A stretch of 64,000 bases of DNA, taken from positions 1-64,000 of IMG/VR virus record IMGVR_UViG_3300017788_002590; one strand, 5' to 3'. A model generated the notes under the pieces. It was not told the origin of the DNA. It worked only from the letters and a program-made list of their open reading frames with translations, and did no database searches. Source of the stretch: a virus. Made by a program: the position numbers and the translations under genes. Shown here in pieces: positions 1 to 64,000 of this stretch. Numbering within the stretch: the stretch's first letter is position 1; each line of letters starts with the position of its first letter.

Positions 1-2790
1 AATAATCCTGCTAAAAGACATACATGGTCTTTTGGAAGTGGAAATATAATTTTTGGAGATAATGAGATTATAGTTAGCGGATTATGTGTGGGTTTTAATA
101 ACGATGTATTAGGACCGAATAACATAGTATACGGCACAAACAATTTTATTGGTAAAACTAGAAATCCATGTACTGTTCTTGGATCTAATGATATTGTAAG
201 AATTAATGGAGATGTTAGAACCAGCTATAGCGCTGGTGATAGAATATTGGTTTTATTAGCTAGTCCAGCTAATCAAAATAGTTTTGCGTTTAATAGAATA
301 ATTAGTGCCGTGAGTTATGACAATGTAAATGGACATACTAATATTGCTATTTCTGAGCTTATTACAAGTCAAGGATATCCATATGGTGTACAAGAAGCTT
401 TCGATGATGTGCTAAATCAAATAACATCTCTTAGTGGCTGGTGTATGCCGTTTCAAGATGGCAATGATATTACAGACCCTATTGGAGATCCATATTTTGG
501 TAATACTAATATTGTTATAGGATTAGACAATAACTATCTTAATAGTAGCGGTATTGTATTAGGTAATAAAAATGCTATTACTGGTGTTTCTAATATTATC
601 ATAGGCAATGATATAAAAGGTTCCTATAATCGTACTATTCAAATAGGTTTAGATGATGCTACAAAAATGGTACTATCAGATGATGGTATCATATTTAATA
701 CCGGCGCAGTCCAGGACTATGTTTTATTCAATAGCACTTTTAGTGGTACAACTCTTAAAGCAGATTTGACCACTAATAGAGTTGGTATTGCAAATTTTTC
801 TCCAAGATCCACTCTTGATGTTAGTGGAACTATTACTACTAACAGTCTGAGAGTAGGATTATCCGGCATCGCAGGATACACATTACATTCAGATACTTTA
901 GGCAATGCTACTTGGCAAATGCCTGTAAATTTGTCAGGAGACAACTCCACCATTTTATATAAGCATAGTGATAAAGTAGCTAGTGGTGCGCCAGAGTTAA
1001 GATTTATTCCTAATAGTAAAACTTTTGCGTATTTAAAGCCAGGAACATTTGATCCAACTGTCTACGAAGATGCTTTTGTGCTTACTCCTTCTGGATTGTA
1101 CATTAATAATTCTAGTGACAATGAAAGTGTTTATGACATTGTTGTTAAGGGCTCTGGGGATGGTTTAATATTTGGTCAGCATGACTATAATATTAGAGTA
1201 AACCTATTAAAAACGCTACCAGCACTTAATGCTATACAAGTATATAATATTACAGGTGTCTCTGGATATTTTTATCGACATACTGTTACCGATTCAATAT
1301 TTTTGCCAACAAATTTAACCGGTACATTTCTAAGAGTATCTTCGTCTAACGGAGAGTTATCTTCTGCTATTGTTCCAAGAAATAGTATTTTATTTTCTAG
1401 TTCTACTTCTCAAATGAGCGGAATGGATACTCTTAAATACTATAGTAGTAATCAAGCTGTTACTCTAGGCGCAACAGGCACCTTAACAGATAATCAAAGC
1501 GCAAATTTTCAGGGCGAAAGCGACATTTCTAGTAATGTGATTTTGTGTTCTACAAATGCTTATGGTACTGTAATTAATAATGCTGGAAGAAATAAACCAT
1601 TTTCTGTCATTGACAATAGTTTTGGATCAGTAGTACTACCACTAAAAAAGGGTTTGCATTATGATACTATAAGTGGAGTGCTAGGATTAGGAGTTACGCT
1701 AACTACAGATATGCAAGCTACCAATGGAGCATCTGCAACTAGATGGTATACGCATGATAATGTAAAACTAGTAGTGGCTGGTAAAACAAAAACAAATGCT
1801 TTACAATTAACTCCGAATGGTGGTTTTCCAGCAGATGCTTCTGCCAGATATCTTAGAGCAGATGATAATGGTGATATTCAATTAAGTAATATTAGTCTTA
1901 ATACCCAATTTAGTGGAATATGGCCACTGTATGTGGATACACAGGTGGCTACAAGAGTAGATATTGGCTTATCAACGTTAGCCTTTCCAGGTGCTGGATC
2001 AAGTATTAGTGTTGGTCAAAATGGGTTTATTTTAGCTTGGGATGGGGGTAGATGGACAAATAATGCTAGAGGATTAAGAGTTTACCAACCAGACTTTTTA
2101 GCCACAGATCTAGATACTGTACCGGGCGTGGATATAGGTGTTGATGCTAAGCCAAATTATTGTAATAATACTATTACATTAGCTGGTACTTCTTTTATGA
2201 ATACCAGTTCAAATTCAAATTATCTTGGAGGTAATCAGATTTCTACTTTCTTTTTGAAAGGAAGAACCAATAGTGCAGATGCTGAGGCTACAAGAGAATT
2301 AGTGTCCGATTTTACCAAAGATACGACTAGTTCACCAACACAAAATAATACTATTAGTATTCAGTATTTTTATAATCCATTAGCAGAAAATAATATTAAT
2401 GCATCTTTATGGGAACCTGTATCTATATGGCAGTATAAAATTAAGTTTTGTGGTCTAGCAGCACCAATAGATAATCTTACTAATTTAGAAACTACAGACT
2501 ATAAAGGCGTAGCCGGATTTTTAGAAGGAGCATTTATTATATATAGAAATCCATCAGATAGTACCAAAGTTATACGATCCCTTGGAACGCCTTCTTCAAC
2601 AGTTTATAAAGACTCCGTATTAAGTTGGCCCAGCGATATAGTTTATGTAACAGGAATCAACACTGGTAATGCACAAAGATTGGCTGTATATGCAAGACAA
2701 TTAGTAGGATATAATATAATGTGGACAGCCACGGTGGACATAGCACAACTAAATCATCCATCTGGAGTTAATATTGCTGCTAGCTTTTAA
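1..2790 (+). CDS. Phage fibre/adhesin with YadA-head-like repeats (5' partial)
   Basis: The reading frame is open from the first base of the window, so this is the C-terminal 929 residues of a longer protein. The GTG at base 88 is internal, not a start. The first ~210 visible residues consist of short repeats rich in N, G, I and V (for example NTNIVIGLDNN, SSGIVLGNKNA, SNIIIGND). These resemble the beta-roll head repeats of trimeric YadA-type adhesins. They are followed by the segment PRSTLDVSGTITTNSLRVG, a pattern common in phage tail-fibre proteins. No transmembrane segment or enzyme motif was seen. It is the first of a plus-strand run of virion-type genes and ends 26 bases before the next one. 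A role in host recognition is inferred from the fold type; the exact virion position is unknown. Confidence 0.72.
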   Translation, partial: NNPAKRHTWSFGSGNIIFGDNEIIVSGLCVGFNNDVLGPNNIVYGTNNFIGKTRNPCTVLGSNDIVRINGDVRTSYSAGDRILVLLASPANQNSFAFNRIISAVSYDNVNGHTNIAISELITSQGYPYGVQEAFDDVLNQITSLSGWCMPFQDGNDITDPIGDPYFGNTNIVIGLDNNYLNSSGIVLGNKNAITGVSNIIIGNDIKGSYNRTIQIGLDDATKMVLSDDGIIFNTGAVQDYVLFNSTFSGTTLKADLTTNRVGIANFSPRSTLDVSGTITTNSLRVGLSGIAGYTLHSDTLGNATWQMPVNLSGDNSTILYKHSDKVASGAPELRFIPNSKTFAYLKPGTFDPTVYEDAFVLTPSGLYINNSSDNESVYDIVVKGSGDGLIFGQHDYNIRVNLLKTLPALNAIQVYNITGVSGYFYRHTVTDSIFLPTNLTGTFLRVSSSNGELSSAIVPRNSILFSSSTSQMSGMDTLKYYSSNQAVTLGATGTLTDNQSANFQGESDISSNVILCSTNAYGTVINNAGRNKPFSVIDNSFGSVVLPLKKGLHYDTISGVLGLGVTLTTDMQATNGASATRWYTHDNVKLVVAGKTKTNALQLTPNGGFPADASARYLRADDNGDIQLSNISLNTQFSGIWPLYVDTQVATRVDIGLSTLAFPGAGSSISVGQNGFILAWDGGRWTNNARGLRVYQPDFLATDLDTVPGVDIGVDAKPNYCNNTITLAGTSFMNTSSNSNYLGGNQISTFFLKGRTNSADAEATRELVSDFTKDTTSSPTQNNTISIQYFYNPLAENNINASLWEPVSIWQYKIKFCGLAAPIDNLTNLETTDYKGVAGFLEGAFIIYRNPSDSTKVIRSLGTPSSTVYKDSVLSWPSDIVYVTGINTGNAQRLAVYARQLVGYNIMWTATVDIAQLNHPSGVNIAASF

Positions 2791-2816
2791 TTTTAGTTGA
2801 TAAGGACTAGGACGAT

Positions 2817-4490
2817 ATGAGTATACCAACAAATACTATTTTTGCTATATCGTATGGAGATTTTAATTTTCATGATACTAGCAATGGTACAAATGTTCCG
2901 TCTTTTTCTATCGATACAGAAATATTAAAAACTACAGCGGGAGATATATTAGGCGTTAAGGATAATATCAAACTGAATGGGGTCATATGGCCGAGTGGCA
3001 AAATTCCTTTTTCGGGTAGCGATCATAGTTATAGTCTAGCAAGCCCTGTTTGGTATGATTTTCATAATACTATACTTAAATTAGAACAAAACTTTACGGA
3101 CTATAAAAAATTATCTGTAGTTGGATATTGTAGTAACAATCAAGTATATGTTAGCGATCCTAAAGCAACTTACATAGAAAGTATAGACTTTAGTAATAAA
3201 ACAAGCGAAAGGTGGGATCAGGGAATAGATTTTGAGATTACAATATCTGTACATCGTACAGGAGAAGCCGGAAAATCCTATTTTAAATATTTCACATACC
3301 CATCCGGGTTTTATGTAAGTAATATATCAGACAGTTTTAGTGTGTCTACTGTGCCAGAATATGGTTTTTATTCACAAAACTCTCTTGCTAAATATAAACC
3401 CACAACCATATCCTTAGATCAACATGCTCCTTTATATACAATAACTCGAACAGTTTCAGCAGAAGGAGTCTGGACAAGTGGCAATACGGCTATAGACAAT
3501 GCTCGGTTTTGTGTAAATGCTATATTGTATAATAATAATAGATTAAATATCCTTTCTAATTTAGATATTATTCATTCTACATGGAATACAAAAATAGATG
3601 ATACTAGGGGTGAATTTCAAGTTACACAAACTATTATTGCTGCTAGTGGTAGTGGAATTAGTAATCCAAATATTACCGCATATAGTGGATGGGCAGAAAC
3701 TTTTACAATTAATACATCTATCAACGAGAAACTTCTAAGAACTGTGACCATAGACGGAAAAGTTCAAGGATTTTACGATGCTGCTACAACCTATGATCCA
3801 AGCTTTGTATATAATCACAACTATTATAATACAAATAATAACTTATCTACCATTAGCGGAGTTGCTTTTGCAAAAGCTAGTGGTGGTTTTTTTAAAAAAA
3901 TTGAGCCAGAAATCTACAATAGAGTATTAAGAGCATTAAATTATCCTACTGGATCGATAACCGGAGTTATTACAATTAATAAATGGCACATTAATACTGG
4001 ATTAAATCCATTGCCAACCAACAGAAACATAACTTTTAATTTTATGGAAGGATCTATAGATTATTCTTATGCATTTGATTCTAGACCATTAAATTTAGTA
4101 AGTGGATCAATCAGAGAACGCATAGAAATGTCGGATACTCTTGGTGTTAGATCAACAATAACACAAAATGTATTAGGAAGAATGCCTATTCCTCAAGATC
4201 TTGGAACTTATGCTATACCCTCTAGAACTGTTACATATACGGCCTCTTTTCCTGTTCCTGTTTCTGGCACATTGCCCATGAATGTTAAAGCCCAATTAGG
4301 TAATCTAATGGAAGCATTTAATCCCAATAAATTATCACCACCAGCGTCTAATAGACTATATGGTCCAGGATACTTTAGTGTGCTTACTGCTTCTGGTGAA
4401 AATTACGATGTTATAGGCAAAAGCTTTACATTAAAATGCACTTGGCAATACTGGAAAGGGTACTATCCTGCAGGATTTTATGGAGGTTAA
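2817..4490 (+). CDS. Putative virion structural protein, paralogue A (557 aa)
   Basis: A 557-residue protein of unrecognised family. It starts at an ATG about 10 bases downstream of an AAGGAC ribosome-binding site. It is acidic to neutral and rich in S, T, N and Y, without Cys clusters or membrane segments, as expected of a beta-rich virion protein. It is a tandem paralogue of the next gene. Both open with a YGDFNF/YGNFEF motif and a KLNGV/TLNGV strand. Both carry a late block in which GSIDYSYAFDSRPLNLVSG matches GTIDYAYTYNNRPLALISG, followed by a VxGR motif. It sits between a fibre-like gene and three further large genes, which suggests tail, baseplate or fibre-network assembly. No enzymatic function is suggested by the sequence. 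Confidence 0.7.
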   Translation: MSIPTNTIFAISYGDFNFHDTSNGTNVPSFSIDTEILKTTAGDILGVKDNIKLNGVIWPSGKIPFSGSDHSYSLASPVWYDFHNTILKLEQNFTDYKKLSVVGYCSNNQVYVSDPKATYIESIDFSNKTSERWDQGIDFEITISVHRTGEAGKSYFKYFTYPSGFYVSNISDSFSVSTVPEYGFYSQNSLAKYKPTTISLDQHAPLYTITRTVSAEGVWTSGNTAIDNARFCVNAILYNNNRLNILSNLDIIHSTWNTKIDDTRGEFQVTQTIIAASGSGISNPNITAYSGWAETFTINTSINEKLLRTVTIDGKVQGFYDAATTYDPSFVYNHNYYNTNNNLSTISGVAFAKASGGFFKKIEPEIYNRVLRALNYPTGSITGVITINKWHINTGLNPLPTNRNITFNFMEGSIDYSYAFDSRPLNLVSGSIRERIEMSDTLGVRSTITQNVLGRMPIPQDLGTYAIPSRTVTYTASFPVPVSGTLPMNVKAQLGNLMEAFNPNKLSPPASNRLYGPGYFSVLTASGENYDVIGKSFTLKCTWQYWKGYYPAGFYGG

Positions 4491-4492
4491 TT

Positions 4493-6202
4493 ATGCCTAA
4501 AACACCACTATCAAATAGTTCTGCAAGATGGTTTCCTCCTACTATTGTTTACGGCAATTTTGAATTTATAGAAGCCAATGGATATCCTACTCCGACTCCT
4601 TCTATCTCATACAGAATTAATAGAACTAATGCTCAGGGATATTTATCACAAACAAAAACTATTACTCTTAATGGAGTGGTATATACAGATCATAAAACAT
4701 ACAGCGCTACACCAAGTCATCACAATCCACTGATAACTTTACAAAAAGCAATAGCTTTAAAAAGTGGCTTACTACTAAATAATTTGAGTACACCATTAGA
4801 CAAAGAATTACAACTTTTCAAGATATACTGTAAAGCAGCTGGTGGTGCTCAAGATATTATTATTTCTTCTGGTTATGCGACAATAGAAAGCATGAGCTTT
4901 GATACAGACGCTGATCCGCTTCTTAGAACTATTCCTTATACTATTAATCTTATAGAGTATGCTTTTGATGAAAACAATATTAGAAAATCTGGTATAAGTA
5001 TGACTCACGACCCAATTGACAAACAGTATCTAGTATCATCCATAGAAGATTCTATAGAAATAACTCCTAATTTTGATAAAAAATATATGATAACTAGTAC
5101 TGGTAATTTAACCACTACTATATCTTGGCCAACATATAACATTATTCATTCTTTATCCGCTAATGGCTTGCCTAGTAGATCTGGTGCTTTGTATGAGGCA
5201 GCAAAATGGATTAATTCCAGAGGTAAAGAAGCATTATCTACATTAAGCGGAATATTACCTATAGACATTGGTATACAACCTATTAAGTTATATAACCTAG
5301 ATAGAAATATTGATATTAGCGATACCCAGGGATCTATTACTGTAAGAGATACTTTTATGATGAAACCATTTGGAGATCAAAATAATTTTATTGACTCGTG
5401 TACAATTTCTGAATCAGTAGATGATGCTTTTAATAGAACAATAGATATTAGAGGACAAATAGAAGGATTACAGCCAATAGATTTATCTTATGTTACTGGT
5501 AGTATTTTTACTTATACAAATTTCGATGGAAATGCAATTAGATATGGTAGAAATGCTATTAGGCCACTATATAGTGGTATATATAAATCGAATAAGTATT
5601 TTGAAGCTTTATCTGGATATCAACAAATAACAGGTTTAATGTTTTCTAGAGCATCTCAAATAGATACTATGTTTAGACAAATTATACCTAATGCTAGATA
5701 TAACAATGAATTTAGTACTAATTTTCCAACCTATGCTTCAACTCCGTTACATCCTATTCCGATTTCTATAACAGAAGGATTAAATCCTATTAATGGAACA
5801 ATTGATTATGCGTATACCTATAATAATAGACCGTTAGCATTAATATCTGGCGCATTAACAGAAAGTTTTACTATAGATGATACTGGACCAACATTCATCA
5901 CATCAGATATTTTTGTTATAGGACGAAGGCTAGGACCCATAATATATTTTCCAGCACCAAATTCCAAAAACAATGGAGAAAAAACAGTTACATATGATGG
6001 TATTTTTAATAGTCCAACCGGTATTAAGGGCATACAATTTGATCAAGATATTCTAAATAGTATTGATTCTTTAATAGATAATTTTAAACCCCAATCTCCT
6101 TATACTGGCATATTAATATCTGATACCAACACTATTACATTAAGCGAAAGTAGAGTTGTTAGAACTAAAGTATGGAAGTATACTAAGTGTAGTGACACAT
6201 AA
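4493..6202 (+). CDS. Putative virion structural protein, paralogue B (569 aa)
   Basis: A 569-residue protein paralogous to the gene just upstream (shared YGxFxF opening and IDYxYxxxxRPLxLxSG block). The open frame extends 57 bases further upstream. The ATG at 4493 is preferred because it lies 2 bases after the previous stop and directly behind a GGAGG ribosome-binding site, whereas the longer version overlaps the preceding gene and adds an unrelated leader. There are no recognisable catalytic motifs or membrane spans. The duplication suggests that two related subunits, perhaps alternating or differently placed, are used in the tail or fibre apparatus. Function is inferred only from context and paralogy. 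Confidence 0.7.
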   Translation: MPKTPLSNSSARWFPPTIVYGNFEFIEANGYPTPTPSISYRINRTNAQGYLSQTKTITLNGVVYTDHKTYSATPSHHNPLITLQKAIALKSGLLLNNLSTPLDKELQLFKIYCKAAGGAQDIIISSGYATIESMSFDTDADPLLRTIPYTINLIEYAFDENNIRKSGISMTHDPIDKQYLVSSIEDSIEITPNFDKKYMITSTGNLTTTISWPTYNIIHSLSANGLPSRSGALYEAAKWINSRGKEALSTLSGILPIDIGIQPIKLYNLDRNIDISDTQGSITVRDTFMMKPFGDQNNFIDSCTISESVDDAFNRTIDIRGQIEGLQPIDLSYVTGSIFTYTNFDGNAIRYGRNAIRPLYSGIYKSNKYFEALSGYQQITGLMFSRASQIDTMFRQIIPNARYNNEFSTNFPTYASTPLHPIPISITEGLNPINGTIDYAYTYNNRPLALISGALTESFTIDDTGPTFITSDIFVIGRRLGPIIYFPAPNSKNNGEKTVTYDGIFNSPTGIKGIQFDQDILNSIDSLIDNFKPQSPYTGILISDTNTITLSESRVVRTKVWKYTKCSDT

Positions 6203-6219
6203 AATTATGGAGAGATTAG

Positions 6220-9200
6220 ATGCCTAGAATTTGCGATTTTTCTTATAAAGAATCCGGCCCATTGCCGCAAACATTATTTTTGGGTTGTAGTATTAGTAAT
6301 GTCACTTTTAATATGGCATGGGGCTCTGAACCATCTCAATGCACTGTTCGATTAGTTAAGGATACGTCCGCACACCCAAATAGTCCAGATTTTGGTTCTG
6401 TGACAACAACGATTAATACTATAGTAAATACCACAACTAATTCGTTATTTGTTAATAATGCAGACTTAAATGTTGATAGAGATCCTAATTATACTGCGCA
6501 TAAAAATATATCTAAAGAAGAGCAAAAAAGAGAAAACGATAGATTAGATACAGATATTAGTAATACGCCTTTGTCTAGAAATCGAGACACTGGAAAAAAA
6601 TGTTGGAATCCACATCTTCTTGCTAACGACCCTGCGAATTGGCTCGGTCCAGATCCGGGATTTGTTGGAGATAATTCTTTTGTTGCGGGTCATATATATG
6701 ATAGTGTTGGATGTCCTGTTTATTTTAAACTAGACGACTTGGAGTTCGGAGGACTACTCAACAGCTGGAAGGTAGAATCAGCAATATATACAGCAGAAAT
6801 TCAGGGTCCAGGAAGACTTTTAAAAGGATGTCAATTAATATTGAATGAATATCAAGGCAGTATATCTACTGTGATGCCAAACGCTACAGCCTTTGCAGAT
6901 GGAACCGCGATAAGCATACCCTACATCAAATTTAAAAATGATGATGGCAGTATAAGACCATTTAATGGTGATATTAGACATGGTAATATGCCAAATTTGT
7001 TTAATATATATGGTTATCTTATAGAGACTAGAGGTTTTCAAAATGTCGATATATCAGAGTTAGGTATCAGTGCTGCTCAAGTGTATGATGGGTTGGTGGA
7101 ACTTTTGGCTGGTGGCCCCGATACAATAGTAACGAATCCATTTTCTCCATATGGTGGGATCGTAGCCAAAAGTTTAGTGTATTTTGGTGCTAATAACGCT
7201 ACACAAATAATAGATCCAACAAGTACAACTATTAATTATGCGGGATCAAGTATTAATTTAACTCAATTAGGTTTTTTCAGACACATATTAGCTGTTGATA
7301 ATATTTATCGACCATTATTTAGGCTTGATTTAAGTCAGGTTCCTAGACCCCCTGATGGTATTTATCTTGATTTAACTAATAATATGAGTTTAGATGACTT
7401 TATTACCAAATGTTGTGATGGAGCTGGATTTGATTGGAATTGTTCTTTGGAGCCAGATTTAAACAGTTCTCTATTTTCAGGCAGAATTCTTATCAGAACA
7501 TACGACAGAAAAATCCAACCATCAACAAAAATTATTAGAGGGCTAATTTCTAATTTAACTGTTGCTGATAGAATAATTTCTTATAATGTTGGAGAAACAC
7601 ACACAGATGATGTGAATAGAAAAGTAGCAGTAGGGGGTAAACAAAAAAGATTGCTCCAATTACAGTGCAATACTATATCTAAATACAAACACATCAATAT
7701 CTATGATCCTGATAGTGGACTTTTTAATAATGTGCAAGATGATTTAGTAGAAAGTTTTTTGAGAAATGGAAATCCGCGACAAAAAGTTAGGTGGCCTATG
7801 CCGGAATCAACCCGACCATGGGATTCGTCATGGGGAAGTGCTTATAGAACTTATGGAGGAGCGGCAACGGCTCAAGACAGTAATGACTTTATTGGACCAG
7901 AATATACTTATTTTAATACTGTGGTTACAAAAGGTAACTATAACACAACTAATCCTAAATTATCTAATCCTGATTTAGCGGACCAGCCTTCGGATCAAAA
8001 TCAACCATTTGCTCCCAGTTTTTCTAATAAATTGGCTTATCCTATACAACTAGATTTAATAAGTCAATATTTTGGTCGAAATTCTGATGGTAGTTTGAGG
8101 CAAGTTTATTATGATCGTAGACAAAGACAATATATAGTAAATATGCTATTTTCTGATTTAAAACCTATATTTGCTATTCAAAATTTTGATATAAATCTTA
8201 TTACACCATATAATGCTAACGGTGGCGTTGTTAGCATATTTGAAACAGAAATAAGGGCTGCTCTTGGAAGTTTCGATTCTTGGGTCACATATTTATTTGA
8301 GATGAAAAAATTTGGATATGAGACACCAACATGCAGATTAATGTTAACATACATATCACAAAAATACGGCCCCGCTATAGCTAACCAATTAACTTTTTAT
8401 GGTGTTGGTTCATTAAAAACAGGAGAAACTAAAAAAGAGGCTCTTCCCACAGATCCTCCGACTACGGATAGAATTAGTCCTGCAAATAGAATTATTTTTC
8501 AAAATGATATTTTACCAGTATTACAAAAATTACATAATTTTATAACATCAGAACTAGGATCTAAATATGGTAAATCTTATCTAGTTAGATTACCAACAAT
8601 TTATAGAAGAGTAGATTCTATGGGAATGGCTCATTATTCCTATGAGGTCACAGATGCAGCATGGGAAGAATTTGGTAATTTTATAGATGACACTATGCAA
8701 ATAGGAAGTGATGAAGTTTTTACTTTATCAGAAGCCGATGCTAGAATAGGACCATTGCTAGGTTGGAACGCATCTGCTGAAAGAACACATAATCATCCAA
8801 TGGCTGCTGCTGGAACAAATCCATTACCAGGGCTTTTACCTGTAAATAATTTAGGGAAAATGATTCTGCAATCAGATATGCCTCAAAGACCAAACGATTG
8901 GTATCTGCCTTTACAACATAGTATGTCGCCAGCCGAATCTGTTTTGGTTCAACATAGATCATACCTGATACCTCCAGGAGGAGCTTTTAGTGACAGAGTA
9001 CCTGGCAGTGTTAATGCGCCTCAATTAAATGATTCTTTTGGAAACAATATTCCGGATCCAATCAAAGCTAAGTTATATGCAAAAGCATCCGTTTTTGAGG
9101 TGGTTCCAGAAAACAGGGTTAATAAACGTATTATTTTTGCTAACGGTATTCAGTACGCTGTATTAGAAAGTTCTGCGCCAGTAAATACAAGATCAGAACA

Positions 9201-11610
9201 GAGTTTAACATTATCAATGTTTGAGAATCTTATAGCAGCTGGTGTTTTCGGATTGGAAACTCCGGGAGGAGCTACAAGAGTTTTAACCAGGCCAATTCCT
9301 AGCAATTTGAATAATCTTATTTTTACATATGGTAAATTGCGCAAAATGGTGGTGCATTCTGCTGTGGTACCAGATTATAGTGTGGATAATGAGATAAATC
9401 TACCTATAGCTCCTTTGGCTCCTACTCCTTGTTTTGCTGCTATTCCACTACAATTGAACTATGCTTGCTATGGTCCGTGGGTAAGCCACCCTGGTTTAAT
9501 TGCAAATGCTTTATTTCCTGACAATTATGCAAATCCTAATGTATTGGTTAATAATATAGTGGGAGGAGTAGAAGTAGATATTAATTCTAGTTATGTTCCA
9601 TGGGAATATGGAGGAATGGATGCTTTAGACTCGTCAGTATTATTAAATCTTGTGGCAGATAGTAACAAGTACCAGCAAGTACAAGAAGAAGGTCAAATTA
9701 CTGTAGCTAATATGCTGTTTCGTAATGCTGAATTGGGTGCTCGACTGGTTAACGCATATGGTCCTGTAATTAATGCTATTAATGTTGATTTAGGAGAAGA
9801 AGGAATAAAATGTACGTATCATTTTAGAACTTATAGTAGAAAATTAGGATTCTACAATAAAGAACAAGCAAATCAAATTCAAAAAATAGCAAAGGAAAGA
9901 TTAGCTAATAGAAAACAAATAGCAGACAGTATTGTTCAGTCTCGAGTGGCTAGAATGCAACAGGCAGGCAATGGGCTAACATCTTCTTCTTTACCGAAGT
10001 CTTTAAGTTATAGTCCTGTGAGACTATTAATAGGCGGAGCTATGCCTATTGTTCATAAAAATTCTAATTTACGGGATGCGTTTTCAGAGTTAAATTTTGA
10101 TGCCCAGTGGTTCAATAGACCACAGATTCAACCATTTAGAACAGTAACACCAAAGGACATGATCAATCATCAAACATCTGTTGCATTGTATGATCCACAA
10201 GAAATACCTAGAACATTATTAAGTCCTGAAAATTATACTAGTTTATCTGTTATGAGTTTAGATGGAATATTTTCTCCTATATCTTTTTATCCTACAGCTT
10301 ATGGCACAACTTACCCATTATCCCCGTATCCTAGATCTCATTGCCCGATATGCAGAGGAGGAGGTTTTGTAATAATGGGATTACATTCTGCTGCTAGTTC
10401 TCAATTCCGAAGAGACAGTACTACTAGTTTTATTAATGTAGGAGCTATGAATAGTAGTTTTAGTACATTAACTAAGCCATGTAAATTTTGTGTTCCTGAT
10501 ATAGATATAGAAAAAGCTAAGAAAAAAAGTGCTCAACCTAACGAAATTACTCCGCCAATGTTAATTGCAAGTGGGTCAGATAGACAAATTCTAACAGATA
10601 GACATTTAGCATTTCAATTCCAAACCTGTAAAATTAATACATACACTTTGAATCCAATAGTTATGTCTGCTACTGGTAGTGATTTTAGTATACATCAACA
10701 CAAACAACAATCGGACAGATGTGGTCATAGCGTAGGAGCCGTATCTTTTGGCAATATTTTGCCAGGCGTTGCTGATGGACTAGCTCCAATATTAACTCCT
10801 AATATTGTAAAAAACTATAATGACTATGATATTAATTTAATAAACCATGATGCTACTTACGCGAACTCTTATCAAAATCAAAGATTTTTTGGATTAAGAG
10901 GGCCAATTATGATACATTCTTGGGGATATGATTTGCAAGGATATCCTGTGCCCAACTCGTCTGGAGAATATAAATATGGTGCTGGTAATGAAATTTTATA
11001 TGATAGCAATAATAATGCTGTTGGAAAAAATCAAGTATTGCAATCGGATGGAACATGGTCAGCTCCATATAAAGAAAATACTTTTTACAAAGGATGGGCC
11101 CAACTGCCCACCACATGGCCTGTTGGACCATTAGATTTAAGATGGGATTCTAATGCTAGAGTTTGGACTATAGGAGCAAACTATAAACCTGTTTGGGTAG
11201 TTATAGAAACAGATTTATTAGATAAAACTAGTACAGCTAGAGGTATTGTTGTAGAATCATCATATGATAATACTCCTCTTCCTCAAGGATTAAGGAAGGT
11301 TGTTTTTGTTAAAGATTCTTTGGGCATATTCTCTGCCCCCAGAGGCGCTGCTTTATATTGTAGATATGATACCGATAATGGTTTTTATGAACCTATTTAT
11401 AATAGACCACTAATGACTTCTGGACAATTATTGGGTGGTTTAAATGCTACTATATTTAATGGGTATACGCCATCTGTTGTCTCAGCAGATATAGTTTCAC
11501 AATATGTAACAACTTTTCTAAATCCTATAAATTTTGCTACCCCGGCTGGTAGTTTAGGATTATTTGTGTTTTTGAACGGTTCGTGGATTTTACAATCAAT
11601 TAGAAATTAG
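6220..11610 (+). CDS. Large putative tail/baseplate protein (1796 aa)
   Basis: The start is an ATG behind a GGAGAG site. The N-terminal ~230 residues look like a phage tail/hub-type beta domain (GGLLNSWKVESAIYTAEIQG, then PGRLLKGCQLILNEY). The pattern of a strand-rich domain reporting on L/I/E alternation recalls gp27/gpD-like hub proteins, but this is weak. Near residues 1360-1440 there are two paired-cysteine motifs, CPICRGGG and CKFC, that could form one zinc site. A short basic segment rich in A, K, Q and R (about 1220-1260) precedes it. The rest has no recognised domain. The length is well above ordinary baseplate proteins. It lies between the paralogue pair and the 2770-residue cysteine-rich gene with 9-17 base gaps, so all are probably co-transcribed. 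Confidence 0.65.
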   Translation: MPRICDFSYKESGPLPQTLFLGCSISNVTFNMAWGSEPSQCTVRLVKDTSAHPNSPDFGSVTTTINTIVNTTTNSLFVNNADLNVDRDPNYTAHKNISKEEQKRENDRLDTDISNTPLSRNRDTGKKCWNPHLLANDPANWLGPDPGFVGDNSFVAGHIYDSVGCPVYFKLDDLEFGGLLNSWKVESAIYTAEIQGPGRLLKGCQLILNEYQGSISTVMPNATAFADGTAISIPYIKFKNDDGSIRPFNGDIRHGNMPNLFNIYGYLIETRGFQNVDISELGISAAQVYDGLVELLAGGPDTIVTNPFSPYGGIVAKSLVYFGANNATQIIDPTSTTINYAGSSINLTQLGFFRHILAVDNIYRPLFRLDLSQVPRPPDGIYLDLTNNMSLDDFITKCCDGAGFDWNCSLEPDLNSSLFSGRILIRTYDRKIQPSTKIIRGLISNLTVADRIISYNVGETHTDDVNRKVAVGGKQKRLLQLQCNTISKYKHINIYDPDSGLFNNVQDDLVESFLRNGNPRQKVRWPMPESTRPWDSSWGSAYRTYGGAATAQDSNDFIGPEYTYFNTVVTKGNYNTTNPKLSNPDLADQPSDQNQPFAPSFSNKLAYPIQLDLISQYFGRNSDGSLRQVYYDRRQRQYIVNMLFSDLKPIFAIQNFDINLITPYNANGGVVSIFETEIRAALGSFDSWVTYLFEMKKFGYETPTCRLMLTYISQKYGPAIANQLTFYGVGSLKTGETKKEALPTDPPTTDRISPANRIIFQNDILPVLQKLHNFITSELGSKYGKSYLVRLPTIYRRVDSMGMAHYSYEVTDAAWEEFGNFIDDTMQIGSDEVFTLSEADARIGPLLGWNASAERTHNHPMAAAGTNPLPGLLPVNNLGKMILQSDMPQRPNDWYLPLQHSMSPAESVLVQHRSYLIPPGGAFSDRVPGSVNAPQLNDSFGNNIPDPIKAKLYAKASVFEVVPENRVNKRIIFANGIQYAVLESSAPVNTRSEQSLTLSMFENLIAAGVFGLETPGGATRVLTRPIPSNLNNLIFTYGKLRKMVVHSAVVPDYSVDNEINLPIAPLAPTPCFAAIPLQLNYACYGPWVSHPGLIANALFPDNYANPNVLVNNIVGGVEVDINSSYVPWEYGGMDALDSSVLLNLVADSNKYQQVQEEGQITVANMLFRNAELGARLVNAYGPVINAINVDLGEEGIKCTYHFRTYSRKLGFYNKEQANQIQKIAKERLANRKQIADSIVQSRVARMQQAGNGLTSSSLPKSLSYSPVRLLIGGAMPIVHKNSNLRDAFSELNFDAQWFNRPQIQPFRTVTPKDMINHQTSVALYDPQEIPRTLLSPENYTSLSVMSLDGIFSPISFYPTAYGTTYPLSPYPRSHCPICRGGGFVIMGLHSAASSQFRRDSTTSFINVGAMNSSFSTLTKPCKFCVPDIDIEKAKKKSAQPNEITPPMLIASGSDRQILTDRHLAFQFQTCKINTYTLNPIVMSATGSDFSIHQHKQQSDRCGHSVGAVSFGNILPGVADGLAPILTPNIVKNYNDYDINLINHDATYANSYQNQRFFGLRGPIMIHSWGYDLQGYPVPNSSGEYKYGAGNEILYDSNNNAVGKNQVLQSDGTWSAPYKENTFYKGWAQLPTTWPVGPLDLRWDSNARVWTIGANYKPVWVVIETDLLDKTSTARGIVVESSYDNTPLPQGLRKVVFVKDSLGIFSAPRGAALYCRYDTDNGFYEPIYNRPLMTSGQLLGGLNATIFNGYTPSVVSADIVSQYVTTFLNPINFATPAGSLGLFVFLNGSWILQSIRN

Positions 11611-11619
11611 TGGTTTAAT

Positions 11620-14600
11620 ATGAGCTGCGAAATTTTTGATAAAGATCTAATTGCAGATGTTATTGATTTAAATAGTTCAAATATATCTGTTAATTTAAGC
11701 TGGTTGACACAACGCATGGGGGGTGGAATAACTTTTAGCGGTGTGTGGAGACCGATCTATGTTTATCCTAATCAAAACAATAGTCTGGCATCTCCTTTAA
11801 TGTCGGCTAGAACTCGTGGAGCAAGTTTTTTTACTCCATGCGATTGTTCTGATGGTTCTATAAATATGGATCCGATTACTGAACAAATAGAAGAATCTAG
11901 TTTGTGCAGTTATTGCGGAGACTATGCTGTTCAGTGGCGACTATATGATATCGCTGGAAACGCGTCCCCTAGAGCGCATTCAGGAACTTGCTGTAGCGGA
12001 GCTTGTGATGTTCGTTTTAGAGCAGATGATTATTTGCCTAAAATTCCTGTATTAAATCATGCTTATATTACCGGGGTGACGGATTTTAAGTATAAACAAG
12101 AATTTCCAGCTTGTAATAATCCTCAAACCTTGGGTTGTGATGGTTTTGTTTTTATACCTCCGGCAGCAAGAAGACAAATAGGTGGCAATGCGTATATGGC
12201 TGTGGATTGGTCCATAAGAGAAACCATATCCGAAATTCCATATGATAAATTTACTTCTCATCACGATTCCGAATATTTGCATAATAAGTCTTATAAAAAA
12301 AGTAAAATGGTTAGTAATACTTGTGGTAATTTCTTGATGTTATCTGTTAATACAATTCCAGGCTTGCCAGCTACTGGTCATTACTACATCAAATCATATC
12401 CTATATTAAGCGGCTTATTAGGCACAACAGTCAGTGGAGATATGCCCGATAGTGTGCTACCAACACCTCAACAATTTGCTGAACTACCATATGGAATAGA
12501 CGAAGAAAAATACAAAAATATTTTTATACATGATGAAAAAATTGCTTCTTATTGGAAATGGAATTATGCCTCTGGAGTTTTATGCTGGTATAGATATTAC
12601 GACATGCATAGAATCAACGATCAAAGACCAATTCCGGGAGTAGATTTATATATACCTCCAGGCGATGTGTTTTTTGCAACTAATGACGGACCAGAACCCG
12701 CTACTAGTTTGAGTAACCCGACAGGCCTGAACGGCTTAATACAATCATGTCCATCGGGACTTAAAGTTGTAGATAATGGACAATTTAAATGTATTATACC
12801 TAGTGGTTCGGAGTTTTTATATATTTCTAATAATTTGTATTCTAAGTTTTATGAGATATACTATAGGCTTTCTCAAAGAACAGGGTCCAGAGATGCCTTG
12901 ATTCTGAGCGCAGTGTTGGCTACTGCTCCTCAGTATGATCAAATTACTGTAGACTTATTAAGAGACAGTTTTAATTCAGATTATAGCAAAAATCAGTTTT
13001 TCCAAATAGATACTCTTAATAAAGATATGCAGTATACCACAACTATGGATTCTGTGTCTCAATTAAATTATATTTCTAATAAAAAAGAGCTAATAGCAAC
13101 ACTTGCATCAAAATATGGTACTTATTTGTATATTCCTCCAAGATCTAATATTAATATTGCTTTTAATCAAACTATAAATAGTTCATTTGGATTAGAATTA
13201 GACTTTGATATGGTATTTGATAAAAACGATATCAATTGGTCGAATTATGGAGCAACATGTCAGCCTTTTACTAGTTGTGCATCTAGATTTTTTAGAAAAG
13301 AATACCATTATAATCAAACTATCAGTGGCCCGGAAGGATTTGGGTTGCCTTTGTATGTCTGGCCCGAAATAGCAATGAGACACAATAGATCATGTGTAGA
13401 TAATCGTGATGGAACATCTACTTTAACCAATAGCGACTACAGATTATATTCTGCAATAGTTTTAAATGGTCAAATTTTAAAACAAGTACCTTCTAGTTCA
13501 GGTTGTTATATCATTAAAGATACTTATCCTAGAATCGCTGAGAGAGATAATTTAAATAGTTGCAGTAATTGTGATCAATATAGTTCTTTTTATAGAATCA
13601 ATAATGCTGAAACAGTAGAATGCGGAGTTGCTTATCCTAGTTTTTGCTATGCTACTTTAGCTCGTAGATTTAATAACTCTCCCCCACAATTTACTAATGA
13701 TCCTCAGAATAGGCCAGAAAGAACCCTCAAAGATGGTACAGTAAGATTCGAAAGAAAATATAGAGCTACTTTTTTTAATCCTTATGTAGACACATTAGCT
13801 TTTCATGCCCAGGGCGGACTAATGATTAATAGTTATCCTTTTGGTCTGGATTCCGAAGTTGTATTTAGACAAAACGATCCTACTCCACCATCAACTACTA
13901 ATAATATTACTATTAATTTTGAAACTAAAGATATGGGATTAAAAATTTATAGTATAGCAGCAGAGTATTTGCAAACTCAGCTGTCAAGCTCCAGCGACTG
14001 CAAAAGATTTCCAGTTAAAGAAAGTTGCAAGTGTTGGCCTATCAATATGACGCCATTACACAGTCAAGACTGTAATAATCCGAATAGATCATATTTTTCA
14101 ACACCAAATTTTTATACTCCTTCATTATCTACAAGATTTTCTCCAAGACTTCAACAGTATGGCGGATATACTCAAAAAGAATTAGATAATATTTTTGGGC
14201 CATCTGTCCTGACGGCCGGCTCTTTATTGTCTCCTTTAAATAATTTGATTAATCCCGAAAATCCATATGGTTGTGACTCTACAGCAAGCATAGAGCTACA
14301 TAATTATACTAATACCAGATGGACATTAAATCCTGTAGGATTTAGTACTTCTCATGCCGATGTTGAGGTATCTATAAATGAAGATATTAATTTATTAGGT
14401 AATAGATATAGAACCATTTTACATAGAGAAGGAGGAGACAGTCCGGGACAAGTAACCGACTATTGGTTGGAATATAGGCCGTTATTGGACGCTAAAAGAT
14501 TTGCTACAAAAGTCTATATACCAGAAGGCACATTCAATAATACTTTTTATGCAAATCAGAGATATATTATCTTTTCTAAAGATACTGCTATTCCTGCAAC

Positions 14601-17600
14601 TTTAACAGTAGAACTGCAAAATCCATTTTTAGAAGCGTTAATCATCGCTGCTGGAGGTCAGGAGAAAAGCGTATTATTTCCACCCTCTGGTAGACTATTA
14701 ACACCATATGCAAAAACAACCGTACAAACAAGTGATAAAATATATAGGGGAGATGAGGTTTCTAAAGTTACTATTAATTTACATCAGAAATACAGAAAAC
14801 AATATATAAATTTTGTTCTTAATAGTCCTGCCCCAATGGGATATCTATACAAGGGGTCTTTTCACCCAAATAGCGGATTAACAACGGATGCTTCGTTATT
14901 TAGAAAGAGCGCTATTAAAGATGATACAATTTATTATGATGCTTCATTAAGAGATACTGGAGCAGCAGATACTTTTAATGAAGGATTTTGCATGATAGGG
15001 TCGTTTACTCCCAGAGTTATAAACGCTATCAATAATCTGCATCAGTTTGATTACCATAAAAAATTAAGATTATATTTGTTGATTAATGGAAAATGGTGGC
15101 AGTATAATGGTAGTAATGCTAATAGTTTTAAAGTTAACGATATTGTATATCCGGGAAGACCATTGATTCACGAATATATTCCAAATAAAAACTTTACCAA
15201 AGGACTTCCATCTGTTTTTGTTGCTCCTGTAAAAGAATCAAATAGATTTAACTTTGTTTATAATAAATACAACACAAATCGGTCAAATAACAACGAGCCT
15301 ACGCAACCACTAGAATTTCCTATAATGTCGGAAAGATTTTATTTTTCTGATCAGGATAGGACGACCATCACTATTCCCGGCACAAGAGCATATTATAGAA
15401 TTCCAGAGATAGATCCTTCTATAGAAACCTTATTACCAAACATAGATTTTATTTATTCTTTTGTTCCTAGTAATCCTAGTACATTCCAATATGGCTCGTT
15501 AATTAAATTTTTAGATGGTTCTCACTGGATATGTATTGATCCAAGCAAACCGAATCTTAGAGCTTCTTATGTTTTTTCTGATTTTGATTATTTACAACAT
15601 AATTTTAGTGATTTACACCTAGACTTCAAAAGGCTATCAAAATCCGGATATTTGTATAATAGTAAAAGACCAACTTCCTTATTTGGTTGGTTTAAAAATC
15701 CAGTTTTGAGATCGTCTATGTTTATACCCATTATAGAAAAAAGCATTATTGTTAAATTTGTTACAAAAAATGGGTTACCAGTTAAAGATCTAACTAAAGA
15801 AGATGTATATATGTTACCATATACTAGACTAAAATTAGCATATGGAGTTAGAAACCAAGGTTTTACTCTAGTGAATTTTAATTACCCTCGATACCATTCT
15901 TTTGTTATATCTAATGCTGATGTAATTTTATGCGAACAGGATCCTGATATTACTAATAGATTAATACAAAGTAAATGGGGCGACTTAATAACATTTGATG
16001 GATATATAATAGATCAATATAAAGATGCTTTATTTGATCCACAAAAGTATTATCCAAAATCAAATTATGACAATATTTTTTATAAGACTATTATTAATAA
16101 TCATAGAGAAAAAAACTTTTTTTATAGATTAGAAGACACTGGTTTGCGGGCTATAAGTGAAGGAGGCGAAATATCTAATATACCATTAGATATAACCCAT
16201 GCAGGACTGGTATACTATTCGATATTACATAAATATGCTTTAGGAGAAAATACTCCATATTCTATACAATCAGATAGTTATCATAATTACTTACCTTTTA
16301 TGGATTTAAATATTCTGAACGATCCTGATCCTATAATTCCAGAATCATTGAATACACTAGTTAATTTTTATGAAAATCAAAACACGCCATTCACAGGCAA
16401 AATTAGCATAGCAGGAATACATAGAGATATTAAGCCAGCTACCGGAAATTATCTCCAGTACGGGAACAATGATCTTTTTTGGATTAATTTTTCTGGAATC
16501 GAACAAGCAAAATCCGCTTTTGTACCATATAATAACTTTTTTAGTCCCACATTAAGAATAGATGATCCTCCGTTTGTATTTAGTAGAACTTTTAGAGAAA
16601 CCGTACGTTTTCCAGGAACATACAATCCTCCTTGTATTAATACATTTCAACCTCTTCATATTATTGATTACTCCGAAAGCACAGCTAGATTTGATGCTAC
16701 ATCATCTTTCGGTACTTGGCGACATCAAAGCAGAACTCCACATTATAGGTTTCATATATATTGTGATACAGATAATAGCACGTGTGATAATAATGGTTGT
16801 TATGGCAATATTGATCAAGGCATAAAACATATTGGTTGGACTAATATCAAAGCCGAATATAATGTTGGTATAAATTTTGATACTAATATACCAGACGTTG
16901 TTCCATATTATATTTCTTATGATGCTGGTTTATATAATGCTTTAGGAAGTGATTCTGTTATTACCATAGCAAGATCAGAATTAGCTTCTTTTGGGAATTT
17001 TTTCCCTGTGAGAACAGCACAAAGAGTGGCTGCCGAAGGTATATCCGCAGATACTATGTGTAGTACTCCTTATGTTATTCCTATGGATTATAAGTCTAGT
17101 ACTATAAATCCTATATATCAAGAAACATTAACCCGTGGGGTTGCGCAACAGAGCCATACTACTAGTGTTCTTAATACTGATGCTATGGCTTCAGAGATGC
17201 TATTCAGAATTATGTATGGGGAATCTCAAAATGTTAATAAAAATATGTTTTTAGTATCAAATAATTTAATAACTAAAAAAGATCTTATCGCATATACAGA
17301 TCCTCCTATTACTGCTTTAGATTTATACAAAGAAATTCTTTATAACTATGATATTGGCGCAGATATGAGTAATATGAATATAAATGGATCATTTACTGTG
17401 GATGCTGTGCAATCTGTTGGAGGAGCATTATCTATAACAATAGGAGATACTATTTGTTTATTCAATATACGTAGAGAAGAAGGTTCTATATATATAGTAG
17501 GTAGTATTGGTTCTAGGTCAATGAGGGAAAGACTATTTGTGGAATCTTGGCAAGATAGACAATATGTTGTACAAAGCTGGGATCCTGGACAAAATGAACC

Positions 17601-19932
17601 TCCTCCTATTTTTCCTTCTAGTGCAAATGGTACTGTGAGTTTGTTGGGAGAATGCAATATATTAGATAAATATGTATATGGATTATATGCTGGTTCGTGT
17701 TATGATGGACCGACATCCTCATTTGCGGTAGGAGAGGGACCTAATGGTTGCGAAGCCGCTGTTGCTCATGCCACACAATACGGCGCTAGTGTATCTGTTG
17801 TTGCACATAGCAGAGCACAAGCTACAGAACACTATAATTTTAGAGGTAATGGAAGTTGTTGTTGCGGATTTGCCGGAGGGTGCGGCGGTCCTTGTTATTG
17901 TTTAACCATACAAGAAATAAAACCGATGAGTGTGCAATACTATTGTGACGATGAAACATGGGGACCGGTAAGTTTTATCGAACCTAAGACTCGCACACCG
18001 GAATTTGGATGTATGGGATTTGGACATGAATGCACAGAGTATAGAGTAGGATATTGCGGAGTTGACGATTGTCCATCATGTGCTAATACATTAATATCTC
18101 ATGATAAAGTTAATTTTAATTATACATTTGAATACTGTAGATATGTTTTTAATCTAAAAGGCCATGCATATAGACAAAGGCACAGAAGTCTTACTTTTGA
18201 TACTATAATTAGGCCAAGACCGGAAGAATGTTACAATTTTGTAACACCTATTATGCCTGGTCAGTGCGGTCGTCCAGAGACCGGAGGAGACGCTTTTACT
18301 TATTGCAATACATATCCTTATATTACTGACTGGCAAAAAATGGAAGATTTTTTCCATAATAATATAGTGCTTGGATATTCAGAAATAGATGCAGATCCAG
18401 AAGAACCGGATTGTTTACCTAAAAAAACTTGTTTAGCTTCTATAGGTGCTGCTAGATGTGGAGACAATGCAAGAGGGGGAGCTTACTTCGGTTGTCCTTC
18501 GTGTGTGATGCCTCCGTGTGTTCCACAAATTGGTGGCACTCATTGCTCTAGAGGGTCTTATTTCAAGGCTAGAGGAGTAGATTATGAGGGATATGAAACT
18601 CGTAACGCGAACAGGCTTGGTTTCAATCATTGCAATGTTAAACATGTATGTGGAACCATACGTAGTGGCAGTCATAATGTTAAACAATATAGAAGAATAT
18701 GGTTGACTACTCAGACTAGATCAGTAGGCACCTATAATCCGTCTTGTCCGTCTACGGTATTAAGCGTTAACTATACTTCTAAAACTATTACTGTTAATGT
18801 TGGAGGTAAGTCTTATTGTATACCCCACACTGTAAATGGTTGTCCAAGAATTGCTATTAGTACAAATATGGAACAATTATCAATAACAGATTCTGTTAAT
18901 AGCAGTTGTGATAAATGTTCCCCAACACCCGCTCAAATAGTATTAAATCCTCAAACACAAAGTTTTTTGACTAGACAAGAAAGAAGATTATGTGTTTTAG
19001 GTATAAAATATTCTAATAGTGTAAATTCACCAGGTGTGGTTTGCGAAGGAGGAGGAATTCCCCTGGTTAGTGTTTGCGCCCAATGCGGTGGTGGGCCTGT
19101 AGAATACGGATGTATGGAATGGGGTACTATTACTCATGATTCACCACAAATATGGGCAGGACAAACTATAGAGTGTTTAAGGGGATTACCAGGAGGCATA
19201 CCTGGCGGTCTTGTTGGGTATGAATTAGAGGAGTGGAGATGGGAATTGGATCAAATAGCTAGACAGAGATATGCTTATTTAGGAGATGGTGCTGCTCATA
19301 TACCACCAAATGATATTTTAGAAGGAGTATTACCTGGTAGCGTAAGTACACCACAAATTTTAAGTTTTAATGTTGGAGGATCCAAACGAACAAGGGCGGG
19401 TGTAGTAGCCAACAATGTTGCCACAGCACATGTGGCTTACTACGAATATACTTATATTAGACCACTAAGCATTCAAGATATTTTACGCAATGACAATTCC
19501 CTTATATGCGCACCCGACGGCGGTCCTGCTATAACAAATAATATTGTGCAAAATATTAGAGATTCTTTATCTAATAATGTTTCTTTTAATTACTATAATA
19601 ATAGTTTAGGATATTGTCAATTATTGCCATATCCTCCTGAATTTAGACAAGTATTTACTGGATATCAAGGAGAAAGATTTTATTATTATAATCAAGGCAT
19701 AGTAGACGGATCTTCATATACAGACACAAGACCATTCTTTAAACAAGAAAATAATTGCGACAGTTCTATTTCTTGCTATTATAACCATAGCGTATTCGTA
19801 TGCGGTCAAAATGATTATTGTTGTTTTAGTGATTTATCAGTCGGTAACAATACAGGTATCAAACCCACTTGTACTATGAACAATCAATATGGTCAACCAG
19901 GACAAGAACTTACTAATATCTATTATCCATAA
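11620..19932 (+). CDS. Giant cysteine-rich virion-associated protein (2770 aa)
   Basis: One uninterrupted frame of 2770 codons, starting at an ATG 9 bases after the previous stop with only a weak ribosome-binding site. No known family was recognised. It is remarkable for cysteine content, concentrated at both ends. The N-terminal ~130 residues hold CDCSDG, CSYCGD and TCCSGACD. The C-terminal third holds CCCGFAGGCGGPCYCLT, CPSCA, CPSCVMPPC, CDKCSP, CAQCGGGP and others. The middle (~850-1900) is nearly cysteine-free and rich in Y, N and P like the neighbouring virion proteins. Disulfide-linked or metal-binding knots are both possible. No signal peptide or transmembrane segment was seen. By position it is probably a tail fibre, appendage or other virion component. 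Confidence 0.65.
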   Translation: MSCEIFDKDLIADVIDLNSSNISVNLSWLTQRMGGGITFSGVWRPIYVYPNQNNSLASPLMSARTRGASFFTPCDCSDGSINMDPITEQIEESSLCSYCGDYAVQWRLYDIAGNASPRAHSGTCCSGACDVRFRADDYLPKIPVLNHAYITGVTDFKYKQEFPACNNPQTLGCDGFVFIPPAARRQIGGNAYMAVDWSIRETISEIPYDKFTSHHDSEYLHNKSYKKSKMVSNTCGNFLMLSVNTIPGLPATGHYYIKSYPILSGLLGTTVSGDMPDSVLPTPQQFAELPYGIDEEKYKNIFIHDEKIASYWKWNYASGVLCWYRYYDMHRINDQRPIPGVDLYIPPGDVFFATNDGPEPATSLSNPTGLNGLIQSCPSGLKVVDNGQFKCIIPSGSEFLYISNNLYSKFYEIYYRLSQRTGSRDALILSAVLATAPQYDQITVDLLRDSFNSDYSKNQFFQIDTLNKDMQYTTTMDSVSQLNYISNKKELIATLASKYGTYLYIPPRSNINIAFNQTINSSFGLELDFDMVFDKNDINWSNYGATCQPFTSCASRFFRKEYHYNQTISGPEGFGLPLYVWPEIAMRHNRSCVDNRDGTSTLTNSDYRLYSAIVLNGQILKQVPSSSGCYIIKDTYPRIAERDNLNSCSNCDQYSSFYRINNAETVECGVAYPSFCYATLARRFNNSPPQFTNDPQNRPERTLKDGTVRFERKYRATFFNPYVDTLAFHAQGGLMINSYPFGLDSEVVFRQNDPTPPSTTNNITINFETKDMGLKIYSIAAEYLQTQLSSSSDCKRFPVKESCKCWPINMTPLHSQDCNNPNRSYFSTPNFYTPSLSTRFSPRLQQYGGYTQKELDNIFGPSVLTAGSLLSPLNNLINPENPYGCDSTASIELHNYTNTRWTLNPVGFSTSHADVEVSINEDINLLGNRYRTILHREGGDSPGQVTDYWLEYRPLLDAKRFATKVYIPEGTFNNTFYANQRYIIFSKDTAIPATLTVELQNPFLEALIIAAGGQEKSVLFPPSGRLLTPYAKTTVQTSDKIYRGDEVSKVTINLHQKYRKQYINFVLNSPAPMGYLYKGSFHPNSGLTTDASLFRKSAIKDDTIYYDASLRDTGAADTFNEGFCMIGSFTPRVINAINNLHQFDYHKKLRLYLLINGKWWQYNGSNANSFKVNDIVYPGRPLIHEYIPNKNFTKGLPSVFVAPVKESNRFNFVYNKYNTNRSNNNEPTQPLEFPIMSERFYFSDQDRTTITIPGTRAYYRIPEIDPSIETLLPNIDFIYSFVPSNPSTFQYGSLIKFLDGSHWICIDPSKPNLRASYVFSDFDYLQHNFSDLHLDFKRLSKSGYLYNSKRPTSLFGWFKNPVLRSSMFIPIIEKSIIVKFVTKNGLPVKDLTKEDVYMLPYTRLKLAYGVRNQGFTLVNFNYPRYHSFVISNADVILCEQDPDITNRLIQSKWGDLITFDGYIIDQYKDALFDPQKYYPKSNYDNIFYKTIINNHREKNFFYRLEDTGLRAISEGGEISNIPLDITHAGLVYYSILHKYALGENTPYSIQSDSYHNYLPFMDLNILNDPDPIIPESLNTLVNFYENQNTPFTGKISIAGIHRDIKPATGNYLQYGNNDLFWINFSGIEQAKSAFVPYNNFFSPTLRIDDPPFVFSRTFRETVRFPGTYNPPCINTFQPLHIIDYSESTARFDATSSFGTWRHQSRTPHYRFHIYCDTDNSTCDNNGCYGNIDQGIKHIGWTNIKAEYNVGINFDTNIPDVVPYYISYDAGLYNALGSDSVITIARSELASFGNFFPVRTAQRVAAEGISADTMCSTPYVIPMDYKSSTINPIYQETLTRGVAQQSHTTSVLNTDAMASEMLFRIMYGESQNVNKNMFLVSNNLITKKDLIAYTDPPITALDLYKEILYNYDIGADMSNMNINGSFTVDAVQSVGGALSITIGDTICLFNIRREEGSIYIVGSIGSRSMRERLFVESWQDRQYVVQSWDPGQNEPPPIFPSSANGTVSLLGECNILDKYVYGLYAGSCYDGPTSSFAVGEGPNGCEAAVAHATQYGASVSVVAHSRAQATEHYNFRGNGSCCCGFAGGCGGPCYCLTIQEIKPMSVQYYCDDETWGPVSFIEPKTRTPEFGCMGFGHECTEYRVGYCGVDDCPSCANTLISHDKVNFNYTFEYCRYVFNLKGHAYRQRHRSLTFDTIIRPRPEECYNFVTPIMPGQCGRPETGGDAFTYCNTYPYITDWQKMEDFFHNNIVLGYSEIDADPEEPDCLPKKTCLASIGAARCGDNARGGAYFGCPSCVMPPCVPQIGGTHCSRGSYFKARGVDYEGYETRNANRLGFNHCNVKHVCGTIRSGSHNVKQYRRIWLTTQTRSVGTYNPSCPSTVLSVNYTSKTITVNVGGKSYCIPHTVNGCPRIAISTNMEQLSITDSVNSSCDKCSPTPAQIVLNPQTQSFLTRQERRLCVLGIKYSNSVNSPGVVCEGGGIPLVSVCAQCGGGPVEYGCMEWGTITHDSPQIWAGQTIECLRGLPGGIPGGLVGYELEEWRWELDQIARQRYAYLGDGAAHIPPNDILEGVLPGSVSTPQILSFNVGGSKRTRAGVVANNVATAHVAYYEYTYIRPLSIQDILRNDNSLICAPDGGPAITNNIVQNIRDSLSNNVSFNYYNNSLGYCQLLPYPPEFRQVFTGYQGERFYYYNQGIVDGSSYTDTRPFFKQENNCDSSISCYYNHSVFVCGQNDYCCFSDLSVGNNTGIKPTCTMNNQYGQPGQELTNIYYP

Positions 19933-19946
19933 AAAGGAAATTTATT

Positions 19947-20477
19947 ATGCATTATTGTGATTTTGAAGATACTAATGAGCAATTTAACAATAAAACAATA
20001 TATAAATGTAAATATTGTGGATCATTAATAGCTTTAGAAAATCCTGACGCTAAAATTCTTTGTTTTAAAAAACAACAAGACTTCTTCCAGCAAATGTATA
20101 ATATGGACCAAAAACCAGAAAATATGATCACCAATCACCATATTAACAAAGAAGATTTATACTCTTTTGTTAAAAATGATGCGCTACACAGGGCTTCTGT
20201 GCCTCCTCAAGACCCCACGGTTATGCAAAATACGATGCAACAGCAGCAGCAACAAGCAGAAATATTATGCACAAAGGAGGAGATAGATGAAAGAATGTCT
20301 ATATGTAATATTTGTGAACACTTTAAAGATAATGCTTGTTTATTATGTGGTTGTGTGGTGGTGAGAGAGGCTAATTTTAACAACAAGCTCGCTCACAGAC
20401 ATCAAAGCTGCCCCATAAATAAATGGGGTCCCATAGAATCTAAAACTTTAGCTGAGGAGTCCAACCGTACTGAATAA
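19947..20477 (+). CDS. Small protein with two zinc-finger-like motifs (176 aa)
   Basis: It starts at an ATG behind an AAGGA site, 14 bases after the giant gene. Two cysteine clusters are visible. An N-terminal CKYCG, with partner cysteines before and after it, suggests a zinc ribbon. A C-terminal module has CNICEHF, then CLLCGC, then CPINKW, a spacing of Cys pairs seen in small phage proteins of unknown role. Between them is a Q-rich linker (QQQQQQ with neighbours). It is the last plus-strand gene. Its last 38 bases overlap the end of the convergent gene on the other strand. Function unknown; a virion assembly or scaffold role is only a guess from its position. Confidence 0.68.
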   Translation: MHYCDFEDTNEQFNNKTIYKCKYCGSLIALENPDAKILCFKKQQDFFQQMYNMDQKPENMITNHHINKEDLYSFVKNDALHRASVPPQDPTVMQNTMQQQQQQAEILCTKEEIDERMSICNICEHFKDNACLLCGCVVVREANFNNKLAHRHQSCPINKWGPIESKTLAEESNRTE

Positions 20478-21507
20478 CTTTGATATACTTAATAGTAGGC
20501 GTTGCCACAGCCTTTATTATTTCAATGTTGGATCCTGTTTTAATTCTTACTACAATAGGTACGGATGTGATACCTGTGCGACTTCTGTATAGATGTATTC
20601 CTATTGCATAAGTGCCGGATAGGTTATTTCCGTCAGGATAGAACACATTCTCTACAGGAGTAAAAGAAACATTATGCTGACTAGCATTCATATCTATATC
20701 TAAAAACCCATTCGTTTGTGATCCTCTTTTGTTGATAAAATTAATGTATTCGGTAGCACCAACGGTTTTAGGAGCACCCCATTGTACATGAAGATCGACA
20801 TCATCTATCGTATCCCAAGCTATAGATATTTGTATAGTTCCTGTTTGTGCCCCAGCATTAGCTAATCTATTAGCAATATCTCCTCCTCCGTTTTTGCCTC
20901 TTGTGTCTTTAGACACAGTATTTGCAGCAACTCCGTCCCCTAATCCTTGCAAAATATTGGATAAGATTTGGGATTGTTGTATATTGGTATTTTTTGATTC
21001 AGCTACGGATTTGCTATCGGTGGTCGGCGATATATGTTGTGAGATGTCACTTATAGAAGGTATAGTATCGATAGAAGACATATTAGATGGTTCGGATACT
21101 ATATTTTCGGGATTATCTATTGATGATACTGATATAGGGTCTTCTGAAATTGTATTTACAGTCGGAATTTCTGGTATACTATATTCAGGATTCGGTAAAG
21201 AGTCCGGAAGTATATCGATAGCATCATGAATAATAGTGTCCGCTTCTATTGATCCTACAGATATATTCAATACTATTCGATTTGGTTTTGTAGTATTGTG
21301 AGAATATAAACACAAAAATAGTATTATAATGGTATTAACAATAAAACTAATACCAAATGATCTAAATTCTATATTCTCTTCTTTAGAAGCAGGCCCTAAA
21401 AAAAGATCATAGATACTTCTTTTTATAGAATTAATAGCAGTTATTAATCCAAAAGATTCTATTTCTTCTTTTTGTTGTCTGTTTCTTGCGTAGGAGTAGG
21501 AGTCCAC
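20440..21507 (-). CDS. Membrane-anchored protein with YfaP/DUF2135-like domain (355 aa)
   Basis: The N-terminal ~48 residues are polar. They are followed by one strong hydrophobic segment (FIVNTIIILFLCLY, about residues 53-68), a long acidic, Ser/Ile/Asp-rich linker (about 75-205), and a C-terminal beta domain. The domain carries WDTIDDVDLHVQW, LDIDMNAS and PVENVFYP, typical of YfaP-like/DUF2135 extracytoplasmic domains. A single-pass, N-in anchor is inferred. The start is uncertain: the GTG used here overlaps the preceding gene by 49 bases and has a weak ribosome-binding site, and no ATG follows before the membrane segment. The 3' end overlaps the convergent plus-strand gene. This is unusual cargo for a phage replication strand, and a role at the host envelope is plausible. 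Confidence 0.62.
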   Translation of the reverse strand: MDSYSYARNRQQKEEIESFGLITAINSIKRSIYDLFLGPASKEENIEFRSFGISFIVNTIIILFLCLYSHNTTKPNRIVLNISVGSIEADTIIHDAIDILPDSLPNPEYSIPEIPTVNTISEDPISVSSIDNPENIVSEPSNMSSIDTIPSISDISQHISPTTDSKSVAESKNTNIQQSQILSNILQGLGDGVAANTVSKDTRGKNGGGDIANRLANAGAQTGTIQISIAWDTIDDVDLHVQWGAPKTVGATEYINFINKRGSQTNGFLDIDMNASQHNVSFTPVENVFYPDGNNLSGTYAIGIHLYRSRTGITSVPIVVRIKTGSNIEIIKAVATPTIKYIKVIQYGWTPQLKF

Positions 21508-21809
21508 TTATGCCAACCTTTATTTGGTAACCAATTACCGTCATCGTCTTTTCTTTTTGGAAATAAAGTACCACCTTTTTTATGTTGTCCAAATGCTAAG
21601 ACAGCGCCACAATCATTACATCTTAACTCGTAATAATCGTTACCGTCTACATTTCTAACAATATATCTTAGGTTTGTACTACCGCATAATCCACACTTTT
21701 CTTCTGCAAAAATTTCTTGTATGAGAGCTAATTCTTTAAAAACTTCTTTTTGTCCAGCGCCTTCTAGTTCGAATTCTAGCTTATCTCCAACCTTATATTT
21801 TACTTTCAT
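21459..21809 (-). CDS. Zinc-ribbon protein next to annealing protein (116 aa)
   Basis: A small protein with a four-cysteine zinc ribbon (CGLCG about residues 39-43 and CNDCG about 63-67). It is followed by the GQHKKGG motif and a conserved-looking tail ending in GWHKW and a lysine run. This arrangement is known from small phage proteins encoded beside single-strand annealing or RecT-like recombinases. Here it lies 3 bases downstream of such a gene. A nucleic-acid binding helper role in recombination is inferred. Its last 49 bases overlap the start assigned to the next gene. Confidence 0.72.
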   Translation of the reverse strand: MKVKYKVGDKLEFELEGAGQKEVFKELALIQEIFAEEKCGLCGSTNLRYIVRNVDGNDYYELRCNDCGAVLAFGQHKKGGTLFPKRKDDDGNWLPNKGWHKWTPTPTQETDNKKKK

Positions 21810-21812
21810 AGT

Positions 21813-22523
21813 TTATTTCCATTTTTCGTGGTAGCCTAATAGTTTATCTGTGATATCAGACAAATTCTGTTGATAATAATTCAACTTTTGTATAACAGTC
21901 ACAGCGTTTTCATGACTCATATTATATACGGTATCCGATGAAATGTCAAGATCATTTAACAGATTAATCACATTAATATTAAGTCTTTTAGCAATAACAT
22001 CTATGAAATTGATTTGGTTAGAACTGATTTTGGAGGCAGAAACCCCATCTACATCATCTTCTATAGATTGGGCAATTTCTTCTGCTGCAACCACCTTTTT
22101 GAGTTTTAGGGCTCTTCTTAATGCTCTTCCTTCTGCTCTGGTTTCCGCCACAGCAACAGGATGATTTCTAAAAAGCTTGTCGCAATTACCCCAATAAACG
22201 TCCGCTGAGCCATCTACAGTGATAGTATTTACACCCTCGGTATCAGACTCATGCGGATTTAAACGGTACGTTATACTGTGACAAACGGTTGCTCTTTTTT
22301 CGTTGGATGGATCAGGCATTTGTACAACCTGAGATGTTGAGCATAAAATCCTACAATTCAATGCTATTTCAAATATTCTTCTAAGCCCATCTGTTGTTGG
22401 ATTTCCTGATATCTTTTCATCATCTAATAATAATCCTAAAACTTGGTCAGTCCATCCGGGATCATTAGGAGTTACATTTTCTTTTTCGACCATATTATCT
22501 TTAGTAGCTTTTGACTTGGTCAT
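21813..22523 (-). CDS. DdrA/Rad52-like single-strand annealing protein (probable, 236 aa)
   Basis: The central part has the hallmark HPVAVAETRAEGRALRRAL (about residues 120-140), matching the AETRAxxRALRxAL helix of DdrA/Rad52/ERF-type phage annealing proteins. It is preceded by strand-rich segments (ATVCHSITYR, ITVDGSADVYWG). The C-terminal part (about 165-235) contains QINFIDVIAKRLNIN and later MSHENAVTVIQKLN, a helical tail typical of phage recombination proteins. It would bind ssDNA and anneal complementary strands during recombination-dependent replication. The adjacent zinc-ribbon gene supports this. Assignment is by motif; an unrelated protein with a similar helix is possible. Confidence 0.62.
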   Translation of the reverse strand: MTKSKATKDNMVEKENVTPNDPGWTDQVLGLLLDDEKISGNPTTDGLRRIFEIALNCRILCSTSQVVQMPDPSNEKRATVCHSITYRLNPHESDTEGVNTITVDGSADVYWGNCDKLFRNHPVAVAETRAEGRALRRALKLKKVVAAEEIAQSIEDDVDGVSASKISSNQINFIDVIAKRLNINVINLLNDLDISSDTVYNMSHENAVTVIQKLNYYQQNLSDITDKLLGYHEKWK

Positions 22524-22527
22524 ATAA

Positions 22528-23313
22528 TCAGTCCTCTATTTCTAGAATTTTTGAAGTTTGAAACGATGATGGATTTAGTAATATGTGTTTAAGATTTTGA
22601 TAAACTTTTTCTGCTCTGGCCTTAGAAAAATCATGAGTTTGTTTGATACGAATAAGATTCAACCCTTTTCCTATTAATAGTCCAGATTTTTTATTGTCAT
22701 ATTTTTGATTTCGAGTTAAACTATCTTGTCCCCAAACTGGCAGAAAATGAGATGGTCCGTCAATCTCTATTGCTGTGTTCATAGTAGGAAGAAACAGATC
22801 AATTTGCAACTTGGTATTCGACAAAATCTGTTCCTTATGGAATTCTGTTTTGTAACCATCTTGGATCAGCTTATTTAAAATGTAGTGTTCTAGTTTTGAA
22901 CCCACCTTGCTACTATGTCTTACTGCTTTATTGGCAGAATCTAGCCTGTTTTCTTTTTCTGTTTGAGATAATGAATCCCATAATTTTTTAGCTCTTTTTT
23001 TTCTTGTGTTTTTTTCTTTATCAGAAGATTGTTCCCATGTTTCCATAACTTTTTTACCAATTTTCATTTTAGTATCTTCTGTTCTTTTTGATCCTTTTGT
23101 TGGATGCTTATGTTTGCCTGTTTTTAACGCATTTTTTTGTGCTTCGCTTTTATCTCTAATGTTTATATTAAATCTGATTGCGTCTCTACGAATTTTATTT
23201 GCATATGTGCCGTATTCTTTTGCTATGTCTCCAAAGCTTTTTTGTTTTGATATATATAAATCTAAAATGATATTTTGTTTATCCATATCATTATAATTGT
23301 CGTATAACATCAT
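22528..23313 (-). CDS. Free-standing homing endonuclease-like protein (NUMOD3-like repeats plus Vsr/PD-(D/E)XK-like nuclease, 261 aa)
   Basis: The N-terminal part carries a helix-turn-helix-like region (SFGDIAKEYGTYANKIRRDA) typical of target recognition. Then come basic NUMOD3-like segments (HPTKGSKRTEDTKMKIGKK). The C-terminal domain (about 135-245) looks like a Vsr/DUF559-type nuclease: LQIDLFLP, AIEIDGPSHF, a conserved K in YDNKKSG, and a final strand LNLIRI. The start overlaps the upstream gene by 23 bases and has an AAAGGA site. It is placed between sugar genes and the annealing protein, as expected for a mobile intron-less homing gene. Target site unknown. Confidence 0.68.
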   Translation of the reverse strand: MMLYDNYNDMDKQNIILDLYISKQKSFGDIAKEYGTYANKIRRDAIRFNINIRDKSEAQKNALKTGKHKHPTKGSKRTEDTKMKIGKKVMETWEQSSDKEKNTRKKRAKKLWDSLSQTEKENRLDSANKAVRHSSKVGSKLEHYILNKLIQDGYKTEFHKEQILSNTKLQIDLFLPTMNTAIEIDGPSHFLPVWGQDSLTRNQKYDNKKSGLLIGKGLNLIRIKQTHDFSKARAEKVYQNLKHILLNPSSFQTSKILEIED

Positions 23314-23755
23314 CTAGTCCTTTCGCTGTTAAACTAGGGTTGATAGCAATAGGTTGTTTCCAACATATTGTAGTTAGATCATAATCTTCTTGGTTAGAAA
23401 CTAGAATTTCTAAATCAGTATTCATATATATATTATACCATAGAGTATATGGTAGATCATGTTTATTGACCCATTCTAGTCGTTTAAGGACTAATACTTG
23501 TTTTGTTGGTCCAGGAAAAGTGATCGACATAGAAGCGGATTCTGTGTCAAATACAAATAAGATACCTTTAAAGTATTTACTATGGCTAATAGGTAGTATA
23601 TAATATTTTTTATTTGGATCAATAGTATTATAGCTATTATTAAATAACACAATATTGTCTAGTGGCCTATTTTCACATAAGCCATTAATAGCCTGAAGAA
23701 TTTCGTGATCGGCTTGATTTTGATTTATTTCCGGACAGAAAAATCCTATGTTCAT
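23291..23755 (-). CDS. Unknown protein of the glycosyltransferase cluster (154 aa)
   Basis: No family recognised. The chosen ATG gives the start MNIGFFCPEINQNQAD. It lies 1 base after the stop of the upstream gene and follows a GGGGTT stretch. A longer frame with 13 extra residues would overlap that gene and is not favoured. The opening strand (NIGFFCPEI) followed by QADHEILQAIN resembles the first strand-helix of GT-B-type nucleotide-binding folds, and later parts are strand-rich. It is sandwiched between presumed glycosyltransferases and a homing endonuclease. A role in glycan transfer is inference from context only. Confidence 0.58.
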   Translation of the reverse strand: MNIGFFCPEINQNQADHEILQAINGLCENRPLDNIVLFNNSYNTIDPNKKYYILPISHSKYFKGILFVFDTESASMSITFPGPTKQVLVLKRLEWVNKHDLPYTLWYNIYMNTDLEILVSNQEDYDLTTICWKQPIAINPSLTAKGLDDVIRQL

Positions 23756-23756
23756 A

Positions 23757-24530
23757 TTATAACCCCATATATCTAATAAGCTCATTATTAACAAAATTAC
23801 TGCATTTATTCTTATCTGTGAGTATTGGTAGTATGTATTGTTTATTTATAATTGCGTCAATAATACTATTATTATTAATATCGAGATTTTTTATACCACA
23901 AACATAAGCTTCCAGAGAAAACTCCTGATCTATATCAACAAAATATTCGAAAGTATTCAATACATAGTTTAGATCTGGTTCATTGTATATACCTACATTT
24001 TGAGGGTGTTTAAATTCTGGATTATTAAACAGAACAAATTGGTATTCTTTTTGAGTTGGGTACAGCATATTCTGTAATAGTTCATTGTTCTTTTTATTAT
24101 CTACAGATAACGATACTGCTAATTTAGAATTTCTTGTGAGATTCGGTAGTGTTGTAAATATACTATCATCATAAAACATATCACATTCTAATAAGTCGTT
24201 AGACATAGAACCAGCAAGGTTGTAAGATATAACTTTACATCCGGCATCAGACCAAAATTTGAATAAATCAACAGGTTGTACAGGTCTATCTATGTATAGA
24301 ATAATTTGTGTTTTTTTATTATTTTGCACAATAAAATTATGAATCTCTTGAGTATATTCGACTCCGGGATATAGAATTATGTCTGGCTTTTGAACATAAC
24401 ACATATCAAACAGTTTTGAATGTAGGTTATCAGCTATAAAACTCATACTATCAGTATTTCTAATACTAACATGTCTTAATATACTTCTATATTGTCTTGA
24501 ACCACCAACATGAGCTAGAATTTTTTTCAT
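23757..24530 (-). CDS. Putative glycosyltransferase-like protein (257 aa)
   Basis: It begins MKKILAHVGGSRQYRSI, a first strand plus glycine loop as in GT-B-fold enzymes. Alternating strands and helices follow (PDIILYPGVEY, KTQIILYIDRP, CKVISYNLAG) and an acidic C-terminal half (GIYNEPDLNYVLNTF, QEFSLEAYVCG) that resembles the acceptor or donor lobe of family 4-like transferases. The classical E-x7-E motif is not clear. It lies 9 bases downstream of another cluster gene and 1 base upstream of the next. Donor and acceptor unknown. It could also be a non-catalytic homologue. Confidence 0.52.
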   Translation of the reverse strand: MKKILAHVGGSRQYRSILRHVSIRNTDSMSFIADNLHSKLFDMCYVQKPDIILYPGVEYTQEIHNFIVQNNKKTQIILYIDRPVQPVDLFKFWSDAGCKVISYNLAGSMSNDLLECDMFYDDSIFTTLPNLTRNSKLAVSLSVDNKKNNELLQNMLYPTQKEYQFVLFNNPEFKHPQNVGIYNEPDLNYVLNTFEYFVDIDQEFSLEAYVCGIKNLDINNNSIIDAIINKQYILPILTDKNKCSNFVNNELIRYMGL

Positions 24531-24539
24531 ATTATTCTC

Positions 24540-25238
24540 TTATTTAATTTTATGTTTATCTTTTAAGCCATTAATTTTAACAATATCACTAATTTTATCT
24601 AATGTAACTGTTCTAATATCTATTTTTTGTTTTTCGATCATAGTATTGATGATTTCGAACATGAACATATGATCATAATAATTGTGTATGCCCGAAATAA
24701 TTTTTTTGATGTCGGTCGATGTAAGGTAAAATACATCTGTCCACACGGATTCTCCAATATTATAGAACATATAATTTACTTTGCAATCCTGTAAGGTACA
24801 ACCTATATAATTTTGTGTGGTTTTATATCTTTTTTTCGTTAGTATCCAAGATTCTTTAGGATTAAATTTGGGTAAATGCTTAATCACTATGTTACTTAGT
24901 ATAAACAACACGCCTTTTACATTGTCTATATAAGTGTTATCAATATTTTGTAAGAATAATTTAAATGCATACCCATAATTTTTTGTATCATATTCTTCGT
25001 TATATATTGTATTAATAGACATATTATAGTCTGTAAGATTTTTTTTGATTTTTTCTTCCTCGAATCCAATAATCAGATGTATAGGATGGTATTGGGAATA
25101 TTTCTGTATAGATCTTATAGAGTAATATAATAGCTCTTTATTTTTAGCAGACGACCTCAGCAGCCCTATCTGGCCGTGGGACTTCATTCCTTTTGTTATT
25201 TCGTGAGAAAAAATACAACATCCTATGTTTTTATTCAT
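24540..25238 (-). CDS. Putative GT-A-like glycosyltransferase (232 aa)
   Basis: The N-terminal half has the layout of GT-A-fold transferases: NIGCCIFSHE, then LLYYSIRSIQKYSQYHPIHL (helix and strand that often carry the sugar-nucleotide base). A clear DxD metal motif is not seen, although NVKGVLFILSN is where it might fall. The C-terminal part is lysine- and isoleucine-rich. It overlaps the upstream gene by 8 bases (translational coupling). The family was not identified, and the assignment leans on its neighbours. Confidence 0.5.
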   Translation of the reverse strand: MNKNIGCCIFSHEITKGMKSHGQIGLLRSSAKNKELLYYSIRSIQKYSQYHPIHLIIGFEEEKIKKNLTDYNMSINTIYNEEYDTKNYGYAFKLFLQNIDNTYIDNVKGVLFILSNIVIKHLPKFNPKESWILTKKRYKTTQNYIGCTLQDCKVNYMFYNIGESVWTDVFYLTSTDIKKIISGIHNYYDHMFMFEIINTMIEKQKIDIRTVTLDKISDIVKINGLKDKHKIK

Positions 25239-25647
25239 GCGTTTTGGTTATCGATATAATCGTATATACATTTTCATGATAGTATTTTTGAATTTTAATA
25301 TTTGGTAGTTGATTAAATAGATCATTAATCATATATTCTGTCCACATAGACTTGACTGGTTCTATGACTTCTGATAATTTATCACACGAAATTTCATTTT
25401 TTTGTATTCTATTAGACATAACAGTGGCATTGATCATTTTAAAAACGGCTTCTCCATTATAAGCAAGCTTGTTTATGATCTCAAAAAAAATACCGTGTCT
25501 AGCCGAAAACGGGATTTTATCTAAACAGTCACAAACAATATGTGGTAAATAACCATTGATAACATTATTTAGATTGGTTATATTGACATTATCATATGTT
25601 GGCTGATTGTCAGATTCGTCAACTATAAAATTTATTGGTCTGTTCAT
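25231..25647 (-). CDS. Small protein resembling the C-terminal part of a SAM methyltransferase (138 aa)
   Basis: The segment PHIVCDCLDKIPFSARHGIF then FEIINKLAYNGEAVFKM resembles the post-motif-II region of class I methyltransferases, where a strand and helix are followed by a Lys/Gly-containing turn. The last strand (NVYTIISITK) also fits that fold. The glycine-rich SAM-binding motif I is missing at the N-terminus, so this is either a degenerate or truncated methyltransferase or an unrelated small protein. It overlaps the genes on both sides by 4-8 bases, as in an operon. Confidence 0.5.
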   Translation of the reverse strand: MNRPINFIVDESDNQPTYDNVNITNLNNVINGYLPHIVCDCLDKIPFSARHGIFFEIINKLAYNGEAVFKMINATVMSNRIQKNEISCDKLSEVIEPVKSMWTEYMINDLFNQLPNIKIQKYYHENVYTIISITKTHE

Positions 25648-26549
25648 CGTAAAAATACCTCTCGATCAGCTTGTGTTATTATGTTTGTTATATGAGAATT
25701 AAACGTATCTATATTATGATTATGCTGTATATATTCACCTACTGCCTCCAAATTTATATCCTTGTGATTAACTACAGATTGTATTAGAGCATTTATATCT
25801 GGATATTGTTCTATAGAAGGACACATAATTGATTGATTTTGTAATGTCATAGCCCTGCAGCCGCTAGATAAAGCACATAATAGATTAAAATGTGCGTAGT
25901 TAGAAAGATCTATAATACATTTATATTGGTTAAATATATGGTTTATAACCTTAATATTCATATCAGAATTAATATTTATGATATCGCATACCAGATTATT
26001 TTGTGTTAGAATATTTTTTATTCTTTGTCCCAATGCTCCGCCGTCGAGGATCGCAACTGGCTTACGATTAGTTGAGTCTGTTGATTTAGTAAAAATAGAT
26101 GTAGGAATTCCTAACGGTACTATATGAGATTTGTTTGGAGACCCCATACTTGTGGATAGTACAGAGTCTGCAAAAATTTTGTGTTTATATTCTGTTTGTT
26201 GATTAAGAATGTGTCTGTCTTCTTTCTTGTATGCTTTATGATTGTGTATAAAAATAATACTATTGATATGATATATATTACCGGTATTATTTTGGTTTGT
26301 AAATTTCTCTATATCATGAGATATATATACTCTATAATCATAGAAATTATAGCGATCTGGATTTAATACAATTACATTATTAGTGTGTGGATTATATTTA
26401 TTTTTACCATCTCCTAATATATAAAATGTATATGGTAATTGGTACAAAATATGATCGACCAAGCTAAAACATGGATCATATAGTATATTACCAATCGTGG
26501 GATTGATAGTTCTATTGATAACGCTACTTGTCATACAGCTTAATTGCAT
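25644..26549 (-). CDS. Putative GT-B-like glycosyltransferase (301 aa)
   Basis: It has the layout of a GT-B enzyme. The first half includes DPCFSLVDHILYQLPYTFYI and a possible first Rossmann lobe. The second includes KPVAILDGGALGQRIKNIL, CKCIIDLSNYAHFNLLCALS and SSGCRAMTLQNQSIMCPS, the position where family 1/4 transferases keep their donor-binding helix and final loop. No full E-x7-E motif was identified. It overlaps the upstream transferase gene by 10 bases and the downstream gene by 4. The assignment is moderate and the substrate unknown. Confidence 0.55.
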   Translation of the reverse strand: MQLSCMTSSVINRTINPTIGNILYDPCFSLVDHILYQLPYTFYILGDGKNKYNPHTNNVIVLNPDRYNFYDYRVYISHDIEKFTNQNNTGNIYHINSIIFIHNHKAYKKEDRHILNQQTEYKHKIFADSVLSTSMGSPNKSHIVPLGIPTSIFTKSTDSTNRKPVAILDGGALGQRIKNILTQNNLVCDIININSDMNIKVINHIFNQYKCIIDLSNYAHFNLLCALSSGCRAMTLQNQSIMCPSIEQYPDINALIQSVVNHKDINLEAVGEYIQHNHNIDTFNSHITNIITQADREVFLR

Positions 26550-27643
26550 ATTTTTGCTCCAATTGATTTGAAAGAATAGTCTGATAAAGTATCTATTCTC
26601 ATTTGAGTATTATAATTCTTTTTATCTGTTTTATAGAGAGCGTAAATTTTTTGCATATTTTCTATTAGATTAAAGACGACAGGAGAATAAATAAATTCAC
26701 TACTATTGTATGAATCATATTCCTCCATTAACGGAGGAGTTGGCATAATTAGAGGACATTTAACTGATTTAGTTATAATTCCTCCATTTTTGCCTAGAAT
26801 ATCCGCAAGGCCAGTATTTTGCATTACTATAGGAGTTTTGCCTAAGTAAGAAGATATGAGTGTTTGCTTACAAAAATTATCTGTAGATTTTAAGTTAATG
26901 AAACAATTGCCTGTATTATGTATGCTCATAATAGACTTTTCGTCATCCGATCGTCCAACAATAATCTCGCTACGGTATGCTTTATTGACTCTTAGTGTTT
27001 CTTTGATTTTTTTACTTAGTTCCTGTATATGTTTTATCGTATTTTGATCTTCAGTTTTTATTAGTAACGAAACACCATCTTGTTCATTAAAAGCTAAGTG
27101 AAAAGCTGTTATTATTTTATCTAGATTGGATATGGGATCTGGACCAGCAAAACAATAAAAAATAAAATTACGCTTTATATTGTGAGGAATAGGCAACTGA
27201 TTCGATTCTATGTTGTTATCGACAATGTCGGTATCTATTGCTTCGGGCACAATACTAATTTTTGTTTTAACGCCTGATTGTTCCAAGCTCTTTTTTTCTG
27301 TTGTAGTTGAAACGTATATTTCGTCTAGTCTATTAAGCAACAGTATGTTTTTTGAATTAGTCCAATTTCCCGTTTCTACTGTTATAATTCCAATATTTTT
27401 AACAGAAGAGTTAATATGCAGATTCGACGGAAGAACCTTTTGTATGACTGTATCATAATTACTATAGTAACTATTTTCGTATTCTAATATGGTTTGGTCA
27501 ACATTAATAGTATTAGGAATATAATATACAGGCCTAATGGTTAGTTGTATATCTTTGTTATATGAGATCGCCTTGATCCAATCTCTGGATGATCTACCCC
27601 AACCATCATTTTGTCTGTATGGAGCAACAAACAAAACTTTCAT
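26540..27643 (-). CDS. Glycosyltransferase family 4-like (367 aa)
   Basis: The start MKVLFVAPYRQNDGWGRSSRD is the usual first strand and glycine loop of GT-B family 4 enzymes. Later segments KISIVPEAIDTDIVD, NFIFYCFAGPDPISN and GNCFINLKSTDNFCKQTLIS correspond to the inter-lobe hinge, the second Rossmann lobe and the donor site. In the last of these the acidic motif is partly replaced. It overlaps the upstream GT4 gene by 4 bases and is clearly in one operon with it. It probably transfers a nucleotide-activated sugar to a glycan or glycoprotein. Donor unknown. Confidence 0.72.
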   Translation of the reverse strand: MKVLFVAPYRQNDGWGRSSRDWIKAISYNKDIQLTIRPVYYIPNTINVDQTILEYENSYYSNYDTVIQKVLPSNLHINSSVKNIGIITVETGNWTNSKNILLLNRLDEIYVSTTTEKKSLEQSGVKTKISIVPEAIDTDIVDNNIESNQLPIPHNIKRNFIFYCFAGPDPISNLDKIITAFHLAFNEQDGVSLLIKTEDQNTIKHIQELSKKIKETLRVNKAYRSEIIVGRSDDEKSIMSIHNTGNCFINLKSTDNFCKQTLISSYLGKTPIVMQNTGLADILGKNGGIITKSVKCPLIMPTPPLMEEYDSYNSSEFIYSPVVFNLIENMQKIYALYKTDKKNYNTQMRIDTLSDYSFKSIGAKICN

Positions 27644-29328
27644 TTGATACTCTCTTTCATTTTTGCGTATTGTATAAAGTCTTCTTGAGAAAGTAAATGC
27701 TGCTGGCTTAGAGCATCCATAGCTAAATTGTGGTTGTGTACTATGTTATTGAGCATACTCAATGTTTGCTGTATTGTGTACGGTTGTGTTTGCATACCAT
27801 TCAACACGAATCCATAATTTATGTCTCGAATACTATTAAGCAATAAAGAAGAGGATAAAATTTGATGGTTACCCATTTTTTGGGTTACTATTCTCGTAAT
27901 ATTTTGATGAACAGTTTGTTTCGAATCAAAATCCGATTCTGTCAAAGGATTCAATTTGGGTAACGGCTGGTTCCATTTACCTTGTAAGTTTACCAATTTA
28001 ACATTGTCTAGATAATTTTCCCATTTCTTGGCAATATCATCCCAGTTATAATGCTGTTCAGTTAATTTACGAGTTTCAAATCTTTTTTGTTCCTGTATAA
28101 ATTCTGGTTGATTAATAAAATTGTGCAAAATACTAACTAAACTATCGTCATCCGGATAAACTCTAATAGCCTTGGTTTCAAGCTCTCTAAAATATTGATT
28201 AACAGCTATTGGAAAAGCATCTAGGTTTTTGATTATATCTTGCATAGCACTATAGTCTACTGTGGCTATAGGAACACCAGCAGCACCGGCTTCTACTTGG
28301 GGCATACCAAAACCTTCGCATATCGCATACTGAACATACATATCCATTGTATTGTAAATAGTATTAAGTTCAGCTTGACTAATTCCATGACTGACATTAG
28401 GCATAGAAAAAGCCTTTTGTCCACACCTAGGACAGATAGCCATAGGGTGCTGGTATAAGGATGGGCCATAGAAGCCGCAATGTTTGCATGAATATGTAAA
28501 TAATACCTTATTTCCTATCTCATATTCCTTGAGAAATAAAGGAATATCCCATCCAGCGTCAGGATAACTAGTATGTAAATATATAAGAATTTTGCCAGCT
28601 TTTGGATGATTTTCTTGATGTAGTTTATCTATAAATTTTTTAACAGCAACGCATAGTTCTGGTATTAATTTACGTTTTTGATTCCTCATTACTGCGCCGA
28701 TAATAAAAGAATCCGGATCAAGATTCATAGCAGATTTTAACGCTTTTCTCTGATCTTTTGGTAGTGGCACAAATACATCTAAATTTACGCCAGGAGAAGT
28801 TGTGGAGATATAGTTGATTCTGCTATTACTTTGTGATTTAAGAGTATCTCTACCAAAATCAGAATATGTCATTATTGCATCAGCATGAACAAATGTGTCT
28901 ATCCATTCTTCTTGCTGAGGAGCCGAATCAACCGTCGGCATAAGAATCCAATGGAAATATGGTCGATATGGACTAAACTGCTGATAAGAATTCATCCAAT
29001 AGTCTCTAACATCTATTACAATATCCGGTTGAAAATCTAGCAAAACTCTTTCGAATCTCCATCTTCCAAATTGGTTTTCCATACTAGAATTATATTCTTG
29101 ACTTCTAGGGTCGTTACCCTCAACAGCATTTGCATAGTATTTCCAGTGTATGTTGCTATCTTTTGGATCGTTAACCTTACCATAGCAAGCAAACTCAGCT
29201 ATCTCATATTTGTTGGTATTATGTAAACGAGATAGAATTTCATTAGCATATGTACCAAAGCCAGAACTCAGAAAACTCGCTTCGGAAACCATCAAAACTT
29301 TTATTTTTTTTTGTTGTTGTTTGTCCAT
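27640..29328 (-). CDS. Glycosyltransferase family 4 with an inserted zinc ribbon (562 aa)
   Basis: A GT-B family 4 enzyme. KIKVLMVSEASFLSSGFGTY is the first strand and loop. The C-terminal lobe has FIIGAVMRNQKRKLIPEL and the E-x7-E donor motif in CEGFGMPQVEAGAAG. Between the lobes lies an inserted four-cysteine zinc ribbon (CKHCG and CPRCG, 15-18 residues apart), unusual for this family. The start is the ATG at 29328, giving MDKQQQKKIKV. A frame with 9 extra residues exists but has no ribosome-binding site. The gene follows a terminator hairpin after SSB. It heads a co-directional run of sugar genes. Confidence 0.78.
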   Translation of the reverse strand: MDKQQQKKIKVLMVSEASFLSSGFGTYANEILSRLHNTNKYEIAEFACYGKVNDPKDSNIHWKYYANAVEGNDPRSQEYNSSMENQFGRWRFERVLLDFQPDIVIDVRDYWMNSYQQFSPYRPYFHWILMPTVDSAPQQEEWIDTFVHADAIMTYSDFGRDTLKSQSNSRINYISTTSPGVNLDVFVPLPKDQRKALKSAMNLDPDSFIIGAVMRNQKRKLIPELCVAVKKFIDKLHQENHPKAGKILIYLHTSYPDAGWDIPLFLKEYEIGNKVLFTYSCKHCGFYGPSLYQHPMAICPRCGQKAFSMPNVSHGISQAELNTIYNTMDMYVQYAICEGFGMPQVEAGAAGVPIATVDYSAMQDIIKNLDAFPIAVNQYFRELETKAIRVYPDDDSLVSILHNFINQPEFIQEQKRFETRKLTEQHYNWDDIAKKWENYLDNVKLVNLQGKWNQPLPKLNPLTESDFDSKQTVHQNITRIVTQKMGNHQILSSSLLLNSIRDINYGFVLNGMQTQPYTIQQTLSMLNNIVHNHNLAMDALSQQHLLSQEDFIQYAKMKESIK

Positions 29329-29360
29329 GGTATTATAATATGTGTAGTAAACCATAAAAC

Positions 29361-29381
29361 AGGGGTACTCTGGCTACCCCT
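29361..29381 (-). terminator. Hairpin terminator after the SSB gene
   Basis: A perfect 7-base-pair stem (AGGGGTA paired with TACCCCT) with a 7-base loop, located 26 bases beyond the SSB stop and followed on the minus strand by GTTTT. The T-run is short, so termination may be partial and leave some read-through into the glycosyltransferase genes. Confidence 0.6.
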
Positions 29382-29407
29382 GATTATGGCCTACTTTAGA
29401 TTATTGC

Positions 29408-29785
29408 TCAGAATGCGACCGGTTCGCTCTGAGAGACTTCTTCCTTTTCTGAAGCAGATAGTCTGGTGATTTTGGAGAAGTTATTTACGCGAACCTTGAG
29501 TGAATTGTGCTTGACACCGTCCTTTTGCCAAGAATCATTTCTCAAAGCTCCTTCCACCAGAACCAAATCGCCCTTCTTAAAGGACTTGCCTATAATCTCG
29601 GCCCCGGAGTCCCAAGCTTCGCACGGAACAAAAGTTGTTATCTTATCCTTTTCTCCATTTGATTTAACGTACTCCCTTGAAACCGCAATAGTAAAATTGA
29701 CAACCGATGTGCTCTTCCCGTTAGTTGTTACAGTTCGTAGATCGGGATCTCTTGCTAAATTACCTCGTAATATATTGATATTCAT
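29408..29785 (-). CDS. ssb: Single-stranded DNA-binding protein (125 aa)
   Basis: A full-length OB-fold SSB: MNINILRGNLARDPDLR, then VNFTIAVSREY, FVPCEAWDSGAEI, GDLVLVEGALRND and a basic final strand. Length and order fit bacterial/phage SSB. The acidic tail is short and ends EPVAF, with no DDDIPF consensus, so partner binding may differ. It coats ssDNA at forks and recombination sites. It has a strong AAGGAG ribosome-binding site 6 bases before ATG, its own consensus promoter and a downstream terminator. Base composition is visibly less AT-rich than the flanking genes, with frequent C- and G-ending codons. Confidence 0.93.
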   Translation of the reverse strand: MNINILRGNLARDPDLRTVTTNGKSTSVVNFTIAVSREYVKSNGEKDKITTFVPCEAWDSGAEIIGKSFKKGDLVLVEGALRNDSWQKDGVKHNSLKVRVNNFSKITRLSASEKEEVSQSEPVAF

Positions 29786-29828
29786 ATCTGCTCCTTAAAA
29801 ATGTAGAAAATAACCAAACCAATACTGT

Positions 29829-29857
29829 ATTATACCATGTCGTCGTTTGGGAGTCAA
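29829..29857 (-). promoter_or_regulatory. Consensus sigma70-type promoter for ssb
   Basis: On the minus strand, TTGACT (29857-29852) and a perfect TATAAT (29834-29829) are 17 bases apart. The -35 box overlaps the TGA stop of the polymerase C-half gene. The predicted transcript has a leader of about 37 bases with an AAGGAG site. Confidence 0.8.
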
Positions 29858-31476
29858 GTGCGTGGAATATAAGCTTTTTCAACTATAAAACTATCTCCCG
29901 AATTGTTTTTCTTTCCTTGTAGAATTACAACATTATGATCAAATAAAATATTCCTATATGTTTTGTAGGCATCGGGAAAAAATATGACACTGTCTATGGA
30001 TCCATAACTATCTGATAATGTAACAAATGCCATCTCGGATCCAGGGCTTTTGCCAGTTTTTGTTTTTGTAACACTAATATTATCTATTTCTCCACAAATC
30101 AATAGGTTTTCTCTATTAAGAATAGTTTTAAACTCTTTACAATTACAATTTGTCATACTTACATCATACATATCTACTTTAGAACAAGTGATACTACAAC
30201 CTAAAATCTCTTCCTCAGAATCAGATAACCATTCTGCACTATCATCCATCGAATATGGCGGAAAAGCCAAAGTATCTATTAATCCATTAATAGCATCAAT
30301 TCTTTTTTTTGTTGTTCTTGGTTTATTTTTTAAAGACTGTAGACCATTTTTTAACGAGTTATCAGATTTGGTATTCATTTGAATGAATTGTTGTTCACTT
30401 TTTGTTAATGAGCTTGCTATATCAAATTCAAACATCATAGATGTTCTAGTTTTTTTACAAAAAGATAATGCTCCACTTTTAATTAAGGCTTTAGCAGACA
30501 TAGAGTTTATATTTAGTAGTATGTCGAATAATAGTTCGTACCAAGAAATCGATTGTAAATCTATATTTTTTTGGACTATGATATCTTTTAGTTTTGAGAA
30601 AACAGAATTGCCAAAACCTTTGATATCTGTTAAACCAAAATATATGCACTGATTTTTTAGTATAAAAAATTCATTAAGATTTCTTAAGTCAGGAATACAA
30701 ACCGATATATCCATTTCGTTAGCATTCTGAACTAGTTCCTTAATTTCTGCTTTTGGATTAATCTTGTCTTTGGCAAAACGCAGATATGATGCAAAAAATA
30801 TTTTAGGGAAATGTGCTTTTGTAAAAGCTGATAGATAAGCATTCATAGCATACGATACAGCATGGCTTTTATTAAAAGAATATCTTTGGCTTTTTTCTAT
30901 CCATCCGAAAATTTCTTCTGCTTGTTTAATATTTACTGTGCCTAACTTATCACATCCATCTAAGAATTTAGTTTTAAGTTTTGCCATTTCTTCTGGTTTT
31001 TTCTTTCCTATAGCTTTTCTTAAACTATCTGCTTCTTGTAAGTCGAAACCAGCTATAATTTTGGCTATTTCCATGGCTTGTTCCTGATATATCATTTCTC
31101 CATATGTTTTTTTTAGAATTGGTTCTAATGATGGATGATAATAGTCTACAGATTCTTGTCCATTTTTTTTGTCTATATAATGATTGCTAACGGTTTTACC
31201 ATCTCTAATAGCTTCCAAGCATCCTGGTCTTAGAATACTAATCAAAGCCGATAGTTGCTCTATGTTTTTAGGTTTTAGTTTTTTTGCCATAGACCTACCA
31301 AGTCTAGACTCAAGCTGAAAACATCCTTTTGTATTTCCTTCTGAAATTAAATCCCATGTCATATTACAGTCTAAATTTAGAGTGTCATTAATTGGATCAA
31401 AGTCTATCAATGGATAGCCCTCTGTTTCCGAAATCACCTTAAATTTGCAACCACAAGGATATGTATAATACTTCAT
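29854..31476 (-). CDS. dnaE: DNA polymerase III alpha, C-terminal half (540 aa)
   Basis: It continues the polymerase exactly where the N-half stops. After a short unique leader with CGCKF, it opens in the region NTKGCFQLESRLGRSMAKKL and LSALISILRPGC, the fingers domain that follows the palm. It goes on with EMIYQEQAMEIAKIIAGFDL, SYAMNAYLSAFTKAHFPKIF and helix-hairpin-helix-type segments. An OB domain lies at the end (about 455-540, LICGEIDNISVTKTKTG). No polymerase catalytic aspartates are present here. The beta/tau-binding C-terminal extension of bacterial DnaE appears short or missing. It needs the product of the gene at 32347 to form an active enzyme. Its ATG overlaps the stop of the exonuclease gene by 4 bases. 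Confidence 0.88.
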   Translation of the reverse strand: MKYYTYPCGCKFKVISETEGYPLIDFDPINDTLNLDCNMTWDLISEGNTKGCFQLESRLGRSMAKKLKPKNIEQLSALISILRPGCLEAIRDGKTVSNHYIDKKNGQESVDYYHPSLEPILKKTYGEMIYQEQAMEIAKIIAGFDLQEADSLRKAIGKKKPEEMAKLKTKFLDGCDKLGTVNIKQAEEIFGWIEKSQRYSFNKSHAVSYAMNAYLSAFTKAHFPKIFFASYLRFAKDKINPKAEIKELVQNANEMDISVCIPDLRNLNEFFILKNQCIYFGLTDIKGFGNSVFSKLKDIIVQKNIDLQSISWYELLFDILLNINSMSAKALIKSGALSFCKKTRTSMMFEFDIASSLTKSEQQFIQMNTKSDNSLKNGLQSLKNKPRTTKKRIDAINGLIDTLAFPPYSMDDSAEWLSDSEEEILGCSITCSKVDMYDVSMTNCNCKEFKTILNRENLLICGEIDNISVTKTKTGKSPGSEMAFVTLSDSYGSIDSVIFFPDAYKTYRNILFDHNVVILQGKKNNSGDSFIVEKAYIPRT

Positions 31477-32168
31477 GTCTTATTTTTGAAAGAGTCCTTA
31501 AACTTGACTTTAGTAGACATTTTTCTGTGTAGTCTTAGAAATCGTATAAGTATTTCTGCACAGTCTTTGACATCTTTTAAAGCATCATGAGCACCGTCTT
31601 TTGAGATTCCCAAATAATCTCTTAGCGTATCCATAGAATAATTTTTGAGATCATTATTTTGTTCGAACCAATAAAAAACTAAATTCATAATATCAATTAT
31701 ATCTCTAGGATAAAAAAGATTACTAGTATTTTCCTTATTTACATTATTGTGCTTTTTACTCAAACGATCAACTATTTTCATATCGAATCTGTATATATTA
31801 TACCCAGCCGCTATAGGAGCGGAAAATTGACTTTTTTTACTAGCTCTAGTGTGGTATTTCATCAAGTATTCAGTAAAAACCTTCCAAGAATGTTGTTGAT
31901 TTGGATAGGTTAGCCACTGTTGTAAAATATTTTCTTTAGCACATCCTCTTACTTTGGCATGAAAATCTAGAATATCTGTTTGGTATTCATATTTCTCGTC
32001 TTTCTCTAGAGGCTCGGGCTTTAAGAAAATATTACATTCGGAATCTGGTATAATTTCCAAACTCAAAGGATCTATCATTATAGCGGCCAATTGTACGGGA
32101 CTGCATTCGCTTGGATCGGTCCCGTCTGTTTCAAAATCGAAAACACAAATTTTGTTGTAATTGATCAT
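31473..32168 (-). CDS. DEDDh 3'-5' exonuclease (proofreading subunit, 231 aa)
   Basis: Contains the DEDD exonuclease motifs: CVFDFETDGTDPSECSPVQL (D11 and E13, Exo I), APIAAGYNIYRFDMKIVDRL (Exo II), and GAHDALKDVKDCAEILI (Exo III with the conserved H and D). It resembles DnaQ/exonuclease I-type proofreading enzymes. It removes mismatched 3' ends, presumably for the split polymerase whose two halves flank it, and it is likely a partner of them. It begins 6 bases after the 56-residue gene and overlaps the C-half gene by 4 bases. Confidence 0.87.
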   Translation of the reverse strand: MINYNKICVFDFETDGTDPSECSPVQLAAIMIDPLSLEIIPDSECNIFLKPEPLEKDEKYEYQTDILDFHAKVRGCAKENILQQWLTYPNQQHSWKVFTEYLMKYHTRASKKSQFSAPIAAGYNIYRFDMKIVDRLSKKHNNVNKENTSNLFYPRDIIDIMNLVFYWFEQNNDLKNYSMDTLRDYLGISKDGAHDALKDVKDCAEILIRFLRLHRKMSTKVKFKDSFKNKT

Positions 32169-32174
32169 TGATAG

Positions 32175-32345
32175 TCAGTCTACCTTTGTTACGTCGTTTG
32201 CTGGGACAATAAAAGCTTTTTCATTAGTTGCTATAACTTTTGCATTCAAAACTTTACAGCAGCTAATTCTTTCATCTGGAATTCTTATATATTCTATATT
32301 ATCATATATAAATTTATCGTTAACTTGTAATTCATGGAATTTCAT
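32175..32345 (-). CDS. Small unknown protein between polymerase N-half and exonuclease (56 aa)
   Basis: A 57-codon frame with an ATG at 32345, one base beyond the stop of the polymerase N-half. It has a GGAGC ribosome-binding site 6-9 bases upstream, inside that gene's end. The product starts MKFHELQVNDKFIYDN and continues with DERISCCKVLNAKVIA, a small beta-rich protein with two adjacent cysteines and no membrane part. It is sandwiched in the polymerase operon and separated from the exonuclease gene by 6 bases. The tight packing and ribosome-binding site support a real gene. Function unknown; short proteins of the type MKFxELxVxDKF occur in many phages. Confidence 0.7.
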   Translation of the reverse strand: MKFHELQVNDKFIYDNIEYIRIPDERISCCKVLNAKVIATNEKAFIVPANDVTKVD

Positions 32346-32346
32346 T

Positions 32347-34221
32347 TTATGCTCCTTTTTGTAAAAGTTGTTGAATAGTCATAACCTTATCAAGCATTGC
32401 TACACCAAGAATATCGAATTTAATAATTCCAATAGATTCTAGATCTTGCATTTCCATACCGGCAATCATTTGATTATTTTTGGTATCATAAACCATAGGA
32501 CATATTTCGTTTAATGGAGTAGCGCTGATAGCGATACCAGCGGCATGTTTAGATTGGTTAGATTTGGTGCCTTCTAATCTCATAGACTGATCAAATCTTT
32601 TTGCTAGCGGTCCCTGAGTTTCGCCCTTGTCGTCTAAATAGCACCATTCTTTGAGTTTATCCGCATTGTTTTCTAATGCCCATCTAATAATTGATGCTTC
32701 GCCGGTTTCTTCTTTCATTTCTTGTAGCTCATCTGCTATTTTGGCTTCATCCGGAATATTTTTAGTTATATTATTCATTTCATCAAAAGACACGTTACCA
32801 TAAACTCTCAGAACATCTTTTAGAGCACCTCTTCCTTTGATAGTATTAAATGTAATCATTTGTGATACTTTATCAGCACCGTATTGATTTTTAATATATT
32901 GAATTACATTTTCTCTCTGGTTAATTGGAACATCGACATCTATATCTGGCATAGAAATATGATTGGAGGTATTTCTACCGGCGTTATAAAATCTATCAAA
33001 CATTAGATTATATTCTATGGGATTAATATTCGTAATACCTATTAGGTATGACACCAAACAGCCAGCAGCGCTTCCTCTGCCAGGACCGGGAAGCCAATTA
33101 TTATTACGAACATAATTTACAATATCTTGCACTATAAGAAAATAACTTGATAATCCAGCACCTTGCAACACATCTAATTCATATTTAATGCGATCCACAT
33201 ATTGTGCTTGATTTTCTAGCGGTATTTGATTAGCTATTTTTTGTTTCCATCCTGTGCGACATAATTCTCTAAGATACTCCACATCGGTTTGTTGTTTTGG
33301 ACACTTAAACGGAGGTAGATTAGGTGTGCTTAGTATATTGTATTCCTCGCATAAAGAATCTACTAGTTTAGTGTTCTCTATTTCTTCTTCGGTATGCAAA
33401 TCATTGATTTCTTCCTGAGATAATATATGAAAATTATCTGAAAGAAAAAATGCAGATAGTGGAACTTTTTCGTTATTGGTAATTTTTCTATTGATCTCTG
33501 GAAATGTTGTTTTCAGATTATTACATAATAAAATTCTTTGATCAATAGCGTCGCTTTTATTGCAATAATGAGCGTCTGGTGTGCATACTATCTTGGTTCC
33601 GGTTAAAAGACCGAGTTGTCTTGTACACTCGGTTAGTTTTTCTTGAATAGGAGCATTTTGCTTATCCATTAACTGAACCTCAAGAAAAAAATTGTTTTTC
33701 CCAAATATATCTTTCATAGTAGATATATGGTTTTCTCCGATATTTTTCCAATCGCTTATGATATTATCGTCAGAAACTATTGAATCGGCTAATGTGGACC
33801 CCAAATGACCACTAATTCCGATTAGATTACCGTCTATTAAATCTTGTAGTTGTTGTAAACTTAATCTTGGTTTATGGTAATAAAATTCTGGTTTATTAGA
33901 CATAGAAACTATTTTAATTAAGTTTTTCCAGCCCTTATAGTTTTTAGCTAAAACCAGCAAATGACTAAGAGATTTATTAGATTTATCTTGAATAGACGCA
34001 TGGTTATCAGAAACATACAATTCGCACCCAAGAATTGGTTTGATGCCTCTACGCTTCATTTCTGTATAGAACTTGATGCTTCCGGCGATATTGCCATGAT
34101 CCGTTAAGGCACAACTACTAACACCTATTTGTTCGCATCTGTCTGCTATCTGAGAAGGTTTAGATAAACCATCTAATAACGAGTACATAGAATGTACATG
34201 CAAAGGAATATATTGTTTCAT
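32347..34221 (-). CDS. dnaE: DNA polymerase III alpha, N-terminal half with catalytic aspartates (624 aa)
   Basis: The PHP domain starts at residue 1 (HVHSMYSLLDG, ALTDHGNIAG, GCELYVSDNH). The palm has GPGRGSAAGCLVSYLIG (378-395) and MPDIDVD (D426, D428). KFDILG places the third catalytic aspartate at D603. All three aspartates of the C-family active site are therefore in this half. The protein stops 21 residues after KFDILG, before the fingers region, which is encoded by the separate gene at 29854. No intein-like residues occur at its end (IQQLLQKGA), so this is not a cyanobacterial-type trans-splicing intein. It is the main replicative polymerase. Confidence 0.9.
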   Translation of the reverse strand: MKQYIPLHVHSMYSLLDGLSKPSQIADRCEQIGVSSCALTDHGNIAGSIKFYTEMKRRGIKPILGCELYVSDNHASIQDKSNKSLSHLLVLAKNYKGWKNLIKIVSMSNKPEFYYHKPRLSLQQLQDLIDGNLIGISGHLGSTLADSIVSDDNIISDWKNIGENHISTMKDIFGKNNFFLEVQLMDKQNAPIQEKLTECTRQLGLLTGTKIVCTPDAHYCNKSDAIDQRILLCNNLKTTFPEINRKITNNEKVPLSAFFLSDNFHILSQEEINDLHTEEEIENTKLVDSLCEEYNILSTPNLPPFKCPKQQTDVEYLRELCRTGWKQKIANQIPLENQAQYVDRIKYELDVLQGAGLSSYFLIVQDIVNYVRNNNWLPGPGRGSAAGCLVSYLIGITNINPIEYNLMFDRFYNAGRNTSNHISMPDIDVDVPINQRENVIQYIKNQYGADKVSQMITFNTIKGRGALKDVLRVYGNVSFDEMNNITKNIPDEAKIADELQEMKEETGEASIIRWALENNADKLKEWCYLDDKGETQGPLAKRFDQSMRLEGTKSNQSKHAAGIAISATPLNEICPMVYDTKNNQMIAGMEMQDLESIGIIKFDILGVAMLDKVMTIQQLLQKGA

Positions 34222-34223
34222 TT

Positions 34224-35216
34224 TCAGGTGCTACCAGGAGCCTTATATTGACCTATGTTATAGTCTGGTCTTTTATATTCGGCAATAACGTTGTTTATAC
34301 CTTTAATATTAATATCATGATATATTTGCTCACACTTATTCATACATGATCCTACAGGCGTAACCTGTCCATCCCTGTATTCAATAATAGGCTGATGCGT
34401 CGATTGCTCAAAGGTTGTTTTTCCAAAATGACACAGCTTATTGCATTTCCAAGTTTTGTGTCTTTCTGGTACTATTGTTTTTTTGATAGTGTCGAATTTA
34501 TTTTTTAACATCATTTCTACTTTACTTAAATGACTTTTATCAAAACAAATAGAAAACATACCGCCATCATTAATAAAATTGATAGAAATAATGATATTAT
34601 CAATATCTGGATATAAATGTTGTATAGCATAGAAATATATCATTAGCTGAGGATCAGAATTTAATTTGGCTAATGTTTTTTCTTCTCCTGTGGCCCAATC
34701 TAATCTGCGACCTGTTTTCCAGTCTATGACTTCGAGAGTAGAATCATTAACCCTGGTGATTAAGTCTATTGTTCCTTTGATACCCAAATATCCATCTAGT
34801 TTTTCTGGTTGGTCGAAATGATATTTAGCCCACTCTTTTTTAATTTCTATGTCAAAATGTTGTTCTGGACTTACTATTTCTCTATTCCTAGGATCGAACA
34901 TGCCATTGTTATATTCGAGAGCTTTATAAACCCACTTACGACAATCTTTATGATCTGTGATTGACCATTCATGATGAGTAAAACGACTAGTATAATATTC
35001 ATATACTTGATCAATAATTGTTTCTAGATCATAATTAACAATGTCTATTTGATTAATCACATCGTCATAAAAATACGGCCTGCCTTGTTGCGTACTCAGT
35101 TTTATCCATGCTAGAATTTCAAAAACCTTATGACAAATAGTGCCTTTATCTGCTTTTTTATTAGAGGGGGATTTTAGACCTAAATTGTACTCTATGAAAT
35201 ATTGCATTGGACACAT
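34224..35216 (-). CDS. PD-(D/E)XK exonuclease, RecB/Cas4-like (330 aa; N-terminus likely longer)
   Basis: The core has GTIDLITRVNDSTLEVIDWKTG, with the D and D/E-x-K signature of the PDDEXK_1 nuclease fold. NKKADKGTICHKVFEIL near the N-terminus is the usual family helix. Cysteines C2 at the start and CNKLC plus CMNKC at the end may bind an Fe-S cluster as in Cas4/AddB. The in-frame sequence upstream of this ATG reads YLRSSSYATHTM and matches the family N-terminus, but no ATG, GTG or TTG exists there. An ATT at 35261-35259 behind AAAGGA is possible, giving 345 residues. Likely DNA-end processing in replication or recombination. Confidence 0.82.
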   Translation of the reverse strand: MCPMQYFIEYNLGLKSPSNKKADKGTICHKVFEILAWIKLSTQQGRPYFYDDVINQIDIVNYDLETIIDQVYEYYTSRFTHHEWSITDHKDCRKWVYKALEYNNGMFDPRNREIVSPEQHFDIEIKKEWAKYHFDQPEKLDGYLGIKGTIDLITRVNDSTLEVIDWKTGRRLDWATGEEKTLAKLNSDPQLMIYFYAIQHLYPDIDNIIISINFINDGGMFSICFDKSHLSKVEMMLKNKFDTIKKTIVPERHKTWKCNKLCHFGKTTFEQSTHQPIIEYRDGQVTPVGSCMNKCEQIYHDINIKGINNVIAEYKRPDYNIGQYKAPGST

Positions 35217-35254
35217 CGTGTGTGTCGCATAAGAGCTGCTACGTAAATATGTAA

Positions 35255-35836
35255 TTATAATGGTAGTATTCCTTTATCTATAAGAAAATTATGTATTTGT
35301 TGGTTTTGTGTAGAAATGGTCATATGATCATTGCTTATGACTAAATCAAAATTATTTTGATCATAATTATCTAAGTCCAAAGCCGTTTCGCTACTGTGAT
35401 CTGACCCAAATGGGTTCCTGGTGAGTTTTATAACCGAACCCCCAGCCTTTTTAATAGCTTCCACCTCATTGGGAAATCTACAGTCAGCAATTATAGCCAA
35501 ATCATAATTGTCATTTTGAATTCTGCGTATTGTTGCTTCGGACCATACATTATGCTTTAAAGATCTAAACATATCCGTTCCAACCATTTGCAAAACTTCT
35601 CTAGCAGATAGTTGTTTATTATTCCAATAGCAATCGACTAATTCGTTTTTATCTGTGTCAGAACCATAGCATTGTTGGTGAGATAACCCAAGAATATCTA
35701 TACATAGTTGTTTGAGGGGATCAGCAAAATTGTATATATGGGCTTCGCCCAATAAATTACCAGTAAACACATTGGCTACAAATTCAGAACAGGTTGTTTT
35801 ACCAGATTGTTTTCTGCCTGCAAAAGCGATTATCAT
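35255..35836 (-). CDS. Deoxynucleoside monophosphate kinase (193 aa)
   Basis: A P-loop GRKQSGKT lies at residues 7-14, followed by CSEFVANVF. YNFADPLKQL and later DLAIIADCRFPNEVEAI are the motifs of T4 gp1-type dNMP kinases. It phosphorylates dNMPs from host DNA breakdown or from the phage pathway, feeding the dNTP pool with RNR and dCMP deaminase. It starts 4 bases inside the end of the primase gene. Its end overlaps the region of the presumed longer nuclease start. Confidence 0.85.
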   Translation of the reverse strand: MIIAFAGRKQSGKTTCSEFVANVFTGNLLGEAHIYNFADPLKQLCIDILGLSHQQCYGSDTDKNELVDCYWNNKQLSAREVLQMVGTDMFRSLKHNVWSEATIRRIQNDNYDLAIIADCRFPNEVEAIKKAGGSVIKLTRNPFGSDHSSETALDLDNYDQNNFDLVISNDHMTISTQNQQIHNFLIDKGILPL

Positions 35837-36996
35837 ATTATCCTCTCATCTATGTATAGTTTAATTTCTTGATGAATTTCTGCAATAGTCATTTCTCCGA
35901 TATCTGGTTTTGATATTTGAGGTCTATATATTTTGTAAGTATTTATACATTTTTCTTCGATTTGCTCAGCCGCTTTGTTTCCTGCCTCGTCATTATCTGT
36001 TAAGATAACTAAGCTCATAGCGCCAGAAGCATCTAAAATCATTTTTTGCCTATCACTAAGATTACAGCCAAAAATACCTACACTGTTATGTATTCCAGCT
36101 TCTTCTAGCCTCCAAACATTACCAGGGCTTTCTACTATTATAGCATATTGTAAATCTTGAATATATTTTTTAGCATACCACATATTATATAAACAATTTT
36201 GACTTTTAAAATTTGAACTGTGTTTCCATTTAGGATATAAAAATTTCTTAGAATCATCTGGACAGTTATTTTTTGAATTATGAAAACATGAACATATATT
36301 GCATTTTTCGTATATGCTTCTTCCGGAACACCCTATCATGTATTCGTGATCTATATCATAGATAGGAACCACTATTCTATCGGACATTTCTTTATTTTTT
36401 TTGTTGCAATACCCGATATCGTATTTGACCAGGATTTCTTCAGAAAAATTCCTATCTAAATAATACTTAGCAGGAATATCTAAATGGTATTTAATAGTTT
36501 TTCTAGTAGGGAAATTATTTGTATTGCTTTTAGGGATAATAATATTATTAATAGCATTAGCAAACTCTTGTTTATTTTTTGTAGTTTTGGAAATTTTGAT
36601 GTCTTTGATATCTTTATTTAAGAATAGGCTTATAAAGTTTATGGTTTCGGCAAATGAACAAGTGTCATCTCCGGGCTGAGACCAACCTTTTTGTGCAGAC
36701 AAGAGGCCCCTAACGAAGCCTATAATCGATCCTTTAAAAATCTTTTCGCAGGAGTGGGTTCTACATTTCCAGTTGCCTCTATAAGAATCTCCGTTTGGAT
36801 ATAGATTTATAGCTCCAATATTATCTCCTCCGTGTATAGGGCAAGCCATTGTAACCATTTTATCATTAAGCTTATATTCTAAAGCAAAATAATCAAGAAG
36901 GTCTTCTATTCGGTCGCAAAGATCGTCGCACAAAACTTTTAATTTGGCTTGATCATTCAAACGGTACGTCTTCGGTTTCTGATTCATTGTTATCAT
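35833..36996 (-). CDS. dnaG: DnaG-type DNA primase with CHC2-like zinc finger and TOPRIM (387 aa)
   Basis: The N-terminal zinc finger is visible as MACPIHGG plus CRTHSCEKIF. The TOPRIM domain has AIIVESPGNVWRLEEAG and LVILTDNDEAG. A second cysteine group (KCNICSCFHNSKNNCP) lies between them and may bind another metal. It makes RNA primers and partners with the DnaB-type helicase immediately upstream. The assigned ATG overlaps the helicase gene by 44 bases without a clear ribosome-binding site. A TTG further inside (LNDQAKLKV) is a possible alternative start. Confidence 0.84.
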   Translation of the reverse strand: MITMNQKPKTYRLNDQAKLKVLCDDLCDRIEDLLDYFALEYKLNDKMVTMACPIHGGDNIGAINLYPNGDSYRGNWKCRTHSCEKIFKGSIIGFVRGLLSAQKGWSQPGDDTCSFAETINFISLFLNKDIKDIKISKTTKNKQEFANAINNIIIPKSNTNNFPTRKTIKYHLDIPAKYYLDRNFSEEILVKYDIGYCNKKNKEMSDRIVVPIYDIDHEYMIGCSGRSIYEKCNICSCFHNSKNNCPDDSKKFLYPKWKHSSNFKSQNCLYNMWYAKKYIQDLQYAIIVESPGNVWRLEEAGIHNSVGIFGCNLSDRQKMILDASGAMSLVILTDNDEAGNKAAEQIEEKCINTYKIYRPQISKPDIGEMTIAEIHQEIKLYIDERII

Positions 36997-38419
36997 TTAT
37001 AAGAAATCCATTGGAACGAGATGATAAATTTTTAGTTAATTCTAGTCTAGTTTTGCCTTCTTCTATTTTGGCACACCATCCCTTCATATGGCAGTTTATA
37101 TAGTCATTGTCGTCTAAACCACCACCATGACGACTTATAAGTGGTACCAATTTTCTATTGCCATTATTTGGGCCATCTTCTGCTATTTCTTCTGGTGTTT
37201 TTCGTTTAAATATACTGAAATTACTACATAGCCATATAATACGATCAGATCCGCTAGCAGTATCTGTACTTTCTTTTGTGATCCCATCTCTATTAAGTTG
37301 GATAAAAGCCACAATAGGAATTTTATATTTAGTAGCAAAATTATGTAGTTGAGTCATCATGAAGCCTAGAACCTGATATTCTTTAAGATCTTGATTCATG
37401 CCCTGAGAATCCATCAGTTTTAGATAATCGTAAAAAATGACACAATCGTTAGCTGTACCATCTGTTTTTAAGCCTACTTCTTTGACTATCCATCTTCTCA
37501 TTATGGATATCTGATCCTCAAAAGGTTTGCCAGCTATAGACTTATAATACAGAGGCGTCTCTTTTAAGGAAATGGCTGCTTGTTGTATTTTACTGTTTTG
37601 ACTAGGAGATTCTGCGAATTTACCTGTTTCTATGTGATTGATTTCTATCTCTGTCATCATAGCCATAATTCTATTAATATGATCTTCTTTAGTCATCTCA
37701 GTATCCATATTAAGAACTGGAATTTTTAGCTTATTAGCAATGTAAAAACCGATATTATCTGATAATAATGTTTTACCGGTTTTAGGCCTGGCCGCTATAA
37801 CATTCACCGTACTTTTGCGCAATCCTCCTCCTATTGCTTGGTCATATGCTGGAAAACCTGTTGGAATACCAACCTGATCTATAGGATTATTGATTAATTG
37901 ATCTATATACGAATCTAGATCATGTCCTATATTGATTGGTGCATTATCACTATCTGCTAACAAATTAGAAAAATCAAAAATAGCATCTTCTGCTATTCCC
38001 AGAATATTTCCTATTGTTTCCGTGCCTGTAATATCTAATAGTTTATCTTGTGCATTTTCTAACTGCTGTCTCAGAAGTCTGGCTATTTCAAGTTTTCGAA
38101 TTTTGGCTGCAAATTTGCGAACATTATCGTGATTTACGGGAAAATCTAAAATAGCTCTTAGATGTTGAGTTTCTTCCTTTTTTGTTAGGATATGTGTTAA
38201 TCCCAATTCTTCTGCTGTAGAAAAAATAATCGCTAGATCTATAGAGATTTTTTGTTCTCTTTCCATAATTCTTTTGAGACACTGGTATATAATCTTATTA
38301 CTATCAACAGTAAAAGAGGATTCTTGAACCAAATCAGCAACGTCTAAGTAGGCAGTATCTCCATATCTGCATATACCAGCTAATACCGCTCTTTCGGCGG
38401 ATGTGTCACATAGTATCAT
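36953..38419 (-). CDS. dnaB: DnaB-like replicative helicase (488 aa)
   Basis: The N-terminal helical domain (ERAVLAGICRYGDTAYLDV) is followed by a linker and RecA-type C-domain. The P-loop is ARPKTGKT (about residues 210-217) and the Walker B is VIFYDYLKLMD. HDxxR-like elements are seen near IWLCSNFSIFKRK. Length matches DnaB. The start at 38419 is chosen because an AAGGAG site lies 7 bases before this ATG, and the ATGA overlaps the previous stop. A frame 6 codons longer exists. It unwinds DNA at the fork and loads the primase encoded next. Confidence 0.9.
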   Translation of the reverse strand: MILCDTSAERAVLAGICRYGDTAYLDVADLVQESSFTVDSNKIIYQCLKRIMEREQKISIDLAIIFSTAEELGLTHILTKKEETQHLRAILDFPVNHDNVRKFAAKIRKLEIARLLRQQLENAQDKLLDITGTETIGNILGIAEDAIFDFSNLLADSDNAPINIGHDLDSYIDQLINNPIDQVGIPTGFPAYDQAIGGGLRKSTVNVIAARPKTGKTLLSDNIGFYIANKLKIPVLNMDTEMTKEDHINRIMAMMTEIEINHIETGKFAESPSQNSKIQQAAISLKETPLYYKSIAGKPFEDQISIMRRWIVKEVGLKTDGTANDCVIFYDYLKLMDSQGMNQDLKEYQVLGFMMTQLHNFATKYKIPIVAFIQLNRDGITKESTDTASGSDRIIWLCSNFSIFKRKTPEEIAEDGPNNGNRKLVPLISRHGGGLDDNDYINCHMKGWCAKIEEGKTRLELTKNLSSRSNGFLINDNNESETEDVPFE

Positions 38420-38790
38420 CCTGAACTCCTTGAACACTCGTTACATTTATATCTGTCTGCACTCTCTGGTAGTAAAGCAGGATTAACCTCTTCTGTTCTT
38501 CCACACACTCTGCACCTAACATGGGCTGGTTCATATTTTCTCATTCTGGGTGTGGGAGCGTGTTTGGATAATGCTCTGTCGATGTCTGTATCGGTTTTGT
38601 GAAAATGAGATTCGGACATTGTGTCAAACTTATTTACAAAATTGTCTTTTTTTATTGTTTTATTTGGAACGGTATTAATAGTTGTATTTTTAGTATTATC
38701 CGATTCCGTATCTTGCTTCGGTTCGTTAGGAAGCATCGCTTGTAGCATCGCTATCATTTGTTTTATTTGTTCTGGACTTAGATTATCCAT
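38416..38790 (-). CDS. Small C-terminal zinc-ribbon protein (124 aa)
   Basis: The N-terminal helix SPEQIKQMIAMLQAML is followed by a long polar, Asn/Thr/Lys-rich linker and a C-terminal zinc ribbon (CRVCGRTEEV, then CNECSR). No family was recognised. The position directly upstream of the helicase, with an 8-base overlap with the gene before it and an AAAGGA site, hints at a helicase-loader, transcription or translation adaptor, but this is inference. Confidence 0.65.
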   Translation of the reverse strand: MDNLSPEQIKQMIAMLQAMLPNEPKQDTESDNTKNTTINTVPNKTIKKDNFVNKFDTMSESHFHKTDTDIDRALSKHAPTPRMRKYEPAHVRCRVCGRTEEVNPALLPESADRYKCNECSRSSG

Positions 38791-39292
38791 GCTTCATTCC
38801 TTTTGATCTTTGTATGGAGATTAAAATATCTGATAAGTTTTTAATGGAGCTAGCCAAATATGTCAATCTGTCCGATCTTTGCTTAGCATATTTTTTAATT
38901 TTTTGTAATTGATTGGCTTTTTGGTTGTGTTTGATGGCCTGTGCAGATTTTTCTATATATCCATACCCCTTATAATTATTAATATCATCAGCGATTACCT
39001 CTTTAATAGTTTCTTCCGCCCAGTTATACCTAGCTAATTCTCTGTTGAGTGTTCTTTGTACATGAAAAGCAAATTGTGCTAGACGATATGATATCTGACC
39101 ACAGTCCTCTGTCGTTGTTCTTTCTAGCACATCTCTGGACATTGTCAAGTATTCGTTTAGCTCATTTTCTGGCAAAGACTGTGGATTGTACTGAGGTAAT
39201 CCTACAGATTTTTCGTATTCGTCAAGTATGCGATCCCATTCCGCAACTTCTTCTTTGGAGGGTTTGTTGGCTACGTCAATCTGGTTTTCCAT
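38783..39292 (-). CDS. Putative UvsY-like recombination mediator or helical replication accessory (169 aa)
   Basis: Mostly helical and basic toward the end, with QLQKIKKYAKQRSDRLTYLA and SSIKNLSDILISIQRSK at the C-terminus. This resembles the last two helices of T4 UvsY-type mediators, but the identity is not certain. No enzymatic motifs. It sits just downstream of a small nuclease and RecA and upstream of the helicase. A protein that loads RecA on SSB-coated DNA would fit. It overlaps the upstream gene by 22 bases. Confidence 0.5.
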   Translation of the reverse strand: MENQIDVANKPSKEEVAEWDRILDEYEKSVGLPQYNPQSLPENELNEYLTMSRDVLERTTTEDCGQISYRLAQFAFHVQRTLNRELARYNWAEETIKEVIADDINNYKGYGYIEKSAQAIKHNQKANQLQKIKKYAKQRSDRLTYLASSIKNLSDILISIQRSKGMKHG

Positions 39293-39675
39293 TCTTCTAT
39301 GCTTTCATTATAAGGTAATTCTATATAGATAATATTATTCTGATGACACCATTCTTGTTTATCTTGATCTCTCTTTTTATGTTTTGCAAATCCCATAAGA
39401 TTGGTGTGGTAAAACGGAGTGAATTTATAATGCTGAGATCCATGGACTTCTATACATTTTCTTATTAGGGGTAAATAGAAGTCTAAATATAGGATTTCTG
39501 TTTTTCTTAATGGTATCGGAACTTCTTCTAGTATTTGTAGCGTAGGAAAACAATCTTTTAACAAGTCTCTAGCCTTTAGGTGCAAATCTGATTTAGTTAA
39601 TAGTTTTCCATGGGCTATACCTCCACTTAATTGCCAAGATTGTAGATTGCCATCAAGGTCTAAGATTTGTTGCAT
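39271..39675 (-). CDS. Small Vsr/PD-(D/E)XK-type endonuclease (134 aa)
   Basis: Contains LYLDFYLPLIRKCIEVHGSQ, with D and E-x-H elements, then KHKKRDQDKQEWC and a closing strand IIYIELPY, the pattern of single-domain Vsr/DUF559-like nucleases. No separate DNA-binding module is attached. It starts 16 bases before the end of the RecA gene. It could resolve or nick recombination intermediates, or be a minimal homing endonuclease. Confidence 0.68.
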   Translation of the reverse strand: MQQILDLDGNLQSWQLSGGIAHGKLLTKSDLHLKARDLLKDCFPTLQILEEVPIPLRKTEILYLDFYLPLIRKCIEVHGSQHYKFTPFYHTNLMGFAKHKKRDQDKQEWCHQNNIIYIELPYNESIEEWKTRLT

Positions 39676-40682
39676 GATATGTTCATTGTTGAGTATAGGC
39701 TATCCGTAAGAGACTTGTAAACTTCGGGATTGTCTACTACATATTGTCTTAATTTCTCTGTTCCCTGAAATTTGGGCTTATCGTCTACAGATGTAAGAGT
39801 GTACCACGCTCCACCTTTAGAAATAATACCTAAATCTATACATAGCATCACCAATTCCATTGCTTTATCTATACCGTGTCCATATCTTATATAGCTTTTA
39901 ATAGTTCCGCCAGGAGAACCCAGCGCAGAGCATAATACTTGCCATTCGACTTCTTGTCCGATTTGTGCGCCATCTGCGGAAACTCTCCATGGAGAAAACA
40001 TTTTGGCTTTTAGTTTTACGTCTGTTTGATATGCTATAGCCTGTCCGCTTTTTTCCTTCCATTCTACATTTCCGTATCCAGGATTACCCATTAGATGAGT
40101 AATACCTATTACTATATTTTTATTAACAGGTATAACATTTCCTACTTTACGACAAAATTTAGCCAATAATTTTGCTCCGTCTGCTCGTTGCATTTTGTCC
40201 ATATCGCTTGTTATCTCAGCTTCTGTACAAAGAGCAGAATATGAATCGATTATCAATATTGATCCTGGTTCTTCATTAATTATGCGTTCAGCTATTTGTA
40301 AGTATTCTTCCGCATGTAAAATTTTACCTTGTTGAGACCCTATGATATCGAATCTTTCTAAATCTAGTGCTGATATCCCTTCTAGATCTCTTTTCTTCAA
40401 TCTACCTTCGATGTTTAGATAGTACACATGACGAGATTTTTTTAAATCTCCTTGGTATTCTGGTTTTTGGGCAGTAGCCGCGAAATCCAGCGACGTTGTA
40501 GTTTTTCCGCATTTTGGTTGACCAGTGAATATTACAAAACTTCCTTCTGGTATACCCCCGTTCAGCACTATATCCAAAGCTGGACTAACAGGAATTGTTA
40601 TTAATTCTCTATCTACTATGGATGTTGCCGATAGTATAATATCACTTCCAAAGCTTTTTTTTACATCCTCTTTAAGACTCAT
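39660..40682 (-). CDS. recA: RecA/UvsX-like recombinase (340 aa)
   Basis: The P-loop is GQPKCGKT (54-61). The Walker B is SILIIDSYSALC. QRADGAKLLAKFCRKVG and NKNIVIGITHLMGNPGYGN occupy the positions of RecA loops L1/L2 and the following strand. The length fits phage RecA/UvsX. It forms ATP-dependent filaments on ssDNA for strand exchange. Encoded beside a nuclease and a possible mediator, it fits a recombination-dependent replication system. Confidence 0.9.
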   Translation of the reverse strand: MSLKEDVKKSFGSDIILSATSIVDRELITIPVSPALDIVLNGGIPEGSFVIFTGQPKCGKTTTSLDFAATAQKPEYQGDLKKSRHVYYLNIEGRLKKRDLEGISALDLERFDIIGSQQGKILHAEEYLQIAERIINEEPGSILIIDSYSALCTEAEITSDMDKMQRADGAKLLAKFCRKVGNVIPVNKNIVIGITHLMGNPGYGNVEWKEKSGQAIAYQTDVKLKAKMFSPWRVSADGAQIGQEVEWQVLCSALGSPGGTIKSYIRYGHGIDKAMELVMLCIDLGIISKGGAWYTLTSVDDKPKFQGTEKLRQYVVDNPEVYKSLTDSLYSTMNISCNKS

Positions 40683-41097
40683 TGTCTATCTCCCTTAGTT
40701 TGGATAGTATATTTGATTTACTGGAATTGGATCTACCAAAAGAAGTATTTTCTTTACGGTCTATTTCTTTGGTAAAATTTTCTACAACCGTTTTGAGTTT
40801 AGCTTCCTCTTTCTCTATGATAGCAATCAGATGAGGGGCTCGCAATGAGAAAATTTTTTGTGCCTCAGTGCTTAACAGAGCATTAATGATAGCTTTTGCT
40901 GGATACGTCTTGAGTAATTTATTTGCTGTAGCTATTTGATTACGAAAAAAAGCTCCCCATTTTTTGCTGATCCAAAATTTATAATGCAAATCTAGTTTAT
41001 CTATTTTAGCTTTTTTTTCGCATATAATTTCAGTAATATACTGAGCTGGAGATACTTCTTTATTATTGGAGTATCTAGATATATATCTAAATGTCAT
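40672..41097 (-). CDS. Unknown helical protein upstream of RecA (141 aa)
   Basis: Basic and helical: YKFWISKKWGAFFRNQIATA is followed by ANKLLKTYPAKAIINALLST. The long C-terminal helices are rich in K, E and N. No family recognised. It overlaps the RecA start by 11 bases and shares its operon, so a role in recombination or DNA replication is likely by context only. Confidence 0.58.
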   Translation of the reverse strand: MTFRYISRYSNNKEVSPAQYITEIICEKKAKIDKLDLHYKFWISKKWGAFFRNQIATANKLLKTYPAKAIINALLSTEAQKIFSLRAPHLIAIIEKEEAKLKTVVENFTKEIDRKENTSFGRSNSSKSNILSKLREIDNES

Positions 41098-41483
41098 TTT
41101 ATGATTTTAGTAATAATTTTTGCGCAATTGGTTATATTTGTATCAAAGATACTAAAAAATTCATCTAAGGATTTGGTATAATCACAACCGGATGGAACAG
41201 GGATATGGTACATATGTTCTTCTCTTGTTTCTATATTATCCAAATATCCGGAGTCATTAAGAGTTGTAACCTCTGTGATGACCCTAATGAGTATTTCTCT
41301 ATGGTAATCTGTTACGTGTTTTTGTTCGACACAATTAAAAGGATCTGGTACTTTTGGTATTTCTGGTGCTGTTTTGGACATTTCTTGATCCAAAGCTGTA
41401 GCTATTTTTGATTGTAGATCATAGAAAAGCTTTTGTTCTCTTTCGTTTAAGCTTTTAGAAATTACTTCTTCTAGATTATTCAT
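41094..41483 (-). CDS. Unknown protein (129 aa)
   Basis: A slightly acidic, helical N-terminus (EREQKLFYDLQSKIATALDQ) is followed by a strand-rich middle (HMYHIPVPSGCDYTK) and a last helix (NITNCAKIITKIIK). No family was recognised and no metal-binding clusters were seen. It overlaps the next gene by 4 bases in the operon. Confidence 0.55.
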   Translation of the reverse strand: MNNLEEVISKSLNEREQKLFYDLQSKIATALDQEMSKTAPEIPKVPDPFNCVEQKHVTDYHREILIRVITEVTTLNDSGYLDNIETREEHMYHIPVPSGCDYTKSLDEFFSIFDTNITNCAKIITKIIK

Positions 41484-41489
41484 AATATT

Positions 41490-41846
41490 TCACGAATTGG
41501 GTTTGAATATAAAAGACTTATTATTATGAGACGAATTATTTCCATAATGTTTTTTATGTTCTTCTGCTAATGCCGAAGCCTCTTTTGTCATTATAGCAAC
41601 CTTTTGCCTTCCGCTCATACTACTAGTTATCATGTTATTCTGTAGTGTGGGTTTTACTGCTACCGGTTCGGAAGTAGTTTCTATACTATTTGTAGATTTT
41701 ATAACAAAGTTATCCAAAATTTTTGATACAGTATTTTCTGAAAGATTTAGCTCTTTAGAAATTGTTGGTATATCTATATTTTGACTATTCAACCAAAGCA
41801 CAGCGTATTGTTTTGTCTTATTGGTGTGATTGGTATTTGTCATCAA
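41490..41846 (-). CDS. Helix-turn-helix protein (118 aa)
   Basis: The N-terminal ~50 residues form a helix-turn-helix (WLNSQNIDIPTISKELNLSE with NTVSKILDN as recognition helix), as in sigma70 region 4 and resolvase-type DNA-binding domains. The remainder is an Asn/Ser/Lys-rich tail. It could be a phage transcriptional regulator. It overlaps the upstream gene by 4 bases. Confidence 0.65.
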   Translation of the reverse strand: MMTNTNHTNKTKQYAVLWLNSQNIDIPTISKELNLSENTVSKILDNFVIKSTNSIETTSEPVAVKPTLQNNMITSSMSGRQKVAIMTKEASALAEEHKKHYGNNSSHNNKSFIFKPNS

Positions 41847-42235
41847 TAACTCTCTCTTTCTGCATTATATAGCCATGCGATATTTTTGGTGGATAAAAAT
41901 TTTAGATACCATTCAAAAGCTTTGGGATTTACTTCTTTGAATCTTTTATTGGTTCTACACACATCATTAACAAATAAATCAGCCCCTGTTTGCTCATCTG
42001 TAACAGATAAAGGATTTACTAGTTTTGCTGACCCATCTATCTTTATAAGATATTTGGTAGACCTATCTTTACGAGTTACTTTTTTTGCGTATACATTATT
42101 GTCATCATGGTTTTTTATAGGAAAAGTTTCTATAAAACCATCCTCCTGTCCTATAATAGTATAATAAACAGACTCACTTTCTGTGTCCGGTTGTTGAGAG
42201 AAGATATTCTCTTTGTTACTAAATATATGCATCAT
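41843..42235 (-). CDS. Unknown protein (130 aa)
   Basis: Mixed alpha/beta, with VYYTIIGQEDGFIETFPI and KKVTRKDRSTKYLIK near the N-terminus and helical AFEWYLKFLSTKNIAWLYNA near the end. No known family or motif recognised. Flanked by a zinc ribbon gene and an HTH gene, with 4-base overlaps on both sides. Confidence 0.55.
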   Translation of the reverse strand: MMHIFSNKENIFSQQPDTESESVYYTIIGQEDGFIETFPIKNHDDNNVYAKKVTRKDRSTKYLIKIDGSAKLVNPLSVTDEQTGADLFVNDVCRTNKRFKEVNPKAFEWYLKFLSTKNIAWLYNAERESY

Positions 42236-42585
42236 AAATGTCTCCAGTTAGTTTTTTTTCCTTTTTTCTTTATTCTTGACATTCCTGTTGGTAGTTGTTT
42301 TTCTGATTCGGCTTCTTTATATGAGTTATGACGATCATATAGTGCAGATTTTTCATCACCAGACATTCTATCTCTATTCCTATTAGCTAAGTCTCCGATA
42401 GTTTTTAGTTCTGTGTCCGATTTTTTTACACACGAGGTTATGGTCGAAACATCTAGCATATATTGTCTATCTGTTTGAATTGAGTCGCACAGTGGGCATT
42501 TAGGAGACTTTTCATAATCCTTTATAGGAAAAAAGAGTTCAAAATTGTGATCGCAATGATTACACTTGTAACTATAAACAGGCAT
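42232..42585 (-). CDS. FmdB-like zinc ribbon protein (117 aa)
   Basis: The N-terminus MPVYSYKCNHCDHNFELFFP plus KCPLCDS is the classic FmdB/CxxC_CxxC zinc ribbon. The C-terminal half is basic and charged (RIKKKGKKTNW). Such small ribbons are common in phages and act in transcription-related or unknown roles. The ATG lies 1 base after the upstream HNH gene stop. Confidence 0.7.
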   Translation of the reverse strand: MPVYSYKCNHCDHNFELFFPIKDYEKSPKCPLCDSIQTDRQYMLDVSTITSCVKKSDTELKTIGDLANRNRDRMSGDEKSALYDRHNSYKEAESEKQLPTGMSRIKKKGKKTNWRHL

Positions 42586-42586
42586 T

Positions 42587-43150
42587 TTATTGTATATAAT
42601 TTAACCATGGCTTTGGAATATCCTGTGATATAGTAAGTAGTTCACTATACAAAGGCAAGTATCTTGGAGATTTTTTTGGAATATAGGCATTATTTATTAG
42701 AGGCATATTGGCTTGGGTCGGTGTTTTATCTGCTTTTTTTGCATTACATTTCTTACATGCTGTTACAATATTAGTCCATGTTGTTGGAGAACTATTTTTT
42801 TTCCATTGTGATTTAGGTATAATATGATCATATGTTAACTGATTAATACTATAGGAATGACCACAATATTGGCAAGTATAATTATCTCGTATAAAAAGAT
42901 TTTTTCTAGAAAAATTAACTGGCGAATTATTGATTCTAAAGTATCGAGTAGTTTTTATAACAGCTGGCAATTTAAATTTTCTATTTGCTGTTCCAACAAC
43001 ATAATCATTGTCATAATAGTCTATAATTTCAATACTAGGATTGTCTGTGCTATAGAAACGGTAATACCAAACCATAGCTCTTTGCCAGTCTATGATTCCT
43101 ATCGGAGAATAATCGGCATTTAGTACTAAACACGATTTATGATTGTTCAT
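42587..43150 (-). CDS. HNH endonuclease (187 aa)
   Basis: The HNH core includes CQYCG, QLTYDHIIPKSQW, WTNIVTACKKCNAKKAD, with two CxxC zinc pairs and the DH and N residues in the usual positions. A 100-residue N-terminal region precedes it (RAMVWYYRFYSTDNP). It is a site-specific nuclease of the type used for homing or DNA processing. It overlaps PhoH by 14 bases. Confidence 0.82.
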   Translation of the reverse strand: MNNHKSCLVLNADYSPIGIIDWQRAMVWYYRFYSTDNPSIEIIDYYDNDYVVGTANRKFKLPAVIKTTRYFRINNSPVNFSRKNLFIRDNYTCQYCGHSYSINQLTYDHIIPKSQWKKNSSPTTWTNIVTACKKCNAKKADKTPTQANMPLINNAYIPKKSPRYLPLYSELLTISQDIPKPWLNYIQ

Positions 43151-43859
43151 ATGAATCTAGCCTATTAATAATATCACCGATAATAGGATTTCTTACAATA
43201 TCTGATATAGATAATTTGACAAAACCAAGATTATTTAATCCATCCAAAAATCTGATCATATCATAAAAACCGCCCCTTTGATGTTTTTGCAAATCAGATT
43301 GTGCTATATCTCCGGTGAGGATCATTTTACTATCTATGCCAATACGTGTCAACAACATTTTTAGTTGGTCATACGATGCATTTTGACACTCATCAGCAAC
43401 AATAAAACACCTATGAAAACTTCTGCCTCTCATTAAACCAAGAGGTACGATTTCTATTCTATTGGAAAGTTTTAATCTGGTATATGTGGGTATGGAAATA
43501 AAATAATTTAATTCATCTAGTATAGGCAGTAAATAAGGATGTATTTTTTCTTCGGCAGTTCCTGGTAGGTACCCTAATTTTTCTCCTGCCTCAACTACTG
43601 GTCTGGTTATGATAATGCGCTCTACTTTATGTTCTAATAAATACTCTAAAGCCATACCGATAGCAATATGCGTTTTGCCGCTACCGGCTACTCCTTGACA
43701 AAAAGTAATAATGTTTTCTGCAGCAGTTCTAATGTACTCTGTTTGATTTTTACTTCTTGGTTTTAATTTATTCTTAAATGAATAGGCGGTATCGTCCTGA
43801 GATATTTTATTAGTTAAATCTAGTATATTTTCTTTGTTGTTTTTTGTTTTTTTTCTCAA
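43137..43859 (-). CDS. phoH: PhoH-like ATPase (240 aa)
   Basis: GVAGSGKTH is the P-loop (56-64). IIITRPVVEAGEKLGYLPG is the conserved PhoH block, and FIVADECQNASYDQLKMLL is the Walker B region. The family is a cytoplasmic ATPase widespread in large phages, possibly involved in RNA or phosphate metabolism. The start is a TTG (43859) after an AAAGGG site; no ATG gives a fitting N-terminus. It heads the replication-recombination run downstream of RNR. Confidence 0.87.
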   Translation of the reverse strand: MRKKTKNNKENILDLTNKISQDDTAYSFKNKLKPRSKNQTEYIRTAAENIITFCQGVAGSGKTHIAIGMALEYLLEHKVERIIITRPVVEAGEKLGYLPGTAEEKIHPYLLPILDELNYFISIPTYTRLKLSNRIEIVPLGLMRGRSFHRCFIVADECQNASYDQLKMLLTRIGIDSKMILTGDIAQSDLQKHQRGGFYDMIRFLDGLNNLGFVKLSISDIVRNPIIGDIINRLDSYEQS

Positions 43860-43883
43860 AATAAACCCTTTCTGAAATAAAGA

Positions 43884-46800
43884 TTAGATTAGACATGCTC
43901 CACCAGCACAACTAATTTCCTCTATTCCAGTAGTATTATCCTCTGTTTCCAATAGTTGTGTATAATCTACTTTCTTAAATGTATTTAACAAATCACAATA
44001 TATTTTCCAATTATATACATCTTTCATACAATAAGTAAGTCTTCTTATATCTCCATCAAAATATTTACCAGCAAAATTTTTCATTTTAGTTACAAAGACT
44101 AATCTGGTGTCAGGATCTGAGGACTTAGCCTGATTCATTGCTACATAATCACAAGCTTTCCATAGATCACTATCGAAACTTGCTAACCCTAGTTCTATAA
44201 GTCCTGAGCACCATAACGCAGCATCTCCGTATTCTTTTACTATCTCTCTACTAGTGTAGACTGTCGTAAATGGAGCTTGAGGATAATCTTTATCTCCGCT
44301 TTGAGGTATCAAACTAACACCAGCAAAGTATTTTCTATTGTTATAGATATAATTTGTTACATCTTCCCATTCTTCCGGCTTAACAGTCACGGTATTACTT
44401 ACATTATGACTTAAAAACTCTTGAGTACACAGTGCTTTATTTTTACCAGAATATACCCAATTTTTTTGTGTATCTTTAACTATTGATAACATTTCTACCG
44501 CTGGTAATTGATTCTTTAATTTAGCCCCATCTGGAACTTCAATAGGAAACTTAATTACTTCATCCGTATTGTTAGCAGACCACGAAGAACGCTCACAGGC
44601 TTGTGGGTTATAATTTTTGAAGTGTTGATATGGTGCTTCTAAAACATTGGCCTGTACGTGTCTTATATAGCGTTTAGCGTGGTGTGGGTGGATGCCAGAA
44701 CTTGTTCCTAACATAGAACTAGATGTTCCCTCCGGTTTTAAACAGGTTACTCTAGCAGCTTGATTAATTCCGATTTTTTTGGCCATTTCTTTATTAGTTT
44801 CTACAGCAATTTTAGCTCCTGCCTTAAGAACTTTTTCTGTTAATACTATATCGTGTTTTTCCATGATCCCAGTTAAAGAGACCCCTAATAAGGCTTCTCT
44901 CTCAAAGATTCTACAGCTAATCTCGCCCAAATAATCTAATTTAGTAAATCCGGCTTGAAGAGTACCAATAATAGCTGCTGCTTTGCATCTTTCATAAAAA
45001 TCATTCTCATCTGTAACACTAGAACAATTAATTGTAGACAGATTACAACCTTGCCAACCACTCTTGCCGGTTTCTGCATCGACAGGCCACATACCAACTT
45101 CCACACAGTTATGTACATAAATAGCATCATTATCGAAAGCATGAATACCTTCTACTGTACAATCATACACATCTAATTCACCAACTATGGTCTTATTAAT
45201 TAAAGTATCAACAAAGTTAGTTCTATTTGGCATTCTTTGATAATTATTAACTATTGTTTGAATTTTATTAGCTTTATCAATATTTTTAATAGGAATATAT
45301 TTGGCAAATCTAACTATGTTATCACTAGTAATAACTAGTTCGTGTGATGCTTGGCAGAAATAGCTTTTTGTTCCACCACTACCATCTGGCATAACCCTAT
45401 CACCTTCTGATCTGCGATTTTTATAGATCTTAGAATAAATACCTAAAGCATTAAGTGCTATTTGTAGATTTTGTAAATTTTCTAATTGAACTGATGATAT
45501 TCTTAAGGAAGATCCTTTGATATTATTAACTAATACTGTTCCATCAGCATCGAAATAACCGGCAATTAAGCCAGAAATATGATTCCAAGACCCACAGATG
45601 GACTTTTTACTTAATCTTTTGGATGTTCCAACCATGCAATCGTGATTAATAGCAAATTCCATAAGTTTTCTTGATTCTATAGAACTATATACAGCAATAG
45701 AATTTTGTTCTGAAGAATTATGATTATTAGTAAATCCAACATCATGAAGCATTTGATATGCTTCTTGCCTATATTGCTCTTTAGATTCTCCCCACCACTT
45801 TAATTGTGCGGAAGATCTCGAATGATTTCCGTCTCCCAGGAACAATCCTAATAAATATCCTTTTTTCCAATCAGACGATAGTATATTTAGATTAGCCTCG
45901 CTGTCTAATGGATAATCTCTATGATTATTAATAACAATATTTTCACCAAAATTTATATCCCCTGCTTCTTTCCAGCCTGTTGTGGTCATGATTTTATGGT
46001 TTGGAGTTACTCTCAGGGTTCTACCTGATTTAAAATGTAATTCTATTACTTGTTTTGTGCCAGTTTTCCAGAAGCCTTTGTAGCTTGGATACGATATACC
46101 ATCCACGATAGCATTAAATGGTTTATTTATAAGATCAGCAACCATTTTAATACCACGATCAGTTACTACGGTAGAATCTGCAACAACACAAGGATTAAAA
46201 GTCATCTCTGTAGAATCACTCCAAATGAATCCTGGCTCACCAAATTCTTTGACGCTTTCCATCAATATTTCAAATTCTTCAAAAGTAGTATCATCTTTAA
46301 GTAACAAAGCAGAGTTATTGCTTCGTGCTCTTTGTGGATTTTCCGTATACCAGTTGCCAGTTTTAGCTTTAGCCATCTCTTCATCATTGGGACTAAATAG
46401 TGCCAAACTAGCAGAACGACGAACACCACCAGACAATACAGCATCGCTACTATGCATAATAATATCATATGCATCAATTGGACGTAATTTCTTTTGTCCA
46501 TTAGCAAGACAACGATCTAATAATGCTCGTATTTTTTCTAAGCCATTTTGTAATGGCTCAAATCCTGGAGCTTTGCCAACTCCTGATGATAATGACGATC
46601 CTTTTTCTCTAATATTAGAATAGTCAAATACTATATATTCATCCTTATAATCTTTAAATTTATCTTCCGATGGTTTAACAAAATATGAACTTAATAAAAC
46701 ACCTAAAGCATCAGACCAGCCCTCGATACTGTCTTCTATAACATATTTTCTACCAGTTTCTGATTTTGGTTCTTGTGATAACGATGGTAGTTTAGCAACA

Positions 46801-47162
46801 TGGTGCTTTTGTACACTAAAGCCCGTCCCACTACCACAAAGTAATAACCAAAAACATTCCTGGAAAAACCTTAAACGATCACAGTATGAACTTGTACAAT
46901 TGTACATTTTTGCATGACGCTTTAGTATTGGTTCTCCTCCAAATTGGAGGGCTCTTTGACTGCCTAATACTTTCTTTTTATACATAATATCATATGCCCA
47001 TTCGATATACTCTGATATGTTGTTATCGGCATAATAGTATAACATCATGTTTTTAACACGATCAACAGCTTCTTTCCAAGTTTCTCTACGATTCTTATCC
47101 TCTAACCATCTGGCATACTTACTAACAAAAGTATACGATTGAAGCTCATTGAGTGCTGACAT
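43884..47162 (-). CDS. nrdJ: Class II (AdoCbl-dependent) ribonucleoside-triphosphate reductase with in-frame intein (1092 aa)
   Basis: Extein segments 1-324 and 686-1092 total 731 residues, close to the ~739 of monomeric class II RTPR. Features include VLGSQRALQFGGEPILKRHA, FWLLLCGSGTGFSVQ, the spliced active-site motif NPCVE, and the C-terminal redox pair CAGGAC. It reduces ribonucleotides to deoxyribonucleotides using adenosylcobalamin. The intein (325-685) interrupts the gene between NP and C of that active-site motif, so no active enzyme forms before splicing. Strong AAGGAG site; the 5' leader contains a stem-loop. Residues outside the listed motifs were not assigned one by one. Confidence 0.9.
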   Translation of the reverse strand: MSALNELQSYTFVSKYARWLEDKNRRETWKEAVDRVKNMMLYYYADNNISEYIEWAYDIMYKKKVLGSQRALQFGGEPILKRHAKMYNCTSSYCDRLRFFQECFWLLLCGSGTGFSVQKHHVAKLPSLSQEPKSETGRKYVIEDSIEGWSDALGVLLSSYFVKPSEDKFKDYKDEYIVFDYSNIREKGSSLSSGVGKAPGFEPLQNGLEKIRALLDRCLANGQKKLRPIDAYDIIMHSSDAVLSGGVRRSASLALFSPNDEEMAKAKTGNWYTENPQRARSNNSALLLKDDTTFEEFEILMESVKEFGEPGFIWSDSTEMTFNPCVVADSTVVTDRGIKMVADLINKPFNAIVDGISYPSYKGFWKTGTKQVIELHFKSGRTLRVTPNHKIMTTTGWKEAGDINFGENIVINNHRDYPLDSEANLNILSSDWKKGYLLGLFLGDGNHSRSSAQLKWWGESKEQYRQEAYQMLHDVGFTNNHNSSEQNSIAVYSSIESRKLMEFAINHDCMVGTSKRLSKKSICGSWNHISGLIAGYFDADGTVLVNNIKGSSLRISSVQLENLQNLQIALNALGIYSKIYKNRRSEGDRVMPDGSGGTKSYFCQASHELVITSDNIVRFAKYIPIKNIDKANKIQTIVNNYQRMPNRTNFVDTLINKTIVGELDVYDCTVEGIHAFDNDAIYVHNCVEVGMWPVDAETGKSGWQGCNLSTINCSSVTDENDFYERCKAAAIIGTLQAGFTKLDYLGEISCRIFEREALLGVSLTGIMEKHDIVLTEKVLKAGAKIAVETNKEMAKKIGINQAARVTCLKPEGTSSSMLGTSSGIHPHHAKRYIRHVQANVLEAPYQHFKNYNPQACERSSWSANNTDEVIKFPIEVPDGAKLKNQLPAVEMLSIVKDTQKNWVYSGKNKALCTQEFLSHNVSNTVTVKPEEWEDVTNYIYNNRKYFAGVSLIPQSGDKDYPQAPFTTVYTSREIVKEYGDAALWCSGLIELGLASFDSDLWKACDYVAMNQAKSSDPDTRLVFVTKMKNFAGKYFDGDIRRLTYCMKDVYNWKIYCDLLNTFKKVDYTQLLETEDNTTGIEEISCAGGACLI
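45108..46190 (-). mobile_element. LAGLIDADG homing-endonuclease intein in nrdJ (361 aa)
   Basis: It begins with Cys (CVVADSTVVTDRGIKM) and ends with IYVHN followed by Cys+1, the canonical HN splice end. Block B is RVTPNHKIM with T and H. Two LAGLIDADG helices are visible, LLGLFLGDG and LIAGYFDADG. It is therefore probably able to splice and to home. It is inserted between N-P and the catalytic Cys of the RNR active site. No frameshift or stop is seen in it. Confidence 0.9.
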
Positions 47163-47181
47163 AATATCTCCTTAGATGTTT

Positions 47182-47249
47182 AACTAAACAGGCCGTAGAA
47201 AAGATGATTAAATTTGGTCATATGTAATAAAATTTAATTGGGCCTAGTT
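47182..47249 (-). promoter_or_regulatory. Stem-loop in the leader of nrdJ
   Basis: A perfect 9-base inverted repeat (ATTAAATTT with AAATTTAAT, 14-base loop) is enclosed by GGCC/GGCC and AACTA/TAGTT arms with a 4-base bulge. It ends about 20 bases before the start codon and just upstream of the AAGGAG site. It could tune translation or act as an operator. The sequence is not a cobalamin riboswitch. Confidence 0.45.
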
Positions 47250-47264
47250 TATCTTAGATTACTC

Positions 47265-47732
47265 TTATAATACACCAGACAAATTCTTGATCCAAGAAAA
47301 GTCTGGTTTAATTTTTTTTATCACTATGCCCGAATGCTTAACGAAAAAATCGAATTTTATTTGAGCTTCTTGGTCAAATAATTGTGTACCATGGTTCTCT
47401 GCCATGTACACAGTTGTTACTCCTTCCTGCCAGAGAGCCATAATACAATCGTTACAACACTGTCCTGTGACGTATGCTATACCATGGTCTGGTCTGATAA
47501 TACAGTTTGCTAATGCATTTCTTTCAGCATGTATCATCCAGGAGTATTTTTCTGGTCTACTGGTTGGTAGCAGTGAATCGTCCATACCTTTTGGGAAACC
47601 GTTATAACCTACCCCCAGTATCCTATTTTGCTGATCCGTAATTACGCAACCGTGCTGTGTGTGTATATCATGGCTTCGTTGCGAAACGACTTTAGCCAAT
47701 CCTAGAAAATAATTTTGCCAGTTAGGTCTCAT
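47265..47732 (-). CDS. dCMP deaminase (155 aa)
   Basis: The zinc site is IHAERNALANC (H, E) with CCNDCIMAL (two Cys). The N-terminus MRPNWQNYFLGLAKVVSQRS and GYNGFPKGMDD match the family. It converts dCMP to dUMP for dTMP synthesis and complements RNR and dNMP kinase. A consensus promoter places transcription about 0-3 bases before the ATG, so the mRNA may be leaderless, and no ribosome-binding site is seen. Base composition is less AT-rich than the flanking genes. Confidence 0.9.
   Translation of the reverse strand: MRPNWQNYFLGLAKVVSQRSHDIHTQHGCVITDQQNRILGVGYNGFPKGMDDSLLPTSRPEKYSWMIHAERNALANCIIRPDHGIAYVTGQCCNDCIMALWQEGVTTVYMAENHGTQLFDQEAQIKFDFFVKHSGIVIKKIKPDFSWIKNLSGVL
47267..47295 (-). promoter_or_regulatory. 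Candidate promoter for nrdJ
   Basis: TTGGAT and TATTAT are separated by 17 bases on the minus strand, inside the 3' end of the dCMP deaminase gene. The -10 box differs from consensus at one position and the -35 at three. Weak; transcription from the strong promoter upstream could also serve nrdJ. Confidence 0.35.
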
Positions 47733-47740
47733 ATAGGTCT

Positions 47741-47768
47741 ATTATACTCGTCTCTGACAGGTTGTCAA
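47741..47768 (-). promoter_or_regulatory. Consensus sigma70-type promoter for dCMP deaminase
   Basis: TTGACA (47768-47763) and TATAAT (47746-47741) with a 16-base spacer, both exact consensus, and an AT-rich region upstream. The predicted start is around 47734, 2 bases before the ATG at 47732. Confidence 0.82.
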
Positions 47769-47779
47769 TAACAAGTATT

Positions 47780-48703
47780 TTATTTATATATGTATTCTTG
47801 GTATTTATTCTGGTTTTCTTTTATATATTTTGGAAAACCAAACTTAATACTATGATCGATAGAAGCAAAATTAGGAGCTGTATATAATATACCGGGTATC
47901 TCGATATGTTCAGAGTTTATATCGTGTAAATGATTTTGTGGATTATTATTGAAATTAGGTATATAACCATTTATTACATTGTTTAAAAAAGTATTATCGT
48001 CCCAAGTATCTATTTGTGACCAAACGCTGTCTTGGGAATGACTGAAATTAGTATATTTGTTTCTAAGATTATCAATGTTTTTAGATAATCCGCTAAAGTG
48101 CCATCCTGCATCTTTAACTATAGCATGTCCTATACAATCTGATCTTAATTCTGATGCAAAATATCTTTTTATATTAGCAAAAGATGTTAACATCTGACCT
48201 CCTATTTTTTTAGCAAAAACATTTAATTTATACACATATAGTCTTAAATCGAATCCGTATATTGCGTGGGGGTTTTTGGATAGATTCAATATAATATCTT
48301 TGTTTACTATTTCATCTAGACCACCAAACATAATTTGATCTTCATCCCCAACACCAAGATTAGACAATATAGTATTTGCATAATTAGTTTGAAATTTTTC
48401 TCTCTCCCAACACTTTTGTTGTTTAGGTGACATATTTTTGTGTCTGGCGTGGAATGAGGGTGTTCTCAATTCCGGATGCTTTTCGATACAATCATCCAAA
48501 GATTCTATTAGATGGTATTCAATCTTATTTTGAAAATTTATGAATCTTTTTTCATCAAAGTATTTTGGTTTACTATTACCATTATGAGTTTGTAAAGATT
48601 CGATAATAATAAATTTTTCTACATAATCTTGTTCTTCATTAAGTTTAATTTCCAATAAATCATTTTCATTGAAGAACATAAAGAAACTAAAAATTTTATT
48701 CAT
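47780..48703 (-). CDS. Glycosyltransferase family 17-like (307 aa)
   Basis: FMFFNENDLLEIKLNEEQDY, VEKFIIIESLQTHNGNSKP and the later WEREKFQTNYANTILSN plus DQIMFGGLDEIV match the GT17 (beta-1,4-N-acetylglucosaminyltransferase-like) layout seen in bacterial and phage clusters. It lacks the eukaryotic membrane stem. Donor and acceptor unknown. It is the last gene of the 19-gene sugar run, overlapping the aminotransferase by 4 bases. Confidence 0.75.
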   Translation of the reverse strand: MNKIFSFFMFFNENDLLEIKLNEEQDYVEKFIIIESLQTHNGNSKPKYFDEKRFINFQNKIEYHLIESLDDCIEKHPELRTPSFHARHKNMSPKQQKCWEREKFQTNYANTILSNLGVGDEDQIMFGGLDEIVNKDIILNLSKNPHAIYGFDLRLYVYKLNVFAKKIGGQMLTSFANIKRYFASELRSDCIGHAIVKDAGWHFSGLSKNIDNLRNKYTNFSHSQDSVWSQIDTWDDNTFLNNVINGYIPNFNNNPQNHLHDINSEHIEIPGILYTAPNFASIDHSIKFGFPKYIKENQNKYQEYIYK

Positions 48704-49809
48704 GATAAGTATCCATTCATAGTGTTTACTAAATAGTTAATATGTGCATCAGTCATAAAAGGATGAATAGGCAAGCTTGTAGAATACCTAGCAAATTGTT
48801 TGCTATTATGGGCTGGTCCAGACAAATGTTTATACATGCTTGTTTCTTCTATAAGAATAGGGTAATGCATTCCATATTCTATGTGATGTTCTGTTAGATA
48901 GTTTTGAAAATGTTTATTATTTTCTGTTATTACCGGATATACATGATGTACAGGCAGACAGTAATTAGGATTTCTGGGTAAAGTAATCCTGTTATTTGTT
49001 AAGTTGTTCTCTATATAATTAACAATTTGTCTACGTTTTTTGTTCCAGATTTCTAAATGTTGTAGTTTTAGTTTAAGAATAATTGCTTGTATGGTATCTA
49101 ATCTATGGTTATAGCCTATGTCTGTGTGTTCATATTTTTTAATTGAGCCAAGGTTTCTATATATTAGTATATTATTGTAATAATTTTCATTATCGGTAGT
49201 GATGATGCCAGCATCTCCTGCTGCTCCTAAATTTTTTCCTGGATACAAAGAGAACGCACTAACTTGTCCATACGTTCCGACCATCCGATTATAAGATTTT
49301 GCCCCATGGGCTTGAGACACATCTTCTAGTATAATGCAGTCGTATTTTTGAGCTATATCTAATAATGATTTCATGTCACAAGTATATCCGTATAAATGCA
49401 CAGGGACAATTACAACATTTTTGTATTTTGATCTATTGTCTAAAATACATTTTTTTACTAAGTCTACGTCTATTTGATAGTAACTATTACAATCAATAAG
49501 TTTAAAATCTGCATTGGGAATACCTTCTTGCATTCCAAAAATAGTAGCAATATAAGTATTAGCTGGTATAATAACTAAGGTAGTATCATTTAGCTTTAAG
49601 GACTTTGCTGCTATCTTTATGGCATCGGTGCCATTAGAAACCCCAATAGAGTATTTTGTGCCTATATAGTGTGCGAAATCATTTTCAAAATCTTTAACTT
49701 GTTTTCCAAGAATAAAGTTTGATTCATAAAAAAGGTTATCAAATTCTTTAAGAGCTTGTTCTTTTATTTGAACCCATTGACTATGTAAGTCATTAAAATG
49801 AATTTTCAT
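48700..49809 (-). CDS. DegT/DnrJ/EryC1-type sugar aminotransferase (369 aa)
   Basis: Opening YESNFILGKQVKDFENDFA and IGVSNGTDAIKIAAKSL are family hallmarks. The PLP lysine lies in AFSLYPGKNLGAAGDAG, and ILEDVSQAHGA supplies the Asp that binds the PLP ring. It aminates a keto-sugar nucleotide. Together with the next two genes (Gfo/Idh oxidoreductase and hexapeptide acyltransferase) it forms a Wlb- or Fdt-like acetamido-sugar triad. Overlap with the next gene is 17 bases. Confidence 0.86.
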   Translation of the reverse strand: MKIHFNDLHSQWVQIKEQALKEFDNLFYESNFILGKQVKDFENDFAHYIGTKYSIGVSNGTDAIKIAAKSLKLNDTTLVIIPANTYIATIFGMQEGIPNADFKLIDCNSYYQIDVDLVKKCILDNRSKYKNVVIVPVHLYGYTCDMKSLLDIAQKYDCIILEDVSQAHGAKSYNRMVGTYGQVSAFSLYPGKNLGAAGDAGIITTDNENYYNNILIYRNLGSIKKYEHTDIGYNHRLDTIQAIILKLKLQHLEIWNKKRRQIVNYIENNLTNNRITLPRNPNYCLPVHHVYPVITENNKHFQNYLTEHHIEYGMHYPILIEETSMYKHLSGPAHNSKQFARYSTSLPIHPFMTDAHINYLVNTMNGYLS

Positions 49810-50659
49810 AATTCAGTATCCTAGTTATATTATATGTAAGTTCTTTTTGTACAGTATTTTTTTGAAAAAAAGCCTTAATTGATTTATGAATAGGAGATTC
49901 ATTGCTAAATACTATATTATCTCCATTGCTATAGTGCATTTGTTTTTTGTTGTCGTCCCAATAAATAATAGTATCTTCTAGTTCTATTGTATATAGTCGA
50001 TCTTTTAATGGATAAGACCAACTGCAATCTAATTGTACAGTTTGATTATCGAAGTCCATAAAACCTATACAACTATCTTTTTGTAAACTAGTCTTATCTC
50101 TAGAAAAATCATGCCAATATATTTTGTTGGGATATTTATTTAAAAGATACAAGGCTATCGAAACATCGTGCGCAGCTAAATCATATCTTGCATTCACATC
50201 ATATCTGATGGGTCCATAATTTAGTCTATTAGCTTTTATGCTTTTAATTGGATTTATAAGAGAAATATTCTTAATGACTTCGACAGCAGGGTTGAATGTA
50301 AACAGCCAATCAACAAATAAATACGAATTATTTTTTTCTGCTGTATTATACAATTCTATACAAGTATTAGAATTTATATCTAATGGTTTTTCGCAAAAGA
50401 CGTCTCGTCCTAGAGATAAGAAATAGTGGCAAATTTCGTAATGTGTTTTAGCCGGCGTTAATACAAAAATTTTATTATATTCTTGAGGTACAGATTTATA
50501 GTCTTTAATTATAGGATATTTTCGTCCTATTTCTGACCAATCTACATTTCTGTTTTCGCAGATTATAATATTTTGGTACCCTAGTTGATTAAGGTTTCTC
50601 AAAATGATTTTGCCCCAATATCCTAAACCGATAATACATATTTTATCTTCATTTTTCAT
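49793..50659 (-). CDS. Gfo/Idh/MocA-family oxidoreductase (288 aa)
   Basis: A Rossmann start IIGLGYWGKIILRNLNQLG and the family motif CEKPLDI are clear. VDWLFTFNPAVEVIKN and later strands form the C-terminal substrate lobe. It probably oxidises or reduces a sugar nucleotide before amination. It overlaps both neighbours (17 and 4 bases). Confidence 0.83.
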   Translation of the reverse strand: MKNEDKICIIGLGYWGKIILRNLNQLGYQNIIICENRNVDWSEIGRKYPIIKDYKSVPQEYNKIFVLTPAKTHYEICHYFLSLGRDVFCEKPLDINSNTCIELYNTAEKNNSYLFVDWLFTFNPAVEVIKNISLINPIKSIKANRLNYGPIRYDVNARYDLAAHDVSIALYLLNKYPNKIYWHDFSRDKTSLQKDSCIGFMDFDNQTVQLDCSWSYPLKDRLYTIELEDTIIYWDDNKKQMHYSNGDNIVFSNESPIHKSIKAFFQKNTVQKELTYNITRILNYENSF

Positions 50660-51090
50660 AATTGTTTTCTAATTTGAGCTGGATTACCATATACAACACA
50701 GTTGCTAGGAATATCTTTTGTCACAACAGATCCGGCTCCAATAATTACATTATCTCCAATCGCCACTGGTAGTAATGTTACATTAGATCCTATTCTTACG
50801 TTTTTCCCAATTTTAGTACTTCTAGGATTCCACGAATTAATATTTTCTGAATCACTAAAAATATCATTTGTGAACATAACACCATGTCCTATGAATGTGT
50901 TTTCGTCAATATGTACATGACTACATATGAAACTATGACTACTAATTCTACAATTTTTTTCTATAGTAACATTTTTTTGTATTTCTACAAATGGTCCTAT
51001 GAAACAATTTTCTTTAATAATACATCCATAAATATTGACTGGTTCTATAATTTGTACAGAGTTATGTATGGATGAGTTTTTGTTTATCAT
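50656..51090 (-). CDS. Hexapeptide-repeat sugar O/N-acyltransferase (144 aa)
   Basis: Left-handed beta-helix repeats: INPVNI-like opening (VQIIEPVNIYGCIIKENCFI), then VTIEKNCRISSHSFI and IGDNVIIGAGSVVTKDIPSN with a final GNPAQI. It resembles WlbB/WbbJ/FdtC acetyltransferases that acetylate an amino sugar, consistent with the adjacent oxidoreductase and aminotransferase. Overlaps the methyltransferase-like gene by 4 bases. Confidence 0.85.
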   Translation of the reverse strand: MINKNSSIHNSVQIIEPVNIYGCIIKENCFIGPFVEIQKNVTIEKNCRISSHSFICSHVHIDENTFIGHGVMFTNDIFSDSENINSWNPRSTKIGKNVRIGSNVTLLPVAIGDNVIIGAGSVVTKDIPSNCVVYGNPAQIRKQL

Positions 51091-51701
51091 AGCACTTCTA
51101 TTACTTTATCAAAAGTTAAGCCTGATTGTTTTAATTTAAGTATATCACTATGAAAATAATCTTGATGTATAATCCAGTCTTCCCATGCGGATCCGTTTGG
51201 AAAACATACATCTTCAAACAATATGATATATCCTTTATTTTGTAATTTTGATCTGACAGAATCCTTGTCTTTATTTCCGTATTTAAAAGACTCATGTTCA
51301 TAGGTAATAGTCTTACATTCTATATTAGCATCTAAAATACGATCCAAAGCTATATGGCTATAGTTTTTAGGTTCATGTCCTCCAATATCGACATCTAATG
51401 ACAGATAATCGTACAAATAATAATTTTGATCTAACAAAAATTCAGTAAAGCTTGCAACACAAACATCTTGCTGAATATATTTACCGTTTTTTCTGTTTGC
51501 GTTCCATATATCGGTTCGGTCTACTAAATCGAATCCAAAACCATACCAAGATAACTCCGAGTCCAAAACATATGTATTATTTCCTATAATAGGATGACCA
51601 CAAGCCACATCTAAATAATATTGTTTATCTGGTTTATTGATTAAATATTTTTGTAGCTTAACAACAAACTGATCTTGTTTTTCGTGTGATTGATAATTCA
51701 T
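51087..51701 (-). CDS. FkbM-like SAM methyltransferase (204 aa)
   Basis: YLDVACGHPIIGNNTYVLDS begins the SAM fold. YDYLSLDVDIGGHEPKN is the FkbM-type D-x-D/E-G signature, and TITYEHESF and IILFEDVCFPNG match the later strands. Probably O-methylates a sugar or other surface molecule. Lies 18 bases upstream of the next gene. Confidence 0.74.
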   Translation of the reverse strand: MNYQSHEKQDQFVVKLQKYLINKPDKQYYLDVACGHPIIGNNTYVLDSELSWYGFGFDLVDRTDIWNANRKNGKYIQQDVCVASFTEFLLDQNYYLYDYLSLDVDIGGHEPKNYSHIALDRILDANIECKTITYEHESFKYGNKDKDSVRSKLQNKGYIILFEDVCFPNGSAWEDWIIHQDYFHSDILKLKQSGLTFDKVIEVL

Positions 51702-51719
51702 AATGGTTTTTCTTTATAG

Positions 51720-52718
51720 TTAGTCTTTAAATATAAAAATATTATTATACTGGTTTTTTCTAATTAAATTATGTTCTAATATTGTGGCAGAGTCTTCTTT
51801 CATGCCATCATTAGCTAATAAAATCTCATCATTATGAATAAAAGTATACCAAAAATTATTTCTAAATAAAGAAAAATTACAATTTGGAACATACTTGGAA
51901 GCTTCACATATGATATTTAATTTCAATGCCTCGGCTATGGCTAACAAACAACTTTGATTACCAATATACAAATCTACAGTATTTAATGCTTTAGCTGCTT
52001 CTAATAAATTTTTAGTCTCCAAATAATCAATTTTATCTATATGTTTACAGAAGTTTTCATATTCTGATGGTAATCCTAAGAAAATAAAATTATTTTTACC
52101 AAATTTATCTAATAAAGTTTTCATAATAGATATATCTTCCGTATATCTAGCGGTTCTTCCAATAGCAATTTTTTTATCATGTAATGGTTCGTGACTATCT
52201 AAAAATAACCATTTATCTGAAAAAGAATTTTTAAGATCAAATCTAAGATCAATTAGATATGATAATGGATATAAATAACTATTTGGATCTTGAGGACTCC
52301 AATATAGATTAGGAATAAAATGTATTATATAATCTGAACTCTCAGAAATAAATCTTGAGGTTGTATTTTCATAATACAAACTAGAAACTGGTTGCCTAAA
52401 TACCTGTTCTGATGTACTGAGCTTATTAAGTTTATCAAAATATACTTCTGTAATTTTTAAATCAGTAGAATAATTTTGATTTAGAAAAATATTTTTATCA
52501 TGAAAATCCATATCAATAAAACCAAAACTAGTAATATACGGCTGCTGTTCCAAAAGATCGTATAATAAATTTCGTTTACTTAAAAAACTAGTGGTGGCGT
52601 CTGGTGCTGACCTAGGAAAATAATAACCACACTGTTTAAATGTTGAATATATGTTTTTTAGCAGGGGTAGGGCGTGGATTGTATCCCCGTTATCTGTATT
52701 AATTAGTGTATTCATTTG
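51720..52718 (-). CDS. GT9-like glycosyltransferase-related protein (332 aa)
   Basis: The C-terminal half, FIFLGLPSEYENFCKHIDKI, then DYLETKNLLEAAKALNTVDL and YIGNQSCLLAIAEAL, resembles the GT9 donor-binding region. It matches the paralogue at 56269 almost motif for motif. The N-terminal ~120 residues are less conserved. The start is the ATG at 52718, 20 bases inside the upstream gene's end; a frame 35 codons longer would overlap it by 125 bases and is not favoured. Likely transfers a heptose-type sugar, by context only. Confidence 0.62.
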   Translation of the reverse strand, partial: QMNTLINTDNGDTIHALPLLKNIYSTFKQCGYYFPRSAPDATTSFLSKRNLLYDLLEQQPYITSFGFIDMDFHDKNIFLNQNYSTDLKITEVYFDKLNKLSTSEQVFRQPVSSLYYENTTSRFISESSDYIIHFIPNLYWSPQDPNSYLYPLSYLIDLRFDLKNSFSDKWLFLDSHEPLHDKKIAIGRTARYTEDISIMKTLLDKFGKNNFIFLGLPSEYENFCKHIDKIDYLETKNLLEAAKALNTVDLYIGNQSCLLAIAEALKLNIICEASKYVPNCNFSLFRNNFWYTFIHNDEILLANDGMKEDSATILEHNLIRKNQYNNIFIFKD

Positions 52719-53490
52719 ATAAAATTGCTCTATATGTGTTTTGTATTCCTTGAACCAGTCCATATTCTTTAATTGGGAGTTTATGATAATTCCCATAATA
52801 ATTTTCACAAATGCTAGTATCATTTATAGAAATATGAGATCGATAATCATTATTAAGCAAATTAATTATTTCGCATACTTCTAATAATGATTTATGTTCA
52901 GCATAACAGCAATCAATTTGTTTAGGTGGATTTTCATTACTAATATAATAATCAACTATATTAATTAGGTCTTTCATATATATAAAATCCATAATTTTAT
53001 TTTGATGTATCTCTAGATTTTTATATTTGATATATTTAAGTATATTAGACTTAATAAATCTTGTAGATAATTCATTTTCATCAAAAACACCAAAAATTCT
53101 TAGATTAAAAAATTTATCATTATTTATGATAATGTCACTAATAATTTTTTTAGCAAAACCATATGGATTTAATTGACTATATATCTCAGCGCCGGAACCA
53201 AAATAAATAAAACGATCAAATAGATGCTTATGCTTAAATAAATTATAGAACATGACAATATTATTTTGTATTACATCTGTAGTATCGTTGCGTAGTCTAC
53301 TACCACCAATAGCAGCAGTATGTATAACACAATCGAAAGATTGATTTTTCAAAAACATATCAATACATTCCGAATCCATTAGATCACAAATATTTCTATT
53401 TAACAATATAAACTTATATTTATGAGACATATTATTTAGTATACCATTAGCAATATATCCATTGCTACCAGTTAATAAAATTTTTTTCAT
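52699..53490 (-). CDS. NAD-dependent epimerase/dehydratase (263 aa)
   Basis: The Rossmann motif is GSNGYIANGIL, and NPYGFAKKIISDIIIN gives the YxxxK catalytic pair. The size and YFGSGAEIY resemble short SDR sugar epimerases such as GDP-fucose synthase-like proteins. It modifies a nucleotide-activated sugar of the same cluster. Substrate not assigned. Overlaps the transketolase C-subunit by 4 bases. Confidence 0.82.
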   Translation of the reverse strand: MKKILLTGSNGYIANGILNNMSHKYKFILLNRNICDLMDSECIDMFLKNQSFDCVIHTAAIGGSRLRNDTTDVIQNNIVMFYNLFKHKHLFDRFIYFGSGAEIYSQLNPYGFAKKIISDIIINNDKFFNLRIFGVFDENELSTRFIKSNILKYIKYKNLEIHQNKIMDFIYMKDLINIVDYYISNENPPKQIDCCYAEHKSLLEVCEIINLLNNDYRSHISINDTSICENYYGNYHKLPIKEYGLVQGIQNTYRAILSNEYTN

Positions 53491-53957
53491 TTTTGTAAAT
53501 TAAGATACGCTGGAGAATTAGAATGTAAAAATTCTTGAATAACTTGTTCGGACAAATTTTTTGGTTTAAGCTTTATTATATTTTTAAAAGTATCCATAAC
53601 CTCAATATCCTCTTCTGCCCAATGAGAAAATCCAAGATACCCATAATCCTTATCTCTACCTCCACCAACTAATTTAACATTGATTTTTTCGTGATCTAAA
53701 TAATTTCTTATTAATTCAAATGGTCTATACAATAAAAATGGGGTTATAGAATAACAAACAGGTATATAGTTTTCCAAAGCCAAGCCAACGGCACATCCAA
53801 GCATTAGTTGTTCAGAGGACATGCAATTAATAAATCTGTCTGGGTAGTCTAAACGAATTTTATCCCATAACCCATAACCTAAATCCGCTGTTAATAACCA
53901 TATCTTGTCATTAATTGACATATGGTAATATAAAAATTTAGCAAAATCTTTTCTCAT
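53487..53957 (-). CDS. Transketolase-like, C-terminal (Pyr) subunit (156 aa)
   Basis: KIWLLTADLGYG, MSSEQLMLGCAVGLAL (with the conserved catalytic Glu) and YSITPFLLYRPFELIRNYL match the pyrimidine-binding domain of transketolase. The C-terminal extension of full transketolase is missing. The partner is the thiamine-binding subunit gene immediately upstream, so the enzyme is a two-subunit form, with the chains overlapping by 4 bases. Confidence 0.8.
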   Translation of the reverse strand: MRKDFAKFLYYHMSINDKIWLLTADLGYGLWDKIRLDYPDRFINCMSSEQLMLGCAVGLALENYIPVCYSITPFLLYRPFELIRNYLDHEKINVKLVGGGRDKDYGYLGFSHWAEEDIEVMDTFKNIIKLKPKNLSEQVIQEFLHSNSPAYLNLQK

Positions 53958-54565
53958 GATATAGTTTTATAGTCTTCCTCTGACATGACATGATAATGGG
54001 CATTTAATCCACTTAAAAATGCATATTTATTGGATGTTGTTTCTATAATATTAATTTCTGGCAAAAATACTTTTAATCTATCAGCTAGATATTTTTTATT
54101 GATTTTATCATATGCTGCATATCCATTCATATTTACATAAACTTTAATATTAGATAAATTATATTCTTTAATAAATCTTAATCCTTCCCAAACAGAACCT
54201 TCAGCGCATTCGCCATCACTAATAAGCACATAAACATTACGGTTTTGATTCGCTACTGCTCTACCTATACCAATTAATATTCCCAATCCTAGACTACCAG
54301 TAGAACAATATATATGATCATCTTCACATAGGTGTGGATGTCCGCCGTGTTTTTTAAATAATAATTCAGCATCCAAATTATAAAATTTTTCTATTACACA
54401 ATACAAAGCTAATGCCGCATGTCCAGAAGATAATATAAAAATATCATCTTTATTTTTTAAAGTAAATATATTATCAATAATATCAATAGCAGAAATATAT
54501 GATCCTAAATGTGATAGTTTATTTTTAAATGCTATATCAAAAATTCTTTTATGTAATATATTCAT
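53954..54565 (-). CDS. Transketolase-like, N-terminal (TPP-binding) subunit (203 aa)
   Basis: The TPP motif is SDGECAEGSVWEGLRFIKEY with the downstream Asn (NMNGY). KHGGHPHLCEDDHI and STGSLGLGILIGIG are the transketolase family's N-terminal motifs. With the next gene it could transfer a two-carbon ketol unit to make a branched or extended sugar. Found in some bacterial surface-sugar clusters. Acceptor unknown. Confidence 0.82.
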   Translation of the reverse strand: MNILHKRIFDIAFKNKLSHLGSYISAIDIIDNIFTLKNKDDIFILSSGHAALALYCVIEKFYNLDAELLFKKHGGHPHLCEDDHIYCSTGSLGLGILIGIGRAVANQNRNVYVLISDGECAEGSVWEGLRFIKEYNLSNIKVYVNMNGYAAYDKINKKYLADRLKVFLPEINIIETTSNKYAFLSGLNAHYHVMSEEDYKTIS

Positions 54566-54585
54566 ACAAATAATATTCTATTTGT

Positions 54586-55539
54586 TTACCATATAAAATT
54601 ATGTTTATAATAAGCCACAATATTAGATAAATTATTGTCAAAATTCTGTTTTGGTTCCCATCCTATATTTCTGATTTTATCATCATTCAAAGTATATCTA
54701 AAATCTTGTCCGGTGCGAGAATATGTGAGATCTAGATATTCATTAATATTACAATCTTTTTCATGAAATGTTTTAATAATTTTCGATACTGTGGTTAAAT
54801 TATCTTGTTCGAATCCACCGCATATATTATATATTTCATTCATTTGTCCGGCTTCAATAATTTTTACAACTGCATTAGCGGTATCATCGGCATGTAACCA
54901 ATTTCTAATAGGATTACCGTTATTGTGTAATGGTATTTTTCTACCTAGCGATAAAAATTTAATTGATTTGGGAATTAGTTTCTCAACATACTGGCCAATA
55001 CCATAATTATTAGTTGGCCTTATGATATTATATTTAATGCCATATGTTCTAGACCACGCTAATATTAGCATATCAGCAGCAGCTTTTGTTGCTGAATATG
55101 GATTACTCGGTTTTAATATATCTGTTTCAGAATGCTTCCCATGATCTATATCGCCATAAACTTCATCAGTACTAAAGTGTATTAATACTGGTTGATTTTG
55201 TTGTTCTTGTCTATAGGCGTTCATAAGTTTGAGTAAATGATGAACACCCTCTATATTAGATCTTACAAAGGTGTCGCTATCAACAATAGAATTGCCTACA
55301 TGTGTTTCTGCCGCTGTGTTGATTATATAATCACAATCATATAAAAACTCTATATCATTAATATCTATATGTTGAAAAACAAAATTAGAATATTTATTGA
55401 AATCTTTTAATAGATCAATATTAGCAGCATAAGTTATTTTATCTACTCCTCTCACATACCAGCCTTTATCAAGAGCCATTCTGGTTATATATGAGCCTAT
55501 AAAACCCAAACATCCGGTAACATAAATTATTTTTTTCAT
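54586..55539 (-). CDS. dTDP-glucose 4,6-dehydratase-like (317 aa)
   Basis: GCLGFIGSYITRMALDKGW and DKITYAANIDLLKDF are RmlB-like. STDEVYGDID plus YSATKAAADMLI supply the Thr/Tyr/Lys catalytic set. Other conserved parts are RPTNNYGIGQYVEKLIP and GNPIRNWLHADDTA. It makes 4-keto-6-deoxy sugar nucleotides. The actual nucleotide is not determined (RmlB usually uses dTDP-glucose). The shorter start is preferred. The longer ATG (55551) overlaps the preceding gene by 8 bases. Confidence 0.83.
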   Translation of the reverse strand: MKKIIYVTGCLGFIGSYITRMALDKGWYVRGVDKITYAANIDLLKDFNKYSNFVFQHIDINDIEFLYDCDYIINTAAETHVGNSIVDSDTFVRSNIEGVHHLLKLMNAYRQEQQNQPVLIHFSTDEVYGDIDHGKHSETDILKPSNPYSATKAAADMLILAWSRTYGIKYNIIRPTNNYGIGQYVEKLIPKSIKFLSLGRKIPLHNNGNPIRNWLHADDTANAVVKIIEAGQMNEIYNICGGFEQDNLTTVSKIIKTFHEKDCNINEYLDLTYSRTGQDFRYTLNDDKIRNIGWEPKQNFDNNLSNIVAYYKHNFIW

Positions 55540-55543
55540 AATA

Positions 55544-56260
55544 TTAATCATATATTACTTGAGATAAAAAATTCAAAGCTAAAGAGATTCTATTTTCGTT
55601 GCTCATACCGGGCCAATGAATGAGAAAATCTCCATGCGTCCATTGTCCAGGATTTCCTTTGCAATCTAAACCCTTTTGATGCCAAGGAGAAGGATAAAGA
55701 TTGTATAAATAAGAATTCATGAATTTTTGATGCATTGGCTTAGTGATGTGTTTATACTTATCATATTGCTGATAAAGATCTATCATTGCTCCTTGTTCAG
55801 CCCATGCTCTGGCTCCCCCGTCTGGTAATCTCAAACCAAAATCAGCAGCATTGCCATCGGCATCAATATAAATATCGTATAAAGACATTATATGCTCAAA
55901 ATATTCTATTGATTGCTCATTATTTCGTATGAGAAATGAATCAGAGTTAAAATCCCATATATCATAAGATATGATAAAACTATAATTTGTATCTATAAGA
56001 TCTTCAAGTTTAGTATTATAATTCGTAATCATAGTATCACTGCCGCACCAATATAACCAATCGTATTTGTTAGTTTTTAACACATCCAATATCAATTGAA
56101 TTTTAGCGAATCCTATATTTTTGCAACCAAAGTCTTTTGTTTGTATAATCAGATCATAGCCATGTTTTTCAGAATATTTACGCTTATTGTATTCTGTAGT
56201 AATTACAGCTAATGGCAATATATTTGGCGTATATATACTAACTATTCCAAATTTCATCAT
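55544..56260 (-). CDS. GT34 (GMA12/MNN10)-like glycosyltransferase (238 aa)
   Basis: YNKRKYSEKHGYDLIIQ, FAKIQLILDVLKTNKYDWL, then WCGSDTMI (metal-binding D-x-x-like position) and ARAWAEQGAMIDLYQQ match GT34. The late GDFLIHWPGMS is typical. It transfers a hexose to a glycan, donor unknown. Followed after 8 bases by the next gene. Confidence 0.8.
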   Translation of the reverse strand: MMKFGIVSIYTPNILPLAVITTEYNKRKYSEKHGYDLIIQTKDFGCKNIGFAKIQLILDVLKTNKYDWLYWCGSDTMITNYNTKLEDLIDTNYSFIISYDIWDFNSDSFLIRNNEQSIEYFEHIMSLYDIYIDADGNAADFGLRLPDGGARAWAEQGAMIDLYQQYDKYKHITKPMHQKFMNSYLYNLYPSPWHQKGLDCKGNPGQWTHGDFLIHWPGMSNENRISLALNFLSQVIYD

Positions 56261-56268
56261 AATAGTGT

Positions 56269-56979
56269 TTAAAAATAGTGGATAATATTTCTAGAAAAAA
56301 CATAGTTGGCAGCAGCACGTCCATATTCTATAAACATTCGTCTTCCTAAACCGGTAGCCAATGAGCATATTAACGATTGGTTACCAACAAAAGCAGGGAC
56401 ACTGTTTATAATAGTGGCTAGATCCAGGATGTCAGGTGTTTCGATATAATCTATTTGTGTTTGAAATTCTTTACAAAATAACTCATGTTCCGATGGTAAT
56501 CCTAAAAATAATAAACTTTCTCTATTGAATTGTTGTAATAGATTATTGTAGAATTCATTATTGCCTCTATATCTGGGTGTTCTATTTATGATTATTTCTT
56601 TTTTTTTGACCAAAGGATGGGTCGTGGTATCCGCTATGAGCCAGGGATCATGGATGGCGAGATTATTCTGAAGCTCAAATTTAGAAGCATGATATTCCGT
56701 AAGATTTGTTCCGACAACAACAGGCAATTGATTGGGATGTAAACCATAGTTGTAGTCATATGGTTGATTATTATATAGTTCGACATTTTTTATGTAGGGT
56801 TGTTTCTTGATAAAAGGCAATAAAAATTCAGCAGATTGCCAGTTAAATTTTACTGTTCCGCATCCTCCGTCTATAAATAGAGTATCTACTCCCAATATTT
56901 TACTAAATAATAACGAATAAATCAAATCACCCATATCAATACATAAATAAAAAGATGATATATTTTTATGCAATACCAT
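56269..56979 (-). CDS. GT9-like glycosyltransferase-related protein (236 aa)
   Basis: SLLFLGLPSEHELFCKEFQT, DYIETPDILDLATIINSVPA and FVGNQSLICSLATGLG match the paralogue at 51720. The protein is shorter and seems to hold mainly the C-lobe, with NLIYSL-type helices at the start. It overlaps the preceding gene by 14 bases. Role in sugar transfer is by resemblance and context. Confidence 0.62.
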   Translation of the reverse strand: MVLHKNISSFYLCIDMGDLIYSLLFSKILGVDTLFIDGGCGTVKFNWQSAEFLLPFIKKQPYIKNVELYNNQPYDYNYGLHPNQLPVVVGTNLTEYHASKFELQNNLAIHDPWLIADTTTHPLVKKKEIIINRTPRYRGNNEFYNNLLQQFNRESLLFLGLPSEHELFCKEFQTQIDYIETPDILDLATIINSVPAFVGNQSLICSLATGLGRRMFIEYGRAAANYVFSRNIIHYF

Positions 56980-57532
56980 GATATCGTATTCCTAAAAGTT
57001 TTAGAACATTGTCAGAAATTACACTTGGATCTATGGTATTAATCAGATCTTCCGGATCATCGTATGTGTAAGACGGTTTAATAATATCAAAATTAGGTTC
57101 CAGTATTATAGTGTCCGCGGGTTGAGAAAAATATGGTCCACTATTTTTAGATGGATAACAAAATAAAGCCACTATTTTTCTTTGGAAATGTGAAGCTAAA
57201 TGCATAGGAAAACTATCATAGCCCAGGAATAATGTACAATTTTTAATTAAATAGGCTAACTGGTGTGTATTAGTTTTACCCAATAGACTTAGATCTATAT
57301 CATACTTATGATCTAATAATGATCCTATTTGTATGATCGGCACAGACAGGTTGCGTTTTTTAAGGTTGTTTAATACATGATTCCAGTTTTTATATTGTCT
57401 AGCCGATGCTTTTACACAATCACCATGAAAAACTATGTATTCAGTATAAGGTATGTCATATTTTTCTGTATGTATAAAACTTTGGTTAATTTTAGCTCCG
57501 CTTAACAGAGCATATGTTTCTAAAATATGCAT
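56966..57532 (-). CDS. GT9-type heptosyltransferase, C-terminal half (188 aa)
   Basis: LAYLIKNCTLFLGYDSFPMH followed by LASHFQRKIVALF is the GT9 (ADP-heptose:LPS heptosyltransferase) donor site. ILETYALLSGAKI is the interdomain segment. It carries no N-terminal lobe. That lobe is the product of the gene just upstream (57540), which ends 7 bases before this ATG. The N-half's stop and this start are offset by one base, so a single indel would fuse them. Confidence 0.68.
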   Translation of the reverse strand: MHILETYALLSGAKINQSFIHTEKYDIPYTEYIVFHGDCVKASARQYKNWNHVLNNLKKRNLSVPIIQIGSLLDHKYDIDLSLLGKTNTHQLAYLIKNCTLFLGYDSFPMHLASHFQRKIVALFCYPSKNSGPYFSQPADTIILEPNFDIIKPSYTYDDPEDLINTIDPSVISDNVLKLLGIRYHGIA

Positions 57533-57539
57533 TATAATA

Positions 57540-57920
57540 TTACCTATTAAAATATACTGATTTATCTAGGCCGTTACGGTGATAACAAACATGTATTTGT
57601 GTTAGTACATTTAACTGTAGACAAATATGAAATAATCCACCCCACTTGCCTTTACCCTCCATAGCCATACTATTATTCATAATTGGACTATAATTGATAA
57701 TCTTAAAAATGTAAGGATTGTTTTCTAGTATATGACCGTGTTCTGCTAAACATCCAAAATAAAAATCATAACCTGGATAAAGGTCTTTAAGAGACTGGAA
57801 TAGACTAGTAGATAAAAAAATATCTCCAGCGCTTTCTGGCAATACAATAAGTAGTCTTTTATTTTTAGATTGATAATCTATTTCTGAACTTACTTGTTGC
57901 AGATCTGATTGGAATGACAT
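57540..57920 (-). CDS. GT9-type heptosyltransferase, N-terminal half (126 aa)
   Basis: RLLIVLPESAGDIFLSTSLF and QSLKDLYPGYDFYFGCLAEH are the GT9 N-lobe (first Rossmann strand with glycine/Asp loop). The chain stops after ~126 residues with no C-lobe, which follows as a separate gene at 56966. The start overlaps the nucleotidyltransferase gene by 31 bases. It could be a genuine split enzyme or a fresh frameshift. Confidence 0.66.
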   Translation of the reverse strand: MSFQSDLQQVSSEIDYQSKNKRLLIVLPESAGDIFLSTSLFQSLKDLYPGYDFYFGCLAEHGHILENNPYIFKIINYSPIMNNSMAMEGKGKWGGLFHICLQLNVLTQIHVCYHRNGLDKSVYFNR

Positions 57921-58291
57921 AGTATGCTCGAAGTAGAGATATTAGGAATTTTTGGATAGAAAATAACCTTTTTAACAAGATCTGAGCCTATTACTTTTTT
58001 ATCTTTATAATCATCTCCTATTACTATGATGTCAATATTATATTTTTTAATTAGTTGACATAAAGAGATGTCGCTATCAAAAATATCTACATTTCTTATG
58101 AACTTAATACTAGATAAAATTTCATATCTGGTTTTAGCAGAATTAATAGGTCTATTGGGGCCTTTGTTTTGTTTTACTCTGTGATCCGAATCTATACCGA
58201 CGTACAAATCCCCTAAAGATGAAGCAAACTTTAATAATTCTATATGTCCGATATGTATAATATCAAAACATCCATTTGACCAAATATTCAT
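57890..58291 (-). CDS. HldE/RfaE domain II-like sugar nucleotidyltransferase (133 aa)
   Basis: The nucleotidyltransferase signature WSNGCFDIIHIGHIELLKFA (HxGH) is followed by DLYVGIDSDHRVKQNKG, IRNVDIFDSDISL and IVIGDDYKDK, as in the C-terminal domain of bifunctional HldE. It would activate a sugar-1-phosphate to an ADP- or CDP-sugar. It follows a PfkB-type kinase by a 4-base overlap, so the two bacterial domains are here separate proteins. Confidence 0.85.
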   Translation of the reverse strand: MNIWSNGCFDIIHIGHIELLKFASSLGDLYVGIDSDHRVKQNKGPNRPINSAKTRYEILSSIKFIRNVDIFDSDISLCQLIKKYNIDIIVIGDDYKDKKVIGSDLVKKVIFYPKIPNISTSSILCHSNQICNK

Positions 58292-59061
58292 GGTGTAGCC
58301 ACCCCGAATTTTTTCACTACTTGACTAGCAACACTATTGGCATAGTTAATAGATTCTGCTATATTATGACTATATATATATTTGGTAACTAAGCCCGCAA
58401 GAAAGGTATCTCCTGCGCCGCATACATCTCTAATTTCAACTAAATCTATAGGGAATTCCACTACTGAGTCTGTAGAATATAAAGAGGCTCCTTTGGATCC
58501 TTGTGTAACTATAAGTTTACAATAATTTAATAGATTCGCACTATGAGCAACATTATTGATATACTCAGCATAATTGATTTTAATAAAATCAACATTTTTG
58601 TAAATTTTATCTGTTATCTTTTTCTTGGTATCAGCAAATATAATAGTTTTGTCTGATGATCTTAAAGAAATTTCTCTATAATCATCTTCGTGTAAGAATC
58701 CTTTATTATAATCTGAAATAATTATTATATCGTACTGATTAAAATTTTGATTATCTATAATTATTCTATCGGTCTTATCGTTAATATCTTCTCTAAAGAC
58801 AATAGTATTATATCTTTGGTCGATATATCTGCGTTTTACAATAGGTTTATTATTATTATTGGTTACTATATCTATCTGAGCTTCTGGACAAAGGGAAAGC
58901 ATATTAGCATAAACATTACCAGCCATTCCGGGGTTCTTTTTTGGTGTTGTATCGTCCATTGTTGTGAAACATAAAGCAGCAGCTTCTGGGCAAACTCTGT
59001 TACAAACCCCAAAAATATACTCGTCAACGCATGTCTCGCCTATAATTAGTATTTTATGCAT
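58288..59061 (-). CDS. HldE/RfaE domain I-like sugar kinase, PfkB family (257 aa)
   Basis: IIGETCVDEYIFGVCNRVCP, NPGMAGNVYANMLS and DVCGAGDTFLAGLVTKY are the HldE kinase/PfkB motifs, with the catalytic Asp in the last. FCFTTMDD-like parts (CFTTMDDTTPKKNPG) also match. It phosphorylates a heptose-type sugar at position 1 or 7. Starts inside the end of the HAD gene (8-base overlap). Confidence 0.85.
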   Translation of the reverse strand: MHKILIIGETCVDEYIFGVCNRVCPEAAALCFTTMDDTTPKKNPGMAGNVYANMLSLCPEAQIDIVTNNNNKPIVKRRYIDQRYNTIVFREDINDKTDRIIIDNQNFNQYDIIIISDYNKGFLHEDDYREISLRSSDKTIIFADTKKKITDKIYKNVDFIKINYAEYINNVAHSANLLNYCKLIVTQGSKGASLYSTDSVVEFPIDLVEIRDVCGAGDTFLAGLVTKYIYSHNIAESINYANSVASQVVKKFGVATP

Positions 59062-59353
59062 CGAAAAAATCTTTTGGATGTATAGATTTGTCGTCTATAA
59101 AAATATCATAATCTGGTTTACCAAGTATTAATCCGTGTCGTTTGCATCCCCATGCATTCAATTGCTCGTTGGTTATTTTAGACCAATCGATACCAGTTCT
59201 AGATCCTCTTGCTGTCCAATACATAATGAAATGACCATCATCAAATAAAGTATTAATATGGTCTATTCTGGACTGTATAGGAATAGCCTTGGCATAATCA
59301 GATTGGTCGGGTGTATTGCAAATGGTGTTGTCTATGTCTACGTAGTATTTCAT
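59054..59353 (-). CDS. Small HAD-superfamily phosphatase/hydrolase (99 aa)
   Basis: YVDIDNTICNT holds the DxD nucleophile pair. FIMYWTARGSRTG supplies the Thr motif II, and GKPDYDIFIDDKSI gives the Lys and two Asp of motifs III/IV. It is a complete miniature HAD of the kind found in polysaccharide clusters, not a GmhB-type enzyme (no DRDGTL and no zinc loop). Overlaps the cupin gene by 4 bases. Confidence 0.72.
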   Translation of the reverse strand: MKYYVDIDNTICNTPDQSDYAKAIPIQSRIDHINTLFDDGHFIMYWTARGSRTGIDWSKITNEQLNAWGCKRHGLILGKPDYDIFIDDKSIHPKDFFDA

Positions 59354-59733
59354 ATGCTGTTTATAATCCTATAAGAATCAGTATCATCATGATGAGTAGA
59401 GAATTCGACAAATTCACAAAACACAGATGTGTTAGAAGTAAAACGATGAGCAATCATAGTGTCTATTGTAAAACTTTCTCCAGATCTGAGTATTAAGGTT
59501 GTAATAGATCCACTATTAGTATTCCAATAGTCCAAATCTAATGTTGTAGAATATTGTAATTTTAATTCTCCGGATATAACATAAAATGTTTCTTTTTTAT
59601 TTTTATGATAATGTACAGAACACCATTTTGATGGCAGTACATGAAGCCTCTTGCCACAGTATAAATCATTATTTACGATAACTATTTCATAGCCCCATTT
59701 TTTAATGATTATATGATGAGTGTCGATATTCAT
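59350..59733 (-). CDS. Cupin, mannose-6-phosphate isomerase-like (127 aa)
   Basis: SVHYHKNKKETFYVISGELK is the cupin metal box 1, and FTIDTMIAHRFTSN is close to box 2. The size and KWGYEIVIVNND opening resemble sugar isomerase/epimerase cupins such as FdtA-type or WbuC-type proteins. Acts on a sugar nucleotide or sugar phosphate. Overlaps neighbours by 4 bases on each side. Confidence 0.7.
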   Translation of the reverse strand: MNIDTHHIIIKKWGYEIVIVNNDLYCGKRLHVLPSKWCSVHYHKNKKETFYVISGELKLQYSTTLDLDYWNTNSGSITTLILRSGESFTIDTMIAHRFTSNTSVFCEFVEFSTHHDDTDSYRIINSI

Positions 59734-61046
59734 GAGTATGCTTTCATAAAGTTATTGACTATTTCTTCTATATAGTCTAGTTGGTATTTAGTTATAACAG
59801 GACTAGTACCTAGAAAAAAGGTGTCAGTTGTAACTTTTCTTGCATTAGGATACTGATTATTAAGATTATCATAGGACATCATTCCATCATATGCTGGTTG
59901 TAATAAGATGTTCCCGGCAAAATATGGTCTTGTTTGTATTTTGTGGTCTTCAAGATAGTTAGTAATAGAAGATCTATTAAATTTTTGATGATCTTTTATC
60001 GTGATAGCAAAAGCAAACCAACTAGGATCGGCACCATTGGTGGCTTTTGGCAATATGAAATGATCCTGAAAAGAAGAAAAAATATCGTACAGTCTTTTAA
60101 AGTTGTCTTTACGTTTTTCATGTATAATGGGTAATTTTTTTATCTGCTCTAAACCGATAGCCGCTTGTATTTCTATGGGCTTTAGATTGAAGCCAATTTC
60201 ATCATATACATATTTATGATCAAATATTTCATTGGGTAACGATGGTAACCAATTAGAGAATCTAGAACCACACATGCCATTTTTTAGTTTACCAGCTTTT
60301 GGACCTGTGCAATAACACCCTCGACCCCATTCCCTAAAACTACGAGCTATAATCTCTAATTCTTTTGTTTGAGTAGCAACAAAACCACCTTCTCCCATTG
60401 TTATGTGGTGAGCGGGATAAAAGCTGCAACTAGACATAAGACCAAAACTACCGAGTGGTTTACCGTCAAAAGTTGAACCTAAAGCATCGCAACAATCTTC
60501 TAAAAGAATTAGATTATATTTATTTACTATATCCATTAATCTATTCATATTAGGTGGATTTCCTAAAACATGAGCGAAGGTTATAACTTTTGCGCCTTGT
60601 TTTGCTGCATTTTCTGTTTGATCCAGATCCAAATTTAGAGAATCTAATTCTATATCCACAAAAATTGGTTCAAAACCTACCTGAATAATAGGATTTAATG
60701 TTGTTGGAAATCCTGCTATTGGTGTGATTACTTTGGTATTTTTGGGTAGCTTATATGATCTTTTAGAAGTAAGAGCGCTCATCATTAATAGATTAGCAGA
60801 ACTACCGCTATTTGTTAATAATCCATGGTGTTTACCTAGATATTGGGGAAAGTAATGTTCAAATTCTAAGCCTTTCTTACCTAAGACTAACCATCCGTCT
60901 AGTAAAACATCAATGGCCGCCAAGTACTCTGCTTCATCAAAATATGGACCAGAATACATTACAGTGTCTTTGCCAGGAATCCATTCTGGAATATTGGTAG
61001 ACGTATCCAGAAATTTAGACAGTTTTTGGAAAATGTGGTCTCTCAT
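59730..61046 (-). CDS. rfbH: RfbH-type CDP-4-keto-6-deoxyhexose 3-dehydrase (438 aa)
   Basis: A DegT-fold enzyme, but the PLP lysine position holds His in SFYPAHHITMGEGG, as in RfbH/E1. WGRGCYCTG and MCGSRF supply the clustered cysteines expected for its [2Fe-2S] centre, and DHKYVYDEIGFNLKPIE matches the family end. It forms a 3,6-dideoxyhexose precursor using PMP and an iron-sulfur reductase. The usual RfbF, RfbG and reductase partners are not in this window, so the substrate must come from the host or from other phage genes. It heads the sugar run; no ribosome-binding site is evident before its ATG. Confidence 0.84.
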   Translation of the reverse strand: MRDHIFQKLSKFLDTSTNIPEWIPGKDTVMYSGPYFDEAEYLAAIDVLLDGWLVLGKKGLEFEHYFPQYLGKHHGLLTNSGSSANLLMMSALTSKRSYKLPKNTKVITPIAGFPTTLNPIIQVGFEPIFVDIELDSLNLDLDQTENAAKQGAKVITFAHVLGNPPNMNRLMDIVNKYNLILLEDCCDALGSTFDGKPLGSFGLMSSCSFYPAHHITMGEGGFVATQTKELEIIARSFREWGRGCYCTGPKAGKLKNGMCGSRFSNWLPSLPNEIFDHKYVYDEIGFNLKPIEIQAAIGLEQIKKLPIIHEKRKDNFKRLYDIFSSFQDHFILPKATNGADPSWFAFAITIKDHQKFNRSSITNYLEDHKIQTRPYFAGNILLQPAYDGMMSYDNLNNQYPNARKVTTDTFFLGTSPVITKYQLDYIEEIVNNFMKAYS

Positions 61047-61093
61047 AGAGTTATATTATGGTTAACCGGACATCCGTCAAGATACGGTTGGCA

Positions 61094-64000
61094 TTATGCA
61101 CAATTTATCTCTAGAACTTCGCCATAATTAAAAGAAGTGTTATCAAAACATGCAGTACCAGATATTTGTCCATAATTATTAGAATGATTAGCAAAAGTGA
61201 CATTACCGGATATAAAACCATTATTATTAGAATAATTATCAAAAGATACAGTTCCGTATATTGGCGCATTATTACTGCTAGAATTAAAGCTAATAGTACC
61301 TATATTATTTAATCGACCATTATTAGTGCTACTATTATATGTCACAGAATCGCAACTGGCTATTGCTTCATTATTTGTGCTACCGCTAACAAATGACACC
61401 GAACCGCATCCCTGGATAGCAGCATAGGCTCCCGGTATACCACTCATAGAGAATGTATTAAATGTATCTACTAAAAAATATTTTGTATGAGCATTGTTTT
61501 GAGCATTATTAAAAGTAACAGTGGTACACTTTAAAGGAGCATAATTTATAGAACCACTAAATAAAATATTGTTTCCTGCCATATAAGATCGATTGCTACC
61601 AAAAAGATCTAATTGTCTTAAATTATTAATCAGCTTATATTCATCTTGTGTGATGAGGCGCCCTATAGCTTCTGCAGCATAAGATTTGGCATTGTTAAAA
61701 AAAACAGCTGTATCAAAATCGATAATACCTCCCAAATTGGTTGCAGATTCTAGGAATGCTACTTGATCTACTCCCATGATTAAAGCCCCTCCTCCACCGG
61801 TAGGGAAAAATACTCCTTCTTTAAAAAAGCCTTCTGCTCTATCGTTTACGGCACTGTCCATAAAGATTACTTGATTTCCATCTCGTATGGTACCTTTATT
61901 TACTGATGAATTTTGAAAACCTATAGATTGAGATTCAATTAGTCCAATATTGGTTGCGCTATCCATAAAATAAGTAGTACTAGTTAAAATTATTCCTGTA
62001 TTTTTACTATTATTAGTAAATTGCGCAACACTTCCGAGTAGTTGTAGTTTATTAGAACTATTATCAAAAAAAATACCAGATTTATTGACTGTTACATTTC
62101 CGCTACAATAACTATCATCTTTAAAATATAGTACATTTGCTGAAACTGGTCCTTTATTTAGTATCTTGCTTGTATTATAAAATATGCCGTTGTCTATATT
62201 ACCCCAATATAAAGTACTAAAATTATAGAAATTCATTTCTCCAGAGGTAGTGTTACCCAAACCACTAACAAAACTATAATCATAAAAGTTACATTTACTC
62301 AAGAAAAAAGATCCATAACCAAGACCAAATCGTGGTTGCACAGAACTGTTGTCGTAGTAATTTTGTATAGAGCCTGATCCTCCTCCGATGTGATTTTTAG
62401 AAGAATTTTTGAATGTGGCTTGACCTGTTATAGCAGCAGTATTCATGCTAGTGTTATAAAATTCTATTTTAACAGGTTGAGTTGAAGAGTTTTCTCCGCT
62501 ATTTCTAACGGTTAAAAGTTTGTATACTGATCCATTATTTTTTGCAAAACCACCTATATTGATAGTATTTCCGCTACCATTGTTAACCACGTCCATCATT
62601 GCAAAAGCTATCGGACGATCATTGTTATCTCTAGGTATAGTCAGAGGGGTTGTAAAAATACCGTTATTAACAAATCCATTGTTAATTACTGGTCCGGAAT
62701 ATCCTGGTGTAAAAGAACCACTAAATGTAGCATTAAATACGTTTCCGTTACTGATAGCTTTGTCTGTAAAAGATCCTTCTGTAACCGACCCATTATTAAT
62801 ACTGTCGAATCGAAATATACCTTTAGAAATTAAGCCGCTTTGATGATTTACAGCACCAGTAAGAAAAACAGCTTCATTTATTATGCCATAATTATTACTA
62901 TTAGTTAATTGACTACTTTTAACCTTTATTAAACCAGAGTTAGTAAAATTCTTTAATTGTAAAAAGTCTCCTTCAATTGTACTTTCGTTAGAATACCCTC
63001 CAGATATCAAAACATTATTATGTATAATATTTTTAGCTCCACTATAACTAGATAAATTTATACAATTAAGATAGCCCGTATTAGCTGTTGCTCCAATATC
63101 TGTAATTCCACCATTGTTATTAATATTTAGTGCTGGTGCATCAATAGAGTAAGCAAAAAAACGATTGTATATAGACCCTATTTCTATAGTGCCTTTGATT
63201 GTTGCCAGGCCACTAACAGTAGAGGTGTCTACGCCATTAGCAATAAGTTTGCCTTCTGCTACAACAGATATGGGTGTATTTCTTTGTTCTTGAGATTCTC
63301 CGATATTAAGATCTCCTACACGACCATTCAAATTATAGCACTGTAAAACGCCTCCAGAAACTATCACACTTCCTGCTGATATATTAGTTCCTTGTACTAT
63401 ACCATTTTTTAGGATGGTTGTGTCTCTAATATCTGTTCTATACATTGGAACATAAAGTCCTTCTATTAATAATGATTCTGATTCATATAATTGAGCTTGA
63501 ATTTGTGAATTCATTATCAAAGCATGATAGTATTCTATTTTTGAATCTATAATTTTAGAGCTATTAATAAAAGATGAAAAATGAGACATTTCAGAATCTG
63601 CCACAGAAGAATCGGATATGTAGCCTGTTCTGGCTTGTAAATATATATTATCTACTTTAGAATCTGTTGATATAATATATGTATTTACGCTTGTATTAAC
63701 ATTATATGCAAAACTATCTTGTACATAAAGATACGGAGCGTTAATATCTCCATTTGCGTAGCAAGATTTATTACGTATATCAAATTCATTGCAACTAATA
63801 CTATTATTTGTTAATCCTACATTATCTAAAACTAATCTAGCATTAGTACTAATATTTAATATGGCTCTACCAGTATTAACTGTATACCATCCATGTCCTG
63901 TTCTTAGAGGGTTTGTAAAACCCAAAAGTGCTAGTCTAGCGGGGTCTGGCTCTCTGGAATTAATAGCATGAAGCGAACCTCCTGAGACTGTAACTGCGCC
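61094..64000 (-). CDS. Beta-solenoid repeat protein, putative fibre/adhesin (5' partial)
   Basis: The frame is open at the right edge, so this is the C-terminal 968 residues of a longer protein. The TTG at 63925 is not a proven start. Much of it is degenerate ~14-18 residue repeats, with Asn-pair turns and a central Phe/Val strand, clearest near the end: GTVSFDNYSNNNGFIS, GNVTFANHSNNYGQIS, GTACFDNTSFNYGEVL. This is typical of a beta-helix. No enzyme motif seen. It is probably a host-binding or virion surface protein. The sugar operon next to it reads in the same direction after a 47-base gap. Confidence 0.7.
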   Translation of the reverse strand, partial: GAVTVSGGSLHAINSREPDPARLALLGFTNPLRTGHGWYTVNTGRAILNISTNARLVLDNVGLTNNSISCNEFDIRNKSCYANGDINAPYLYVQDSFAYNVNTSVNTYIISTDSKVDNIYLQARTGYISDSSVADSEMSHFSSFINSSKIIDSKIEYYHALIMNSQIQAQLYESESLLIEGLYVPMYRTDIRDTTILKNGIVQGTNISAGSVIVSGGVLQCYNLNGRVGDLNIGESQEQRNTPISVVAEGKLIANGVDTSTVSGLATIKGTIEIGSIYNRFFAYSIDAPALNINNNGGITDIGATANTGYLNCINLSSYSGAKNIIHNNVLISGGYSNESTIEGDFLQLKNFTNSGLIKVKSSQLTNSNNYGIINEAVFLTGAVNHQSGLISKGIFRFDSINNGSVTEGSFTDKAISNGNVFNATFSGSFTPGYSGPVINNGFVNNGIFTTPLTIPRDNNDRPIAFAMMDVVNNGSGNTINIGGFAKNNGSVYKLLTVRNSGENSSTQPVKIEFYNTSMNTAAITGQATFKNSSKNHIGGGSGSIQNYYDNSSVQPRFGLGYGSFFLSKCNFYDYSFVSGLGNTTSGEMNFYNFSTLYWGNIDNGIFYNTSKILNKGPVSANVLYFKDDSYCSGNVTVNKSGIFFDNSSNKLQLLGSVAQFTNNSKNTGIILTSTTYFMDSATNIGLIESQSIGFQNSSVNKGTIRDGNQVIFMDSAVNDRAEGFFKEGVFFPTGGGGALIMGVDQVAFLESATNLGGIIDFDTAVFFNNAKSYAAEAIGRLITQDEYKLINNLRQLDLFGSNRSYMAGNNILFSGSINYAPLKCTTVTFNNAQNNAHTKYFLVDTFNTFSMSGIPGAYAAIQGCGSVSFVSGSTNNEAIASCDSVTYNSSTNNGRLNNIGTISFNSSSNNAPIYGTVSFDNYSNNNGFISGNVTFANHSNNYGQISGTACFDNTSFNYGEVLEINCA

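Follow-up and report, generated by a model that had tools for sequence, protein, structure and literature searches.

Within the window, by which we mean the whole 64,000-nucleotide stretch analyzed from a 69,460-base virus record, a single open frame at 43884-47162 (minus strand) encodes the 1092-aa precursor of a monomeric class II (B12-type) ribonucleotide reductase (RNR), NrdJm/RTPR. The precursor is interrupted by an intein that the first-pass annotation had located at 45108-46190, coordinates that proved exact to the base. The features of the gene, with splice points marked by arrows in the text that follows, are:

43884..47162, minus strand: intein-containing nrdJm gene, 1092-aa precursor (ORF list, Pfam, NCBIfam, PDB)
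46191..47162, minus strand: N-extein, 324 aa, ending T-F-N-P and holding the RTPR Cys119 counterpart (1l1l alignment)
45108..46190, minus strand: intein, 361 aa, Cys1 to Asn361 (C...VHN), precursor residues 325-685
45906..46190, minus strand: N-terminal splicing region, about residues 1-95, with block A Cys1 (boundary approximate, from the model)
45237..45881, minus strand: homing endonuclease domain of the two-motif LAGLIDADG type, about residues 104-318 (approximate boundary, taken from the model)
45828-45860, minus strand: LAGLIDADG motif 1, GYLLGLFLGDG
45540-45575, minus strand: LAGLIDADG motif 2, SGLIAGYFDADG
45108..45227, minus strand: C-terminal splicing region, about residues 322-361, with blocks F and G, ending V-H-N
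45105..45107, minus strand: +1 Cys codon TGT, splice nucleophile and radical Cys (RTPR Cys408 counterpart; 1l1l alignment)
43884..45107, minus strand: C-extein, 407 aa plus stop, beginning C-V-E-V-G and holding the Cys419 counterpart and the C-terminal Cys pair

Searches of Pfam, NCBIfam and likewise the PDB returned an RTPR-type ribonucleotide reductase together with LAGLIDADG_3, Intein_splicing and an intein N-terminal region. The best NCBIfam family is RTPR (TIGR02505; 3e-54), its 184 bits lying below the equivalog cut-off of 340 for a query that is interrupted by an intein. The predicted spliced product has 731 aa and reads F-N-P-C-V-E across the junction, close in length to the monomeric RTPR of 1l1l (739). 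PF02867 matched solely at the nrdJm locus, and no second RNR was found in the virus record. Neighboring genes encode PhoH, an HNH endonuclease and a deoxycytidylate-deaminase-like protein; the free-standing HNH endonuclease gene (42587-43150, minus strand) overlaps the end of the PhoH gene and lies two genes downstream of the RNR gene. Elsewhere in the window (29854-34221, minus strand), DNA polymerase III alpha is in two pieces, one at 32347-34221 (PHP and palm) and the other at 29854-31476 (fingers to OB fold), which are separated by a small ORF and a DnaQ-like exonuclease (31473-32168); we looked for a split intein in these pieces and saw no intein fragments.

The functional roles of the catalytic RTPR residues are established for the family. 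Since the Lactobacillus leichmannii enzyme is distant, and HMMER, when it aligned the extein directly with 1l1l, ended short of the NPC motif, we took a Microcystis phage homologue (46 and 41% identical to the window N- and C-exteins, respectively) as a bridge. Its N-P-C-C-E aligns with N406-P407-C408-G409-E410 of 1l1l and its next Cys with C419, and N-P-C and C-N-L are invariant between this protein and the close relatives of the window. From the bridged alignment and this invariance, the residue that follows the intein (45105-45107) is therefore both the radical cysteine and the +1 nucleophile, as had been proposed from the sequence, with N-P-C falling on N406-P407-C408 of the RTPR structure. 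Once spliced, the protein carries the N-x-C-x-E radical site as N-P-C-V-E, and it also has the redox pair, precursor Cys89 and Cys706, at the counterparts of RTPR Cys119 (46896-46898) and Cys419 (45045-45047), as well as a C-terminal Cys pair (43908-43910 and 43893-43895) in a C-A-G-G-A-C end. Activity before splicing is very unlikely because the precursor has no contiguous N-P-C-x-E active site; we infer on sound grounds that the precursor should be inactive and that reductase activity should require splicing, and at this strength the first-pass statement that no active RNR forms before splicing holds.

The intein begins with a Cys codon (46188-46190) directly after N-P, giving the insertion point FNP↓C...VHN↓CVE, and has the features of class 1, namely Cys1 and a C-terminal His-Asn followed by a +1 Cys. 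Block B reads T-P-N-H (45996-46007), in agreement with T-x-x-H. Profile matches are to LAGLIDADG_3 (4e-21) and Intein_splicing (1e-13, above the cut-off) in Pfam, and to intein_Nterm (3e-8) in NCBIfam. In an alignment of 21 same-site inteins, T62 and H65 of block B and both LAGLIDADG Asp-Gly pairs are invariant or nearly so, and the acidic residues D120 and D216 are conserved in the two motifs, bearing out the earlier view that block B and both motifs are intact. An AlphaFold run with this alignment gave a confident intein-plus-endonuclease fold (pLDDT 90, pTM 0.89) with the HINT splicing fold, for which the best solved matches are the intein-endonucleases TliVMA (E 6e-17), PI-SceI and PI-PfuI (1dq3). 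These share with the window intein a splicing domain and a two-motif LAGLIDADG endonuclease, but they are just 11-17% identical to it and reside in RIR1 of Pyrococcus or in VMA ATPases. Chance is ruled out by the profile E-values and by the existence of relatives with an empty site, and the element is most likely a working, homing and selfish class 1 intein.

The distribution of the intein among related phages is patchy. The same in-frame element, 80-92% identical and with exact junctions, occupies 17 other IMG/VR loci, and the site is empty in 73 of the 80 loci whose C-exteins are closest, filled by this intein in six and filled by a different intein in one, so that related phages indeed have the same site empty, a point raised for checking at the first pass. 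Mapped onto the extein tree, intein presence requires at least nine to ten changes. One comparison pairs an intein-containing locus (L028) with two intein-less ones (L095 and L096), in which 967/969 bases of the N-extein and 1191/1221 of the C-extein are identical (99.8 and 97.5%) and the insertion is exact; two silent differences immediately following the insertion point may mark a short tract of co-conversion, although they are no more than suggestive of it. Conversely, the inteins of L017 and L020 are 95% identical in DNA whereas 75% of silent sites differ between the two C-exteins (saturated), and the intein of L024 is 83% identical to that of the window whereas the exteins are just 61-65% identical. 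The empty-site relatives, the conflict with the tree and the L017/L020 and L028/L095 comparisons all show horizontal movement into intein-less alleles; on the evidence of these alignments, the intein has moved between diverged phages. Purifying selection acts strongly on the C-extein and on all parts of the intein, where median pN/pS is 0.12 in the N-terminal splicing region, 0.18 in the endonuclease and 0.10 in the C-terminal splicing region, and therefore both functions are selected. This pattern is that expected of an active homing intein, and both DNA cleavage and splicing are predicted and should occur. At the same site, L031 (843-2030) carries a different intein of 396 aa, 29% identical, within exteins 91% identical to those of the window; it ends I-T-S-R-R, not H-N or G-N, and may be splicing-incompetent.

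To place the site in a wider context, a single pattern scan (VHN↓C[A/G]E-x-P-L) of 84,980 bacterial and archaeal species genomes yielded 24 stretches, 19 of which are class II RNRs with an intein running from NP↓C to VHN↓C, in Woesearchaeota, Hydrothermarchaeota, Calditenuis, Proteobacteria, WOR-3 and others. Three of the 19 are mini-inteins of 129-145 residues; endonuclease-free mini-inteins of this size (129-145 aa) at the RNR site are found in L116, L121 and L125, from Woesearchaeota and Aenigmatarchaeota. The window intein family clusters with the proteobacterial, WOR-3 and Calditenuis set (support 99/97), from which it follows that the intein allele was probably transferred between the NrdJ of cells and the NrdJm of phages. 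Inteins also fill this position in the NrdJm of Thermus phage G20c and of the phages TSP4 and ctwe8250. Class I RNRs with an intein at the equivalent point are those of SPbeta, a staphylococcal SPbeta-like phage, PH357, PG07 and a 595-kb phage. Variant termini occur among these: the inteins of PH357 (L009) and PG07 (L011) terminate with Gln (G-Q) instead of Asn, and that of ctwe8250 (L005, MW202615.1, 1420-4497) has Ser1 in place of Cys1 (NP↓S), followed by a +1 Cys. In addition, some 80 RNR inteins had been curated by 2009 (PMC2795772), and a halobacterial survey describes several RNR intein alleles, with rir1-b common to 55 bacteria (PMC4071816). As the same-site sequences attest, the site is a known intein hot spot in cellular and phage RNRs, neither new nor special to this phage.

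The same codon may also harbor an intron. In Pseudaeromonas phage KLEP7 (L004, OM654377.1, 1146-1375), the RNR gene is annotated as two pieces, parted by a 230-nt insert that lies inside the radical-Cys codon (T↓GT), ends in G, offers CCGU/GCGG P1-like and GACTA/TAGTC P7-like pairing and fits splice-site rules. Rfam gave no group I intron match to this insert, even with E up to 1, and the intron therefore stays putative on the basis of the P1/P7-like pairings and splice-site rules; intron and intein probably coincide at one codon. Separately, the nrdJ of Roseobacter phage CRP-7 (L008, MK613349.1, 2460-2670) is interrupted by a group I intron, scored at 79 bits by Rfam, that directly follows the codon of the second redox Cys (F-C↓N-L); an HNH-like ORF comes after the intron.

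Several named inteins resemble this one in part. Those of cellular class II RNRs (RIR1/NrdJ) share the NP↓C...VHN↓C point and a class 1 LAGLIDADG architecture and are 24-35% identical, but their host protein belongs to a different class II branch (C-G-E-x-P-L exteins), and some are endonuclease-free mini-inteins. The G20c, TSP4 and ctwe8250 inteins share both the phage monomeric class II host and the insertion point, but all three fall outside the intein clade of the window, that of G20c, described as a likely intein in a paper that excluded G20c on this account (PMC6459318), being about 22% identical. The Bacillus phage SPbeta BnrdE intein (Lazarevic, 1998, as cited in PMC3653736) is similarly placed before the equivalent N-L-C radical Cys, but in a class I reductase, with a -1 Leu, 23% identity and a group I intron elsewhere in the gene. 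NrdJ-1 also sits in a class II RNR active-site motif, but is split, lies one residue downstream (NPC↓SEI) and has a +1 Ser (PMC13123727). The Aquifex aeolicus R2 intein parts catalytic-site residues of an RNR, as here (PMC8772380), but does so in the metal subunit, and its splicing and effect on iron loading have been proven by experiment.

We consider it very probable that the radical cysteine is immediately preceded by a mobile class 1 LAGLIDADG intein, which self-splices to give active NrdJm, homes into empty nrdJ genes and is not a switch. In splicing, Cys1 would attack the Pro-Cys bond, the +1 Cys would take over the N-extein and Asn361 would cyclise, restoring N-P-C-V-E and, to judge from the intact motifs, an active reductase. 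In homing, the endonuclease would cut the intein-less nrdJ of co-infecting related phages at the same site, and repair would then copy the intein into the cut gene; the mobility itself is evident from the sequence comparisons. The radical Cys would be used as the site because its invariant codon can neither mutate away nor tolerate imprecise loss of the insert, and the choice of site would not reflect a need of the phage for a switch. Against this explanation count the 69-kb virus fragment that makes up the record and the -1 proline, which could slow splicing.

This proline is the native -1 residue of the window intein, and for every class II intein at the NP↓C site the bond to be attacked is, given the junction residues, Pro-Cys (or Pro-Ser). 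A native -1 Pro is likewise present in the Mth RIR1 mini-intein, where it slows splicing in E. coli; our search for open literature on the native -1 Pro and on the Mth RIR1 intein found none. A -1 Pro is generally unfavorable for the first splicing step, which it compromises in NrdJ-1 (PMC13123727), so that splicing could be slow; it would be so unless the lineage of class II NP↓C inteins has become adapted to this residue. It is conceivable, if unlikely, that class II radical-Cys inteins are an old lineage adapted to -1 Pro-Cys in which N-extein folding at the Pro paces splicing, as a delay or fold check.

The first-pass annotation had gone on to propose that splicing gates dNTP production. 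Read as regulation, with splicing answering to redox, temperature or infection stage and timing the dNTP supply of the infected cell, this seems improbable to us, even though activity hinges on splicing, the active site being split by the insertion, the -1 Pro could provide slow splicing (PMC13123727), the Aquifex R2-subunit intein raises iron loading (PMC8772380) and stress-dependent splicing of inteins figures in at least one account (PMC6195587). Relatives with near-identical exteins lack the intein, which is thus dispensable, and a needed control function is unlikely because these close relatives manage with an empty site; moreover, the distribution is that of a homing element, and a review published in 2014 found no evidence that conditional splicing plays a physiological part (PMC4031507). 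Our search of the sequence for a regulatory feature for conditional splicing found none. The position of inteins near active sites is general, and has been read in part as pressure to keep splicing (PMC3359363). The requirement for splicing is a dependency, not regulation, and we set the regulatory gate aside as the main reading, given near-identical relatives that do without the intein. Of the original interpretation, the intein, its motifs, the radical-Cys junction and the dependency on splicing stand; gating as a control step is unproven and not favored, in view of the missing regulatory feature, the patchy presence, the near-identical intein-less exteins, the transfer and the selected endonuclease. 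The observation was correct and precise, and what it describes is an element of known kind at a known hot spot, not a new kind of switch.

It is less probable still that the intein is past splicing and homing and the gene a decaying or dead reductase. The different same-site intein of L031, with S-R-R for H-N, illustrates that decay can take place at this site, and the native -1 Pro is unfavorable, but neither the window nor its relatives show damage to any junction residue or motif, and purifying selection is strong across the intein parts and the C-extein; we reject degeneracy on these intact motifs and low pN/pS. That an error of assembly or annotation produced the apparent insertion, as might be suspected of a metagenomic virus contig, is refuted by the 17 other IMG/VR records with the same in-frame element and exact junctions and by clear profile and fold matches, leaving this reading with virtually no probability.

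The homing intein described here documents a phage reservoir for an intein site found in reductases of both class I and class II. The inteins in common engineering use perform poorly at Pro-Cys junctions, and with their native -1 Pro the class II same-site inteins are therefore candidates for such junctions. Moreover, since the intein-containing and intein-less pairs are near-identical in DNA, the question of parasite or regulator is directly testable in one essential enzyme.
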